Positions 1 through 46,293 of a stretch of 46,293 nucleotides of DNA are shown here, one piece after another. Positions within the stretch are counted from its first letter, which is position 1; the number at the start of each line of letters is the position of its first letter. A model generated the notes under the pieces. That model was not told the DNA's origin and searched no databases. It worked only from the letters and a program-made list of their open reading frames with translations. Source of the DNA: a virus. The stretch covers positions 1 through 46,293 of the IMG/VR virus record IMGVR_UViG_3300029319_000046; one strand, given 5' to 3'. A program made the translations under genes and the position numbers.

Positions 1-287
1 GTGCTTGCCGGATAAAGCTGGCTGAACGTCTTTTGATTGGTGTTCGGATCTGTGTACGAACAACCAAGGAAGATACCAACGATATCGATCTCAGTCGAAT
101 CATCGCCGGTGGCGGACTGCTTTTCGATTGTGGTGGCTGTGCCACCGTCAACCAACTGAACGACATCCCCTGTGGCAATCGCCGTGCCGTATCCCGAAGC
201 AATCGGGTACTGGCGGAAAACCTCAAGAGAGCCGCTGTCAAGACGACCAATCGGGCGCAGACCGAAGGGAGCGGCTACTGAAGACAT
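1..287 (-). CDS. Head protein, partial (capsid decoration or capsid-associated)
   Basis: The open frame starts at ATG 287 behind a GGAG ribosome site and runs off the left edge with no stop, so only the first 95 residues are visible. It begins MSSVAAPFGLRPIGR and contains YPIASGYGTAIATGDVV, an opening I associate with small head proteins of marine phages. It follows the scaffold and a small virion protein in the same leftward unit, where capsid or decoration genes normally lie. The visible part is too short to separate a major capsid protein from a decoration protein. The family assignment comes from memory of similar sequences and from position, not from a catalytic or structural motif. Confidence 0.55.
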   Translation of the reverse strand, partial: MSSVAAPFGLRPIGRLDSGSLEVFRQYPIASGYGTAIATGDVVQLVDGGTATTIEKQSATGDDSTEIDIVGIFLGCSYTDPNTNQKTFSQLYPAS

Positions 288-340
288 GTGTCTCTCCTTC
301 TAATCAAGCCATTCAAACAATGGTAAGCGCCCCATACGGG

Positions 341-784
341 TTACTTACCAAACGATGTTTTAGTGGTGCGCTCTGGGTTCAGAACGGGCATGCGTGGATC
401 AGACTGACGGAGATAACTGTTATCAACAGCATCCTGTTGATCTTGGTTCATCTGTTGGTGCGCGTCAGTTCTGGAATCAACGTACTCTGTGGAGTTTTCG
501 CAAAGTAGCAATCCTCCAACCTCAACATTACCCTGAAAACGAGAATCGTGATCGGGTATGACCTGTAACTCTGGATGATCTTCTGCCTTTACCGGGGTCC
601 ACCCATTTCGGAACTTGGACGATACATTCTTGTTGTCTGTCTCACCCATGATTGATGTGCGTACCCAGCGGTACTCAACACCCTCACGAGGCTCTGGATC
701 AGGCAACATGCTCGGCCTTTGCCATGTCTTCTTGCGCTCTTGCTTGTCTCTTGACTCGTTTGAGCGAGGTGTCCGGTCAGCCAT
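341..784 (-). CDS. Small conserved virion protein (head module)
   Basis: This 147-residue hydrophilic protein has an arginine- and lysine-rich N-terminus, a central VEVGGLLLCENSTEYVDSR stretch and a C-terminal segment with DPRMP and a final TSFGK. Proteins of this kind are common next to scaffold and capsid genes in marine podoviruses, where they are annotated as structural proteins of unknown role. Its ATG lies inside the end of the scaffold gene (8-base overlap), so the two are probably translationally coupled. There are no membrane segments or enzyme motifs. A head completion or decoration role is inferred from position only. Confidence 0.55.
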   Translation of the reverse strand: MADRTPRSNESRDKQERKKTWQRPSMLPDPEPREGVEYRWVRTSIMGETDNKNVSSKFRNGWTPVKAEDHPELQVIPDHDSRFQGNVEVGGLLLCENSTEYVDSRTDAHQQMNQDQQDAVDNSYLRQSDPRMPVLNPERTTKTSFGK

Positions 785-1736
785 TAGATGCCTCCTTCAA
801 AAGTTGCGCCGCGTATTGTTCGGGAGTTACTCCAAGCCTCTTGGCGAGAGAGACTTGAGTTGAGGTCAGTTGCACTCTGCGTGGTTTTTTTGCACTCCTA
901 TTAGCGGGGGCAACCACGTTACCAGTCTGACGGGGCGGTGCTTCCTCAATTTCTACCTCGTCAAACTTGTCTGGAAACCTTTTACGCATGGCCTCATCGA
1001 CCGCGCTATAATACTCTTCTACCCTTTGTGGGTTTGCTGGATCAATACCATTCTTTTTTAGCCTTTCGTGGACACCAAAGGCAAATCCAGTCATTTCTTC
1101 GTCTTGGCCAAACCACTGATTCTCTGATGCCCACTGTTTTGTGCGGTCATCAATTTCATATTTTTGCTGCTGTGCTGGCTGTTGCTGAGGGGCTTCAGGA
1201 GTTGGAACTTCTTCTTGCCTCTTCTTCGGCTTATAAGAATCCACCCTGATTTTTTCTGTCTGGATAGCGGTCAGTTGCTCTTGAGCATCTACGAGCTTAT
1301 CTGGATCTCCGGTCTCATAGGCCTGTTTGTAATCAGCCTTGGCTTGTTGTAGCTGCGCCTCTAAACGCCCCTTTGCCTGTTCGACAAGGGTGTTCTCGCC
1401 GTCATCCAGAGTTTTGCGTAGCCTATTGTTTTCTTCTTGCAGCTTCTGAGCGTAAGAAACAGCTTCTTCACGGATACGCTGGGCTTCCTCTTTGGCCCTG
1501 CGCTCCTCGTGATACTCGTATTTGATCTGCTTGATGCGCTTCTGAACATTCTCGCCATAGCTGCTGATCTCTTCATCTTCGGCTTTCTCTTCTGATTCGA
1601 CCTTGCGTTTTGGACGATCACGATCCTCTGGCGGAGTATCATCGACAATGTCGATTTCCAGTTCACTGGAATCTACAATCTCAACCTCATTCTCTTGAGG
1701 CTCATCATCAAACTTTTCTGCTGGGTTTGTACTCAT
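777..1736 (-). CDS. Head scaffolding protein
   Basis: This 319-residue protein is very acidic and low in complexity at the N-terminus (EDEISSYGEN region). It is followed by a long charged coiled-coil segment from about residue 60 to 160 (repeated EE, KL and QEEN heptads) and a proline/glutamine-rich linker (about 170-190). The C-terminus is basic and helical, containing RSAKKPRR. That order, placed just before the head proteins, is typical of phage scaffolds, whose basic C-terminal helix contacts the capsid protein. The start ATG overlaps the stop of the GroES-like gene as ATGA. No protease motif is visible, so scaffold removal must be by exit or by another protein. Confidence 0.75.
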   Translation of the reverse strand: MSTNPAEKFDDEPQENEVEIVDSSELEIDIVDDTPPEDRDRPKRKVESEEKAEDEEISSYGENVQKRIKQIKYEYHEERRAKEEAQRIREEAVSYAQKLQEENNRLRKTLDDGENTLVEQAKGRLEAQLQQAKADYKQAYETGDPDKLVDAQEQLTAIQTEKIRVDSYKPKKRQEEVPTPEAPQQQPAQQQKYEIDDRTKQWASENQWFGQDEEMTGFAFGVHERLKKNGIDPANPQRVEEYYSAVDEAMRKRFPDKFDEVEIEEAPPRQTGNVVAPANRSAKKPRRVQLTSTQVSLAKRLGVTPEQYAAQLLKEASNG

Positions 1737-2101
1737 GCTCTTGTGTATCCTCTTGGGTCATCGACAACTGCTTCCACAGTATCGTCATTGATCAAACGAA
1801 ACTCCTGCTTATCAATCTTGAAGCGGGTGCCTGAATAGGATCTGAAGATGACAAAATCCCCCTCTTGGCAATACGGGCCATTCGGAAACTTGTCTTTGTC
1901 CATATAGGCGTCAGGACCAGCCTTGACGACGAAGCCAATAACTGATGCTGTCTGCTCTGCTGATTTTAGGGAATCCGGCATAAAAACGCCGCTGTCCGTT
2001 TTCTCTTTTACCTCTAAAGGCTTTATCAAGAGTTTGTAGCCCGTAGGCTCTGGTATTTTGGTTGCGACCTTCTGATCGACTTCTTTTGTTGCAGAATACA
2101 T
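1733..2101 (-). CDS. groES: GroES-like co-chaperonin (Cpn10)
   Basis: The 122-residue protein contains the Cpn10 beta-barrel: PTGYKLLIKPLEVKEKTDSG resembles the conserved opening of GroES, followed by a mobile-loop-like region (GVFMPDSLKSAEQTASV), then IGFVVKAGPDAY and EGDFVIFRSYSGTRF, which match the GroES glycine-turn and roof segments. GroES caps GroEL during folding; phage versions (T4 gp31 and relatives) adapt the host chaperonin to fold a capsid protein. Its position between portal and scaffold supports that use here. The ribosome site is AAGGAAG. It overlaps the scaffold gene by four bases. The GroEL partner must be the host's, as none is encoded here. Confidence 0.8.
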   Translation of the reverse strand: MYSATKEVDQKVATKIPEPTGYKLLIKPLEVKEKTDSGVFMPDSLKSAEQTASVIGFVVKAGPDAYMDKDKFPNGPYCQEGDFVIFRSYSGTRFKIDKQEFRLINDDTVEAVVDDPRGYTRA

Positions 2102-2152
2102 CTGTCTTCCTTGCAGTGATTGAGGTTCACAGTACCTTGCGGCGTTGCCGTA

Positions 2153-2335
2153 TTAGTCCTCTTGTAGAAGTTTTTCCAAATCTAGTACATCTCTTTCCAC
2201 TAATGCAAGAGCCTCTACCTTGCCAACAAGCCGCATGTAAGACTCGTAGTCCTCGCAGCCCCCACCGGCCATGTGATCTGCAATGTGGTTCATGTACTCT
2301 CTGATCTTTTGTCTTACTGCTTCAAGTTCATTCAT
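2153..2335 (-). CDS. Small helical protein downstream of portal
   Basis: The protein has 60 residues, mostly charged and helical, with one GGGCEDYESY turn near the middle and an acidic C-terminus. Its ATG overlaps the portal stop by eight bases, which suggests coupled translation. Similar tiny helical proteins often sit between portal and head genes in podoviruses, but I do not recognise a domain and propose no function. The pattern of LEAVRQKIREYMNHIADHM suggests an amphipathic helix able to pair with itself or with the portal. Confidence 0.55.
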   Translation of the reverse strand: MNELEAVRQKIREYMNHIADHMAGGGCEDYESYMRLVGKVEALALVERDVLDLEKLLQED

Positions 2336-4766
2336 CTTTTCCTACAATCTCCCTTGCTATTTCACGCCCCAGTACGATGCCATCCCTCAAGTCCTCTCGT
2401 CTGGCATCCTCTGCATCTTGGGCGATTTTTACACCGAGCCTTGCGCCTTCGCGCTTCTCTTCAGACTCGATACGATCTTTCTGAACTTCAACATTTGCAG
2501 CTTTGGCCTGAGCGTCTGACTGCAACTTAGCGATATCAAGCTGCTTTTTATGCTCAAACTCCGCTTCCTTCAGCGCCAATTCACGCTGTTGGATTTGTGT
2601 GAGCGGGTCTTGCTGCTTCTTCATGGCTTCTTCTTGAGCCATCTCCGCCTGATCCTTCTTCAACAGCTTTGCAGCCGCTTCAGATGCAAGGCGTGAGATT
2701 TCGATCTCCACATCCTCTGGCAGAGGCTTCTCTTCATCCGGCATGCCCACACCGAGATTCTTCTCAATCTCTTTACGATACTGGAACGCCACATGCTCTG
2801 TGACATGGGCTGCCATGGCGGCCTGAATAGCGCCAGCAAACGGGCTTTGCCCGACAATCTCTTGCAGCTTTGGATCTTGTGCCGCAGCCAAATGAACCTG
2901 AATATGAGCCTCGTGATCCTGATACTTGAACGCTTTGACCGGCTCCTGCTTCAGCATCGCCATGTTCTCTGTAACAGGATCTGCTGGCTTGATATCATCT
3001 GGCAGCTTGATGATCTCATCAGCATCCTTGATGCCAAGAACCTCAAGCATCTGTCTGTGCAGCTTACCCATGTCATACAGGTTTGGTGCCTGCTGCGCCA
3101 ACTGAAGTGCCGCCTGATACTGCACCACACGCTGAGACATAGTGGCTGCATTTGGATCTGACACCGGAACAACATCAACACGATCATCAAAATCTTTGCG
3201 GCGATCAAAATCACCATCCATCTCATAGGCGTACTCTGAAGGCATGTAGTCCTTGATGACTACAGCGAGCAATCCAAGCTCACGCTTGAGGGCTGCATGC
3301 AATCTGGCCTGAACGCCAGACATCACCTTCATGCTGCGCTCCATCAGAGCGAGCGTTGTGCCTACTGGGGCCTGTGGATTGAGGTTTCCAACCTGTACAT
3401 CCGCAACGGAGCCAACCCGTCTCCCCTCTTCAACGATGTTTCCAAGCAGTTGATAGAGTACCGAGGACGGCTCCTTGTAAGGAAGGAATGCAATAGAATC
3501 CCGAATTGCACCACCCGGTACGTCCACATCGCGGAACTCCCCCGGCATGAGAGGCGAATCATCGCCTTTAATGCGAAGACCCCTAGCCTTGAGGCCAGCA
3601 GGGAGGTTCGATAGCGTACCAGCATCAATAAGCTGGCGAAGAATAGAAGTGGCGCTCTTAGCAAGACCGCCAATAAGATGAATAAGGCCCGTTCCATAGA
3701 ACCCGAGGCCCGGTAAGTAGCGATAGTGTACGAAGTGTTGTCTCTTACGTTTCTTAGGATCTCCCTCATACCAGTTCCTTCTCACTGACAGGATGATCTT
3801 AGACGACTTGTCTAGCGTAACAACATATGGGCGGGCGATACCATCTGGGTCATCAAATGGCTCGGGCATGTTCAGATCAACATGCGCCTCTAGGATTGTG
3901 TGGCGATCATCATCTTCAATGACTGCGCTTTCACCCTCTATCTCGTCATACTTCTCCTGAATGTCGGAGTAGTCCGGCTCAGGATCTGGCAGTTCGATAT
4001 CGCGATAGAAACCGTTGACCTGAAGCTCAACAATCTCATTTGCGTTCTTCTTCATCACATGCGTGTAGCGTGGGCATGTAGCGAGATCAGATGCGCCGTA
4101 TGACACAACGAAGTCTTCCGCAGGCACAAACATGGCAGCGGGACGTTCCATCAGAGGATCATAGTAGACTTTCTTGAAAGCAGACCCTGCCAAAGGCAGG
4201 CGGAAGAGCATCTGCTCTGTCTCGTCCCTGTATTCAGTCATCTTCTCTGTCAGGAGATAGTTCATCTCCTCTTCAACACGCTGGGCCTGCTCGGCCTTAT
4301 CCGAATCCTTGCGGCCAACAATCTTTGTACGGACAGGGCCAGATGCGGGGAACATCTCTCCCATAGCCTGCGCTTGGAAGCGGACAACTGCTTCTGTAAG
4401 AAGAGGGTGGAATACGCCAGCAGCACCCTGCCAAGGCTGAGTGCGCTCTTCAATCTTCATTCCAAGGAGATCAAGACCACGGGTGTAGCTTCTGGCCCAA
4501 TCACGGCGAGACTGCTTATCGCTCTCAAAATCTGTGACCAGTTCAGACGCCAAAGATTCCAGATCGGCATCTTCCATATATTCAGCGAGATTGGCGTCAT
4601 GCTCTGGGCCGATGATCTCGTCGGCTATGTCGCCGGAGAAATCAATCACCATCGCGCCATCGCTGTCGGATATGGAGACCGCTTCAGGGTTGACAATCTC
4701 TACCTCGACAGCCTCTGTGCCTTCAGCTTCCACTTCGGATGGTGTCATTTGCTTTTCGACTGCCAT
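2328..4766 (-). CDS. Portal protein (P22-like)
   Basis: The 812-residue product is translated after an AGGGGA site. The N-terminal 70 residues are acidic; a clamp/wing core follows, with SRRDWARSYTRGLDLLG at about 85-105, TQPWQGAAGVFHPLLTEA at about 115-135, and a later GLGFYGTGLIHLIGGLAKSA segment (middle of the protein) typical of P22-type portals. The last 130 residues form a long Q/E/K-rich coiled coil. The dodecameric portal sits at the head vertex, is the channel for DNA and binds terminase. It lies 11 bases downstream of terL in the same transcript, the usual order. At 812 residues it is longer than P22 gp1, mainly through the acidic N-terminus and the coiled tail. Confidence 0.85.
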   Translation of the reverse strand: MAVEKQMTPSEVEAEGTEAVEVEIVNPEAVSISDSDGAMVIDFSGDIADEIIGPEHDANLAEYMEDADLESLASELVTDFESDKQSRRDWARSYTRGLDLLGMKIEERTQPWQGAAGVFHPLLTEAVVRFQAQAMGEMFPASGPVRTKIVGRKDSDKAEQAQRVEEEMNYLLTEKMTEYRDETEQMLFRLPLAGSAFKKVYYDPLMERPAAMFVPAEDFVVSYGASDLATCPRYTHVMKKNANEIVELQVNGFYRDIELPDPEPDYSDIQEKYDEIEGESAVIEDDDRHTILEAHVDLNMPEPFDDPDGIARPYVVTLDKSSKIILSVRRNWYEGDPKKRKRQHFVHYRYLPGLGFYGTGLIHLIGGLAKSATSILRQLIDAGTLSNLPAGLKARGLRIKGDDSPLMPGEFRDVDVPGGAIRDSIAFLPYKEPSSVLYQLLGNIVEEGRRVGSVADVQVGNLNPQAPVGTTLALMERSMKVMSGVQARLHAALKRELGLLAVVIKDYMPSEYAYEMDGDFDRRKDFDDRVDVVPVSDPNAATMSQRVVQYQAALQLAQQAPNLYDMGKLHRQMLEVLGIKDADEIIKLPDDIKPADPVTENMAMLKQEPVKAFKYQDHEAHIQVHLAAAQDPKLQEIVGQSPFAGAIQAAMAAHVTEHVAFQYRKEIEKNLGVGMPDEEKPLPEDVEIEISRLASEAAAKLLKKDQAEMAQEEAMKKQQDPLTQIQQRELALKEAEFEHKKQLDIAKLQSDAQAKAANVEVQKDRIESEEKREGARLGVKIAQDAEDARREDLRDGIVLGREIAREIVGKDE

Positions 4767-4777
4767 TTCAAATCCCC

Positions 4778-6286
4778 TTAATAATAATCAACCGGCCTTC
4801 TGTAGGTCGGTTCATCGTCCCATTCATCCATGGTCGTTCTGATCCAGCCCCCCTGACGGAATCTCAACAGAGCCTGAGTAGTCGAGTCAACCAAATCATC
4901 GTGGTCTCCAGACGGGAAAGAGGCGCACTCTTCGATAACCTCATCAGCCCACCGAGTTGCGGGACACCATATAACGCCACTCGCAAATAAATCACTGACC
5001 GCGTTCACGCGAGCTATCTTATCTTGACCTCGCGAGGGTGTAAACTCTGTGACCGGAATGCCCATGGCACGAAGCTCGAATATCAGCGGAGATCCGGCAG
5101 CCTTCGCTTCGACAATCATCTGGTCAGGCTCATATTCCCAGTATTTTTCATACGCCGCTCTTTTGAGATCAGGAAACTCCAGCTTTTCCTTGTATGCGTC
5201 CAGCAAGATCAGGTTTGGCTGCGAATCCCCGTTCTCATCGGGATGATAAAAGACTCCCCACGTTGTACAGGCGCTGTAATCAGCCCTTTGTGTCTTCAAA
5301 AACGCTGTATCCCAGCTTTGTATGATGGCTTCGCACGGCGGTGGGTTTGGCCTGTCCCAATCCTGCCACCATTCTCGCTTTATCAGCGCGCCTTCTTCCG
5401 ATGTCGGGTTCTGTTGGTACTGAGCGGACCATTTTGAGACGGGAAGTTCGGCTTTCAGGGACTCAAGCTGCTCAATCGGCCAAAATTCTGGCCACAAAGG
5501 CCTGCCAGACGGCATGATTGCGGGTAATTCTATGACTTCCCACTCGTCAACACCCTCTTTTTGGGTGACAGACTTGATGATTTTACCTGTCAGGTCTCTT
5601 GTGGACCACCTTGTCATCACAATGATGATGGCTCCCCCGGGTTGCAGTCGCTGTCGGGGGCCTGATGTGTACCATTCATAGGTTTTCTCGTAGACTTCCG
5701 CGTTGTAAGCGCCGAGTGCGGCCTCTTGCTCCGAGTGCGGGTCATCGATAATCAGCACATCCGCACCTTTACCCGTCACGGCACCGCCAACACCGATAGC
5801 GAAGTAGTCACCGCGCTTGTTTGTGTTCCATCTACCTGCTGCTTTGGAGTCAGAGGACAGTTCGATGCCGGGGAAAACGCTTTGGAAGTCGTCCTGACCT
5901 ATCAGGTTCCTCACCTTACGGCCAAAACCGACTGCCAGTTCGGCAGTATGTGCCGTCTGGATGATCTTCTTCTCTGGGTATCTGCCAAGAAACCATGCCG
6001 GAAACAGGTATGAGGCGAACTCCGACTTGGTGTGTCGGGGCGGCATGTTGATAATCAGGCGCTTCAGTTCACCGTTTGCCACACGCTCAAAGGCGTCTGC
6101 CATGATCTCGTGATGTTTGCCGCCAATAAAAGCAGGCCACATCTTTCTCACGAATGTCAGGAAATCAACACGCGACTCTTCGCGCTCTTTTGCTTCTTCT
6201 AACTCGACAATCAGGTCGAGCATCTCTTTCTGATCTTCTACAGGAAGGGTGTTTATCTTTGCTTTGATCAAAGCAAGATCGTTCAT
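4778..6286 (-). CDS. terL: Terminase large subunit
   Basis: The protein has 502 residues. An N-terminal packaging ATPase shows an unusual Walker A-like motif MPPRHTKSE at 81-89, Walker B VLIIDDP at 177-183 and a coupling-type MTRWSTRDLTG at 224-234. The C-terminal RNase H-like nuclease starts with IIQSWDTAF (catalytic Asp 326) and continues with LILLDAY and a later HDDLVDS acidic motif. This resembles the large terminase group whose ATPase has PPRHGKS-like phosphate loops (TIGR01630-type C-terminus). It cuts concatemers and drives DNA into the prohead. Its start is supported by GGAGG six bases upstream. Unusually, the small subunit gene is not adjacent but lies 1.4 kb away across an opposite-strand gene. 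Confidence 0.9.
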   Translation of the reverse strand: MNDLALIKAKINTLPVEDQKEMLDLIVELEEAKEREESRVDFLTFVRKMWPAFIGGKHHEIMADAFERVANGELKRLIINMPPRHTKSEFASYLFPAWFLGRYPEKKIIQTAHTAELAVGFGRKVRNLIGQDDFQSVFPGIELSSDSKAAGRWNTNKRGDYFAIGVGGAVTGKGADVLIIDDPHSEQEAALGAYNAEVYEKTYEWYTSGPRQRLQPGGAIIIVMTRWSTRDLTGKIIKSVTQKEGVDEWEVIELPAIMPSGRPLWPEFWPIEQLESLKAELPVSKWSAQYQQNPTSEEGALIKREWWQDWDRPNPPPCEAIIQSWDTAFLKTQRADYSACTTWGVFYHPDENGDSQPNLILLDAYKEKLEFPDLKRAAYEKYWEYEPDQMIVEAKAAGSPLIFELRAMGIPVTEFTPSRGQDKIARVNAVSDLFASGVIWCPATRWADEVIEECASFPSGDHDDLVDSTTQALLRFRQGGWIRTTMDEWDDEPTYRRPVDYY

Positions 6287-6307
6287 TCACAACCTCCAAA
6301 GTAATGA

Positions 6308-6390
6308 CGGCGGGGAGCGGAAAGGAACGCTACACCCGCCGGGGATGCAGGGAGACTGACATCCCCCAAAACTATAAACCCAGTCTCCCT
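6308..6390. other. Interlocking inverted repeats in the terL leader
   Basis: Three perfect inverted repeats interlock in 83 bases. CGGCGGG (6308-6314) pairs with CCCGCCG (6335-6341). GGGGATG (6341-6347) pairs with CATCCCC (6360-6366). AGGGAGACTG (6349-6358) pairs with CAGTCTCCCT (6381-6390). The second and third cannot form together as simple hairpins because they interleave. The block lies between the AT-hook gene and terL, so it is in the 5' leader of terL on the minus-strand message. It may act as a switchable RNA structure or as protein sites; the third repeat also carries the GGGAGACTG motif seen before many early genes. Confidence 0.5.
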
Positions 6391-6404
6391 ATTTAACCAT
6401 CCCC

Positions 6405-6653
6405 TTATGCGGCGTCCACCTTTCTGGGTCGGCCTCTCTTTCTCTTGGGTGGGGTAAGGTTGGCACTTGCCTCAACCACCTTCTTGGGTCGTCCCCGCTT
6501 TTTTGGGGGAGCCTTGCCACCAACCCATGCTTCATTGAAGCTAGGTGTTTTCTTATCGTCTCCCACAAGTCTCCCTTTTTCATCCCTAGCCCTTTCGGGT
6601 TCGTCTTGAACCAAGCTGGGGAAGAAGGTCTTCATAAACGCTTTTAACATCAT
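6405..6653 (-). CDS. AT-hook DNA-binding protein
   Basis: This 82-residue basic protein carries two AT-hooks near its C-terminus, KKRGRPKK at about 51-58 and KRKRGRPRK at about 70-78; each has the GRP core that inserts into the minor groove of AT-rich DNA. The rest is polar and without a recognisable fold. It starts at the tandem ATG at 6653 behind AGGA, directly beside a 75-bp stretch that is almost all A and T, a plausible target. It is the first gene of the leftward head unit, just upstream of terL. A role in late transcription control, DNA bending or packaging-site recognition is inference from motif and position. Confidence 0.7.
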   Translation of the reverse strand: MMLKAFMKTFFPSLVQDEPERARDEKGRLVGDDKKTPSFNEAWVGGKAPPKKRGRPKKVVEASANLTPPKRKRGRPRKVDAA

Positions 6654-6672
6654 TTTTCCTTTCTAACAGTTA

Positions 6673-6748
6673 AAGCCCTTATATTATAATATATATATAT
6701 TTTAATAGATATGACTAATGTACTATAATGTATTAATATAAGGGGCTT
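6673..6748. promoter_or_regulatory. AT-rich divergent control region bounded by inverted repeat
   Basis: AAGCCCTTATATTA (6673-6686) is repeated inverted at 6734-6748 with one extra base. Between them lie about 47 bases of nearly pure A/T. The region separates the minus-strand AT-hook gene from the plus-strand gene at 6761, so it should hold both promoters; several TATAAT-like hexamers are present and none stands out. It shares the 14-mer TATATATTTTAATA (6694-6707) with a second AT-rich gap at 18014-18027. A replication origin is an alternative reading. Confidence 0.5.
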
Positions 6749-6760
6749 GGGAGACAGGAA

Positions 6761-7438
6761 GTGCCTTTTTTACAGAGCAACATAAATCACTTCAAATGTT
6801 GGGTGAGGCGTGAATACACATGTAATCACATGAGGTATCACGGTGAGTTTCTGCATGCGATGTGCATTGCAGTGACTACGATGCCTAATCGGTGTTTGAG
6901 TTTTCAAGTGATATTCACAGGATGTGAATCGGACGATGAGGATGAGCCAAATGTGCATGGTGGGGCCATGTGGGCCAGAATGCCCATCACCGCTTTAGTG
7001 GGGGACACCCCCTTTGAAGATTGGCCAGAACCGATGCCAGTACATTACGCCCAGCCATGGGATTGCATGTCACACACCCACTCCGTCTACACGCTCAATC
7101 GGGCCACACCTTGTCCGTGGTTGGCAAAAGTGGATAGCGAGTTCTACCCAGCCAAGTATCTCTTCACGGTGGATTACACTGATAGCGAAGTGGCAGATGA
7201 CCCCGCACAGCACAAGCAGAGCCATGTTATGGAGCTTCTGGACGCAGGAAAGTGGACAGGCAACATCATCGCATTGCCCAACAACCGCGTGAGAGTGACA
7301 CATCCAGCGTGGTTTGAAACAGGCGAAGGCGCACCAGACTTCCTGCCATCGCAGCATATCCACTACTCAAAGTCAGATCTGGACTACACCTTAGACACAA
7401 CTCAGATCTTCAATAACCTCTATGCAGAGGATGAGTAA
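6761..7438 (+). CDS. Unrecognised 225-aa protein
   Basis: The likely start is GTG 6761, preceded by GGGAGACAGGAA, a variant of the leader used by the early genes. The product has 225 residues. It has a cysteine- and histidine-containing N-terminal third, an acidic ESDDEDEP patch near residue 56, and a C-terminal half rich in aromatic residues, histidine and proline (VHYAQPWDCMSHTHSVY, HPAWFETGEGAPDF, QHIHYSKSDLDYTLD). There are no membrane segments and no enzyme motif that I recognise. It lies alone on the plus strand between the head unit and the small terminase gene. Its well-formed reading frame and ribosome site make it a real gene, but its function is unknown. Confidence 0.6.
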   Translation: MPFLQSNINHFKCWVRREYTCNHMRYHGEFLHAMCIAVTTMPNRCLSFQVIFTGCESDDEDEPNVHGGAMWARMPITALVGDTPFEDWPEPMPVHYAQPWDCMSHTHSVYTLNRATPCPWLAKVDSEFYPAKYLFTVDYTDSEVADDPAQHKQSHVMELLDAGKWTGNIIALPNNRVRVTHPAWFETGEGAPDFLPSQHIHYSKSDLDYTLDTTQIFNNLYAEDE

Positions 7439-7454
7439 GTTACATGGAACTTTT
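7437..7454. repeat. Dispersed palindrome, copy 1
   Basis: AAGTTACATGGAACTTTT lies directly at the stop codon of the 6761 gene. It is one of at least 13 copies of a palindrome with arms AAAGTT and AACTTT and a 6-base centre. One pair differs between the arms. Confidence 0.7.
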
Positions 7455-7735
7455 TAAAAATTTTTTTTTGAAATACCCACCCCCCTAGGATTCCTAGCCA
7501 CATAGAATACCGTTTAACCGCGTTTTAAGGGCCGTGTGGCACCCTCAAAGCATCAAAGGGGTGGGGTATACCCAAAAACACTCTAAGGACGCTACAGGGG
7601 CTTTGTAGCTATTCACCAGAGAGGGGGATTGGATGAGTAGATGCTCATGTAGCGTGCGTGTGCAGGCGCATGTCGGCCACAGGGGGATGGGGGTAGGTGG
7701 GGGTCCAAGGTGTCGTGACTAGGCAAAGGGGAGGG
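7455..7735. other. Structured G-rich gap beside terS; candidate packaging site
   Basis: This 281-base gap between two convergent genes has no credible gene. It starts with an A/T tract, then CTAGGATTCCTAG (7495-7507), a GCTACA/TGTAGC hairpin (7591-7596 with 7604-7609), an ATGAG/CTCAT hairpin (7633-7648) and a strand-biased run with three blocks of five G between 7682 and 7703. Packaging start sites commonly lie in or beside the small terminase gene, which follows at once, so this is the best pac or cos candidate in the window. That is inference; no known cos sequence was recognised. Confidence 0.4.
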
Positions 7736-8215
7736 TCAACCGTCACCGAGCAGCCGATCCAGCCGCTTGCGCAGGTCCGCTTCGATGTCAGACGCCGACC
7801 GCTCTGTGTCGTCAGCCTGTTCGATCCTATCGGTGAACATGCCGATGGTCCGGCCCACCAATTCGATGGCCCTGATCCTTGCCCCGTCAGTCTCTGCCTG
7901 ATCCGCTTCCTGTGTGAGCCGTTTCAAAACCCATTCCTCTCGCCTGCGCTCTATCGTGCGGCGATCCTGTTCCATATCAGCCTGTATGGCCTTAATCCTT
8001 GTGGCGACCTTGGGGTTCTGTGCCAGCTTGCATGCCTCTGACCATATGGTGCTGTCTCGCATGCTGTCGGCTGCATAGCAGTCTCTGTACGCCTCACTGA
8101 GCATGGCACCCTTTGCCACCTGCATGGCGAATGCCTCTTGCTTGGCTGTCAGCTTGTCTGCCTTCCCTACCACCCTGAGATGATTGCCCCTACCCTTGCC
8201 TGTATTCTTTCCCAT
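7736..8215 (-). CDS. terS: Terminase small subunit
   Basis: The 159-residue protein has the opening DKLTAKQEAFAMQVAKGAML followed by SEAYRDCYAA, which matches the helix-turn-helix start of Terminase_2-type small subunits (L-T-x-K-Q-x-x-F ... A-Y). A helical, highly charged middle (RIKAIQADMEQDRRTIERRREEW) probably mediates oligomerisation, and the acidic C-terminus may contact TerL. Small terminase rings recognise the packaging site and stimulate TerL. The ribosome site is AGGA just before ATG 8215. Separation from terL by an opposite-strand gene is unusual; it may have its own promoter in the region holding the palindrome at 8307. Confidence 0.75.
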   Translation of the reverse strand: MGKNTGKGRGNHLRVVGKADKLTAKQEAFAMQVAKGAMLSEAYRDCYAADSMRDSTIWSEACKLAQNPKVATRIKAIQADMEQDRRTIERRREEWVLKRLTQEADQAETDGARIRAIELVGRTIGMFTDRIEQADDTERSASDIEADLRKRLDRLLGDG

Positions 8216-8306
8216 TATCCTATCCCCATGACCATGCCAGCACCTTGGCGGTGGGCCTTTCGCGGTTTTACCTGTCGGTCACCCTATCCGATCCGGCACC
8301 CTATGA

Positions 8307-8324
8307 AAAGTTATCGATAACTTT
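8307..8324. repeat. Dispersed palindrome, copy 2 (perfect)
   Basis: AAAGTTATCGATAACTTT is a perfect 18-base palindrome. It lies about 90 bases upstream of the terS start, in a gap with no coding sequence. Confidence 0.75.
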
Positions 8325-8472
8325 CCCCACACCCCCAAATCTCAATATGCCCTAGATCGCCCTAGGAAGCCCGTACAGCGGCTTTAGGTGTTTTCCGGTG
8401 GTTTACTACCAAAAAGATGCTAGAGGCGTTTTTAGCTTCCAGCTTAGGTTACAGGCCAGATATGAAAATAAA

Positions 8473-8499
8473 TGACAAATAATGTAAATAAATGGGTTT
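8473..8499. repeat. 27-bp repeat, copy A
   Basis: TGACAAATAATGTAAA at 8473-8488 recurs exactly at 21397-21412. Aligned without gaps, the similarity extends to 27 bases with 24 identical. Both copies precede a plus-strand transcription unit, so a binding site or upstream promoter element is likely. Confidence 0.55.
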
Positions 8500-8531
8500 T
8501 GCCTCTTCACAGATGTAAAAATCCATGATAT

Positions 8532-8688
8532 TGAAGCGTTCTGCTTCAGCAGAGCGCGACACCGGATGTCGCGCTGCCACCGGCATGGTGGCCGGGGATC
8601 ACCCCCGTCAGCCCCTGATTGGCAACGCCCACGGTAGGTTGGTAATCACCCCAGCCCTTGCGCGACACGCGATCTGCTTGTGCAGATC
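8532..8688 (+). other. Chain of five hairpins upstream of the early operon
   Basis: In 157 bases there are perfect stems TGAAGC/GCTTCA (8532-8548), AGCGCGACA/TGTCGCGCT (8553-8575), GCCACC/GGTGGC (8576-8592), GGGG/CCCC (8594-8605) and GATCTGC/GCAGATC (8671-8688), with loops of 4-6 bases. Neither strand has a convincing gene here. It may be the structured 5' leader of the early message, a small RNA or a replication site. The rest of the gap, to 8982, shows nothing further that I can support beyond the ribosome site GGGAG before 8983. Confidence 0.45.
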
Positions 8689-8982
8689 AGATACGCCGAT
8701 AAATGACTGCCACGGCTTTGGTATCGCTTTCGAGATATCCGGCTCGCTGGCGTTCAACCGCTCGTAGGTTTCGGCTGCAAGGGTATGGGGTTCGCTGATG
8801 CGCTGGTGAGGTACAGGGTTCACGCCACTGTCGGTACGGCAGTCAACAATATGTCAGCAACGGTCCTTGGCTATGTCGAGGGCTGGGCTGGCAGAGACTA
8901 ATGCGCGGTGGTGATGGCCGCGCACCCGTCGCATGGGATCGTACCCATGCCATGAAGAGATACGCGAAACGGGAGACGCCGA

Positions 8983-9402
8983 ATGAACATCGACATGAAC
9001 GATATCCGCCACGCCAAGATCGCCCAGCTTCTCGAAATTGCTTGGGATTGCAATCTGGCTGACAGCGAGGACGCCCACGGCTGGACCATCCCCAAGATGG
9101 CAACCAGCGTCGTATGCCCCCTGCACAATGCGGTGCGCGGTCTGCTGGACGCTGACTACAACGACTATCTGAACGCTCACGCCGCTGCCCTCGACGGCGG
9201 CAAGCAGCCAATGCTGCGGTGCGATTTCAAAGATGAGGTCATGCTGCGCTTCGATGACAACCGTGTCGGTGGTGGGCGAAACAAAAAGGCCTCAGTGACC
9301 CATTTCATCAACTGCGTGATCGCAGACAACCCACCGACAAAAGAACGGTCTGATTTCTGGGAAAGCTATCGGGCTGAAGTTGCTGCTACCACTGTCGAAT
9401 AG
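8983..9402 (+). CDS. Early protein of unknown function
   Basis: The protein has 139 residues, and ATG 8983 follows ACGGGAGACGCCGA, a member of the shared early leader family. It is soluble, with an N-terminal helix (IRHAKIAQLLEIAWDCNL), a central loop with LRCDFKDEVMLRFDDNRVGGG, and a C-terminal helical part ending EVAATTVE. No known domain is recognised. It opens the rightward early operon and is followed within 8-11 bases by two further small genes with the same type of ribosome site. The longer frames on the opposite strand here lack ribosome sites and are shadows. Confidence 0.65.
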   Translation: MNIDMNDIRHAKIAQLLEIAWDCNLADSEDAHGWTIPKMATSVVCPLHNAVRGLLDADYNDYLNAHAAALDGGKQPMLRCDFKDEVMLRFDDNRVGGGRNKKASVTHFINCVIADNPPTKERSDFWESYRAEVAATTVE

Positions 9403-9410
9403 GAGACTGC

Positions 9411-9641
9411 ATGTACACCGTCCGATATACCGCTGGCGATTTGCTCCAGCTTTCCAACCGCAAATTTGTGGTCACATCTGACCATGCCATCATGCCGACA
9501 ATGAATGACGCCAAGCGTCACATCATCCTGATCTGCCAAAAGCTGCGGATCAGCCCCAACGATTTCACCGTCACCACACCGGAAGGCAAGACGCTGCGCA
9601 TGCGTCACGCTGCACCGGAAGCATTCACCGGCAAGCGATAG
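9411..9641 (+). CDS. Small early protein, unknown
   Basis: The protein has 76 residues and starts behind ATAGGAGACTGC. It is basic, with a beta-rich look (MYTVRYTAGDLLQLSNRKFVV) and a small histidine-containing C-terminus. It sits between two similar-sized unknown genes with short gaps, so all three are probably one transcript. No family is recognised. Confidence 0.55.
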   Translation: MYTVRYTAGDLLQLSNRKFVVTSDHAIMPTMNDAKRHIILICQKLRISPNDFTVTTPEGKTLRMRHAAPEAFTGKR

Positions 9642-9652
9642 GAGACTGCCAC

Positions 9653-9886
9653 ATGAAAGAGCAATTCTACATTTTCGCTGACTGCAATCTGGTCGAGGTC
9701 ACATGCTCACTGGCCCGTGCAACCGACGTTGCCAAGGCACTGCGTGAACGCCACGGCGGCCACCTTGCCGACAAGGTGACGGTCAAATCCTACATGGTGG
9801 ATGTCTCAGAGGTGCAAGCTGCCTCTGACCGCTATGACGAGATCGTGTCCAACGCATCCGGCTACTACTTCCAGTCGGGTCAATAA
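9653..9886 (+). CDS. Small early protein, unknown
   Basis: The protein has 77 residues and starts behind ATAGGAGACTGCCAC. The sequence suggests a compact alpha/beta fold (FYIFADCNLVEVTCSLA, then ATDVAKALRERHGG, then DKVTVKSYMVDV). It is followed by a short GGGGC/GCCCC hairpin (9892-9904) without a T tract. No homologue is recognised. Confidence 0.55.
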   Translation: MKEQFYIFADCNLVEVTCSLARATDVAKALRERHGGHLADKVTVKSYMVDVSEVQAASDRYDEIVSNASGYYFQSGQ

Positions 9887-9999
9887 CCATGGGGGCCTTG
9901 CCCCTGTGTCTACGCCTGACGCTGGCGTACTGATGAGCCGCACGGTGCGGCCTTGGCCCAAGCATGGGCGAAACACACACACCTCTTTGGGAGACTGAT

Positions 10000-10692
10000 A
10001 TGCCTACAAAAAACATCGTAGACCCTTTCGCTGGTAACAACATCCTCGACACTGTGCATGATCTGCACGGTCAGGTGACCATCCTGCAAGGCAACAAAAA
10101 GGCCGACACTGAGGCCATCAACGGCCTTGTCGTCGAGCAATACGCCCAACTGATCCCTGCCGCTGTGTCGGTGGGTGTTCGCGTCACCACCAAAAAAGTG
10201 GACGGCGTCGATATCAAAAAGGGCAAGATGGTCGGCGGTGCTGATGTCATCGACAGCTTCAAGGGTTCGCTGATGACTGACGGCGGCTATGCCGAGGCTG
10301 TCTGCAAAAAGCGTTATGAAAACACCATCAAGGCCATCGTCGCCTTTGGGTGGGATAAGAACGCATCCAACCTGACGGCTGATGGCGTGAAGGCTGCCTT
10401 CTCTGACGCTGGCATCACATCCGAGGCCAAGCTGGCAGCGCATGTGAAGCAGGGCAAGCCTGTCGGTGACATGGAAGCACTGGCCCAGCGTCTGTTCGGC
10501 AAGCACAACGCGAGTGGCGGCTTCAACGCCAGCAAGTTTGAAGAAAAAGACTGGGACGATTTCGACAACGAATACCGCAAGTATAAGGCGGCGCGTATCG
10601 CCGCCGACAAAGCGGCAGCCGAGGAAAAGGCCAAGGCTGCTGAAGAAAACGAGGTTGTAGATGCTGTCATGGACGCCATCGACGCCGCATAA
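10000..10692 (+). CDS. Abundant-type early protein, unknown (230 aa)
   Basis: ATG 10000 is chosen over 9964 because TTTGGGAGACTGAT stands just before it. The product has 230 residues. There are a beta-rich centre (AAVSVGVRVTTKKVDGVDI), a helical part (KKRYENTIKAIVAFGWDKN) and a C-terminal Lys/Ala/Glu-rich coiled segment ending VVDAVMDAIDAA. The long alanine- and glutamate-rich tail after a globular part would fit a DNA-associated or multimeric protein, but no family is recognised. A strong hairpin terminator follows within five bases of the stop, which may make this the boundary of a high-expression subunit. Confidence 0.6.
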   Translation: MPTKNIVDPFAGNNILDTVHDLHGQVTILQGNKKADTEAINGLVVEQYAQLIPAAVSVGVRVTTKKVDGVDIKKGKMVGGADVIDSFKGSLMTDGGYAEAVCKKRYENTIKAIVAFGWDKNASNLTADGVKAAFSDAGITSEAKLAAHVKQGKPVGDMEALAQRLFGKHNASGGFNASKFEEKDWDDFDNEYRKYKAARIAADKAAAEEKAKAAEENEVVDAVMDAIDAA

Positions 10693-10696
10693 TCAT

Positions 10697-10721
10697 GGGG
10701 GCTTCGGCCCCCTTTTCTTTT
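10697..10721 (+). terminator. Rho-independent terminator
   Basis: GGGGGC-TTCG-GCCCCC (10697-10712, very stable UUCG tetraloop) is followed by TTTTCTTTT. It lies just after the 10000 gene. The T tract runs into the GGGAGACTG ribosome site of the next gene, so termination is probably partial. Confidence 0.8.
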
Positions 10722-10732
10722 GGGAGACTGAA

Positions 10733-11056
10733 ATGTCAGACAAAGCGACTATGAGAATGAAACTTTTCAAGTGCCATGTTCGCGAGTGTGAGGCCAGCAA
10801 TGTTGAGCCGCTTAAATGGGAGACCTTCAAGCAGGCCCACCGCGAGGCCATGGCCCATGCCAAGATGACCGGCCTTGACGCCAGCAACCTCGCTGTAGAC
10901 ATGGCAACGCGCCACGCACGGGCCATAGCGCAGAAGGCGAGAGACAAGGCCGTCTGTGACATGTTCGACGGTGACCTCAACATCACCATTCAACAGGTGG
11001 CAAACAGATTTGGCCTCGCCACCAGTGAGGTCAGTGCCATCCTGATGAGTAAATAA
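10733..11056 (+). CDS. Small early protein with C-terminal helix-turn-helix-like segment
   Basis: ATG 10733 follows TTTTGGGAGACTGAA. The product has 107 residues. The first 70 are helical and charged with two cysteines (KCHVRECEASN). The C-terminus, DLNITIQQVANRFGLATSEVSAILMSK, has the spacing of a helix-turn-helix (I-x-x-V-A-x-x-F-G-L-x-x-S-x-V-S-x-I). This suggests a DNA-binding regulator that could act on the dispersed palindromes, but that link is speculation. It is flanked by a terminator upstream and a palindrome copy immediately downstream. Confidence 0.6.
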   Translation: MSDKATMRMKLFKCHVRECEASNVEPLKWETFKQAHREAMAHAKMTGLDASNLAVDMATRHARAIAQKARDKAVCDMFDGDLNITIQQVANRFGLATSEVSAILMSK

Positions 11057-11075
11057 AAGTTACCTCTAACCTTTT
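11055..11075. repeat. Dispersed palindrome, copy 3
   Basis: AAAAGTTACCTCTAACCTTTT, with one extra base in the right arm, overlaps the stop codon of the preceding gene and directly abuts the GGGAG ribosome site of the next. Confidence 0.6.
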
Positions 11076-11088
11076 GGGAGACTGCGAT

Positions 11089-11376
11089 ATGAGAAACAGA
11101 ACAAACCTTGTCCGCAACATGCGGTATGACGATGACGCTGGCGGCTATCTCTGGGCCGTGTTCCCACGCCGCTATTCAGATGAGCGCATCCGGCAGTTCT
11201 TTCGGATGCACGGCGTCTGGTCTGACGGCCACTATCAGCGCACCGGCAAGCATGTCGAAAGCATGGATGACTGCGAAAGATATGGCGGTGCCGGTCAGCA
11301 CTACACAGACGGCATGTCCTTCTATCGGAAGGGTTCTCGCGTCCTAGTCACCCAGCGTTGGGGCTATGACATCTAA
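11089..11376 (+). CDS. Small early protein, unknown
   Basis: ATG 11089 lies behind TTTTGGGAGACTGCGAT. The product has 95 residues, rich in Arg, Tyr and Gly (YDDDAGGYLWAVFPRRYSDE; HYTDGMSFYRKGSRV). The early YLWAVFPRRYS may be a beta-hairpin, and the protein is basic and could bind nucleic acid. No family is recognised. It precedes the AAA+ gene in the same operon. Confidence 0.55.
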   Translation: MRNRTNLVRNMRYDDDAGGYLWAVFPRRYSDERIRQFFRMHGVWSDGHYQRTGKHVESMDDCERYGGAGQHYTDGMSFYRKGSRVLVTQRWGYDI

Positions 11377-11411
11377 TCAACCTTCAACCTTCAACCTTCA
11401 TCAATCAACCT
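11377..11411 (+). repeat. Short TCAACCT repeats in intergenic leader
   Basis: Three tandem copies of TCAACCT (11377-11397) start just after the stop codon, and a fourth copy at 11405-11411 runs into TTTTGGGAGA before the AAA+ gene. It occupies the place where other early genes have the long palindrome and may be a decayed or alternative leader. Confidence 0.55.
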
Positions 11412-11429
11412 TTTGGGAGACGTTTCGTT

Positions 11430-12467
11430 ATGAAACTTTCACTTGCTAAGACTATCTTTGAAGCCTCATTCCTCAGCCAAATCGCCAACCGCGAAAGCCG
11501 TGATGCTGACCGGACCATACCCTATGCCTATGCCACCATGGGCATTGGCAAAACATCCATGGTTCATCAGATCAGGTCAGAGCATGACTGGGGCCTGTAC
11601 ATCCTTTCGCTGGCATCTATGGATGCCGCCGAGGTGAATGGCATCATTGCCCTGCTTGAACGTGAGGCCCACCGTGTCATGCCATTCTGGCTTCGCCGTC
11701 TGCATGAGATGGCGGCTGAACATGAGGTGGTCATCCTGTTTCTGGATGAGTTGCCACAGGCACCTGTCGCCAACATGAATGTCGCTCGTCAGATCATCAA
11801 TGAATTGCGTGTTGGTGAGTTCGACTTGCCCCATAACGTAGTTCTTTGTGCGGCTGGCAACCGCATGTCGGATCGGGCTGGCACAAACAACATGCCGTCG
11901 CATCTCAAGGACTGCCTGATGTTCTTGGAGATCGATCCTGACGTTGAGGACGCTATTGCCTACATGGTGGCCAACGGTGTGCATGAGGACGTTACCGCAT
12001 ATCTCCGCGCACGGCCTGAGTTCGCTGTCAAGTTTGACCGTGATGCCAACGCCAACCCATCCTTCCGGTCATGGGATCGCGTCAGCACCATCCTGTCATG
12101 GGGCCTGCCGCCTGTGGCAGAGGCCGAGGCTATCGCTGGCACGGTTGGCCGTCCTGCGGCGGCTGACTTCATGGGCTTCCGCAAGATGAAGGCCAATATG
12201 CCTGATCTGGACGGCATCATCAGCAACCCTGACAGTGCCGAGGTGCCGCAGGATGCAATGGTTCTCTATGCCATGGCATCCGGCCTTGCCTACCGCATGA
12301 CGCAGGGCAACGCTGGCAACATCGTCCGCTATCTCAAGCGGCTGGATCAGCAAGAGTTCGCTGGCTTCTGCATCAAGGACGCTGTCACTCGTGACCCTGA
12401 GATCAAGAAGTCCGAGGCTGTCCGGCAGTGGATCATCAACGGTGGGGCTGATCTGTTTGCAGCCTAA
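11430..12467 (+). CDS. MoxR-type AAA+ ATPase
   Basis: The protein has 345 residues. The Walker A motif is ATMGIGKTS at 35-43 (Ala replaces the first Gly), Walker B is VILFLDE at 101-107, and sensor 1 lies in VVLCAAGNR at 137-145. The spacing fits MoxR/CbbQ-type AAA+ ATPases, which work as hexamers with a VWA-domain partner to remodel target proteins. The next gene encodes such a partner, so the two probably form one machine. The C-terminal third (MTQGNAGNIVRYLKRLDQQEF) is helical and may be the lid and substrate part. It sits in the early operon, so a host-takeover or replication-stage target is more likely than virion assembly; the target is unknown. Confidence 0.8.
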   Translation: MKLSLAKTIFEASFLSQIANRESRDADRTIPYAYATMGIGKTSMVHQIRSEHDWGLYILSLASMDAAEVNGIIALLEREAHRVMPFWLRRLHEMAAEHEVVILFLDELPQAPVANMNVARQIINELRVGEFDLPHNVVLCAAGNRMSDRAGTNNMPSHLKDCLMFLEIDPDVEDAIAYMVANGVHEDVTAYLRARPEFAVKFDRDANANPSFRSWDRVSTILSWGLPPVAEAEAIAGTVGRPAAADFMGFRKMKANMPDLDGIISNPDSAEVPQDAMVLYAMASGLAYRMTQGNAGNIVRYLKRLDQQEFAGFCIKDAVTRDPEIKKSEAVRQWIINGGADLFAA

Positions 12468-12474
12468 TCTATGG

Positions 12475-12492
12475 GGGGCGGTTCGCCGCCCC
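12475..12492 (+). terminator. Stable hairpin after the AAA+ gene
   Basis: GGGGCGG-TTCG-CCGCCCC is a 7-bp GC stem with a UUCG loop eight bases after the stop. A palindrome copy ending in TTTTT follows, so the pair may serve as an attenuator between the ATPase and VWA genes. Confidence 0.6.
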
Positions 12493-12494
12493 TC

Positions 12495-12515
12495 AAAAGT
12501 TCCATCTAACTTTTT
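12495..12515. repeat. Dispersed palindrome, copy 4
   Basis: AAAGTTCCATCTAACTTT (core 12496-12513) lies between a GC hairpin and the GGGAG ribosome site of the VWA gene, with one mismatched pair beside the centre. Confidence 0.7.
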
Positions 12516-12526
12516 GGGAGTACGAT

Positions 12527-13672
12527 ATGACTGATGCAAATCTCAAGGTTGCTCAGGCCAAGACGCAACTGATGCTGCGGCATCCATTCTTCGGCTCATG
12601 TGCTGCCGGTCTCAACTTTGTCGAGACTGACAAGGTGCCGACTATGGCGACAGATGGCCGGTCCATTCTCTGGAACCGTGCCTTTGTTGACAGCTTGGAC
12701 AAGGACCATGTCATGGGCGTGATCGCGCATGAGGTGCTGCACGTTGTGTTCAAGCACATGTTGCGTATGGGCAAGCGTGTCCACAAAAAGTGGAACATCT
12801 GCACCGATATCGCCATCAACGATATCCTGATCGACAGCGGCTTCTCTATCCCTGAGCAAGGCCTGTTCAGCACCAGCAAGCCTGAGTGGAACAAGTTCAA
12901 GGGCTGGATGGCCGAGAAGATTTACGCCGAGATGCCTGACGATGATGTGCCAGAAGATGGTCCGGCATGGGGTGAGGTCATCCCCATGCAGGGTGAGGAC
13001 GGCAGCGAGATGTCCGAGGCTGAGACCCAACAGGTTGAGGCTGAGATGGACATCAAGGTCATCATGGCCGCTGATGCTGCCAAGTCTCGCGGCAACCTTC
13101 CGGCTGCCATCGATCAGCTTGTGCAGGTCATGCGCCGCTCACAGGTTGACTGGCGTGATGTTCTGCATCGTTTCATCGGTGGTGACCAGCCTGACGACTA
13201 CACATGGCGTCGGCCCCAGAAGAACGCATGGTTCAATCAGGGCATCTATCTGCCCAGCGTTGACCGCATGGGTGCCGGTGACATCATCATCCTTGGCGAT
13301 AGTTCACGTTCAGTGACTGATGAAGAATGGTCCCACTTCCTTGGTGAGATCAACGCCATCAGTGATGAACACAAGCCCAACTCTGTCACGGTCATCACCT
13401 TCGACACTAAGGTGCAGACTGTGAAGCGGTATGAGCAGGGCGAGGTCATCGAAAAGGTTGCACTGGCTGGCAGGGGCGGCACTCGCGTCACACCGGCTTT
13501 CAACTATGTCGATGAGCATCAACTGCCTTGCGACAACATGGTGGTCCTGACTGACTTGGAGATCACCGACTTCCCCGACGAGCCGGACTATCCGGTGCTT
13601 TGGGTATCAACCAACATTGGCTCCGACAAAGCCCCTTGGGGTGAGGTTGCCATTCTGAAAATGGGAGACTGA
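12527..13672 (+). CDS. VWA-domain protein with HExxH metallopeptidase-like domain (DUF2201-type)
   Basis: The protein has 381 residues. The N-terminal part has VIAHEVLHVVFKHMLR with HExxH at 68-72 and a following WNICTDIAINDIL, the pattern of the metallopeptidase-like DUF2201 N-domain. The C-terminal VWA domain has a full metal-ion adhesion site: DSSRS at 258-262, Thr 319 in GRGGT and the TD pair at 342-343. An acidic linker of about 60 residues joins them. Such proteins partner MoxR-type ATPases; the upstream gene is that ATPase, 60 bases away. Whether the HExxH is catalytic or only structural cannot be told from sequence. Start at ATG 12527 behind TTTTTGGGAGTACGAT. Confidence 0.8.
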   Translation: MTDANLKVAQAKTQLMLRHPFFGSCAAGLNFVETDKVPTMATDGRSILWNRAFVDSLDKDHVMGVIAHEVLHVVFKHMLRMGKRVHKKWNICTDIAINDILIDSGFSIPEQGLFSTSKPEWNKFKGWMAEKIYAEMPDDDVPEDGPAWGEVIPMQGEDGSEMSEAETQQVEAEMDIKVIMAADAAKSRGNLPAAIDQLVQVMRRSQVDWRDVLHRFIGGDQPDDYTWRRPQKNAWFNQGIYLPSVDRMGAGDIIILGDSSRSVTDEEWSHFLGEINAISDEHKPNSVTVITFDTKVQTVKRYEQGEVIEKVALAGRGGTRVTPAFNYVDEHQLPCDNMVVLTDLEITDFPDEPDYPVLWVSTNIGSDKAPWGEVAILKMGD

Positions 13673-13673
13673 C

Positions 13674-14468
13674 ATGTATACACCTGATCAGCACAAGTTC
13701 CTGTCCTTCGCGGCAGAGCAGATCGAAAAGGCAAGGAAGGGATGGGGTGCGCCCCATTCCTACATCCGGCAGCTAAAGGGCGGCTCTAGGTATCGCCTGT
13801 CTGGCGATGCTGATGCCTTCAATGACAACCTCAAAAGCATCCACCGTGATGCCTCTGATGCCTTCTATGAGTATGTCCATAACCTTCAGCGTTCCATGCA
13901 GTCGATCCGGCGTAATCGTCGTGAGGTTGAGGCATATCGCCCACTGGCACGGCACGAGAGGGACAGCCGCCGCGCTGCCGGTACTACCCTCGACAGTGCC
14001 TTCCCACGGTCTAGGTTCGATCTGTGGATCAAGGGTGACACGCCAGAGCATGGCCGTGAGGTTGGCGTCAGCACTGATGGCAGCGACTACTGGACGCGCA
14101 ACCATGTCACCGTGTCTCAGGCTTGGTCAAAGACTGTGTATGAGCGTGGCATCCCCATCATCAACTCATCAAAGGGCTTGCGCTTCGTTCTGTCTGCCAA
14201 GCCCAAAGATGTTCGCGGCGTCACCGAGACCACTAGGGTGTTTGAGGTGAAGACGTTTGGCATCCATCAGAAGAGGGCCTTCCGCGAGGACGGCTGGCTC
14301 ATGGTTCACGGCAGCAGCACACAGGTGCAGCCTGTCTGGGACTTCACTGAGAGCGAGAAGAAGTATGCACAAAACAACGTGCATGCCTTCCATCAGTATC
14401 TGGGCGACTGCAAGGCTCTGTTTGATCGCAGGGTCAAGAAGTATGTGCTGGATCAGTTCGACATCTAA
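13674..14468 (+). CDS. Unrecognised 264-aa protein, possible third member of the AAA+/VWA operon
   Basis: The protein has 264 residues; its ATG is two bases after the VWA stop, and the ribosome site ATGGGAGACTGAC lies inside the VWA gene. It has a helical N-terminal half with arginine-rich stretches (QSIRRNRREVEAYRPLARHE) and a beta-rich C-terminal half (LRFVLSAKPKDVRG, TRVFEVKTFG, GWLMVHGSSTQVQPVW). There are no membrane segments. The tight spacing means it is co-translated with the VWA protein, so it may be an adaptor or substrate of that machine. That is inference from context; no domain is recognised. Confidence 0.6.
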   Translation: MYTPDQHKFLSFAAEQIEKARKGWGAPHSYIRQLKGGSRYRLSGDADAFNDNLKSIHRDASDAFYEYVHNLQRSMQSIRRNRREVEAYRPLARHERDSRRAAGTTLDSAFPRSRFDLWIKGDTPEHGREVGVSTDGSDYWTRNHVTVSQAWSKTVYERGIPIINSSKGLRFVLSAKPKDVRGVTETTRVFEVKTFGIHQKRAFREDGWLMVHGSSTQVQPVWDFTESEKKYAQNNVHAFHQYLGDCKALFDRRVKKYVLDQFDI

Positions 14469-14478
14469 ACAAGATTGG

Positions 14479-14495
14479 GGGCGGCCATGCCGCCC
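14479..14495 (+). terminator. Stable hairpin after the 13674 gene
   Basis: GGGCGGC-CAT-GCCGCCC is followed, three bases later, by a palindrome copy ending in TTTT. It has the same arrangement as at 12475-12515. Confidence 0.55.
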
Positions 14496-14497
14496 TC

Positions 14498-14517
14498 AAA
14501 AGTTCTATGTAACTTTT
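14498..14517. repeat. Dispersed palindrome, copy 5
   Basis: AAAGTTCTATGTAACTTT (core 14499-14516) abuts GGGAG of the next gene, as in copies 3 and 4. Confidence 0.7.
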
Positions 14518-14529
14518 GGGAGAATGAGA

Positions 14530-14754
14530 ATGACTGAAGAACAAGCCAAAACCTGTCGGGCCTTCAATGAGGCCTATCTCGACGCCGTCGGCAAGTGCAA
14601 ATCGATGAGTGACCTCGACATTCATATCCAAGAAGAGATGGAGCGCAGGGGTTACTTTATGATTGACGATCACGCTAACAACGATTTTCGTAACTATGAG
14701 AAAGTGGATATCAACGCTTCTAGTTATGATTATGAAGGGAGACGCAATGCCTAG
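14530..14754 (+). CDS. Small acidic protein, unknown
   Basis: The protein has 74 residues. ATG 14530 is preferred over 14524 because GGGAG at 14518-14522 needs more room. It is acidic and helical at the N-terminus, with a tyrosine- and aspartate-rich tail (INASSYDYEGRRNA). It overlaps the next gene by eight bases. No family is recognised. Confidence 0.55.
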   Translation: MTEEQAKTCRAFNEAYLDAVGKCKSMSDLDIHIQEEMERRGYFMIDDHANNDFRNYEKVDINASSYDYEGRRNA

Positions 14755-15304
14755 CATATCACTCGACGGACCAAGGTTTGAGGTTCTCAAAGACGGCTTC
14801 ATCCTTGGTCAGTTCAAGCATCTGAAGTTTGCTTTGATGTTTGCCGACATCTTAGACGGTGGCGTCTGGAAACCTGACGGCACCTATTCGATCTATGACC
14901 GTGAACACGGCTGGCTGAAAGAAAGGGAAATTATGATCAATCACGACAACGCGCCAGAGTTCGCGTATCTTGGCTTCACCTACAAGCCCTGCATCAACTA
15001 TGAAGATGACGAGGGTATCCGCAAAGCAACCCACTACGTTCATCGTAATGGTCAGGAAAAGCACGACTTCATCATCGACGCCTCACCATATGACTGGCTC
15101 AGTCTTGATGAGTTCCAACGTGAGGTTGATATGCGTTGTGGCGGCGTGCCTCTTGTGACCGAGGACGAGGTGCAGGATCAATATCTGGCTGACGGTCTCA
15201 AGGCATCAACCCTTGTGAGCGTGATCACTGAACTAGCCAATGGGGACTTGGACCCAGCAGAGTTCCGCAAGTTTGTCCTGTCTGAGATCAAAGATGATGG
15301 ATAA
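14747..15304 (+). CDS. Unrecognised 185-aa protein
   Basis: ATG 14747 follows GAAGGGAGACGCA and overlaps the previous stop. The product has 185 residues and is acidic, with beta-rich segments (GPRFEVLKDGFILGQFKHLK) and a C-terminal helical part (DLDPAEFRKFVLSEIKDDG). The sequence YDREHGW and the many Asp and His residues do not match a metal-enzyme pattern I know. It is coupled to genes on both sides by overlaps. Confidence 0.55.
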   Translation: MPSISLDGPRFEVLKDGFILGQFKHLKFALMFADILDGGVWKPDGTYSIYDREHGWLKEREIMINHDNAPEFAYLGFTYKPCINYEDDEGIRKATHYVHRNGQEKHDFIIDASPYDWLSLDEFQREVDMRCGGVPLVTEDEVQDQYLADGLKASTLVSVITELANGDLDPAEFRKFVLSEIKDDG

Positions 15305-15584
15305 GGACTGGACGCTGAGTTACCTGTCCTCAGTAGCAGGGCAGGTGACCGCAACATCAGGCGAGGGCATGACCACCCTGATGTATGCGTGGGCCGCAGA
15401 CAAGTCTCCAGATTACTGGTTGCGTTTCATTGTCGATGACAATGGTAAGCTGGGCGTCATCATCGATGAAGATTGTGCGCCAAGCAATCAAATGTATTCG
15501 GTGATCGGGTACTGCGATTATCACAACATCCCTTTCACACTAGGTTACGAAATGGAAGAGGAAGAAAATCATGGCTACAATTAA
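15294..15584 (+). CDS. Small protein, unknown
   Basis: Tandem ATGs at 15294 and 15297 overlap the end of the previous gene. The product has about 95 residues, with an N-terminal helix (LSYLSSVAGQV), a beta-rich centre (YWLRFIVDDNGKLGVIIDED) and an acidic tail (EEEENHGYN). No family is recognised. It overlaps the following membrane-protein gene by 14 bases. Confidence 0.5.
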   Translation: MMDKDWTLSYLSSVAGQVTATSGEGMTTLMYAWAADKSPDYWLRFIVDDNGKLGVIIDEDCAPSNQMYSVIGYCDYHNIPFTLGYEMEEEENHGYN

Positions 15585-15762
15585 GCAACTATTCTTCTGG
15601 TCCTTCGTTGTATTCTTAGGGCTGATGATAGCGACTGCCGGTGCAGGGTATGCCGAGAACCCAAGCAACAATCTTTGGGTTGGCGTCGGCATCCTGTATA
15701 CCGGCATGGGCATGCTGCTCTATGGGGTCATTCAAATGGTTCGGAGGGATAGAGATGAGTGA
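15571..15762 (+). CDS. Two-helix small membrane protein
   Basis: The protein has 63 residues. Two hydrophobic segments span about residues 7-27 (FFWSFVVFLGLMIATAG) and 35-56 (LWVGVGILYTGMGMLLYGVI), with a charged RRDRDE tail that should stay in the cytoplasm. The first could also be a signal peptide, since AGYAENP resembles a cleavage site. Its size suits a small holin or a superinfection-exclusion protein, but a clear holin lies with the lysozyme at 37611, so an early-expressed envelope protein is more likely. Confidence 0.6.
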   Translation: MATIKQLFFWSFVVFLGLMIATAGAGYAENPSNNLWVGVGILYTGMGMLLYGVIQMVRRDRDE

Positions 15763-15964
15763 CAATCTCAACATTCAAGATGCCAAAGAGGCATACATCA
15801 AAGAGTGCCATGCTGTCGGCGCTATGCCGCGCATGGTGACTTACATGACTTTCGACAAATACAGTGAACAATACACTATCGGCAACACACGCGATGGTGA
15901 TATAGCAGACCTCCAACCCAATGGGTTCGTTCTGCGTATGCACTGGAACAAACCGAAAAGCTGA
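15755..15964 (+). CDS. Small protein ending the early operon
   Basis: The protein has 69 residues, with ATG 15755 behind GGAGGGATAG and overlapping the previous gene by eight bases. It has a helical start (NIQDAKEAYIKECHAVG) and a beta-rich end (FVLRMHWNKPKS). No family is recognised. Its stop codon lies inside the first strand of the predicted pseudoknot that follows. Confidence 0.5.
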   Translation: MSDNLNIQDAKEAYIKECHAVGAMPRMVTYMTFDKYSEQYTIGNTRDGDIADLQPNGFVLRMHWNKPKS

Positions 15965-16040
15965 GGGGAAGGTTGACGGTAGCGCGAGGCTGCCGGTGAA
16001 AGTATGTCGTGGCCCCTCAGTGTTCCCAACCACGGCATAC
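15961..16040 (+). ncRNA. Predicted H-type pseudoknot RNA in the 3' untranslated region
   Basis: CTGAGGGG (15961-15968) pairs with CCCCTCAG (16013-16020). GTATGTCGTGG (16002-16012) pairs with CCACGGCATAC (16030-16040) over 11 pairs with one G-U. The strands interleave, and the second 5' strand directly touches the first 3' strand, as in a coaxially stacked H-type pseudoknot. The first loop holds its own hairpin, CGGTAGC/GCTGCCG (15977-15995). A terminator follows. I cannot match it to a known family. It could be a riboswitch-like element, a stable small RNA or a 3'-end protector. Confidence 0.55.
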
Positions 16041-16057
16041 ACCTCGCCCAAATAAAA

Positions 16058-16084
16058 GGGGCGGCCTTTTTGAGGGGCCGCCCC
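16058..16084 (-). terminator. Terminator between convergent units
   Basis: GGGGCGGCC (16058-16066) pairs with GGCCGCCCC (16076-16084) across a 9-base loop. Read on the minus strand it is followed by TTTTATTT, so it should end the primase-helicase transcript; the stem can also act on the plus-strand early message. Confidence 0.7.
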
Positions 16085-16104
16085 AGTTTGTACTTGGGAG
16101 GAAA

Positions 16105-16145
16105 TCACGATATGATCGTGACCTCAAAAGTTATATATAACTTTT
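16105..16145. promoter_or_regulatory. Two adjacent perfect palindromes (operator-like)
   Basis: TCACGAT-ATG-ATCGTGA (16105-16121) is followed four bases later by AAAAGTTATATATAACTTTT (16126-16145), the longest and perfect copy (copy 6) of the dispersed palindrome. A leader GTACTTGGGAGG precedes the ATG at 16112, but the frame from that ATG runs antisense into the primase gene, so a coding role is doubtful. The region resembles a protein-binding site between convergent genes. Confidence 0.6.
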
Positions 16146-16172
16146 CCAATGTCAACTACTATCATCATCCTG

Positions 16173-17924
16173 TCAGAATGGCGTGTCGTATTCTGGCGGC
16201 GTCAAATCCTCAAAGGGGTCTTCCCTTGTGTTGGAATAGGTTGACGTTACAGGATCAAAGAACAGGCTTGTCTTGCCCTGTTGTCCCACCCATGAAAACC
16301 GACACTTCCATATATGAACTTCACTCTCTCTGCCTTCCGGCTGCGGCCTATGCACTGTGAGGCCGACATCGGCCTTGGCAAACCATGCGGCGGAACCAGA
16401 GATGTCATACCCCTTCGGCGGCGGCACATTGCCGTCAGCATCACGCATCATCTTCGTTGGATGCGCCACAAACCAGAGATGTATCCCATGCGACTGAGCA
16501 AACACGCGCAGCTTTGTCAGCATGTCTGATATCCAGTCTGTCTCTGGAATATCCCTGTTCTTCGATATGTAATTGTATGGGTCTATGATCGCGCCCTTGA
16601 TGCCGTTACGCATCACCGCAACCTTCAGCCTTTCGATGATGCCATCGACTGTCGCCATAGATCCATCGGCCTGATACACGAAAGAGAAATGCTTCTGCAC
16701 AAAGTGCTTGCCCTTCTCCAACTCACCCTTCGTCATGCGTGGAGTCAGCCCTTCAAAGAACGGCTTCTCAAAATACTTCGATATCAGCTTTGCTATGTGC
16801 AGTCGTGGCTCGTTCTCAAAGGAACAGATGCCAAACTTCCAATCGTGCCTGACGGCTAGGTTTACCATCAACTGGTCGATCAGTTCCGACTTGCCGCACG
16901 ATGGATGCCCAGTGACGACGGTAAGCTGCCCCTCTACCACGCTGTAGAGTTCATCAAGGTTCGGGTATCCTGTCCCGAGACCCTTCGCCATTCCCTTCTC
17001 GTAAATCTCGTCCAGTTCTTCGTAGAAATGCGCGGCATCGTAGAGACCCGCAACAGGCCACGGCTTGCAAAACGCCGTGATGTCGTTCAGCTTCTTCGCG
17101 CCGTGCTTCATCAGGACATCGTTTGCGTCCTTGCAGTCCTCTGGATATTCAACCTTCCAGCATCGATCCCTGCCAATGCGACGAGCAATTTCTTCGGCCA
17201 TTGCTTGGCCCGGACCATCTGCGTCTGTTGCGATAATTATTTTCCCAGCTTGGTCAAGTTCGTCCTTAGCGTCCCACAAAAATCGAAACTTGTTGTCGTC
17301 CTCTGGATTGATATCGTTGTCCACAACCTTCATCACTGCGCCGTTAGGCACCGACACAACGCTGGTCCAACCAGCCTCGACAAACGATGCCACATCCATC
17401 TCGCCTTCGCAGATGATCAGGTCGCCATCAGGCTGCACGTTATCGATGTTGTAAAAAGATTGTGGGCTGCCGCTGCACGAAAAACCCTTCTCCGAAATGC
17501 TACGGATTTTGGACGCATAATTCGTTCCCTTGTTGATGTACGGGAACACCACACATTCGGTTTCTTTTTCGACAGAGCGGATGTATGTGTTTGATGTTTG
17601 AAGATTTAGCTTCTCTGCGGTCTTCTTCGATATACCTCTTGTCTTGAGCCAAGCCACTGATTTTTTTGAAAGTTCCATGTAACTTTCTTTGGACACCAGT
17701 TGCATGTAAGTTCTCCTCGCTCGCACCTCTCTAGTTTCTATTTTTACCCTTCCAGACTCCTCGCAGTGATGGCAGTTGTAGAGAACGTGGTCAGGCTCGA
17801 CGTTGATCGCCATGTCTTTGGCCTTCTTGTTTCGCCGTGTAGACGAACAAAATGGACACCGGACCCTGTGCTGGCCGGTGCCTAATCTAGACGCATCATT
17901 TTGTAGTGAATTTTCTGCTTTCAT
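16173..17924 (-). CDS. Primase-helicase (T7 gp4-like)
   Basis: The start is ATG 17924, because GGAGGG lies seven bases upstream; the product has 583 residues. In order: a zinc ribbon with Cys 23, 26, 51 and 54; a Toprim primase core with EGEMD at 173-177 and DADGPG at 234-239; and a DnaB-family helicase with LGTGYPNLDELY at about 316, Walker A GHPSCGKS at 339-346 and a downstream GAIIDPYN Walker B. It should unwind the fork and lay primers. It and the resolvase gene run opposite to the surrounding early genes. One dispersed palindrome lies inside it, encoding SYMELS. No polymerase gene accompanies it in this window. Confidence 0.88.
   Translation of the reverse strand: MKAENSLQNDASRLGTGQHRVRCPFCSSTRRNKKAKDMAINVEPDHVLYNCHHCEESGRVKIETREVRARRTYMQLVSKESYMELSKKSVAWLKTRGISKKTAEKLNLQTSNTYIRSVEKETECVVFPYINKGTNYASKIRSISEKGFSCSGSPQSFYNIDNVQPDGDLIICEGEMDVASFVEAGWTSVVSVPNGAVMKVVDNDINPEDDNKFRFLWDAKDELDQAGKIIIATDADGPGQAMAEEIARRIGRDRCWKVEYPEDCKDANDVLMKHGAKKLNDITAFCKPWPVAGLYDAAHFYEELDEIYEKGMAKGLGTGYPNLDELYSVVEGQLTVVTGHPSCGKSELIDQLMVNLAVRHDWKFGICSFENEPRLHIAKLISKYFEKPFFEGLTPRMTKGELEKGKHFVQKHFSFVYQADGSMATVDGIIERLKVAVMRNGIKGAIIDPYNYISKNRDIPETDWISDMLTKLRVFAQSHGIHLWFVAHPTKMMRDADGNVPPPKGYDISGSAAWFAKADVGLTVHRPQPEGRESEVHIWKCRFSWVGQQGKTSLFFDPVTSTYSNTREDPFEDLTPPEYDTPF
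17669..17686. repeat. Dispersed palindrome, copy 7 (intragenic)
   Basis: AAAGTTCCATGTAACTTT lies inside the primase-helicase coding region near the start of the gene. The flanking G and C extend the symmetry by one pair; a single pair inside the arms differs. Confidence 0.65.
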
Positions 17925-18013
17925 ATCATGTCCCTCCAAGAACAGATCCAAGACTATGTCCAGAGGAAGATGATGTCAACCTGACCCCAAGCGGCAGGGT
18001 TATAATCACTTGC

Positions 18014-18031
18014 TATATATTTTAATATATA
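18014..18031. other. AT-only hairpin between resolvase and primase genes
   Basis: TATATAT-TTTA-ATATATA forms a perfect palindrome with a 4-base centre in the gap between two minus-strand genes (17925-18037). It shares TATATATTTTAATA with the AT-rich region at 6694-6707. It may be a target of the AT-hook protein or the promoter of the primase gene. Confidence 0.45.
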
Positions 18032-18037
18032 ATGATT

Positions 18038-18430
18038 TTAACTTGCCTCTAAATATTCCGGCATCAAACCATCTTCGATGGGGCAAACCCTGATGATTGA
18101 TCTTGGCCTTTCCTTGTCCAATCCCCAGAAAACATTCTTGTGCTTCACCTGCCTGTCGTTCTTGTAGATGAACCCCTGCATCAAATCCAATATCAGGCTT
18201 TCATCAAGGTCAGGTCGTCGGCTGGCGTAGAATATCCTCATGCAGACAGCAAGATCACCCTCCAGCATCTCGTCCAGCTTTGGGCATTGCGAGTGAAAGG
18301 TCTTTTCATATTTTCGTGCTTTGTCGCTTTTGATCAGGGCCGGTCTGCCGCCGAATGAAACGATCTTCCGCTGATTGGATTTCGAGGCTGGCTCACCCTC
18401 AATAACGAACTGACAATAATTAGAAGTCAT
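18038..18430 (-). CDS. RusA-like Holliday junction resolvase
   Basis: The 130-residue protein begins with a beta-strand FVIEGEPASKSNQRKIV, followed by the conserved basic helix region and the acidic catalytic part FYASRRPDLDESLILDLMQGF, then KNDRQVKHKNV; the D-L-D and K-N-D-x-Q-V elements are typical of RusA, which uses aspartates to cleave four-way junctions. It should resolve recombination or replication intermediates before packaging. It is divergent from the nuclease gene at 18497, with a promoter between them, and lies upstream of the primase-helicase in the same direction. Confidence 0.75.
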   Translation of the reverse strand: MTSNYCQFVIEGEPASKSNQRKIVSFGGRPALIKSDKARKYEKTFHSQCPKLDEMLEGDLAVCMRIFYASRRPDLDESLILDLMQGFIYKNDRQVKHKNVFWGLDKERPRSIIRVCPIEDGLMPEYLEAS

Positions 18431-18443
18431 CTAAAACCACCTA

Positions 18444-18472
18444 TTGACATGTATTAACAACCACGTTATCTT
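18444..18472 (+). promoter_or_regulatory. Sigma-70 type promoter for the recombination operon
   Basis: TTGACA (18444-18449), a 17-base spacer and TATCTT (18467-18472) stand 25 bases before the start codon of the nuclease gene. The same TTGACA-17-TATCT(C/T) arrangement occurs at 21431-21459. Confidence 0.7.
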
Positions 18473-18496
18473 CGCTATGTACTTGGGAGAGTATCG

Positions 18497-19366
18497 ATGA
18501 AAATTACGAATGATTATGGGCTGCCTCAGTCCTTTGTCAACTTTGCACGGAATGACAAATACTCCAAAGGCAAAGCTGACATCTCTGTTACCTCAGTTAT
18601 CGACAGTCCACGCATACGGCTGATGCGTGATCAGCATCGTGATCAAATGACATCTGATGTCAGCGACATGATCTGGCCACTCTTCGGCACTGCTGTGCAT
18701 CACGTTCTTGAGACGGCATCGTCTGATGATGATGTCACGATAGAAGAACGGCTGTTTGAAACCGTAAATGATTGGGTTCTCTCTGGGGCTATTGACCACC
18801 AGAGAACCGATGGCGATGCCATACGCATAAGTGACTACAAGGTCACCAGTGTGTGGTCTGTTATCCATGGCAAGGTCGAATGGGAATATCAGCTAAACTG
18901 CTACGCATACCTTGTCGAGAAAGCCAAAAAGATGCCGGTCAAATCGCTACAGGTCGTGGCGATACTGAGAGACTGGAACAGAAGGGAAGCTGGACGCCGC
19001 CCAGACTACCCACAGGCCCCTGTAATGACCATAGACGTACCCCTCTGGCCCAAGGCCAAGAGAGACCGCTATGTGAGCGACAGAGTGGCCTTACATCAAG
19101 AGGCCCAGATCGCCTTCGACTTGGATGCGGAACTGCCGTTGTGCAGTGACGAGGACAGATGGAAGCGCGGTGAAGCGTGGGCGGTGAAGAAGAAGGGTAA
19201 CAAGAGAGCGCAGAGGGTGTTCGACAATGAAGCCTCAGCGCAAGAGTTTATCGGAGATCAAGAGAATTTGGAGATAGAACACCGTGAAGGTGAATATGTC
19301 CGATGTAACGGCAATTACTGCGGTGTTGCCTCGTTTTGCTCACAGTATACAGGAGATCAAAAATGA
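18497..19366 (+). CDS. PD-(D/E)XK exonuclease (RecB/Cas4-like)
   Basis: The protein has 289 residues, starting at ATG 18497 behind TACTTGGGAGAGTATCG. Motifs in order: FGTAVHHVLE (His of motif I), LSGAIDHQ followed by IRISDYKV (catalytic D and D-x-K of motif II/III), and EYQLNCYAYL (Q-x-x-x-Y motif). Near the C-terminus CNGNYCGVASFC carries three cysteines, which in RecB/Cas4 relatives hold an iron-sulfur cluster; here the fourth ligand is not obvious. It should degrade one strand at DNA ends to make substrate for the annealing protein encoded next, with which it overlaps by four bases (ATGA). Confidence 0.75.
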   Translation: MKITNDYGLPQSFVNFARNDKYSKGKADISVTSVIDSPRIRLMRDQHRDQMTSDVSDMIWPLFGTAVHHVLETASSDDDVTIEERLFETVNDWVLSGAIDHQRTDGDAIRISDYKVTSVWSVIHGKVEWEYQLNCYAYLVEKAKKMPVKSLQVVAILRDWNRREAGRRPDYPQAPVMTIDVPLWPKAKRDRYVSDRVALHQEAQIAFDLDAELPLCSDEDRWKRGEAWAVKKKGNKRAQRVFDNEASAQEFIGDQENLEIEHREGEYVRCNGNYCGVASFCSQYTGDQK

Positions 19367-20046
19367 GCAGTATTTGGGAGACCTTGTCCAAGGTCGATGT
19401 TTCGGAACACACGGAACAGAAAAACGGCCTGACTTATCTGAGTTGGGCATGGGCGTGGGGTAAAGTGAAAGATCACTACCCAGAGGCCAAGTTCATCAAG
19501 CACATATGGACCACTGAGACCTATCTGGATAATCCAGACAGGCCTGACCGTGGCTTGCCGTACACGCGAGACTGGGACGGCTGGGCCTATGTCATGGTGA
19601 CTGTTCGCATTGGCGATGAAGAACAGACTGAGTTGATGCCTGTCCTTGATTACAAGAACAAGCCCATCCAGAACCCAGACAGTTTCCAAGTCAATACAGC
19701 TTTGCAGAGGTGCTTGGCTAAATGTTGCGCGATGCACGGACTTGGTCATTACATCTATGCCGGTGAAGATTTGCCCCAAGGCGGGGGCGTGGACCCGAAT
19801 GTGACGGTGACGCTTGAGTCTCACGACGGCAAAGAAAAGACAGTCGAGGGCATGGACCTGATTGCTGAGGTCTTTGAAACATTCATACCCGACTGTGCAG
19901 ATGTTGAAACTCTTCGTGAGTTCTGGGGCAAGAACAAGGACGCCCTAGAGATACTGAAGAAGGGTGACGAGAAGCTGTATCAAAAAGTTCTAGGTAACTT
20001 TACCGCTCGTAGTGAAATGCTGAAGAAAAAAGGAGAAAAGGCATGA
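19363..20046 (+). CDS. Single-strand annealing protein (DUF1071/Sak3-like)
   Basis: The protein has 227 residues, with start ATG 19363 behind AGGAGATCAAAA. The N-terminal KNGLTYLSWAWAWGKVKDHYPEAKF and the later VNTALQRCLAKCCAMHGLGHYIYAGEDLP are the hallmarks of the DUF1071 family, a Rad52-like group of phage annealing proteins. It should bind single strands produced by the upstream nuclease and anneal them, driving recombination and perhaps concatemer formation. The neighbours support it: nuclease before, SSB-like protein after, HNH protein next. A dispersed palindrome lies in its 3' part (encoding KVLGNF). Confidence 0.8.
   Translation: MSSIWETLSKVDVSEHTEQKNGLTYLSWAWAWGKVKDHYPEAKFIKHIWTTETYLDNPDRPDRGLPYTRDWDGWAYVMVTVRIGDEEQTELMPVLDYKNKPIQNPDSFQVNTALQRCLAKCCAMHGLGHYIYAGEDLPQGGGVDPNVTVTLESHDGKEKTVEGMDLIAEVFETFIPDCADVETLREFWGKNKDALEILKKGDEKLYQKVLGNFTARSEMLKKKGEKA
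19984..20001. repeat. Dispersed palindrome, copy 8 (intragenic)
   Basis: AAAGTTCTAGGTAACTTT lies in the coding region of the annealing protein, about 45 bases before its stop. One pair of arm positions differs. Confidence 0.6.
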
Positions 20047-20333
20047 CTGATTATCCGGCGTCTGGGGTCTTGTTCGCCAACAAGAAGAAGACCAAGCCGA
20101 CATCACCCGACTACACTGGCAACCTTGAGTTGCCCAGTGAGGTCGTGAGTGATCTTGTTTCGCAGATGGAGAGGGGCGTCGATAAGCCAAAGCTGTCCCT
20201 CGCTGGATGGAAGAAGCAGGCCAAGAAGACAGGGGATACGTTTCTGTCTCTGAGGGGGTCAAAGCATGAAGAACGGGGCCAGTATTCTGCAAGGCCTTCA
20301 CAGGCCCCGATTGAAGATGACATTCCGTTCTAA
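20043..20333 (+). CDS. Small SSB-like protein with DDIPF tail
   Basis: The 96-residue protein overlaps the annealing gene by four bases. The N-terminus, SGVLFANKKKTKPTSPDYTGNLEL, and LSLAGWKKQAKKTGDTFLSL recall small phage single-strand-binding or OB-fold-like proteins. The last residues, IEDDIPF, are the classical SSB C-terminal tip that docks host repair and replication proteins. It probably coats single strands and recruits the host machinery, which would matter if the phage lacks its own polymerase. The core fold is not certain from sequence. Confidence 0.65.
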   Translation: MTDYPASGVLFANKKKTKPTSPDYTGNLELPSEVVSDLVSQMERGVDKPKLSLAGWKKQAKKTGDTFLSLRGSKHEERGQYSARPSQAPIEDDIPF

Positions 20334-20598
20334 GCGGATCAGGTCAAAGAAATATCTACAGTCCTTGCGGGGTACGCCCTGCTTGGTCTGTGGGTACGGC
20401 GCAGAGGCGCATCACGTTATGTTCGCAGAGCCTAACGCTCTCGGCATGAAAGTGGGAGACAACTGGTGCGTTCCTCTGTGCCACTCTTGCCATATGAAAC
20501 TTCATCACTTTGGCGATGAAAGGACTTGGTGGGATCTGAAGGGTATCGATCCCATGGAGTGGGCCAAGAGTAATTGGGAGAAATTCAATGAGCCGTAG
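20317..20598 (+). CDS. HNH-type zinc protein (recombination-associated nuclease)
   Basis: ATG 20317 gives 93 residues and overlaps the SSB-like gene by 17 bases. A zinc knuckle CLVCG is followed by EAHHVMF, the W-x-V-P-L-C-x-x-C pair VPLCHSCHMKLHHFG, and a C-terminal TWWDLKGIDPMEWAKS. The CxxC-HH-CxxCH pattern fits HNH/DUF968-like nucleases found in phage recombination modules. The substrate is unknown; nicking branched or host DNA is plausible. An upstream in-frame ATG at 20266 lacks support. Confidence 0.7.
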   Translation: MTFRSKRIRSKKYLQSLRGTPCLVCGYGAEAHHVMFAEPNALGMKVGDNWCVPLCHSCHMKLHHFGDERTWWDLKGIDPMEWAKSNWEKFNEP

Positions 20599-20800
20599 GA
20601 AGCCAAAGTATACCTATAAAGTTACAGTTATTGAGGAATACACAAGAACCTACAAAGTCAAAGGTGATGATGAGGAGCATGCGTTTGAAAGGGTGGAAGA
20701 GATGATCCGAAACAAACAGGTTGCGATGAAAAGGTTCCAAAAGATTTTAGGTGATATCCATCACATTCATACTGAGGAGATTTTTGATGGAGAAGGTTAG
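20588..20800 (+). CDS. Small basic protein, unknown
   Basis: The protein has 70 residues. The start ATG 20588 follows TTGGGAGAAATTCA and overlaps the HNH stop by eleven bases. It is very basic at the N-terminus (SRRKPKYTYKVTVIEEYTRT), then has a helix (EHAFERVEEMIRNKQVAMKRF) and an acidic tail. The strand-helix pattern could be a small ferredoxin-like or RHH-like fold. No family is recognised. Confidence 0.5.
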   Translation: MSRRKPKYTYKVTVIEEYTRTYKVKGDDEEHAFERVEEMIRNKQVAMKRFQKILGDIHHIHTEEIFDGEG

Positions 20801-21218
20801 AGATGCAGCGGTGCATTTTGAGGCGGTGAAGATATCGATGTCACAAGACAAGAATGGCATCACTCTTCGCTTGTCTCTGCACCCAAATGAATGTCCACCT
20901 AGTTTGCACACAGACTGGGTAGGCTCTCGCTACATGGTGGCGATGGTCAAGCTGAACGATCAGGATGAACCAGAGGTGTCCGATCAACAGAGAGAAATCA
21001 AAACCATGATTGCCAGCGCAGGGATGCTTTGCAGAAACGAGGAGTTCGCAGTGTTTCTCGGTGCGTCTGGTGGAGAAGAGGCCGTAGCCAATGTTCTTCG
21101 CGAAAGACTTGGCGTGAAGTCCAGAACAGAGTTCAACAACAATTCAGAAGCTAGAGAAAAATTCAAGGCTCTAGTAGAGGAGTATGAAAAATGGAAAAAA
21201 GCAGGGATGGCAAGATAG
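20787..21218 (+). CDS. Unrecognised 143-aa protein of the recombination operon
   Basis: ATG 20787 follows GAGGAGATTTTTG and overlaps the previous gene by 14 bases. The product has 143 residues. The N-terminal half is beta-rich (VHFEAVKISMSQDKNGITLR, then LHPNECPPSLHTDWVGSRYM). The C-terminal half is helical (NVLRERLGVKSRTEF; EKFKALVEEYEKWKKAG). Small phage proteins with this layout are frequent in replication modules, but none has a function I can name. Coupled to the AlpA-like gene by a 28-base overlap. Confidence 0.55.
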   Translation: MEKVRDAAVHFEAVKISMSQDKNGITLRLSLHPNECPPSLHTDWVGSRYMVAMVKLNDQDEPEVSDQQREIKTMIASAGMLCRNEEFAVFLGASGGEEAVANVLRERLGVKSRTEFNNNSEAREKFKALVEEYEKWKKAGMAR

Positions 21219-21406
21219 AGGCTGAACTGCTGGACGTTAATGGGCTGGCTGCGATGCTATCCATGTCCAGAACATCTCTATACAAGATCAGGACTACAGA
21301 TGCGTCTTTCCCAGAGCCAGCTTTCAAAAAGCCGAGGCGATGGACACGAACACAGATCATCAAATGGATCGATCAAAAGTCACATATGGGTGCTGATGAC
21401 AAATAA
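21191..21406 (+). CDS. AlpA-like helix-turn-helix regulator
   Basis: The 71-residue protein starts behind GAGGAGTATGAAAA. It contains LLDVNGLAAMLSMSRTSLYK followed by FPEPAFKKPRRWTRTQIIKWID, which is the winged helix-turn-helix layout of AlpA/excisionase-type proteins: the first helices recognise DNA, and the P-x-x-F-K-x-x-R-R-W wing binds the minor groove. In phages such proteins act as activators, repressors or excisionases. With no integrase visible, a transcription role is favoured. It lies at the end of the recombination operon, directly before a promoter flanked by inverted repeats, a plausible autoregulated target. Confidence 0.75.
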   Translation: MEKSRDGKIEAELLDVNGLAAMLSMSRTSLYKIRTTDASFPEPAFKKPRRWTRTQIIKWIDQKSHMGADDK

Positions 21407-21423
21407 TGTAAAATAATGTGTTT
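21397..21423. repeat. 27-bp repeat, copy B
   Basis: It shares TGACAAATAATGTAAA exactly with 8473-8488 and overlaps the end of the AlpA-like gene. It ends eight bases before the -35 hexamer of the promoter at 21431, so it may be an activator or repressor site. Confidence 0.55.
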
Positions 21424-21467
21424 ATAGGGGTTGACACTGGGAGACAGCCGTATTATCTCTATAAACA
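21419..21467 (+). promoter_or_regulatory. Promoter with flanking inverted repeats, upstream of the RAMP-like gene
   Basis: TTGACA (21431-21436), 17 bases and TATCTC (21454-21459) form a good sigma-70 promoter. TGTTTATAG (21419-21427) and CTATAAACA (21459-21467) are a perfect 9-base inverted repeat that brackets it. A repressor bound at both arms could close the promoter. The spacer contains GGGAGACAG. The next start codon is at 21495. Confidence 0.7.
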
Positions 21468-21494
21468 TCGAAACCGATACGAAAGGAGGCCGTT

Positions 21495-22256
21495 ATGGCT
21501 GTATCGAAAAAGACTACTGAGACTATGGAAATCCACGCATTAAAGCAGGGACATATCAAGTTGCGTATGATTGGCCAGACGCCAATGTATTTCAACTCTA
21601 TGGGTGCTAAGGCATGGCGTGATCTTCTGGTTGGTGGCGGCAAGAAGACTGCTGCTCAGAAGAAGGACATCAAGCACAACCCAGAAGCTGAGTTTCGTGA
21701 CAGTGTCTACAAGAAGGATACTGGGGATACTTACCTTTGTTTCCCTGCTGCTGGTGTAAAGGGTGCCATGGCCACTGCCGCGCTTGAGACTGGCGGCATC
21801 ACCAAGACCAGCGTTCAGCGTCTGATCTTCCTTCCCGAAAGTCACATTCAGATCTGGGGCAAGCCGTTCTTGAAGATGGACATTGTCCGCTCTGCCGATA
21901 TGAACAAGACGCCTGATGTGCGTACTCGTGCATATCTCCCCCAGTGGTGTGCAGAGGTGACTGTGAAGTATGTCGTTCCGACTTTGAGCGCACACTCCAT
22001 CGTCTCTCTTCTCTCCAACGCTGGCACTATCGTCGGCATCGGTGACTTCCGTCAGGAGAAGGGCCGTGGCTCTTACGGCACCTTCGCAGTCTCTGGCGCT
22101 GAGGACATGGGTGACTATCAGGAGATCTGGGACGAGATCACCAAGGAAGATCGTGAAGTCCAGAAGCTGGCCATGGAGCAGCCGATCTGTGCAGACGAGC
22201 AGACGGCAGAACTCATGCAGTATTTGCAGGAAGAGCGCCTTCGTCGGGCCGCTTAG
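21495..22256 (+). CDS. Possible RAMP/Cas7-like protein, unknown function
   Basis: The protein has 253 residues, with ATG 21495 behind AAAGGAGGCCGTT, one of the strongest ribosome sites here, suggesting high expression. Two features recall the RAMP superfamily of RNA-binding Cas7/Cas5/Cas6 folds: FPAAGVKGAMATAA at 83-96, like the G-x-x-x-K-G-x-x-R segment of Csm3/Cmr proteins, and the glycine-rich GIGDFRQEKGRGSYG at 181-195, like the RAMP G-loop. A beta-strand pattern (AEVTVKYVVPTL) precedes the loop. No cas genes or spacers are present. The C-terminal 55 residues are acidic and helical. The resemblance is by eye; an ssDNA-binding or unrelated fold remains possible. Confidence 0.45.
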   Translation: MAVSKKTTETMEIHALKQGHIKLRMIGQTPMYFNSMGAKAWRDLLVGGGKKTAAQKKDIKHNPEAEFRDSVYKKDTGDTYLCFPAAGVKGAMATAALETGGITKTSVQRLIFLPESHIQIWGKPFLKMDIVRSADMNKTPDVRTRAYLPQWCAEVTVKYVVPTLSAHSIVSLLSNAGTIVGIGDFRQEKGRGSYGTFAVSGAEDMGDYQEIWDEITKEDREVQKLAMEQPICADEQTAELMQYLQEERLRRAA

Positions 22257-22271
22257 TTACCTGTAACTTTT
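22255..22271. repeat. Dispersed palindrome, copy 9
   Basis: AGTTACCTGTAACTTTT overlaps the TAG stop of the RAMP-like gene and matches the consensus centre CCTG exactly. The left arm is shortened by the coding sequence. Confidence 0.65.
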
Positions 22272-22281
22272 AAAATAGAGG

Positions 22282-22298
22282 GGGGCGATCTTCGCCCC
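22282..22298 (+). terminator. Hairpin after the RAMP-like gene
   Basis: GGGGCGA-TCT-TCGCCCC is a stable 7-bp stem that can be extended imperfectly on both sides. It lacks a T tract downstream, so read-through into the GG array is likely. Confidence 0.55.
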
Positions 22299-22305
22299 TC
22301 TCAAT

Positions 22306-22805
22306 GGTCGCGGTTAGATATGTTTAGGACTGGTATGGCGAGGCGGTTCAGGTAAGGAGAGGAATGGTTTGTCCCTGTAGGGCATGTCGGGTCGAGGCGG
22401 TTGAGGTGGGGCCAGTTATTCTTTGGTTGGGCTTGTTTCGGTTGGGCGAGGCACGGTCAGGCACGGTCCGTCAAGGCGGTCTCGGTATGGTCAGGGCTGG
22501 TAGGGCTAGGCGTCTCTAGGCGTGGCGGTTCTGGTATGTTGCGTTTCGGTTGGGTCTCGTAAGGTTCGACTGGGCAAGTTTTGGCAAGGCGGTTCTGGCA
22601 AGGCAGGACACGGTAAGGCGCGGTGAGGCGTGTCATGGCGGTTCAGTTTGGGCGAGATCAGGCAGGGAGTGGCACGGTGGGGCGAGGCGGTCATGGCCTT
22701 GTGAGTTTAGGCTGGGCAAGTCAGTCGAGGCGTGTCGAGGCGGTCTAGTTGAGGCGTCGTGTGTAAGGGCAAGGCGTGTTCTGATGGGGCCAGTCAAGGC
22801 GGTCG
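22306..22805 (+). repeat. Non-coding GG-pentamer array (about 500 bp)
   Basis: This stretch has no credible gene. On the plus strand GG doublets recur at about 5-base steps for half a kilobase, with units such as AGGCG, TGGTA, CGGTT, AGGCA and GGTAAGGCGCGGTGAGGCG. The phase holds for long stretches and slips by one base in places. G is far more common than C or A on this strand. It lies between the RAMP-like gene and the 22833 gene, on the transcribed strand. Runs of GGNNN could form two-tier G-quadruplexes or R-loops. It does not look like tandem duplication, since units vary. Confidence 0.65.
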
Positions 22806-22832
22806 AAAATCTTTGTACTAAGGGAGAATGAA

Positions 22833-23339
22833 ATGAAGAAGTCAGTACGCTTTTCAAAAGACACTAAGCAGCGGATCATTGATGAATATCTTGCATCCAC
22901 TGGACTGAATACCTTTCGGGCTGATGAGTTTGTAGATTGGCTTGCTGATCAGCCTGACCATGAGGCCTATGCGGCTTTCTATGGGATGACTGATGAACAT
23001 GCTGCTCGTCAGTATCGTATCGACATGGCTCGTGATATGGCCAGTGGCCTTCGCATCGTTGCAAAGACTGAGGTCATTGAGAGCGGTGTCACATCAGTCA
23101 AGGTAACTGAATACCCCGCCTACATCTCTCCTGTGAAGGGGCGTAAGGATGGTGGCGGCTATGAGCCTTTTGATCCTAGTGATGAAGATGCTCAGGCTGA
23201 GTTGCGCCGTCAGGCTGGTGTCCAGCTTGCCGCGTGGCTTAATCGGTATCGTGGATCTGCCGAGAACATCGGCCTTGATATGACGCCCATTGAAGACATG
23301 GTGCGTGTGCTTCGGGACGAGAAAGAAGAAGCAGCGTAA
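22833..23339 (+). CDS. Unrecognised 168-aa acidic protein
   Basis: The protein starts behind TAAGGGAGAATGAA, part of a leader TTTGTACTAAGGGAG also seen at 16087 and 18475. The product has 168 residues, with helices at both ends (KDTKQRIIDEYLASTGL; IEDMVRVLRDEKEEAA), an acidic centre (YEPFDPSDEDAQAELRRQ) and no known motif. It is the last gene of the rightward unit, ending at a palindrome and terminator. Its promoter would lie in or before the GG array. Confidence 0.6.
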   Translation: MKKSVRFSKDTKQRIIDEYLASTGLNTFRADEFVDWLADQPDHEAYAAFYGMTDEHAARQYRIDMARDMASGLRIVAKTEVIESGVTSVKVTEYPAYISPVKGRKDGGGYEPFDPSDEDAQAELRRQAGVQLAAWLNRYRGSAENIGLDMTPIEDMVRVLRDEKEEAA

Positions 23340-23355
23340 AGTTACCTATAACTTT
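23338..23355. repeat. Dispersed palindrome, copy 10
   Basis: AAAGTTACCTATAACTTT overlaps the TAA stop of the 22833 gene and immediately precedes a terminator; one centre pair differs from perfect symmetry. Confidence 0.7.
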
Positions 23356-23385
23356 AGCCCCCCTCTTTTGGGGGGCTATTTTATT
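23356..23385 (+). terminator. Strong terminator ending the rightward unit
   Basis: AGCCCCCC (23356-23363) pairs with GGGGGGCT (23370-23377) across TCTTTT and is followed by ATTTTATT. The stem overlaps the stop codon of the convergent giant gene. The T-rich tail faces the plus-strand transcript. Confidence 0.8.
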
Positions 23386-26300
23386 CCAGCCTCTCTCAGA
23401 ACTGCATTTGCCTTCTTTACGATCTCATTGATCTTCTCTCTATATCTCTTGATCAGCTTCTCTTTCTGATCTTCGGATATACGAGGGTTCCTTTCTATTT
23501 GAGACTTCTGCCTCATCAACTGATTTCTAGCATTGTTCAATGCTTTCAGTCGCCCATACACAGACAGTTCCGTTGCATACTCCTCGCGTATCTGAGCCTC
23601 TCTGGCTCTGTCGCCCTTTTGACGAGCGAACTGCAACTCCTTACCTGCGTATAGAACTCTGTCTCTGTTCTCAATAAATGAGCCAACATCTTCAAATGCT
23701 GATGGGTTGACGAACAGCTTTCTGACAAACGGTATCTCTCTAGTGATGTCGCCCTCGTAATCATCCGCAAGGGCTTCCACTATGTTCTCTGGCGTCTCGT
23801 AGGTTCTAAGCGCGAACATACCGGCGGCACCTGTGTAGTAATTAAACAGATAATCGATCACATCTGGGGAAACATTCGCAGCCCCCGGCGTAACGTCAGA
23901 CCCGCCTGTAAGGTTGTTCAGCGTGGTCGCTATTGACTTTGACATGTCGCTGGTAGTCGTCCAGTGCGTCTGGCTCGACGGCTTCTGCAACCCAAACTGA
24001 GAGCCTTCTTTGTAGATCGGAGAGCCGTCATAGTCCCTGTTTGTTAACAGGGCAACTCCCGGCTCAATCACAGTTGGGGAAACCGTGACAAGGTAGTCGC
24101 CAATCTCACCGAACTCGTTTACACCACCAATCGGGCTGATCGACTCAAGCAGGGTGCCAAAGATACTGCTGGATGCCTCTCCAACACTATACTCACCTCT
24201 CTGCACACGACTGATTGCTCTGCCCAGATTTACCGCAGAGTTGATGCCGTAACCCAGTGGGATCTTCACATATTTGTCGTCTGTCAGGCCAAACGTATCT
24301 ATCAGGATGTTATGCTCAAGGGTGTAGTCGCTGATCTCATCGTAATCTTTTCTGCCATCTTCATCCTCGTCAGAGGACAGAGCGGAAAGGAACTGATCCT
24401 GCAATATACCGAACAGGATCATCGCGCCCCAAAGTTTGCGAACCTTTGGAGACCTGATCATCGCATTGTAGAGGGCGAATGAACCCTGCACAGATGCGTT
24501 GTAGAACAGGTATGCGGCGTTCATTATCTGCCTGTCTTCACCGGCCTTGGCAAAGTTGACGGTGACGTTTCTGGCTGCTTGGGCAGCCCTGTCCTTGCTG
24601 AAGCCTCTCTTCAAAAGGGCATCATATGTTGCCACACGAATACCGTTTTCAACGGCAGTGTTAGCGTCATCCAGCATTTGCAGAAGCGACCTCGCTCCCT
24701 TGCCGACAAAGCTGTTCTTGGCTAGTCCCAGCTTGCCTCGCGCTGTGTTTGTCGAGATGCTGTCTAGAACATCCTTGATGTTCCTGACCTGATCTTCGAC
24801 TGTATCGATCTGGTTCGTTGCGTTTCTTCCGCCGCTTTCGATGAAGTCCTGATAGACATTTGACCAGTAGTTGTTCCTGTCAAAGTCTTCGCCACGATTG
24901 GTCTTCCTGATGTGATCAACGATTCCACGGATAGAGCCGCCAACACCCTTCGTGATCTCTGTCGCCAGACCATCCATGTTTGATACGTCGGAATACTGAT
25001 TGACGTTGATGATCGCCGTCTCCAAGTCTCTGGCAAAGTTCGTTACCAAGAACTCGGGGTTGTATGTGGTGTTGATGGAGGACAGATACCTGTTCAACTG
25101 GGTCATAGCCCTTACAACAGCGCCACCCCTGTTTGAGAACTCGCCGTAAGCGCCCTTCATCGCTCTGGCAATCCGGTCGTCGTAGATGAACACCTTCACA
25201 GGGTCCAACTGACCGTTGACCTTGACGCCCAGAACATTGTCCTTGTTCCGATCAGGGACATCAGTGACGACTTCGGCAAAGTCCTTGGTGTCCACCTTCT
25301 CATCCTGAACCAGTTTCAGGAACGATTGTCCAACTTTGTTTCTTTCCCCGTTCAGTATCGACGTTTGGTTCTGGTGCATCACTGTGCCGATGATGTCTTC
25401 GGCATATGATGTGCCTCTGCCGCCAGTGATCCTTGGGTCTTGACGCCTCTTACCGCCATAAAGATCAGGCTGGCGCATGTTGTATGACCTAGCGAGGTTA
25501 GCCTCGTCCTGCGCTATCTCTTCGTCAGGGTCTAGGTTGCCGCGCAGCGGGACGTAGAAATCAAAGTCGTACTCAGAAGCCATAAGGCCACCGTCTCTTC
25601 TGGCCTGATTGGTGCTTGCAACGATCTGCTTGACGTAATTCCTGACCCCATTGAGAGCCTGTTGATTGTCAGCATCAAGAGACTGAACCCAGTTGACGAT
25701 GTTGTCTGCTTCGGCATCAGACATGCCAGAACCCAGACCACGGCCAAACTTATCTTGCACGAACCTGTTACGCTCTTTGGCGTGAAGCGCGTACATGTAT
25801 GCGTTGGCAATGCCAAGCTGAGATCCGTCCTGCCTGATCGCGTCAGCCAAGAACACAGACTTCGGATTGCTGCCACCAGTAAGCTGATCAATCTTGGACT
25901 GTTCCACATCGATGGCGTTGATAGTCTGCGCCAGAGGATCAAACAGCTTTCTTCTGTTTTCATCCAGTTTGTATCCGATCACACCGTGAGAGAGTTCTTC
26001 CCTCATGTATGTGTCGAGGCCATCTGCAATGCTGTAACCGTCAGACCTAAGCTCATCCATCATCTTGCCGATTGGCAGCATGGCGTCTTGGAACTTGGTC
26101 AGGAATCGTTCAGAACGAGCCTGTATACGGTCAGCCTTCTCATCAGAGGCAAACTTCCTAGAAATGTTACCTAGAACTTTTGCAACATTGTTGTATGTGA
26201 TGCGCTGATAGGCCTCCTCATTCTCTTCGACCATCGCTGTGATTGGCCTGTATGAGGGGGGACGATAGTCAACCGGCATCACTGTAACAGAACGCTTGCT

Positions 26301-29300
26301 CTGCTTTACGTTGGCACGATCTTTGAGTGCCAGAACAGGATACGCAGTGGTGATTGAATAGACAGGGATGTCGTTCTTGAAGCCAAACTCTGCCTTCACA
26401 TCAGGATCAGAAACGATGCCGTAGTTCAGAACAATCCTGAACGGAGCCTTCGACTTGTGAGACGGATCAACCCAATCGAGGACAAGATCCTTCTTGCTCA
26501 TCGATCTGAACACACCGTCCACAGACCTTGCCTTATCGCCACCGGCAGTGCCTACGCTTGACACAACTCTAGGGCCATCCTGATGTCCCTGCTTTGCCCA
26601 AGCAAAGAAGGTCTGCTGTATGGCCGTCTCAATGTCTGGGAACTTGGAGTTCTCTTTTAGCTCAATCTCGTGGTTTCTCTCAAGGATGTGGCTCAGTCCA
26701 AAGCCGCCGTTGGTCTCGTTGTTATGCTCACCGGCAAACAACAGGACAGGCACAGGCTTGTTGCCATCCATGATTACGCCAAACAGAGACTCGTATCTGT
26801 TGAACCTTTTGTCTGGGAAGCGAACCGGCGCAGACACAGTAGAGAACCTGTTGATAATCGGCAGGCCAGTTCTCGCACGAGCCTCTTGATCTGGCACACC
26901 AAGTATCGCTGGTGCCGGGGCAGATCTCCTGCTGTACTTGGGAAGGCTCTCAAACACATCTCTGGTCTCAGCCAGATCATCAATCTGTCCTTCTGTTAGA
27001 TCGCCAAAGTTTGGCTCATCTATGTCTCGCGGATCTCCTCTGGCAGGCTCTCCTCCAACTCTGCCGTAATCTCTGGGACCCCGTCTGGATACGACATCTC
27101 CAGATAATTCTGCTTCGTCAATGGGAGGTTCAGGACTTTTAAGGCTTCCAGAATCGGATCCTTCCCAGCTTGGAGGACGAAATCTTCCTTGGTCACCTGC
27201 TTCATTCATAATCTCCTGTCTGACCTGATCTATATCCATCAGGCCTTGTCTGTAGTTATCCCATAGGTCATTTATCTTCTGCACATTCGCTGCATTAGAT
27301 TTGAAAGATGGCAGGAACAGACCACGGACCGCTTCCCATGTAATCGACTGCATCTCTCTGGGGAGCGTCCCCCTTCTCTCTGCCGCTCTTCTGTGGGCCT
27401 CAGCATATATTGCGTATGTACCCATAACGCCTGACGGCCCTGAGTTCGATGTAGCCCCAAACCAGTCGGGCATATCTTCCTGCTGAGACTTTGTCGGTGA
27501 AGTGCCAAAGTTGTGATGAACTTCTGTTGATGCGCCACTGAGGGGCTTCAGGTGAGCCGCTGCAACAGCGTGAGTGTCTATCGTGACATCGCCGTCCATC
27601 GAATTAGGTGCAATGATGTTATTATAGAAGTTCCTAACCTTGTGCCTTGCACCCATTTCAAGAGTAATAGACTCTGGGTCATTGAAAGCCTCAGCAGCCT
27701 TCGTTATCTCTTTGTTAGAACCCCAAGCAACTCTTGATCTTTGCCCATTTTTCTTTCTTGAATACCCAAGATCCTCTCCGTCTGGAGAGACGATTTGATA
27801 TCCACGATCATTGTAAGTTTCATCATATATGCGGATGAACATCGCCTCTAGAAGAGGTGCATCTGCATATTCAGACAGAGGCATATTTCTGCCCTGCTGG
27901 AATATGATATTCAGCATGGGCTGATATTGTTCTTTTCCGTATATCCTTTGAGCAGTCCTCTGCATGGCCCTCGTTGGCTTGAAGTCCATCTTTGTTGCCT
28001 TGATATCAACGACTCTCTCTGCAAGAGACACATTTTGATACCAGTCTTTTTGAGGACTAAGAGCCGCCATGACACCAGCGACAGAGCTAACCGGGACGCC
28101 ATACTTCTGAGCTATCTCGTTGGCAATTCTGTTGGCCCCCATGTACCAGAGCTTTGACCTCTCTCTGGTTTGTGGGTCCACGCTGTCGTAGACAAACACC
28201 AAATTGTCGGCAAGCCTGTCGGTCAAGACTTCGATGATCTGATCATCGGTCAGGGTCTCGGCTTCTTCTTCGGTGATTATGTTGTAGTTTCTGATTAACT
28301 CTGCCGCCCTCGCCTTTTGCCTTTCATTGGCAAGCAGGTCATCAAGTTGCAGTGTCAGATATTCTTCTACGCCGTCTTGTGTAGCGGACGCACCTTGAGG
28401 CAAACGCTGACTGATCCTGTCAACGTCTCTGCTGTCCACATTCGGGACAGATATCGATGCTATTCTTCGGGAAAGTTTGGGAGCCGGAGTTTCGTCAGGC
28501 TCCCTATCTATACGGACTCTGTCTACGTCCGCGTCTGTGTATACTTCTCTTCGTTCTTTATCTTGAACCCTGAGTTTTTCAAAGCCCTCAACAAGTTTTG
28601 CGTGATTTGATCTCGCGACATCTGCGAGTTCGTCTCTATAAACTCCGTCGGACTTGAGTCCTTCAATGCCTGTTGCTGTTTCGATGATTGCATTGTCAAA
28701 ATCTCCGTTATTTATCGCTCCCAAGTCGGCAATCGCATCTTGATCGCCAGCACTAGCAACATAAAGAGCTTCTGCCTTGTCGTCAAGTATGACGCTGGCG
28801 TCGAGGACATATAGACCCTCTTCTGTGTTAAGCCATCCCCCTGCGTAGGTTCTGATGTCTATGCCAACGCCCTTATAAGACTGCTGTAGCCTAAGTATGT
28901 TTTCGACCTGATCTAGAACGTCATCAATATCAAATTCTTTGGCCGGACTTTTCGTCTCTGTCTGCTTCAGGGGGGCTACCGCATATCCCACTTTAGGCGT
29001 AGGAGTTCCATCGATGGTCACGGTGAAGCCATCTGGATTGCTGATTATGAAATCTTTTAAGTTGCTCAAGTAATCTTGAGAGCGACTATAGTCAGAGCGT
29101 CTGGACTGTTTTACATTCCCAGCCTGACCATGTCTGATAGATGTCGGCAGATCATCGCCAAGTATCTCAGCCACCTCCGACAATGTCGGGGCGTCATTGA
29201 TACCATTCTCTCTGTTGATTCTGTTTACTTCGTCCCTTGATAGCCTTCTGGTCACCAGCATGTTGCCAGATATAACCCAACTCTCTTCTTTGCTGGCGGC

Positions 29301-32300
29301 ACCCTGACGATATGTGTAATGCCCCGCAAAAGGTATGCGGTCATTGATGTCAGCCTCGTTGTTCTTTATCTGACCTGCGCGACCAAGCCTTCTGTTTTCG
29401 GCGTTGTTTGCATAGGTGCCTGCCTGACTTTCCGCAATCTCCTGCCAATTAGTACCGTGAGAGTTATCGGGGACAAGTACCTCCACCCAAGCCTGATCAT
29501 CTTCTCTAATCTTGAGTACGTTTCCGCCACCTCTTCCGGTCTTAATCGACCTTCCGTAACCAGCCTCAGTCAACGTCTTCACCTGACTGGGTGTAATCCT
29601 TATTTCCTTGCCTATGTGATTAGCAACAGGAAGGCTGCCAGCATGAAAGCCGGGACGCGCTGCTACGCCTAAAAATTTAGTAGCATTTGGATCTGTTATG
29701 AAGCCATCGCGTAACAGTTGCTGCCTAGCCGCATCATTGGGTATCTCTACCTCTACCCCAGTTCCTCTTTTTTTCTTACCATCTATGTTCACAGCGCCCT
29801 TAGATGGAACATAAAGCCTTCCATTTTTTGACCGATATGTTTGAGGCATGACTGCCTCTACCCACTCGTTCATAGGTATTTCTGTCTTGGCGTCTACAAA
29901 CAGCGGGAACAGCTTGTCCCCCTCTCCACGGGTCACAACCTTGTAGGCAACGATAGATCTATCTGGAGAGAATGTTCTTACAGATCTCTTGAAGCCATCA
30001 TTGTTGTAGTTGCTGTATGGCTTTCTTGATCTCTCTCTTCTTCCGACCTTGCCTGAAGTGATGCCCTCAAATACGGCGTCTGCGTCCTTGAACCCAGAAT
30101 CGTTGTAGGCTCCAAAGATACGCTTGATGAACTGCACCATTCTGCCAAATAGGGTCTTGGGACGACCGGCCATCTTCAGCCTGCCATCAGCGTAAGCCCT
30201 GAACATTTCGGCAATAGCCTCTTCCTGCTGACCCTCTGGGTCCAGATCAGGATACATATGCTCGGCACGGTCTAAGAATGTATAATCTCTCTGCTCTTTC
30301 TTGCCCCCTGTACGCTTGACATATTTACGAGACTCAGCGGCTTTCACCAGAGACTGATACTCAGCATCTGTGAACAGGCCCAGAGCCTTCATGGAGTGGA
30401 TGATCTCGTGGTTCAGGACGCCAGCTAGACGCTGCTCAAGCACGGCGTCAGGGAGATTTGGATCGTATATCTCCATAGCCAGCGTGATGATACGCTTGCC
30501 ATGTACGCCAGCCTCTTCCTGACCCTCAACAATAAACGCTCCGGTGGTCTCTGTGCCTTCGGCAAAGTCCAGTACGTTTGTGGTTGTAAGCGATACATCC
30601 GCGAGGCCTAAGCCAGCCAGATATCTGCGTAGCTTGTTGGCTATCGTGTTGAGTTTTCTCTTATGCTCATCGGTTGGCATGGCCTGATCAGCTTCAGATA
30701 CGGCTGATCTAGCTGCATTTGCCCTGACCTGAACGCTTGGCTTTGACCTAGGCCCAACGGCAGCCTGTGCGTTATTTACACCATTTTCTTGTGAACGCTC
30801 TCTAGCCCCAAGCTCCTCAACAAGTCTTTCTTGTGTATCAAGATTGAACTGTTCCCTAGGTGTGGAGACAGGCTTTCTCTTCATATCAGCAAGAACTACT
30901 TCTTGCTCTGCCTTGATCCTTCTGATCTCAGCTAGTTCTTTCTGAAGGGCCGCAAGGTTCTGCTCTGCCGGTGTTGGGGCAGCCTCTTCAAGTGTTTTGT
31001 CGGGCTGTACCGGGACATATATAAGGTTGTCAGACTTGTCTCTTCCAATAGGCTCTATGACGCCTTCTCTAGCCATCTTATCTATAACGGCTTGAGCTTC
31101 TTCAGACTTTATCTTTAGTTTCCTACGCAGCTTATCCTTGCTGACGGTGCCGTCTTTGTTTGTCGCACTACCAGTCTCGACGGCCACTCTGGCCGCCTCT
31201 AAGTTATCGATAACTTTTTGGTCTGCTTTCTTCTTGGCAGCCTGTTCGTCTCGCTGCTCTGGAGAAACATAAGCAGGCTCAAGTCCCGGCCTCTGCTTAT
31301 GCTTGATTGTTTGAATTATTTCTCTTTTGCGCTCAAGGTCAGGGAGAGCCTTCTCTAACTCAGCAATGGTTGTTGGCGCACTAGGGTCTATATCTGCTCC
31401 AGATCTAATCCTGCTGTTGCTGATAAAGAACGCAATATCTTGAGGAAGATCAGACAACTCTATGGGCATCTCTCCAGCAGCAAGAATTTGCCGCTGTAAA
31501 TCTGTTTGAGCTAACCTCTCCTCATCAGCATTGCGAACCTGATCCTGATCTGCGAGATCTTTTGCAAGCTGTGCGCTTTGCACTCTCGTCTGATTGATCT
31601 CAGCCTCTTCTTCAGGCTTTGTCTTTGGACCTGTAAGCTGTAGGCGAGGTGCCTCAAGCAGTGGCGTCTGTACGCCCTCTGGGCCAGCGGTAGATGCTTT
31701 AGCCCTGTCAACCTGATCAAGGATCTCCTGACCTTCTTCCCTTTGATCAGACAGCAACTGTTCTCTGGCCTTCAAAACCTTCTTTACGCGGCGTCCAGAG
31801 ACAGTCTCAAGCAGGAAGTTAAACGTAGCACCAGCGCCACCACCGTAGATGGCATCGTCTTGATATGCACTTAAAGACAACTCAAGATCTGGATTATAAA
31901 GATTCTGTTCAATGAGATCTTGCAAGATTGCAGCGGTGACTTCTTGACCACCCTCTGCCAGACCAGCGACTCCTGCATTTTTGAGGCGCTTGCCAATAGT
32001 TTTGACAGCTTCTTCTTTTACATCCTTTGGCACCTTCTTGAGGATGTTTGCAACAGCACCGAATACTCTGCCAACAGGAAGTGCCTCTGTCGCACCAACG
32101 GCACCACCCATTATTAGAGCAAGTTCTCTGTTGTCTACTTCTCCACCTTCCTCAAGAATCCTAGCGGTTCTGTCTGCTTGATTCTGAACGCCTAGAGCAA
32201 CACCCATCGTGCCAGAAGACACTGCGCCTGTGGTACGCATGGCTTTTGTGCCGCCGCCTAGTAGACTAGCGGCCTTAGCCCCACCGAAATACGGAACCAA

Positions 32301-32723
32301 AAATGATGCGAGAGAACCAAAGGCCTGACCAGATTTTCCAGCCACATTGTCCTCTGGAGTCCCTATCAGATAATCGATGCCTGATCTGGCAGCATTTGTG
32401 ACACCCTGACCAAAGGCCTCTATCTCTTCTTCGCCCTGATCACCCGGCACATAGGACAGGCCAGCAGCAAGCAAAGAGGCCAGACCGCCGGGTATATCAG
32501 CAAAGCCTCTGCCAAAGCCGCTGGCAAAGCCTTGCCCAAAGTCTATAAGATTGCCTGAGCCTGACTCAGAATCCACAAGTGGGGCTGGGGTTGTAGATAT
32601 ACCTTCAGCCTGATCAATGTACGCATTGATCTCAGCTTGTTCTGCCGGTGTCGGATTGTTGCCAGCTATAGATACGGAGTAGGTTTTACCGGACCTTTTG
32701 CTAGTAGCGTATATGACGCCCAT
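23376..32723 (-). CDS. Giant polyvalent virion protein (3115 aa)
   Basis: The start ATG 32723 follows GGAGTACCAGT. In order: glycine-rich hydrophobic segments at about 60-180; a coiled region to about 650; NHEIIHSMKALG with HExxH at about 772 (metallopeptidase-like); a module with KLFPLF and RPGFHAGSLPVANHIG at about 920-1040; AALSPQKDWYQNV (about 1550) and VTIDTHAVAAAHLKPL (about 1710), resembling a DUF7178/HhH-type module; GFGLSHILERNHEI (about 2004), like phage PBECR-type nucleases; NTTYNPEFLVTNFARD (about 2549), typical of LPD38; a membrane-like helix near 2760; and a coiled C-terminus. Such proteins are packed in the head and ejected with DNA. Domain names are by eye; catalysis is unproven. 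Confidence 0.75.
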   Translation of the reverse strand: MGVIYATSKRSGKTYSVSIAGNNPTPAEQAEINAYIDQAEGISTTPAPLVDSESGSGNLIDFGQGFASGFGRGFADIPGGLASLLAAGLSYVPGDQGEEEIEAFGQGVTNAARSGIDYLIGTPEDNVAGKSGQAFGSLASFLVPYFGGAKAASLLGGGTKAMRTTGAVSSGTMGVALGVQNQADRTARILEEGGEVDNRELALIMGGAVGATEALPVGRVFGAVANILKKVPKDVKEEAVKTIGKRLKNAGVAGLAEGGQEVTAAILQDLIEQNLYNPDLELSLSAYQDDAIYGGGAGATFNFLLETVSGRRVKKVLKAREQLLSDQREEGQEILDQVDRAKASTAGPEGVQTPLLEAPRLQLTGPKTKPEEEAEINQTRVQSAQLAKDLADQDQVRNADEERLAQTDLQRQILAAGEMPIELSDLPQDIAFFISNSRIRSGADIDPSAPTTIAELEKALPDLERKREIIQTIKHKQRPGLEPAYVSPEQRDEQAAKKKADQKVIDNLEAARVAVETGSATNKDGTVSKDKLRRKLKIKSEEAQAVIDKMAREGVIEPIGRDKSDNLIYVPVQPDKTLEEAAPTPAEQNLAALQKELAEIRRIKAEQEVVLADMKRKPVSTPREQFNLDTQERLVEELGARERSQENGVNNAQAAVGPRSKPSVQVRANAARSAVSEADQAMPTDEHKRKLNTIANKLRRYLAGLGLADVSLTTTNVLDFAEGTETTGAFIVEGQEEAGVHGKRIITLAMEIYDPNLPDAVLEQRLAGVLNHEIIHSMKALGLFTDAEYQSLVKAAESRKYVKRTGGKKEQRDYTFLDRAEHMYPDLDPEGQQEEAIAEMFRAYADGRLKMAGRPKTLFGRMVQFIKRIFGAYNDSGFKDADAVFEGITSGKVGRRERSRKPYSNYNNDGFKRSVRTFSPDRSIVAYKVVTRGEGDKLFPLFVDAKTEIPMNEWVEAVMPQTYRSKNGRLYVPSKGAVNIDGKKKRGTGVEVEIPNDAARQQLLRDGFITDPNATKFLGVAARPGFHAGSLPVANHIGKEIRITPSQVKTLTEAGYGRSIKTGRGGGNVLKIREDDQAWVEVLVPDNSHGTNWQEIAESQAGTYANNAENRRLGRAGQIKNNEADINDRIPFAGHYTYRQGAASKEESWVISGNMLVTRRLSRDEVNRINRENGINDAPTLSEVAEILGDDLPTSIRHGQAGNVKQSRRSDYSRSQDYLSNLKDFIISNPDGFTVTIDGTPTPKVGYAVAPLKQTETKSPAKEFDIDDVLDQVENILRLQQSYKGVGIDIRTYAGGWLNTEEGLYVLDASVILDDKAEALYVASAGDQDAIADLGAINNGDFDNAIIETATGIEGLKSDGVYRDELADVARSNHAKLVEGFEKLRVQDKERREVYTDADVDRVRIDREPDETPAPKLSRRIASISVPNVDSRDVDRISQRLPQGASATQDGVEEYLTLQLDDLLANERQKARAAELIRNYNIITEEEAETLTDDQIIEVLTDRLADNLVFVYDSVDPQTRERSKLWYMGANRIANEIAQKYGVPVSSVAGVMAALSPQKDWYQNVSLAERVVDIKATKMDFKPTRAMQRTAQRIYGKEQYQPMLNIIFQQGRNMPLSEYADAPLLEAMFIRIYDETYNDRGYQIVSPDGEDLGYSRKKNGQRSRVAWGSNKEITKAAEAFNDPESITLEMGARHKVRNFYNNIIAPNSMDGDVTIDTHAVAAAHLKPLSGASTEVHHNFGTSPTKSQQEDMPDWFGATSNSGPSGVMGTYAIYAEAHRRAAERRGTLPREMQSITWEAVRGLFLPSFKSNAANVQKINDLWDNYRQGLMDIDQVRQEIMNEAGDQGRFRPPSWEGSDSGSLKSPEPPIDEAELSGDVVSRRGPRDYGRVGGEPARGDPRDIDEPNFGDLTEGQIDDLAETRDVFESLPKYSRRSAPAPAILGVPDQEARARTGLPIINRFSTVSAPVRFPDKRFNRYESLFGVIMDGNKPVPVLLFAGEHNNETNGGFGLSHILERNHEIELKENSKFPDIETAIQQTFFAWAKQGHQDGPRVVSSVGTAGGDKARSVDGVFRSMSKKDLVLDWVDPSHKSKAPFRIVLNYGIVSDPDVKAEFGFKNDIPVYSITTAYPVLALKDRANVKQSKRSVTVMPVDYRPPSYRPITAMVEENEEAYQRITYNNVAKVLGNISRKFASDEKADRIQARSERFLTKFQDAMLPIGKMMDELRSDGYSIADGLDTYMREELSHGVIGYKLDENRRKLFDPLAQTINAIDVEQSKIDQLTGGSNPKSVFLADAIRQDGSQLGIANAYMYALHAKERNRFVQDKFGRGLGSGMSDAEADNIVNWVQSLDADNQQALNGVRNYVKQIVASTNQARRDGGLMASEYDFDFYVPLRGNLDPDEEIAQDEANLARSYNMRQPDLYGGKRRQDPRITGGRGTSYAEDIIGTVMHQNQTSILNGERNKVGQSFLKLVQDEKVDTKDFAEVVTDVPDRNKDNVLGVKVNGQLDPVKVFIYDDRIARAMKGAYGEFSNRGGAVVRAMTQLNRYLSSINTTYNPEFLVTNFARDLETAIINVNQYSDVSNMDGLATEITKGVGGSIRGIVDHIRKTNRGEDFDRNNYWSNVYQDFIESGGRNATNQIDTVEDQVRNIKDVLDSISTNTARGKLGLAKNSFVGKGARSLLQMLDDANTAVENGIRVATYDALLKRGFSKDRAAQAARNVTVNFAKAGEDRQIMNAAYLFYNASVQGSFALYNAMIRSPKVRKLWGAMILFGILQDQFLSALSSDEDEDGRKDYDEISDYTLEHNILIDTFGLTDDKYVKIPLGYGINSAVNLGRAISRVQRGEYSVGEASSSIFGTLLESISPIGGVNEFGEIGDYLVTVSPTVIEPGVALLTNRDYDGSPIYKEGSQFGLQKPSSQTHWTTTSDMSKSIATTLNNLTGGSDVTPGAANVSPDVIDYLFNYYTGAAGMFALRTYETPENIVEALADDYEGDITREIPFVRKLFVNPSAFEDVGSFIENRDRVLYAGKELQFARQKGDRAREAQIREEYATELSVYGRLKALNNARNQLMRQKSQIERNPRISEDQKEKLIKRYREKINEIVKKANAVLREAGIK
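26162..26181. repeat. Dispersed palindrome, copy 11 (intragenic)
   Basis: AAATGTTACCTAGAACTTTT lies in the giant gene. It is the weakest copy, with three positions off the consensus. Confidence 0.45.
31201..31216. repeat. Dispersed palindrome, copy 12 (intragenic)
   Basis: AAGTTATCGATAACTT is a perfect 16-base palindrome in the giant gene, with the same centre as copy 2 at 8307. Confidence 0.65.
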
Positions 32724-32735
32724 ACTGGTACTCCG

Positions 32736-34742
32736 TTAGCTGGCCGGAGGTGGTGATTCAGATCTGGACCCAGTCGCGAACCCCGGCAAACCTAGGTCTT
32801 CTAAAAATCTAGATAAAACCAATCTTTCATTCAGGAGTTTAGCCTTTCTTTCTTCATCAAGGGCTATGGTTGCATCTGAACCATCCAATGCCCTGTCTAT
32901 AGCATTCAGTCTGGTTACAGCATTGCTGGCATCAAAAGGATCTGCACCTGCTTTGGCCAACTTCGACCGAGCATTGATGAGATCTACAACACCTTCGTTG
33001 TAGCGATCCTGAGCCTCACGATATGCAGACAGGCCGCTGACACCAGCCTCACCGATTGCACCAAGCAATGTTGGCTCTTTGGACGACATCAGAGCAAGCC
33101 CAGCTTGAGCCAAAGCAAGATACTTGTCGGACTCCCTGTCCCTCTCCATTTTCTTCTGTAAATCCAGTATTTCCTGTTCAAGTGATGACGTTGCGCCACC
33201 TCTTTGGGTAGAATATGTCACGTTGCTATCTGAGTCGGTAGCTGTCTCATCATCACCCTCTCCCCTCTCAACCTCAGAAGACTCTGTTTGGGGAGTGATC
33301 TCTGCGGTTCCGGGATTAGGCTGTTTACTTTCTCTTTGCTCAGTAGCAGCCGCTTCTAGCGCAGCCCCCTCAGTGCTATCCTGACCAGCTTGCTCTGTTA
33401 ATTGAGAGGCTATGGCAGCTTGAGCATCTGCTTCTTTCAAAAGACCAGCCGCAACAGATGGTGGAGCGGTTTCAGCTATCTCTCTAAGCTCTGCTTCTTT
33501 TGCCCTTGCAGCCTCTGCTTGTCGAATTTTTGTCTTAGCAGCTTCTTTCGCATTGTTTGCTTGTATATCTTTTTGCTGCGCCTGAACTGTCGCCGCTTTT
33601 TCTATAGCATCCCCAGCGTCATCAGCTAGATCAGCTAGTTGAGCGGGAGCAACGCCCTGTTCAGCAGATGTGATGACTTGACTTTGTGCTGTTTGAGCGT
33701 TCTTTTCGGCTGCCCGTGCGGCGTCACCGATATCCTGTATGACTACGCCGCTACCACCCAAATTAGGCACGATAGTTTTGTACTCTCCCAATCCCGCATC
33801 CCGCTTCATCTGATCCACTCTTGCGCGTATTTCAGCCTCAGACGGAGTTCCATCAGATGTATCTTCGACAGGTAAGGCAGTGATGCCCTTTTGATTTGGA
33901 AGCACAGAAGGTGCCGCAGCAACGGTGGATACCTTGCGAGGAGTTACACCAAACAAAGCATTCCTAACTTCTGCCTCGTCATCTGTACCAGCCGCTGTAA
34001 TAGCGCGAGTTATCTGGTCATCAGAGTATCTGTCTCCGTATTGGCTCCCCTGCTCAAAGCCAACAATGGCAGGGATCAGATCACCTCTCATTGATTTGAG
34101 ATCAAACTCCTGATCAGGGTCCATACCGAGACGGTCACTCAAGTACGAAATGTAGTTATCAAAACTATCTCTATTGTCTGATCTTGGAGCATAGCGTGAT
34201 GTCAGGCCACGAATAGTGTTGATGCCATACTCATCGCTATATGTGCCAAGAAGTCTGGCAAGAGCGCGTAAACCCTCTTCTTCAGATCCAAACTCGGCGT
34301 AGCCGCCACTTTGGCCCGTCTCACCTATGAAGCCAGCACCGGGACGTATGTTGCCGGGGTTGTTTTGACGCAAGCCGAGAGGCAGGCCGCCTGCTTGCAT
34401 TGGAATGGCCTCATCAGTGGGGGCAGGCATAGTCTGTGGGCGCATCGATTGTGGCATGATAGAGCCAATACCGCCCTCAGCTACCGCTGCTTGCGGTGCC
34501 ATGGCCTCAGACATGCCCATAATGCCGCTCTGAGGCACACCAGCGGCTGCTATAGCCTCTTGCGCCACCGTAGGCTGGTTTGCAGCCTCACGCTTCATAA
34601 AGTCGTCACGGACACGCTTGCGGCGTTTGATCTCACTAAGAACAAGAAACTGAGGAGCGGAGCCTGTTGGCGTCTGCATCTCTGAAATAAGCTGCTGTTC
34701 AGAGAAGTTCTTTAGCTGGTCCTGTATGTCGATAATGTTCAT
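32736..34742 (-). CDS. Virion protein with lysozyme-like domain
   Basis: The protein has 668 residues. A segment at about 122-210 has LGLRQNNPGNIRP, an aromatic/glycine patch, GSEEEGLRALARLLGTY, INTIRGLTSRYAP and DNYISYLSDRLG, the pattern of virion-associated muramidase-like domains (N-N-P-G-N-I-R ... T-I ... Y-A-P). It would open peptidoglycan during DNA entry. The rest is Ala/Gln/Glu-rich coiled coil up to about residue 430 and a low-complexity linker, then a helical end, as in internal or tail-tip proteins. It overlaps the upstream gene at one base and lies 12 bases before the giant gene, so the products are likely ejected together. Confidence 0.7.
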   Translation of the reverse strand: MNIIDIQDQLKNFSEQQLISEMQTPTGSAPQFLVLSEIKRRKRVRDDFMKREAANQPTVAQEAIAAAGVPQSGIMGMSEAMAPQAAVAEGGIGSIMPQSMRPQTMPAPTDEAIPMQAGGLPLGLRQNNPGNIRPGAGFIGETGQSGGYAEFGSEEEGLRALARLLGTYSDEYGINTIRGLTSRYAPRSDNRDSFDNYISYLSDRLGMDPDQEFDLKSMRGDLIPAIVGFEQGSQYGDRYSDDQITRAITAAGTDDEAEVRNALFGVTPRKVSTVAAAPSVLPNQKGITALPVEDTSDGTPSEAEIRARVDQMKRDAGLGEYKTIVPNLGGSGVVIQDIGDAARAAEKNAQTAQSQVITSAEQGVAPAQLADLADDAGDAIEKAATVQAQQKDIQANNAKEAAKTKIRQAEAARAKEAELREIAETAPPSVAAGLLKEADAQAAIASQLTEQAGQDSTEGAALEAAATEQRESKQPNPGTAEITPQTESSEVERGEGDDETATDSDSNVTYSTQRGGATSSLEQEILDLQKKMERDRESDKYLALAQAGLALMSSKEPTLLGAIGEAGVSGLSAYREAQDRYNEGVVDLINARSKLAKAGADPFDASNAVTRLNAIDRALDGSDATIALDEERKAKLLNERLVLSRFLEDLGLPGFATGSRSESPPPAS

Positions 34743-35671
34743 CAGCCCGTTATCCCCTTATACAGACCAAGTGCAGATATTCCTGTCCCAAGAAGCTGTT
34801 GTATTGGGTTATATGCCTGCATCGATGTGGTCTCGGTGGATGGCTGCACAGGAACGCCCCTCAGTATCGAAGACATAAACTGTAGCTGCTCTCTTGGATA
34901 GTCTCGCTGTCTGACGAAGTCCTGATAGGCAAGATCAAGGCCAGCCTGATCACGAGCAGTAATGTCCTTGCCAATCTGTTCAAGCAAACGAGCAGACTCA
35001 ATATCACCCTCTCGCGCCAAACGCCCGAGGTCAGCCAAGCCACGAGCCTGCTGTCCTGCAAGCTCACCGGCACCAAGACCTATTCTTTCTGCGTCCGCTC
35101 TTGCTGCCCTGTCTCGCTCAAACTGTTGCTGTGCCTGCTCAAATGCCTGCTGCTGCCCCGAAGCCTGTATTTCTGCGAGTTGCCTGCCGAGGGCCTCTTG
35201 GGCCATACCTTCTTGAATGGCGGCCCTGCTGCCACCGAAGGCCCCCGCTTGAACCGCTTGAGCGGCCCTGCCCGCCCCCTGTCTTTGAGCATCCAGAATT
35301 GCTCGTTCTTTTTGGACATCTACCACCTGCTGCATGTAAGGAGACATGTACTGAGCAGCGGCATCAGAGTCGAACTGGCCAGCTTCATAGCCCATACCCT
35401 GAAGGGCGCGGCCAATACCGGCAGTGGTCGCTGCCTGTGCAGCGGGTAGGCCAGCTATGCCAGATCCAGCAACATCTCTGGCCCTCTGCCTAGCGTCTAA
35501 AAGGTCTTGAGACTCGTCAGCGATACGCTGACCTTGATATGGCTCATACTCACGCTTCGACTCGCCCTCTGTGCGCTCAAGAAGTCGCTCAAAATACGGC
35601 CTGACATATTTAGGGAGATTAGACTGAACAACAGTCTGCTCTGCTGGTGCTGATTGTCTACCCTTGCCCAT
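34742..35671 (-). CDS. Internal virion (ejection-type) protein
   Basis: The protein has 309 residues. It is strongly helical and rich in Ala, Gln, Arg and Gly, with the recognisable core YMSPYMQQVVDVQKERAIL and AVQAGAFGGSRAAIQEGM at about 107-155, a signature I associate with internal or ejection proteins of marine podoviruses. Long amphipathic helices (IQASGQQQAFEQAQQQFERD) follow, and the last 25 residues are hydrophobic (LLGTGISALGLYKGITG) and could insert in membrane. It sits just upstream of the lysozyme-bearing virion protein. There is no enzyme motif. Confidence 0.65.
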   Translation of the reverse strand: MGKGRQSAPAEQTVVQSNLPKYVRPYFERLLERTEGESKREYEPYQGQRIADESQDLLDARQRARDVAGSGIAGLPAAQAATTAGIGRALQGMGYEAGQFDSDAAAQYMSPYMQQVVDVQKERAILDAQRQGAGRAAQAVQAGAFGGSRAAIQEGMAQEALGRQLAEIQASGQQQAFEQAQQQFERDRAARADAERIGLGAGELAGQQARGLADLGRLAREGDIESARLLEQIGKDITARDQAGLDLAYQDFVRQRDYPREQLQFMSSILRGVPVQPSTETTSMQAYNPIQQLLGTGISALGLYKGITG

Positions 35672-36083
35672 TACCTAACTCCATTCTGTAGGCTATGTAT
35701 TCAGGCTGCCATCCATACTTCTGTAGGACTTTGCCCCATGCTTTTCTCCCATAACCTTCTATGTGCTTACAGCCACAGTCTGCGGCGTAACTTTCTAGAG
35801 TTTCCAGCACTGAGGGTAGCCATTCCCTCATCCTGCTACCCCCAACCCAATCAAGAGCCATCGCTCTTCTGCCGGGGTACTCTATGACCCTGCTGGTCAA
35901 GGCGGCTATAACGTCCCTTCCCTCCATGACCAGCCAAAGTACTAAAACCCCATCCTCTAAATCTTTCTTTAAATCTTCTACTTCAAACTTACCGGCCGAT
36001 GTCTCTACAGACTTCCTAAGAACCTTAGTGACATCTTCCCAAACGATGTCCACCCCCTCCATGGGGACTGCTGTAATCATCAT
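35658..36083 (-). CDS. GNAT-like acetyltransferase
   Basis: The 141-residue protein has a GNAT-like order: VLVLWLVMEGRDVIAALTSRV (strands), then ALDWVGGSRMREWLPSVLETLESYAADCGCKHIEGYGRKAWGKVLQKYGW, matching the helix and the final G-R-x-x-W-x-x-x-L-x-x-x-G-W of phage GNAT-type proteins. The usual R/Q-x-x-G-x-G/A acetyl-CoA loop is not obvious (GGSRMREW is the nearest), so catalysis is uncertain. It lies among virion genes, overlapping both neighbours by a few bases, which suggests that it modifies or associates with structural proteins. This role is inference. Confidence 0.6.
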   Translation of the reverse strand: MMITAVPMEGVDIVWEDVTKVLRKSVETSAGKFEVEDLKKDLEDGVLVLWLVMEGRDVIAALTSRVIEYPGRRAMALDWVGGSRMREWLPSVLETLESYAADCGCKHIEGYGRKAWGKVLQKYGWQPEYIAYRMELGNGQG

Positions 36084-37156
36084 GCTGGCAGCATCATACC
36101 CTGCGGAACTTGATCAGGCTGCTCTGTCATGCCTGTACGCATTTCTCTAACTCTATCCATCATCTCATAGAGGGATTTCGCGCCAGCGTCAGTCGATCCG
36201 TTGCCCAGCCCACTAACAACGTCAGCCGGTACAATAAACTCTCCATCAGACAAGACAACATCTTGCTCTCCTTCAAGAGTGGCGGGGATCATGTCATCCA
36301 TGCCGTCACCAACACCTTCTACCATGCCCTCTGTAACCTGAGCATTTTGATCAAACTCACCGCTGCGAACACGGCCAACCAAATCTCTCAGGGCTTCTTC
36401 GCCATATGTGGCGACAAAAAGAGCTAACGCCCCTTGGGGGTCAGGATTTGTTCCTTTGATGGCATCAACAGCGTCACTGATGATCTCTTTGTCGTTTGGC
36501 TTCTGCACTTCACCGCCCTGTGCGAAGAAATATGGAAGCTCTGGGTCTTTGCCGGGTTCATAATCTGGCGGTATCGGGCGTCTCTTACGCTTTGCGGCCT
36601 CTGCCTCTGGAATGTCGGGGTAATCCTCAGACATATCATCCATCTTGGGCGGCTTTGATGCTTCAATCAGGCCCGTCGTGCCAAGTGCGCCAAGAGTCGA
36701 TGGGGATTTGATAGCACTGAGAGCGCCCTCTAAGCCCACCTTTGGAATAGCTGCATTTTGGGCTGCCGTATTGAAAACCGAGGGCGTAGTCGTGGCAGCG
36801 GTTGATGCTGTAGATGCCGCTGTAGGGGCCGCCATATCAAGGAGCCGCGCCGCCCCGGTTGGGTCAAGGGCTTTGTTCAAAACATTCCCCTGAAGGCTTC
36901 CCGGTGCGCCGCTGGTAAAGGCAGCGGGAGAGGCCATTTTTTCTGCCCCAACCCCAGCGCCGCCTGCGCCCCCAAGGCCACTAAGAGCTTTACCACCAAA
37001 GTAGGACAGCATGCCTGTACCAATGGCTGTGCCAAGATCATCCCCCTGCAACAGGGAGCCTAGTCCTGAACCGACAGCACCGTACAAAAGAGCATTAGCG
37101 CCCAGACTACCGGCTAATGCTGATCCGCCTAATCCTAGTAATAGTGGTAGAGCCAT
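36080..37156 (-). CDS. Virion protein with glycine-rich membrane-like N-terminus
   Basis: The protein has 358 residues. The first 65 are Gly/Ala/Leu-rich (LLLGLGGSALAGSLGANALL), resembling membrane-active parts of ejection proteins. The middle is Ala/Thr/Pro-rich, and the C-terminal third holds AQVTEGMVEGVGDGMDDMIP and VLSDGEFIVPADVVSGLGNG, a repeated theme of phage structural proteins of unknown role. It is in the block between lysozyme and the internal protein genes. No catalytic motif. Confidence 0.6.
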   Translation of the reverse strand: MALPLLLGLGGSALAGSLGANALLYGAVGSGLGSLLQGDDLGTAIGTGMLSYFGGKALSGLGGAGGAGVGAEKMASPAAFTSGAPGSLQGNVLNKALDPTGAARLLDMAAPTAASTASTAATTTPSVFNTAAQNAAIPKVGLEGALSAIKSPSTLGALGTTGLIEASKPPKMDDMSEDYPDIPEAEAAKRKRRPIPPDYEPGKDPELPYFFAQGGEVQKPNDKEIISDAVDAIKGTNPDPQGALALFVATYGEEALRDLVGRVRSGEFDQNAQVTEGMVEGVGDGMDDMIPATLEGEQDVVLSDGEFIVPADVVSGLGNGSTDAGAKSLYEMMDRVREMRTGMTEQPDQVPQGMMLPA

Positions 37157-37158
37157 GA

Positions 37159-37614
37159 TTACACCTCTGCTTCAGACAAGGCCCGCATTCTGTCTACTAA
37201 TCTTCTAGCACGATTTGGGACTTGCGTATACCACCGCGAGTCCACCATCTCGTCCGCTGCCTTGTTCCAATCCCTTGCATCTACTCCAGCCTTCATACCC
37301 TTGAATTTGGAGAGACGAGGCCTTCCCATATTAAACATCATGTTGCAGATGATATGCTGACACTCCTCGGGTAAATCATCAAAGTCTGGATACAGAACTT
37401 TGCACTCGTCTACAGTCACAGCCATATCAAGGTTGAACACCCTCTGAACTCTCTCTTGTTCGATCACTGTGCCTACAGGCTTGCCGTACTCCTCATCATC
37501 CTTGGTAATTAGGTGGCCAATTCCGAAGGTGGGTAGGTGAAGATGATCTAAATAAATTTCGTACTTACACCCCTCATCCTCTGCGATCTCTGTTCTCAGC
37601 TTATCTATATTCAT
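37159..37614 (-). CDS. T4-type lysozyme (endolysin, GH24)
   Basis: The start is ATG 37614, overlapping the holin stop as ATGA; the upstream part of the frame belongs to the holin region. The product has 151 residues. The catalytic triad of T4 lysozyme is visible in EDEGCKYEIYLDHLHLPTFG: Glu (DEG), Asp (YLD) and Thr (PTF), followed by GIGHL. A helical second domain carries ICNMMFNMGRPRLSKFKGM and a C-terminal NRARRLVDRMRAL. It hydrolyses peptidoglycan for lysis. There is no signal peptide, so it depends on the holin encoded just before it. Confidence 0.88.
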   Translation of the reverse strand: MNIDKLRTEIAEDEGCKYEIYLDHLHLPTFGIGHLITKDDEEYGKPVGTVIEQERVQRVFNLDMAVTVDECKVLYPDFDDLPEECQHIICNMMFNMGRPRLSKFKGMKAGVDARDWNKAADEMVDSRWYTQVPNRARRLVDRMRALSEAEV

Positions 37615-38006
37615 TTTGTAAGACCTTTGACCTTTTCTACGGTTCTCAGACCGCCAAGACCGAGCATTCCAAGGAGGACGGTCATCAGGCTGTCCATGTC
37701 GAACATTGGCAGATCTGGTGCTTCCATGCCAGCGTAGGCAAACCCAAACATTGTCACGGGCGCTAGAACAAAGTGCCATATCATGGCCGCTGCCAGACCC
37801 CAGCCGAGAAACGGACGCCAGCCAGCGACGAATATGGACCTATGTTGTGCTTCTGCCCTGTTGATCTCTATCTGACCCATGTTGGCTTCGTGCATCTGCT
37901 TCTCGGCCATGGTCGCGATTTCGTGTGCCAGCTTGTTCTTCTGGTCCTTGTCTTCGATGAACTTGTCCAGAAGCCCCGTTACGGGTCCAATCAGCGCCTG
38001 CAACAT
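37611..38006 (-). CDS. Holin (3TM, GTA-holin type)
   Basis: The 131-residue protein starts behind CAGGAGAAGACGTA. An N-terminal amphipathic segment is followed by a charged helix and then the conserved RSIFVAGWRPFLGWGLAAAM with a hydrophobic stretch, a second hydrophobic part (FVLAPVTMFGFAYAG) and a third (LMTVLLGMLGLGGLRTVEK). This is the pattern of the GTA_holin_3TM family, typical of alphaproteobacterial phages and gene-transfer agents. It should make the membrane lesion that frees the lysozyme encoded next. Confidence 0.85.
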   Translation of the reverse strand: MLQALIGPVTGLLDKFIEDKDQKNKLAHEIATMAEKQMHEANMGQIEINRAEAQHRSIFVAGWRPFLGWGLAAAMIWHFVLAPVTMFGFAYAGMEAPDLPMFDMDSLMTVLLGMLGLGGLRTVEKVKGLTK

Positions 38007-38031
38007 TACGTCTTCTCCTGTTTATTTGTGC

Positions 38032-38075
38032 CTGTAGAGATGCGGTTCTTCCGTGCGATCCCCACATCCCTACAG
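38032..38075 (-). other. Long hairpin in the lysis cassette
   Basis: On the minus-strand message CTGTAGGGATGTGG pairs with CCGCATCTCTACAG over 14 positions, two of them G-U wobbles, with a 16-base loop. It lies between the EF-hand gene and the holin. On the plus strand the two wobbles become mismatches, so the structure favours the minus-strand RNA. It may tune the holin level. Confidence 0.5.
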
Positions 38076-38086
38076 ATCTCCCTGTG

Positions 38087-38407
38087 CTACTTTTTAGCTA
38101 TCCATGCGGTAGTCCCCATATAGGCCCCCACAATTCCAGCCCCTGAAATATAAAACAACGACGATATTTCAGACAATGCGTGTATTCTTTCTACAGAAAC
38201 CCACGGTGTAAACATGGCGGCCGTAAAAACACCCATTCCAATCAAAGTAAATCTAGCCATTCTGAGTTGAGCCAGACTTTTTCTTAGATCCCTTTCAGTT
38301 TCTTTTATTTCTTTTGCGTGTTCAAGCTCTTCATCAGTAACGACGCCATCGCCATCAATGTCATACTGAGCGTACTTGCTTTTTGTTTGTAACTTTTTGT
38401 TAGCCAT
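38087..38407 (-). CDS. EF-hand membrane protein beside the holin
   Basis: ATG 38407 gives 106 residues; ATG 38431 would add 8, and neither has a clear ribosome site. A canonical EF-hand loop DIDGDGVVTDEE (positions 1, 3, 5 and 12 as D, D, D, E) follows a basic start. A charged helix comes next, then two membrane segments (FTLIGMGVFTAAMFTPW and FYISGAGIVGAYMGTTAWI). Calcium binding by a small membrane protein next to holin and lysozyme suggests a lysis-timing or second holin role; this is inference. Confidence 0.65.
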   Translation of the reverse strand: MANKKLQTKSKYAQYDIDGDGVVTDEELEHAKEIKETERDLRKSLAQLRMARFTLIGMGVFTAAMFTPWVSVERIHALSEISSLFYISGAGIVGAYMGTTAWIAKK

Positions 38408-38433
38408 GACGAGTAGTGCTTGTCCCCACATGT

Positions 38434-38451
38434 AAAAGTTACCTGTAACTT
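38434..38451. repeat. Dispersed palindrome, copy 13
   Basis: AAAAGTTACCTGTAACTT lies in the short gap between two late genes, overlapping the stop of the 38450 gene. It has the consensus centre CCTG. Confidence 0.65.
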
Positions 38452-38680
38452 ATGTTACTACTTTCACCGTTCCATTATCGTTGAAAAGAGCGCCAGTTTC
38501 CAAGCCGGTTGCGCTTGTTGGCAGGTTGGTCAACGTGATCTTTGTGCCTCGCAGTTCGCCGGGATTTCTTTCTTGTTGAATGAAAAGCTCAAGCGCACGA
38601 AGCAAGTCCTGCATGTGACGTTGAGAGTATTCCGCTGGCGGCTCCGGCAGTCTAGGCGGTGCTATCTGATTAGATGACAT
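38450..38680 (-). CDS. Small virion protein, proline-rich N-terminus
   Basis: The protein has 76 residues, with SNQIAPPRLPEPPAEYSQRH followed by a helix (MQDLLRALELFIQQERN) and a beta-rich end. It overlaps the nozzle protein stop by one base. Such proteins are common next to tail genes of marine podoviruses, and the role is unknown; it may be a tail-associated adaptor. Confidence 0.55.
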   Translation of the reverse strand: MSSNQIAPPRLPEPPAEYSQRHMQDLLRALELFIQQERNPGELRGTKITLTNLPTSATGLETGALFNDNGTVKVVT

Positions 38681-40557
38681 TAGCGCCTACCATCCTGCTG
38701 CATGTCCACTCTTGGGCTTCCCAGCTTCCATTTAGATCCCAAAGCATTTGACTCTATCCTCATAGCAAAAGATCGACCTCTGGTTCTCGTATGTAGTTGA
38801 TTGGTGAACAACTCGACAGGAGATGATTGCGTTCTAGTGGCTGTGCCGGATGCTGTATTGTCAAAGTTACCGCCGGGGAAGTTCCTAGACTTCAGCGTAA
38901 ATGTGGCCTGCGGTGTGCTGAGATTTGTTGATCCGGTGAATGTTAGGTCAGGTATCACCCTCTTGATGTATGTAAACCTGTCACCATCACCGATATCCAT
39001 GACACCTGACTCAATGAAAGAGTTCATGGATGTGCCGTCATCATCATAGCCAAACTCATGGTTGTACAAATACGATGAGCTTGCCGCTATCGGATAGATT
39101 CTAGTACCCCTGTCGAGCCATGCAGTTCTGTCCAGATTCCCAAAATACCAAATACCGTCTGCGTAGTTATAGATGACATATCGATTGTTATCTGTGCTGT
39201 CTGCGGACGGATAAAACCAAAACACCTCTGCAAACTCTGAGTTTACCCCAGCGTAGACCTTATCTGACTGTTCGATATTGAAGTCGAGAAAAACCTTGTC
39301 TTTTACGGTGCAGGGCAAAGACTCAGTTTGTCCAGCGTATGTGTAGAACGTGTCTATTCCCATCCAGTAGACAACATCTTCTGTAGCAACCGCAGCATTT
39401 GGACCCATGATCGTGATGTTTGAGGCAAGCTGCTGCAAGCCAAAGGTAAACGGCGGACCGATAAACCGCATAGAGTTTAGGGATGTGTCAGTCCAGACCA
39501 GTATCTCACGCTTTGTCTCCACGGCCTGAATAAACCTAGAGCCAGAGCCGAGCCTTAAATCACCGGCTGTGTTTGTGCTTGTCGGGAACCAGTCTATGGG
39601 GTTCTCTTGAGATGAGAAGCGTATCAGGAGCGGGTCTTGTATCCCGTCACCTTGGGTTGCGCTCGAATTGGCACCAAGGCCATCGCACCCAAATGCAATC
39701 ACATGCCTGTCTTGATCAGACACAAGAACCTGTTTGGCTATTTGTGGAACGCTAGTCTTTGTTCCACTTTTTGTAGAAAGCTCAATGGCCCTAGTAGATA
39801 CGTTATTCGTTCTATCCCAATAGTAGAGATTGTCATCTCTGGGATTGATAATCAGATCTTCCCCGAAGTTGTCATGCGACCACAGTCTTATTTGGGTGAT
39901 CGTTGTCAGGCCGTTTGGCTCCGCAGATCCCCAAGCGCCACGGCTCCAAGCGCCCGCTCCCCAGCCTGTGCCGCCGACAACAGTGTCTAGTCCAACATTG
40001 ATCTGATACACCCCAACTGTGCTGCCGCCGCCATTTCCACTATCAGACGAGTTGGCGGTTACACCAAGGGTAACTTCGTAAGAGTTGGCATCCACGATCC
40101 TGATAATCTGATGCTCTGCGTTTAAGACTGCTGCGGTCACATTGCCGCCAAGAGATGCGGCACCAGAGAATGTCACAAAATCACTCTCCACCGCGCCATG
40201 AGACGTATCAGTAACGGTGAGGGTTGCGCTGCCATTTGAGGCAGAAAATGTAACATCACCCGCGCCAGTGGTGAGTCTTATCGGCGTGATATCATTAAAC
40301 GCGCCGCCCTCTTCAATGTAGTATTTCAGATGCGTGCCTATGCCCAGATAGTTTGAGCCATCTAATGCAATCCAGTTATGAAGCGCACGGGCAGAGCCAA
40401 GATATGTATTGCTGCTATACTTTTCCCAGCCGCCTATCTTTTCTGGATATCCAAAGCGAAATCTAATTTTGTCGCAGTCTCTCCAGCCACCCTCATTGGA
40501 GTATGAGGTGATTTCTTGATTTACGCCGGGGCGGAACTGTAGTTTTTGAAGAGGCAC
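38680..40557 (-). CDS. Tail nozzle/hub protein (gp10- or gp12-like)
   Basis: The 625-residue protein has the opening MPLQKLQFRPGVNQEITSYS followed by GWRDCDKIRFRFGYPEKIGGW, then repeated beta-propeller-like segments: LIINPRDDNLYYWDR, ITIMGPNAAVATEDVVYWMG and RYVIYNYADGIWYFG. This is the look of P22 gp10/T7 gp12-class nozzle proteins that close the tail and stabilise packed DNA. The C-terminal portion (TFTLKSRNFPGGNF and RTRGRSFAMRIES) is beta-rich. It lies between fibre genes and lysis genes, as expected. Confidence 0.7.
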   Translation of the reverse strand: MPLQKLQFRPGVNQEITSYSNEGGWRDCDKIRFRFGYPEKIGGWEKYSSNTYLGSARALHNWIALDGSNYLGIGTHLKYYIEEGGAFNDITPIRLTTGAGDVTFSASNGSATLTVTDTSHGAVESDFVTFSGAASLGGNVTAAVLNAEHQIIRIVDANSYEVTLGVTANSSDSGNGGGSTVGVYQINVGLDTVVGGTGWGAGAWSRGAWGSAEPNGLTTITQIRLWSHDNFGEDLIINPRDDNLYYWDRTNNVSTRAIELSTKSGTKTSVPQIAKQVLVSDQDRHVIAFGCDGLGANSSATQGDGIQDPLLIRFSSQENPIDWFPTSTNTAGDLRLGSGSRFIQAVETKREILVWTDTSLNSMRFIGPPFTFGLQQLASNITIMGPNAAVATEDVVYWMGIDTFYTYAGQTESLPCTVKDKVFLDFNIEQSDKVYAGVNSEFAEVFWFYPSADSTDNNRYVIYNYADGIWYFGNLDRTAWLDRGTRIYPIAASSSYLYNHEFGYDDDGTSMNSFIESGVMDIGDGDRFTYIKRVIPDLTFTGSTNLSTPQATFTLKSRNFPGGNFDNTASGTATRTQSSPVELFTNQLHTRTRGRSFAMRIESNALGSKWKLGSPRVDMQQDGRR

Positions 40558-40558
40558 A

Positions 40559-40855
40559 TCACATCTCCAACAATTTATTATTATTCTTTGCGCTCAATGC
40601 GGCTATTGCTTGAGACACTTTGTTCGACTCAACCATCTCGTTTCGGAATGACTCTACTGCTGCGCCGGTTTGCCTTGATTGCTGTGCGTTTTCTATCAAC
40701 AAAACAGGAAGCCATGCCATAGCGCATCCCCACTCCTCTGTGGGCTGTCCATCATTGGGGTTGGTCCCTGCTATTTTCATAAACCATGCACAATCAAACT
40801 GCTTGCAAGGATTGAAGTCGTTTAGGGGGCAGTTTTGCTTCACCTCTAGTTTCAC
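40559..40855 (-). CDS. Cysteine-containing tail-associated protein
   Basis: The protein has 98 residues, with four cysteines at 9, 17, 22 and 44 (NCPLNDFNPCKQFDC and EWGCAMAW), spaced as for a metal or iron-sulfur site. A helix follows (PVLLIENAQQSRQTGAAVES). I know similar proteins from marine podoviruses in the same place. Adjacent to the tail nozzle gene, it is probably a tail component. Metal binding is inference. Confidence 0.6.
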   Translation of the reverse strand: MKLEVKQNCPLNDFNPCKQFDCAWFMKIAGTNPNDGQPTEEWGCAMAWLPVLLIENAQQSRQTGAAVESFRNEMVESNKVSQAIAALSAKNNNKLLEM

Positions 40856-40857
40856 GA

Positions 40858-41877
40858 CTAATCCTTTTGACAGATAATAATATCTACGAACTGCACATCC
40901 AGATTTATGGCGGAGCCAGAAAATGATGACGAAGCAGATCCAGACCAGCCGTGATTGTGAGCCTGACCGCCACCTACGCTCTGCGACCGACCTACCGTTG
41001 CGTCATTGCTGCCGTTCATCATCGAATACTTCTCATCACCCTCACCCAAACCGTTGTTCTGACGAGCGGCTGAATTAGAGTTTCCGAGGTTACTGTTTCC
41101 GAAGGTGCCTGTGGCTGTGTTGTTAGAGAACACTTGGTGTCTGTGGGCTGGCATCTGAGCCGTGGTCAGCGTGTGATTGGCGACTGTACCACTAACACTG
41201 GTGCTGACTGAGCCAGTTGGAGTCTGACTAGCAAATGCCGTTTCAAAGGCCACGGTGCCGCCTGTTCCCACGGTGCCACTGGTAATACGCAATGCTTTGT
41301 CGTTGTGGCTTGTGTCTTTTGTCCATCCAGTAGGGGCGGCGGTTTGGTGAAATATCATTCTTGTGCCGGATGCGAAAACAGCGGTGCTTGCCAGCTTTGC
41401 AGCAGTGACTGCGTTATCTGCGATCTTGGCTGTGGTAATCGCCGAGTCTTCAATAGATGCAGTGTCTACCGTCATCTTTGTAACTTCGGCACCGGAACCT
41501 GCGCCGTCGGCAAAAATCCAAGCAAACGCACCAGCGGCGATAGTGGCATTTCCACCCGACCCCTGTGTGAAGATAGCCGATTGACTTGTGTTGTTATGCA
41601 CAAGATAAACCTTGTCTTGATCATTTGGACTAATCGTAATCGTGTTGGTGCCGGACGGAGAGCCGCCGAGAACAAGCACCTTGTAGTGACCGTCCGCCAT
41701 AGCGCCATCAGAACTAGTCAGTGTGTGCGTTGTGCCAGATAGCGTGATGGCACCGACCCCACTCAAAACGCGGTCAATGATGTCGAAATTCGTGTTAGTG
41801 GTTGTACCCCAAGTGCCTGACTGTTCGCCGGAGCCGGGTTTTTCAATGCCACTGTTGGCTGTGTAGGTGGATGCCAT
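40858..41877 (-). CDS. Tail fibre or tail collar protein
   Basis: The protein has 339 residues. The N-terminus STYTANSGIEKPGSGEQSGT with WGTTTNTNFDIIDRVLSG is a known opening of tail-fibre proteins, followed by beta-rich repeats, a helical linker (DSAITTAKIADNAVTAAKLA) and a C-terminal collar-like region with FHQTAAPTGWTKDTS, LTTAQMPAHRHQVFS and INLDVQFVDIIICQKD, like phage tail collar domains. It probably trimerises and binds the host surface. Confidence 0.75.
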   Translation of the reverse strand: MASTYTANSGIEKPGSGEQSGTWGTTTNTNFDIIDRVLSGVGAITLSGTTHTLTSSDGAMADGHYKVLVLGGSPSGTNTITISPNDQDKVYLVHNNTSQSAIFTQGSGGNATIAAGAFAWIFADGAGSGAEVTKMTVDTASIEDSAITTAKIADNAVTAAKLASTAVFASGTRMIFHQTAAPTGWTKDTSHNDKALRITSGTVGTGGTVAFETAFASQTPTGSVSTSVSGTVANHTLTTAQMPAHRHQVFSNNTATGTFGNSNLGNSNSAARQNNGLGEGDEKYSMMNGSNDATVGRSQSVGGGQAHNHGWSGSASSSFSGSAINLDVQFVDIIICQKD

Positions 41878-42594
41878 TTACTTCACCATCTCTGTCCATG
41901 TTTCAGTTGTACCACCAACCGTGATTTCTGTCCACGAGTCCCCAGTGTGCGTGACCTCTGACCAATTTTCCTGAGTTCCTCCAGCGTCAATAGGCTCCCA
42001 TAGCAACGCACCAAGAGTTGATTGATCAAAGCTGAAGACGATATCGGCATCGCCAGACAGTATTGCGATAGATGCTGTGGTTTGCAGGAACGTGCTGTCC
42101 ATAGACAGGGCTGTTTCGCGTACGCGCGTTGCCAGCGTGGTTTGTATTGTATCGCCGATTTGTGTGGATAGACCCTTAGCGATTAAGTTGCCTGTGCTGG
42201 TTTGCGTAAAGTTGCCTGACTGTTCAGACACACCGGATGCAGTAAAGTTTTGTGTGGTGGTCTGAGTAAAGTTGCCAGACTGCTGCGATACACCAGACGC
42301 TATCAACAGCGCCGTCGAGGTCTGGTCGAACTGCGCGATCATGTCGGCGTCGGTCTGACGTATGCGGTTGGCGGCAGAAGACTGCGTAAATTTAGCGTCA
42401 ATTGTAAAGACGCCGACTGCCGTGCCAGCGGCAAACGCAGAAAACACCGAGTCACCAATCATGTCCAAAGAGGCTGGCGATATGAAGTTCTGCGAGGTGG
42501 TCTGGGTGAAGTTTGCGCTCACGGATTCCGTGCCGAACAACAGGATGCCCTGATCAGCTATCGCTCTTTCCGATATGCCGTGAACGCCGAACAT
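41878..42594 (-). CDS. Repeat-rich tail protein (FTQT repeats)
   Basis: The protein has 238 residues built of roughly 19-residue repeats with the theme SGNFTQTTTQNF, seen at least five times in degraded form (ANFTQTTSQNF, AKFTQSSAANR, AQFDQTSTALL, GNFTQTSTGNL), suggesting a beta-solenoid shaft. The C-terminus has W-T/S-E triplets (NWSEVTHTGDSWTEI, TETWTEMVK). It starts right after the 42594 gene (one-base contact). A fibre shaft or spacer role is inferred. Confidence 0.6.
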   Translation of the reverse strand: MFGVHGISERAIADQGILLFGTESVSANFTQTTSQNFISPASLDMIGDSVFSAFAAGTAVGVFTIDAKFTQSSAANRIRQTDADMIAQFDQTSTALLIASGVSQQSGNFTQTTTQNFTASGVSEQSGNFTQTSTGNLIAKGLSTQIGDTIQTTLATRVRETALSMDSTFLQTTASIAILSGDADIVFSFDQSTLGALLWEPIDAGGTQENWSEVTHTGDSWTEITVGGTTETWTEMVK

Positions 42595-42782
42595 TAATCG
42601 GCGTCCTGTATCGTTAGCTCACCGGCCTCGACAGCCTCCATTATGGCGTCGAAGTGGCGGTTGGATGAGTCAAGTGGCACGAACAATTCAACATCATTAA
42701 CTGTCGCTTTAATAACCCCATTTGCGACTACAGAGCCATCCGGTTTAGGAATATTCACATATTTAGCACTGGTTATATTCAT
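42594..42782 (-). CDS. Small tail-cassette protein
   Basis: The protein has 62 residues, with MNITSAKYVNIPKPDGSVVA followed by VNDVELFVPLD and a helix HFDAIMEAVEAGELT ending IQDAD. It resembles small tail-associated adaptors but no family is certain. It sits between two fibre genes, three bases after the upstream one. Confidence 0.5.
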   Translation of the reverse strand: MNITSAKYVNIPKPDGSVVANGVIKATVNDVELFVPLDSSNRHFDAIMEAVEAGELTIQDAD

Positions 42783-42784
42783 GT

Positions 42785-43822
42785 TTATAACTCCGCATCC
42801 GCTGTAAATTTAAAATCATAAAAGCGTGATGTTCCGGTGACGGTACAATTAGCAGTAAAATCTACTCTATGAGGAGCATTTCCTGCTGCTGATATGGCGT
42901 CAAATCCGTTCCGGTTTTCATCTGATACCGTAACGGTAGGGTTGGCTCTCATTTGTGGAATAAGAACATCTCTAGCATATGCAGTACCACTTTCTGCATA
43001 TCCCTGTTGATGCCTGAATCTGTCTGTTGTGTAGTCTTGAAAATACCTCTGACATCTACGCAACTCATCCGCAAACGACCGATGCTCAAACGGCGTGGCC
43101 TGTTCGCCAAGTTCCATCTGCACTCCACAAATGTACCACTCGTTGTCTGTGCTATCAGCTATGTTGACGTTGTGACCTACGGCTCTATTTGCAGCGACGG
43201 CAGAACCCCAAGTCGTTTGTGCGGTTCCGCTGGTGAGGTTGCTTCCAGCAATCAAAAACCATTGAGGCTGAAGCGACATTGCATTGTCGTTGTCTAAAGC
43301 ACCGCTGGTATCACCGGGGAATGTAAGAGTTTTCTTCTCCCAAGTATTGGCTGAATCAATAGTATAAGTTCGACAGTTATGTCTTGTATTGTCTTGGTCT
43401 CTAAATTCAAAGCCGTATGTTCCGGTTTTGTTGGATTTTACCCAAAAAGAAAATGTAACGCTTTTTGCTCCAGAGGTTCCCTTCGCAAGATTTTGTACGT
43501 TTTGCCCTTCAATGCCTTGACGCAATCGCAAGCTATCACTTGCGCCTATGCTTGTGTCAGCAGAAGTGCAATCTAGTTTCATAGAGAAGCCAAATCCTTG
43601 ACCACTAGGGACATCAGTTGACTGTGAAACAGTCCATGTTCCAAAGTTTGCGCCTATCAGCTTCCACCTATCTAAAGAGGCATACCCCTCACTACTGAAA
43701 CTACTTACACTCGTACCCCGCTGCGCCACCTGCATCGCACCGTTGATAATCAGGTTCCTGCCTGTCAGGCCACCGGCATCTGCCGAACCGGCGAGGTCTG
43801 CAAATTCACGCGCCCTACTCAT
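42785..43822 (-). CDS. Tail fibre with carbohydrate-binding-like domain
   Basis: The protein has 345 residues. It starts MSRAREFADLAGS, with the marine-phage fibre sequence NLIINGAMQVAQRGTSVSS soon after, then a jelly-roll-like beta region (FSFWVKSNKTGTYGFEFRD, ANTWEKKTLTFPGD, WYICGVQMELGEQATPFEHR) similar to carbohydrate-binding modules, and a C-terminal fold with CQRYFQDYTTDRFRH. It probably contacts a surface polysaccharide. The 43826 gene just upstream may help assemble it. Confidence 0.7.
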   Translation of the reverse strand: MSRAREFADLAGSADAGGLTGRNLIINGAMQVAQRGTSVSSFSSEGYASLDRWKLIGANFGTWTVSQSTDVPSGQGFGFSMKLDCTSADTSIGASDSLRLRQGIEGQNVQNLAKGTSGAKSVTFSFWVKSNKTGTYGFEFRDQDNTRHNCRTYTIDSANTWEKKTLTFPGDTSGALDNDNAMSLQPQWFLIAGSNLTSGTAQTTWGSAVAANRAVGHNVNIADSTDNEWYICGVQMELGEQATPFEHRSFADELRRCQRYFQDYTTDRFRHQQGYAESGTAYARDVLIPQMRANPTVTVSDENRNGFDAISAAGNAPHRVDFTANCTVTGTSRFYDFKFTADAEL

Positions 43823-43825
43823 CGC

Positions 43826-44215
43826 TTACTCCGGCTTCGTCGGCCACACTACGTCATCAAGACTGCTGTAGCTTTTGGTTATGTCACGCAACGCCTGACG
43901 GTAGTCCCGCCGTGCCTGTGACATGGTTAAATCCGAAGAGGCCCACCAATCTGTCTCGGCGATACGGCGGTTCCGCTCTTCACGAAGCAACTTCAGCGGC
44001 TCGGCAGCATCAAGATCGGCCTTCTTCGCAGAGACCGTGGTCCACGATACACCCCAGTTGTCAGGGTTGTCGGACTCGATAGCGGTGCCGTTCTCGTCCT
44101 CACCGATGATCCGGCGGAACATGGCGTTGAACTCATCCTCTGTGGTCGGCTCACCACGAAGCACCCACTGTTCGTCAGGAATGAGGGCGGTGATTGCGTC
44201 TGCTACTGTTGCCAT
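43826..44215 (-). CDS. Tail-fibre assembly chaperone-like protein
   Basis: The 129-residue protein ends with EERNRRIAETDWWASSDLT and MSQARRDYRQALRDI, the pattern of phage tail-fibre assembly chaperones (Phage_tail_APC type): R-x-x-x-L/I-A-x-T-D-W/D followed by a helix and W-P. The N-terminal part (DAITALIPDEQWVLRGEPT) fits too. Such proteins fold or cap fibre tips. It lies between fibre genes. Confidence 0.7.
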   Translation of the reverse strand: MATVADAITALIPDEQWVLRGEPTTEDEFNAMFRRIIGEDENGTAIESDNPDNWGVSWTTVSAKKADLDAAEPLKLLREERNRRIAETDWWASSDLTMSQARRDYRQALRDITKSYSSLDDVVWPTKPE

Positions 44216-44218
44216 TAC

Positions 44219-44728
44219 TTATCCTATCAAGAACATACTTGCAAAAGTGTGGTTGTTGCCGTTGTAGGTAACCACATTCCCGCCAGAAGCATTGACTACC
44301 TCAATATAGTCATTAGCGGATAAATCCATAATTTGAGTAACCGACACCGACCGTGCAGCCCCGGCCCCAGATTGCTCCAAGCCGCCATGAGGATTGTTAA
44401 AAGCTCCGTTTTGACGCCATTGAAAACGACGAGCGGTATTGGCGTCATTCACATAAACAGTGAATGAGGCGAAATACAGCCCGGTCACCGGCACAGTAAA
44501 ACGTGTCTCACTTACAAGTGTTATCCCCTTAGAATAAGTCGCCTTATCCGCAGCCAAGGTAAAAGTAACTGGATCAAGATTGGCAAATGTAACATTGCCT
44601 TCGGTCTTGCCTTGAGCAAGGATTGCTGGCACTTCTGGATTAAACACACGACCAGACGAGTCAATCGACAGCGCAGTGTTCCCGTTGGTGGGGTCTTGAA
44701 TTTCGGAGACCTTCAGAATGCTGCTCAT
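44219..44728 (-). CDS. Tail fibre-like protein, C1q-like (paralogue 1)
   Basis: The protein has 169 residues. An N-terminal anchor module MSSILKVSEIQDPTNGNTAL is followed by a beta-sandwich with VPVTGLYFASFTVYV and WRQNGAFNNPHGG and a C-terminal DYIEVVNASGGNVVTYNG that looks C1q-like. Two neighbours share this plan with little sequence identity beyond the anchor. The start ATG overlaps the upstream stop as ATGA. It is probably a small receptor-binding or decoration fibre. Confidence 0.6.
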   Translation of the reverse strand: MSSILKVSEIQDPTNGNTALSIDSSGRVFNPEVPAILAQGKTEGNVTFANLDPVTFTLAADKATYSKGITLVSETRFTVPVTGLYFASFTVYVNDANTARRFQWRQNGAFNNPHGGLEQSGAGAARSVSVTQIMDLSANDYIEVVNASGGNVVTYNGNNHTFASMFLIG

Positions 44729-45213
44729 TGGGCAATCTCCATAGCTGTAAAAGCCCCGCCATAGGTGCTGTCGAACTGATACAAATTAGTACCAGTCAAG
44801 AGCCGACCTTGACATTGATAGGTAACTGATGAGGTTGTGGCAGGAGCATCGACAGTGGTCAGAGTGTAGATTGCGTCGAACTCCGAACTTCCGTGATTTA
44901 CATGCATACCTTCTCTGCTACCTACGGTATTTGCGCCTATATTTTGGCCGTCTCTGATGAGCCTAAAGCCACCTCGATTTTCGGTGTTTTGGTTCCCCTT
45001 CAACCTTGCGTGGAAGGTAAAGGTAACGTGTATCAAGCTATTATTATACTTGGGTGTGATTGCAAGACTTGCCCCATTAGTCCATGACCCGGTGGCAGTA
45101 GCATTCAGTAGGCTCCAGCTAGACAAACGCACGAACTGAACCAAATGCCCCGGAATAGCTACCCCGTTGCCGCTGGTCTTCTCATTGATGGTGTCTACGA
45201 ATAGTGTACTCAC
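44725..45213 (-). CDS. Tail fibre-like protein, C1q-like (paralogue 2)
   Basis: The protein has 162 residues. The anchor MSTLFVDTINEKTSGNGVAI is followed by a beta-rich domain (LIHVTFTFHARLKGNQNTE, GFRLIRDGQNIGANTV) and an end with YGGAFTAMEIAQ. It overlaps both neighbours by four bases, so the three are translationally coupled. Probably one of a set of host-contact proteins. Confidence 0.6.
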   Translation of the reverse strand: MSTLFVDTINEKTSGNGVAIPGHLVQFVRLSSWSLLNATATGSWTNGASLAITPKYNNSLIHVTFTFHARLKGNQNTENRGGFRLIRDGQNIGANTVGSREGMHVNHGSSEFDAIYTLTTVDAPATTSSVTYQCQGRLLTGTNLYQFDSTYGGAFTAMEIAQ

Positions 45214-45755
45214 TCTGCAATCTCCATAATGGTCACATACGAGAAACCACCATTGTCGTTGACACGGGCTGTGTTGGAGCCAAGAAGGCGATTGAAATAC
45301 GGTGTGAAGTACAAAGTGCTTGTATCCGTGTGTGCCGTGTACAGTTCTGAAAGCACGAACCTTCCCATCGAAGCAGAGCTACTGCCGTGATTGGCAGTAC
45401 GAATTACTTCATCAAAAGTGGCACTAGAGACGGCTGTGGCGCTACTGTAATCGGAGTTTGTAGACACATAGAATTTTACACCCATTCGAGTGTTGCCCCC
45501 AACTACCCCGTGAAAATAGAAGTTAAGCTGTAGGTAGCTGTTCGCAGTGACAGGTGTAAAAGCCAGACGGTAGTCGGTATGAATTTCAGCGTATGTAGAG
45601 CTTGTGGTATTGTTGGCACTGCTGCGCGATGCACTTTTTTGTATTTGAATGATGCCGCCAGCCTTCGGTATTACGAAGCCGTTACTCTGGACTTGCAACG
45701 CATCATTCGTGCTGCCCGTCGCTCTAATCTTGTCTACATTCAGGATCGAAGCCAT
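45210..45755 (-). CDS. Tail fibre-like protein, C1q-like (paralogue 3)
   Basis: The protein has 181 residues. The anchor MASILNVDKIRATGSTNDAL plus QVQSNGFVIPKAGGII is followed by a beta-sandwich (SYLQLNFYFHGVVGGNTRMG, MGRFVLSELYTAHTD) and the end GGFSYVTIMEIAE, which matches the end of paralogue 2 (FTAMEIAQ). It lies seven bases after the partial fibre gene at the right edge. Confidence 0.6.
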   Translation of the reverse strand: MASILNVDKIRATGSTNDALQVQSNGFVIPKAGGIIQIQKSASRSSANNTTSSTYAEIHTDYRLAFTPVTANSYLQLNFYFHGVVGGNTRMGVKFYVSTNSDYSSATAVSSATFDEVIRTANHGSSSASMGRFVLSELYTAHTDTSTLYFTPYFNRLLGSNTARVNDNGGFSYVTIMEIAE

Positions 45756-45762
45756 GCGCGCC

Positions 45763-46293
45763 TCACAGGATTGTCAGATTGCCACCGCTGGCAATCGTTA
45801 CTGTTACGCCATCAGCAATCGTTAGCGGCCCGATGCCAAGGGCATTCTTGGTGGCGGCAATGGTGGTGTTCTCGCTGATAGTCTGGTCGCTGGTGCGGAA
45901 CCCTGCCGTGTCCACGATGGTGTTCGTGGTCTGAAAGGACGTTGCGGTAATTTCACCACCAAACGTACCGCCAGACGCCTTCGATACTGTATCAGTTACC
46001 GTGAATGCACGAAAAGCGCGGATTACCAACTCATCATTAGTCGTGGCCCCACTACCGAGTGTGATTGTATCTCCGTTGCTGGCCGTGAAGTCTGAACTGT
46101 CCAGATGCACCCCGTTAAGGTAAACATCAACATCGTCACCACTAAAAGCCAGAATCGCGCCATTTGCATCTGCCCCCGTAAATGCCGTCTGGTTACTGGT
46201 AGCCACATACTTGAATAGCTGCATCGCGTAGCTGGTCGGCTGATCCACAGCGCGGCCAAAGAAACGCACAGTGATTACATCGCCATTGGCGGG
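45763..46293 (-). CDS. Tail fibre protein, partial
   Basis: The frame stays open to the right edge: upstream of the GTG at 46269 it reads PANGDVIT in frame, so the true start is outside the window. The visible 176 residues include MQLFKYVATSNQTAFTGADA, VDVYLNGVHLDSSDFTASNG and LGSGATTNDELVIRAF, a known theme of phage fibre proteins, and the end reads TIADGVTVTIASGGNLTIL. The PANGDVITVRFFG stretch repeats the later ASNGDTITLGSG pattern, so the missing part probably contains more repeats. Confidence 0.7.
   Translation of the reverse strand, partial: PANGDVITVRFFGRAVDQPTSYAMQLFKYVATSNQTAFTGADANGAILAFSGDDVDVYLNGVHLDSSDFTASNGDTITLGSGATTNDELVIRAFRAFTVTDTVSKASGGTFGGEITATSFQTTNTIVDTAGFRTSDQTISENTTIAATKNALGIGPLTIADGVTVTIASGGNLTIL

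Follow-up and report, generated by a model that had tools for sequence, protein, structure and literature searches.

The closest described system to the locus analysed here is VIPR (Viral Interference Programmable Repeat), which was reported in a preprint in April 2026 (PMC13142463). It combines a RAMP protein with vrRNAs of 9-16 YNNGG repeats to bring about transcriptional repression and is used by phage against phage, where the NN letters pair with DNA and one target base is skipped (PMC13142463). Systems of this kind have been characterised in Escherichia phage SUSP1 and in a Pseudomonas fulva prophage. The published Vipr is a RAMP with an RRM core, a G-loop and a thumb and without a second RRM, each vrRNA ends in an invariable structured 3' tail, and the published accessory genes are vap1-6, of which vap1 enhances protection (PMC13142463). 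Staggered arrays with overlapping vrRNAs are also mentioned in the preprint (PMC13142463).

The window, by which we mean the whole stretch of 46,293 nucleotides that was analysed (IMG/VR virus record IMGVR_UViG_3300029319_000046), shares with VIPR its phage location, a single small RAMP gene, adjacent non-coding YNNGG (GGY/NN) repeats, a small neighbour gene and a one-base-skip, wobble-aligned match to the genes of other phages. We consider the locus, with a probability of about 0.95, to be a phage-borne VIPR vrRNA cassette where guide 3 is directed at a primase-helicase gene and guide 5 at an integrase gene so that rivals are repressed. An earlier note made from the letters of this DNA was aware of no phage element of this kind, a statement which the preprint has overtaken. 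The locus resembles class 1 CRISPR-Cas systems (Csm3/Cas7) in the RAMP fold and in the oligomer that should form on a guide RNA in which unpaired positions recur periodically, but it has no CRISPR repeats, its unit is 5 nt and not 6, and its guide letters are interleaved with GKY. Membership of class 1 was rejected as no array of fixed long repeats (CRISPR direct-repeat type) was found in this region and the genes further upstream of vipr encode a Sak-type annealing protein, an exonuclease and an HNH protein; none of the neighbours examined is a cas gene. TIGR-Tas likewise has guide RNAs in a tandem array that is carried by phages and associated with one protein, but Tas was found from a Cas9 guide-RNA interaction domain and not from a RAMP (PMC12045711), by which it is set apart.

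A total of 91 GG dinucleotides were counted on the plus strand of positions 22306-22805. GG-GG pairs at lags of 5, 10, 15 and 20 were observed 32, 34, 39 and 31 times respectively where about 16 +/- 3.6 are expected from 1000 dinucleotide shuffles (z 4.3-6.5), and lags 7, 12, 17 and 22 are depleted to 1-2 pairs. The lag-5 maximum of the whole window (plus strand) falls inside the same positions. These peaks confirm the spacing of GG at about five bases that the earlier note had described, and its view that selection acts on the GG register and not on copies of the unit is upheld. The unit is better described as G-[G/T]-Y-N-N (also written GKY-NN), with entropies of 0.37, 1.19, 1.20, 1.95 and 1.97 bits at its five positions over 261 distinct guides from the window and its relatives, and GT replaces GG in about a quarter of the units. 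These entropies correspond to the alternating GGY and variable NN of an intergenic vrRNA adjacent to its vipr gene. The array starts at about 22305, which is 3' of a GC-rich hairpin (a putative leader at 22278-22300 on the plus strand, between the vipr stop and the array, with no T-run on that strand), and a similar hairpin occupies the equivalent place in the aligned relatives. No match to Rfam families or to tRNA/tmRNA was obtained at the array, and no DNA similarity of the array was found among phages.

The array is not uniform: at every GGCGGT joint (22342, 22396, 22475, 22524, 22588, 22637, 22686, 22739 and 22798) the 5-nt phase is shifted by one base. The segments between joints are 54, 79, 49, 64, 49, 49, 53 and 59 nt long and seven of the eight have a length of 5n+4. 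In the window and the relatives of the upstream gene taken together, 453 of 553 joint spacings and 261 of 318 distinct segments obey this rule. As the 5n+4 segments are cut by GGCGGT, each is likely to be a discrete guide, mostly of 7-15 units, and the array divides into about nine guides joined by GGCG-GT. All lie on the plus strand. Guide 1 (22305-22341) has 7 units, with NN letters GC TA AT TA CT AT GA, and the first guide of the relatives L127, L128 and L133 is nearly the same. Guide 2 (22342-22395) has 10 units (CA AA GA AT TT CC AG AT GG GA), guide 3 (22396-22474) has 15 (GA GG CA AT TT TG TT TC TG GA AC CA AC CC AA), guide 4 (22475-22523) has 9 (TC AT CA CT AG TA GT TA GT) and guide 5 (22524-22587) has 12 (CT AT GC TC TG CT AA TC TG AA TT AA). 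Guides 6 (22588-22636; CT AA AG AC AA GC GA GT AT) and 7 (22637-22685; CA TG GA CA AG GT AC GG GA) have 9 units each, guide 8 (22686-22738) is an irregular segment of 53 nt with one 4-nt unit inside, and guide 9 (22739-22797) has 11 units (TA GA GT GT AG AA GT CT GG CA AA). The last joint, GGCGGTC at 22798-22804, ends the array. Guides 2-7 and 9 therefore fall, with 9-15 units, in the range of 9-16 repeats per vrRNA, and guides in the relatives mostly have 7-12 units. The sole recurrent element between guides is the short joint. In SUSP1 the guides are separate RNAs with structured tails whereas here they are arranged head-to-tail, and no separate structured 3' tail was identified in the array.

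Directly upstream of the array, the vipr gene (21495-22256, plus strand) encodes a 253-aa Vipr/RAMP homologue. This protein carries a glycine-rich loop (GIGDFRQEKGRGSYG) and differs from the published Vipr in its C-terminus, which is extended by about 50 aa. The profile of its 66-member family matches PDB entry 36pp_D, 'SUSP1 Vipr protein', with E=1.3e-41, and phrog_4652 was matched by all 66 aligned members. The G-loop is conserved in the family alignment, where G195 is invariant and G181 and R186 exceed 90%. The AlphaFold model of the protein (pLDDT 91, pTM 0.86) was found by Foldseek to resemble Csm and type VII CRISPR RAMPs (E 2e-6, prob 1.00). The protein is distant from the SUSP-clade Vipr, with a pairwise identity of 30% over 54 aa, and a profile was needed for the match; a single-protein scan of genome contigs with the homologue gave two MAG loci. 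A putative vipr promoter (TTGACA - 17 nt - TATTAT, 21431-21460, plus strand) was recognised by eye, as in the earlier note, and was not listed by a consensus promoter scanner.

Gene and array are closely linked. Among 80 relatives of the 253-aa protein taken from IMG/VR, the array directly follows vipr in 78, and the other two contigs end just past the gene. A reverse search of viral sequences by the bare pattern (GGNNN)8GG gave 120 stretches, where a Vipr homologue was observed at 73 loci compared with none of 65 background loci; in 71 of the 72 placed loci it is on the strand of the array, at most 536 nt away. As positive controls, a similar tract was seen beside the vipr homologues in phages SUSP2, DSL-LC04 and UmaThurman. 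In Gordonia phage UmaThurman (NC_031249, L276 3117-3388) the GGYNN array lies directly 3' of gp39, a vipr homologue. It overlaps with gp40, annotated as 'hypothetical protein', so that gp40 is probably a misannotated non-coding RNA. In phage DSL-LC04 (OR003939, L274 3977-4594) the vipr homologue WJZ48083.1 is annotated as a 'helix-turn-helix transcriptional regulator'. No Vipr was detectable in the DNA examined around 38 of about 110 array-bearing stretches, several of which look like single orphan guides; examples of arrays without Vipr are L039 4964-5358, L048 9687-10080, L082 3237-3615 and L079 4941-5329. In these cases Vipr may be encoded elsewhere or may have diverged.

Downstream of the array, a phrog_15946-like gene of 168 aa (22833-23339, plus strand) is a candidate vipr-accessory (vap) gene. 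A relative of it occurs at 69 of the 80 vipr-relative loci, the remaining 11 being short loci, and at 22 of the 120 array-pattern loci, and phrog_15946 was matched in 26 of 30 members. The model of the protein (pLDDT 88) gave no PDB fold match at E<=0.001, and weak profile matches to haemagglutinin were judged to be chance. Elsewhere in the window (11430-13672), an AAA ATPase was noticed beside a DUF2201 metallopeptidase/VWA protein; the two form a MoxR-VWA-like pair carried by a phage.

We read the guides by the published rule, where the NN letters pair with the target and one target base is skipped (NN-x-NN-x). The decoded letters correlate with codon positions 1-2 (r=0.82) compared with -0.57 to 0.28 for the other frames, and for the targets of guides 3 and 5 the skipped base is the codon wobble position, which agrees at the sequence level with the one-nucleotide skip of VIPR. 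In T7-like contigs, 242 guides without guide 3 gave 13 matches at E<0.01 with the one-base skip, none with skips of 0, 2 and 3, one with a skip of 4 and 0-4 with shuffled unit order. In five Roseobacter autographivirus isolate genomes the one-base skip gave 18 matches, some of which are one collagen-like repeat matched many times, against 0, 0, 1 and 0 for the other skips. The contigs and isolate genomes used for these comparisons with other skips had in part been found with guide 3 or 5 in the first place. The target scans of IMG/VR used the one-base rule with guides 6, 7 and 8 left out. A first target search in 1.6 Mb of relatives gave no clear excess at any skip, presumably because these contigs are relatives and not targets.

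Predicted targets in competing mobile elements were resolved for two of the nine guides. The IMG/VR search with guide 3 (8 of 15 units, one-base skip) returned 36 contigs, and about a dozen of the matches extend to 24-28 of the 30 letters. The site lies on the sense strand over the zinc-finger codons (DGHxFCFSCETH) of a T7-like DNA primase-helicase, with 28/30 letters matched in L220, L223, L230 and others and 27/30 in the primase of Roseobacter phages CRP-118 and CRP-403 (E=4e-8). Roseobacter autographiviruses are the nearest named phages. Guide 5 (9 units, one-base skip) returned 7 contigs, 5 of which encode the same tyrosine-integrase motif, and its site covers the codons of HDLRHEAISR on the antisense strand. 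Over all 12 units the match reaches 23/24 in L212 and L216 and 21-22/24 in L210, L213 and L215, and two of the matched contigs were confirmed by profile to encode an integrase. These genes differ from the published targets, which are SUSP1 satellites and Pseudomonas lysogeny regulators, and no earlier report of them as targets was found in the literature. Furthermore, guides of different relatives converge on the endonuclease, polymerase, MazG and exonuclease genes of one T7-like contig.

For guide 2 no exact 9-unit target was found in viral contigs. The best match of guide 4 (16/18) is in a non-wobble phase, is not significant and was judged to be chance, and one 19/22 match of guide 9 is probably chance. 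Guides 6 and 7 had no match in the CRP genomes. Collagen-like tail-fibre repeats in CRP-125 (L282, 31362-33000) are matched at several places by guides of L144 and L149 (GT GC CC repeated), which could be multi-site targeting or a low-complexity coincidence.

The content of the array turns over quickly. The closest relative, L127, has a Vipr that is 100% identical and yet has only three of the eight full guides in common, with a few point changes; the remaining guides, including guide 3, are absent from it. Guides thus appear to be exchanged as modules. Since GKY stands between the target letters throughout, no guide can be a direct copy of target DNA, unlike CRISPR spacers. It is an unlikely suggestion that guides are written by a dedicated activity, for which the 168-aa neighbour is one candidate; the alternative is that they arise by module exchange and selection only. 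No reverse transcriptase was found in the 59.8-kb genome record of the phage.

Other explanations of the array were considered. The earlier note had offered two-tier G-quadruplexes on the G-rich strand or an R-loop where replication starts. Strong G skew and the many GG doublets in 500 nt would suit these structures, but neither has any need of 5n+4 joints, a RAMP neighbour, exchanged modules or gapped NN matches to the genes of other phages, and the GT found in place of GG in about a quarter of the units would spoil quadruplexes. The idea is unsupported, as it leaves the phase-slip joints, the adjacent RAMP gene and the turnover of modules unexplained, and we consider it highly improbable. 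A slightly larger but still slim chance is given to a VIPR-type RNA which serves the regulation of the phage's own genes and not an attack on other phages. A self-regulatory RNA might be as nearly identical among several relatives as the first guide is, but within the phage's own genome record of 59.8 kb (which includes 13.5 kb beyond the window and where no integrase was found) no guide matches better than by chance, and the guides that do match do so in replication and integrase genes of other phages.

That the array is a functionless low-complexity or degenerate coding repeat has a virtually negligible probability. Mechanical open reading frames are present (93 aa, 22550-22831), but all six frames of the array contain stops (2-9 each), in 73 of 74 relatives none of the frames runs for 400 nt without a stop, and no conserved coding frame or peptide was observed across the window and the 74 relatives, which bears out the non-coding nature claimed in the earlier note. 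Furthermore, a period of 5 is not a multiple of 3, and the array is kept at the same place in the 78 relatives mentioned above.

We therefore return to the VIPR cassette, for which the following mechanism is proposed by analogy with the described systems. The array would be transcribed co-directionally with the upstream vipr and processed at the joints, giving one guide per segment bounded by GGCG-GT. Vipr subunits would assemble along the RNA to form an RNP, probably with one subunit on each 5-nt GKY-NN unit; GKY would be held by the protein and NN exposed, and successive NN letters would pair with double-stranded DNA as NN-x-NN-x. The earlier suggestion of an RNA lattice for a protein that reads a 5-base register was thus right in essence. 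Guide 3 would address the T7-like primase-helicase gene and guide 5 tyrosine-integrase genes. If the bound complexes repress these genes, the phage would suppress co-infecting or resident rivals, and we infer that it meets the matched phages in one cell. The cassette looks like a weapon in phage-against-phage conflict.

As a member of the VIPR family the locus is ordinary, belonging to a kind of system described in April 2026. What seems to be new is the set of predicted targets together with the packed, joint-delimited array. For the VIPR code, the analysis adds independent computational support from a clade that is far removed from the two already characterised. Guides change quickly and yet cannot be plain copies of DNA, which leads to the question of how they arise. 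In addition, with the named isolates CRP-118 and CRP-403 as predicted targets, the phage-against-phage role becomes testable outside E. coli and Pseudomonas.
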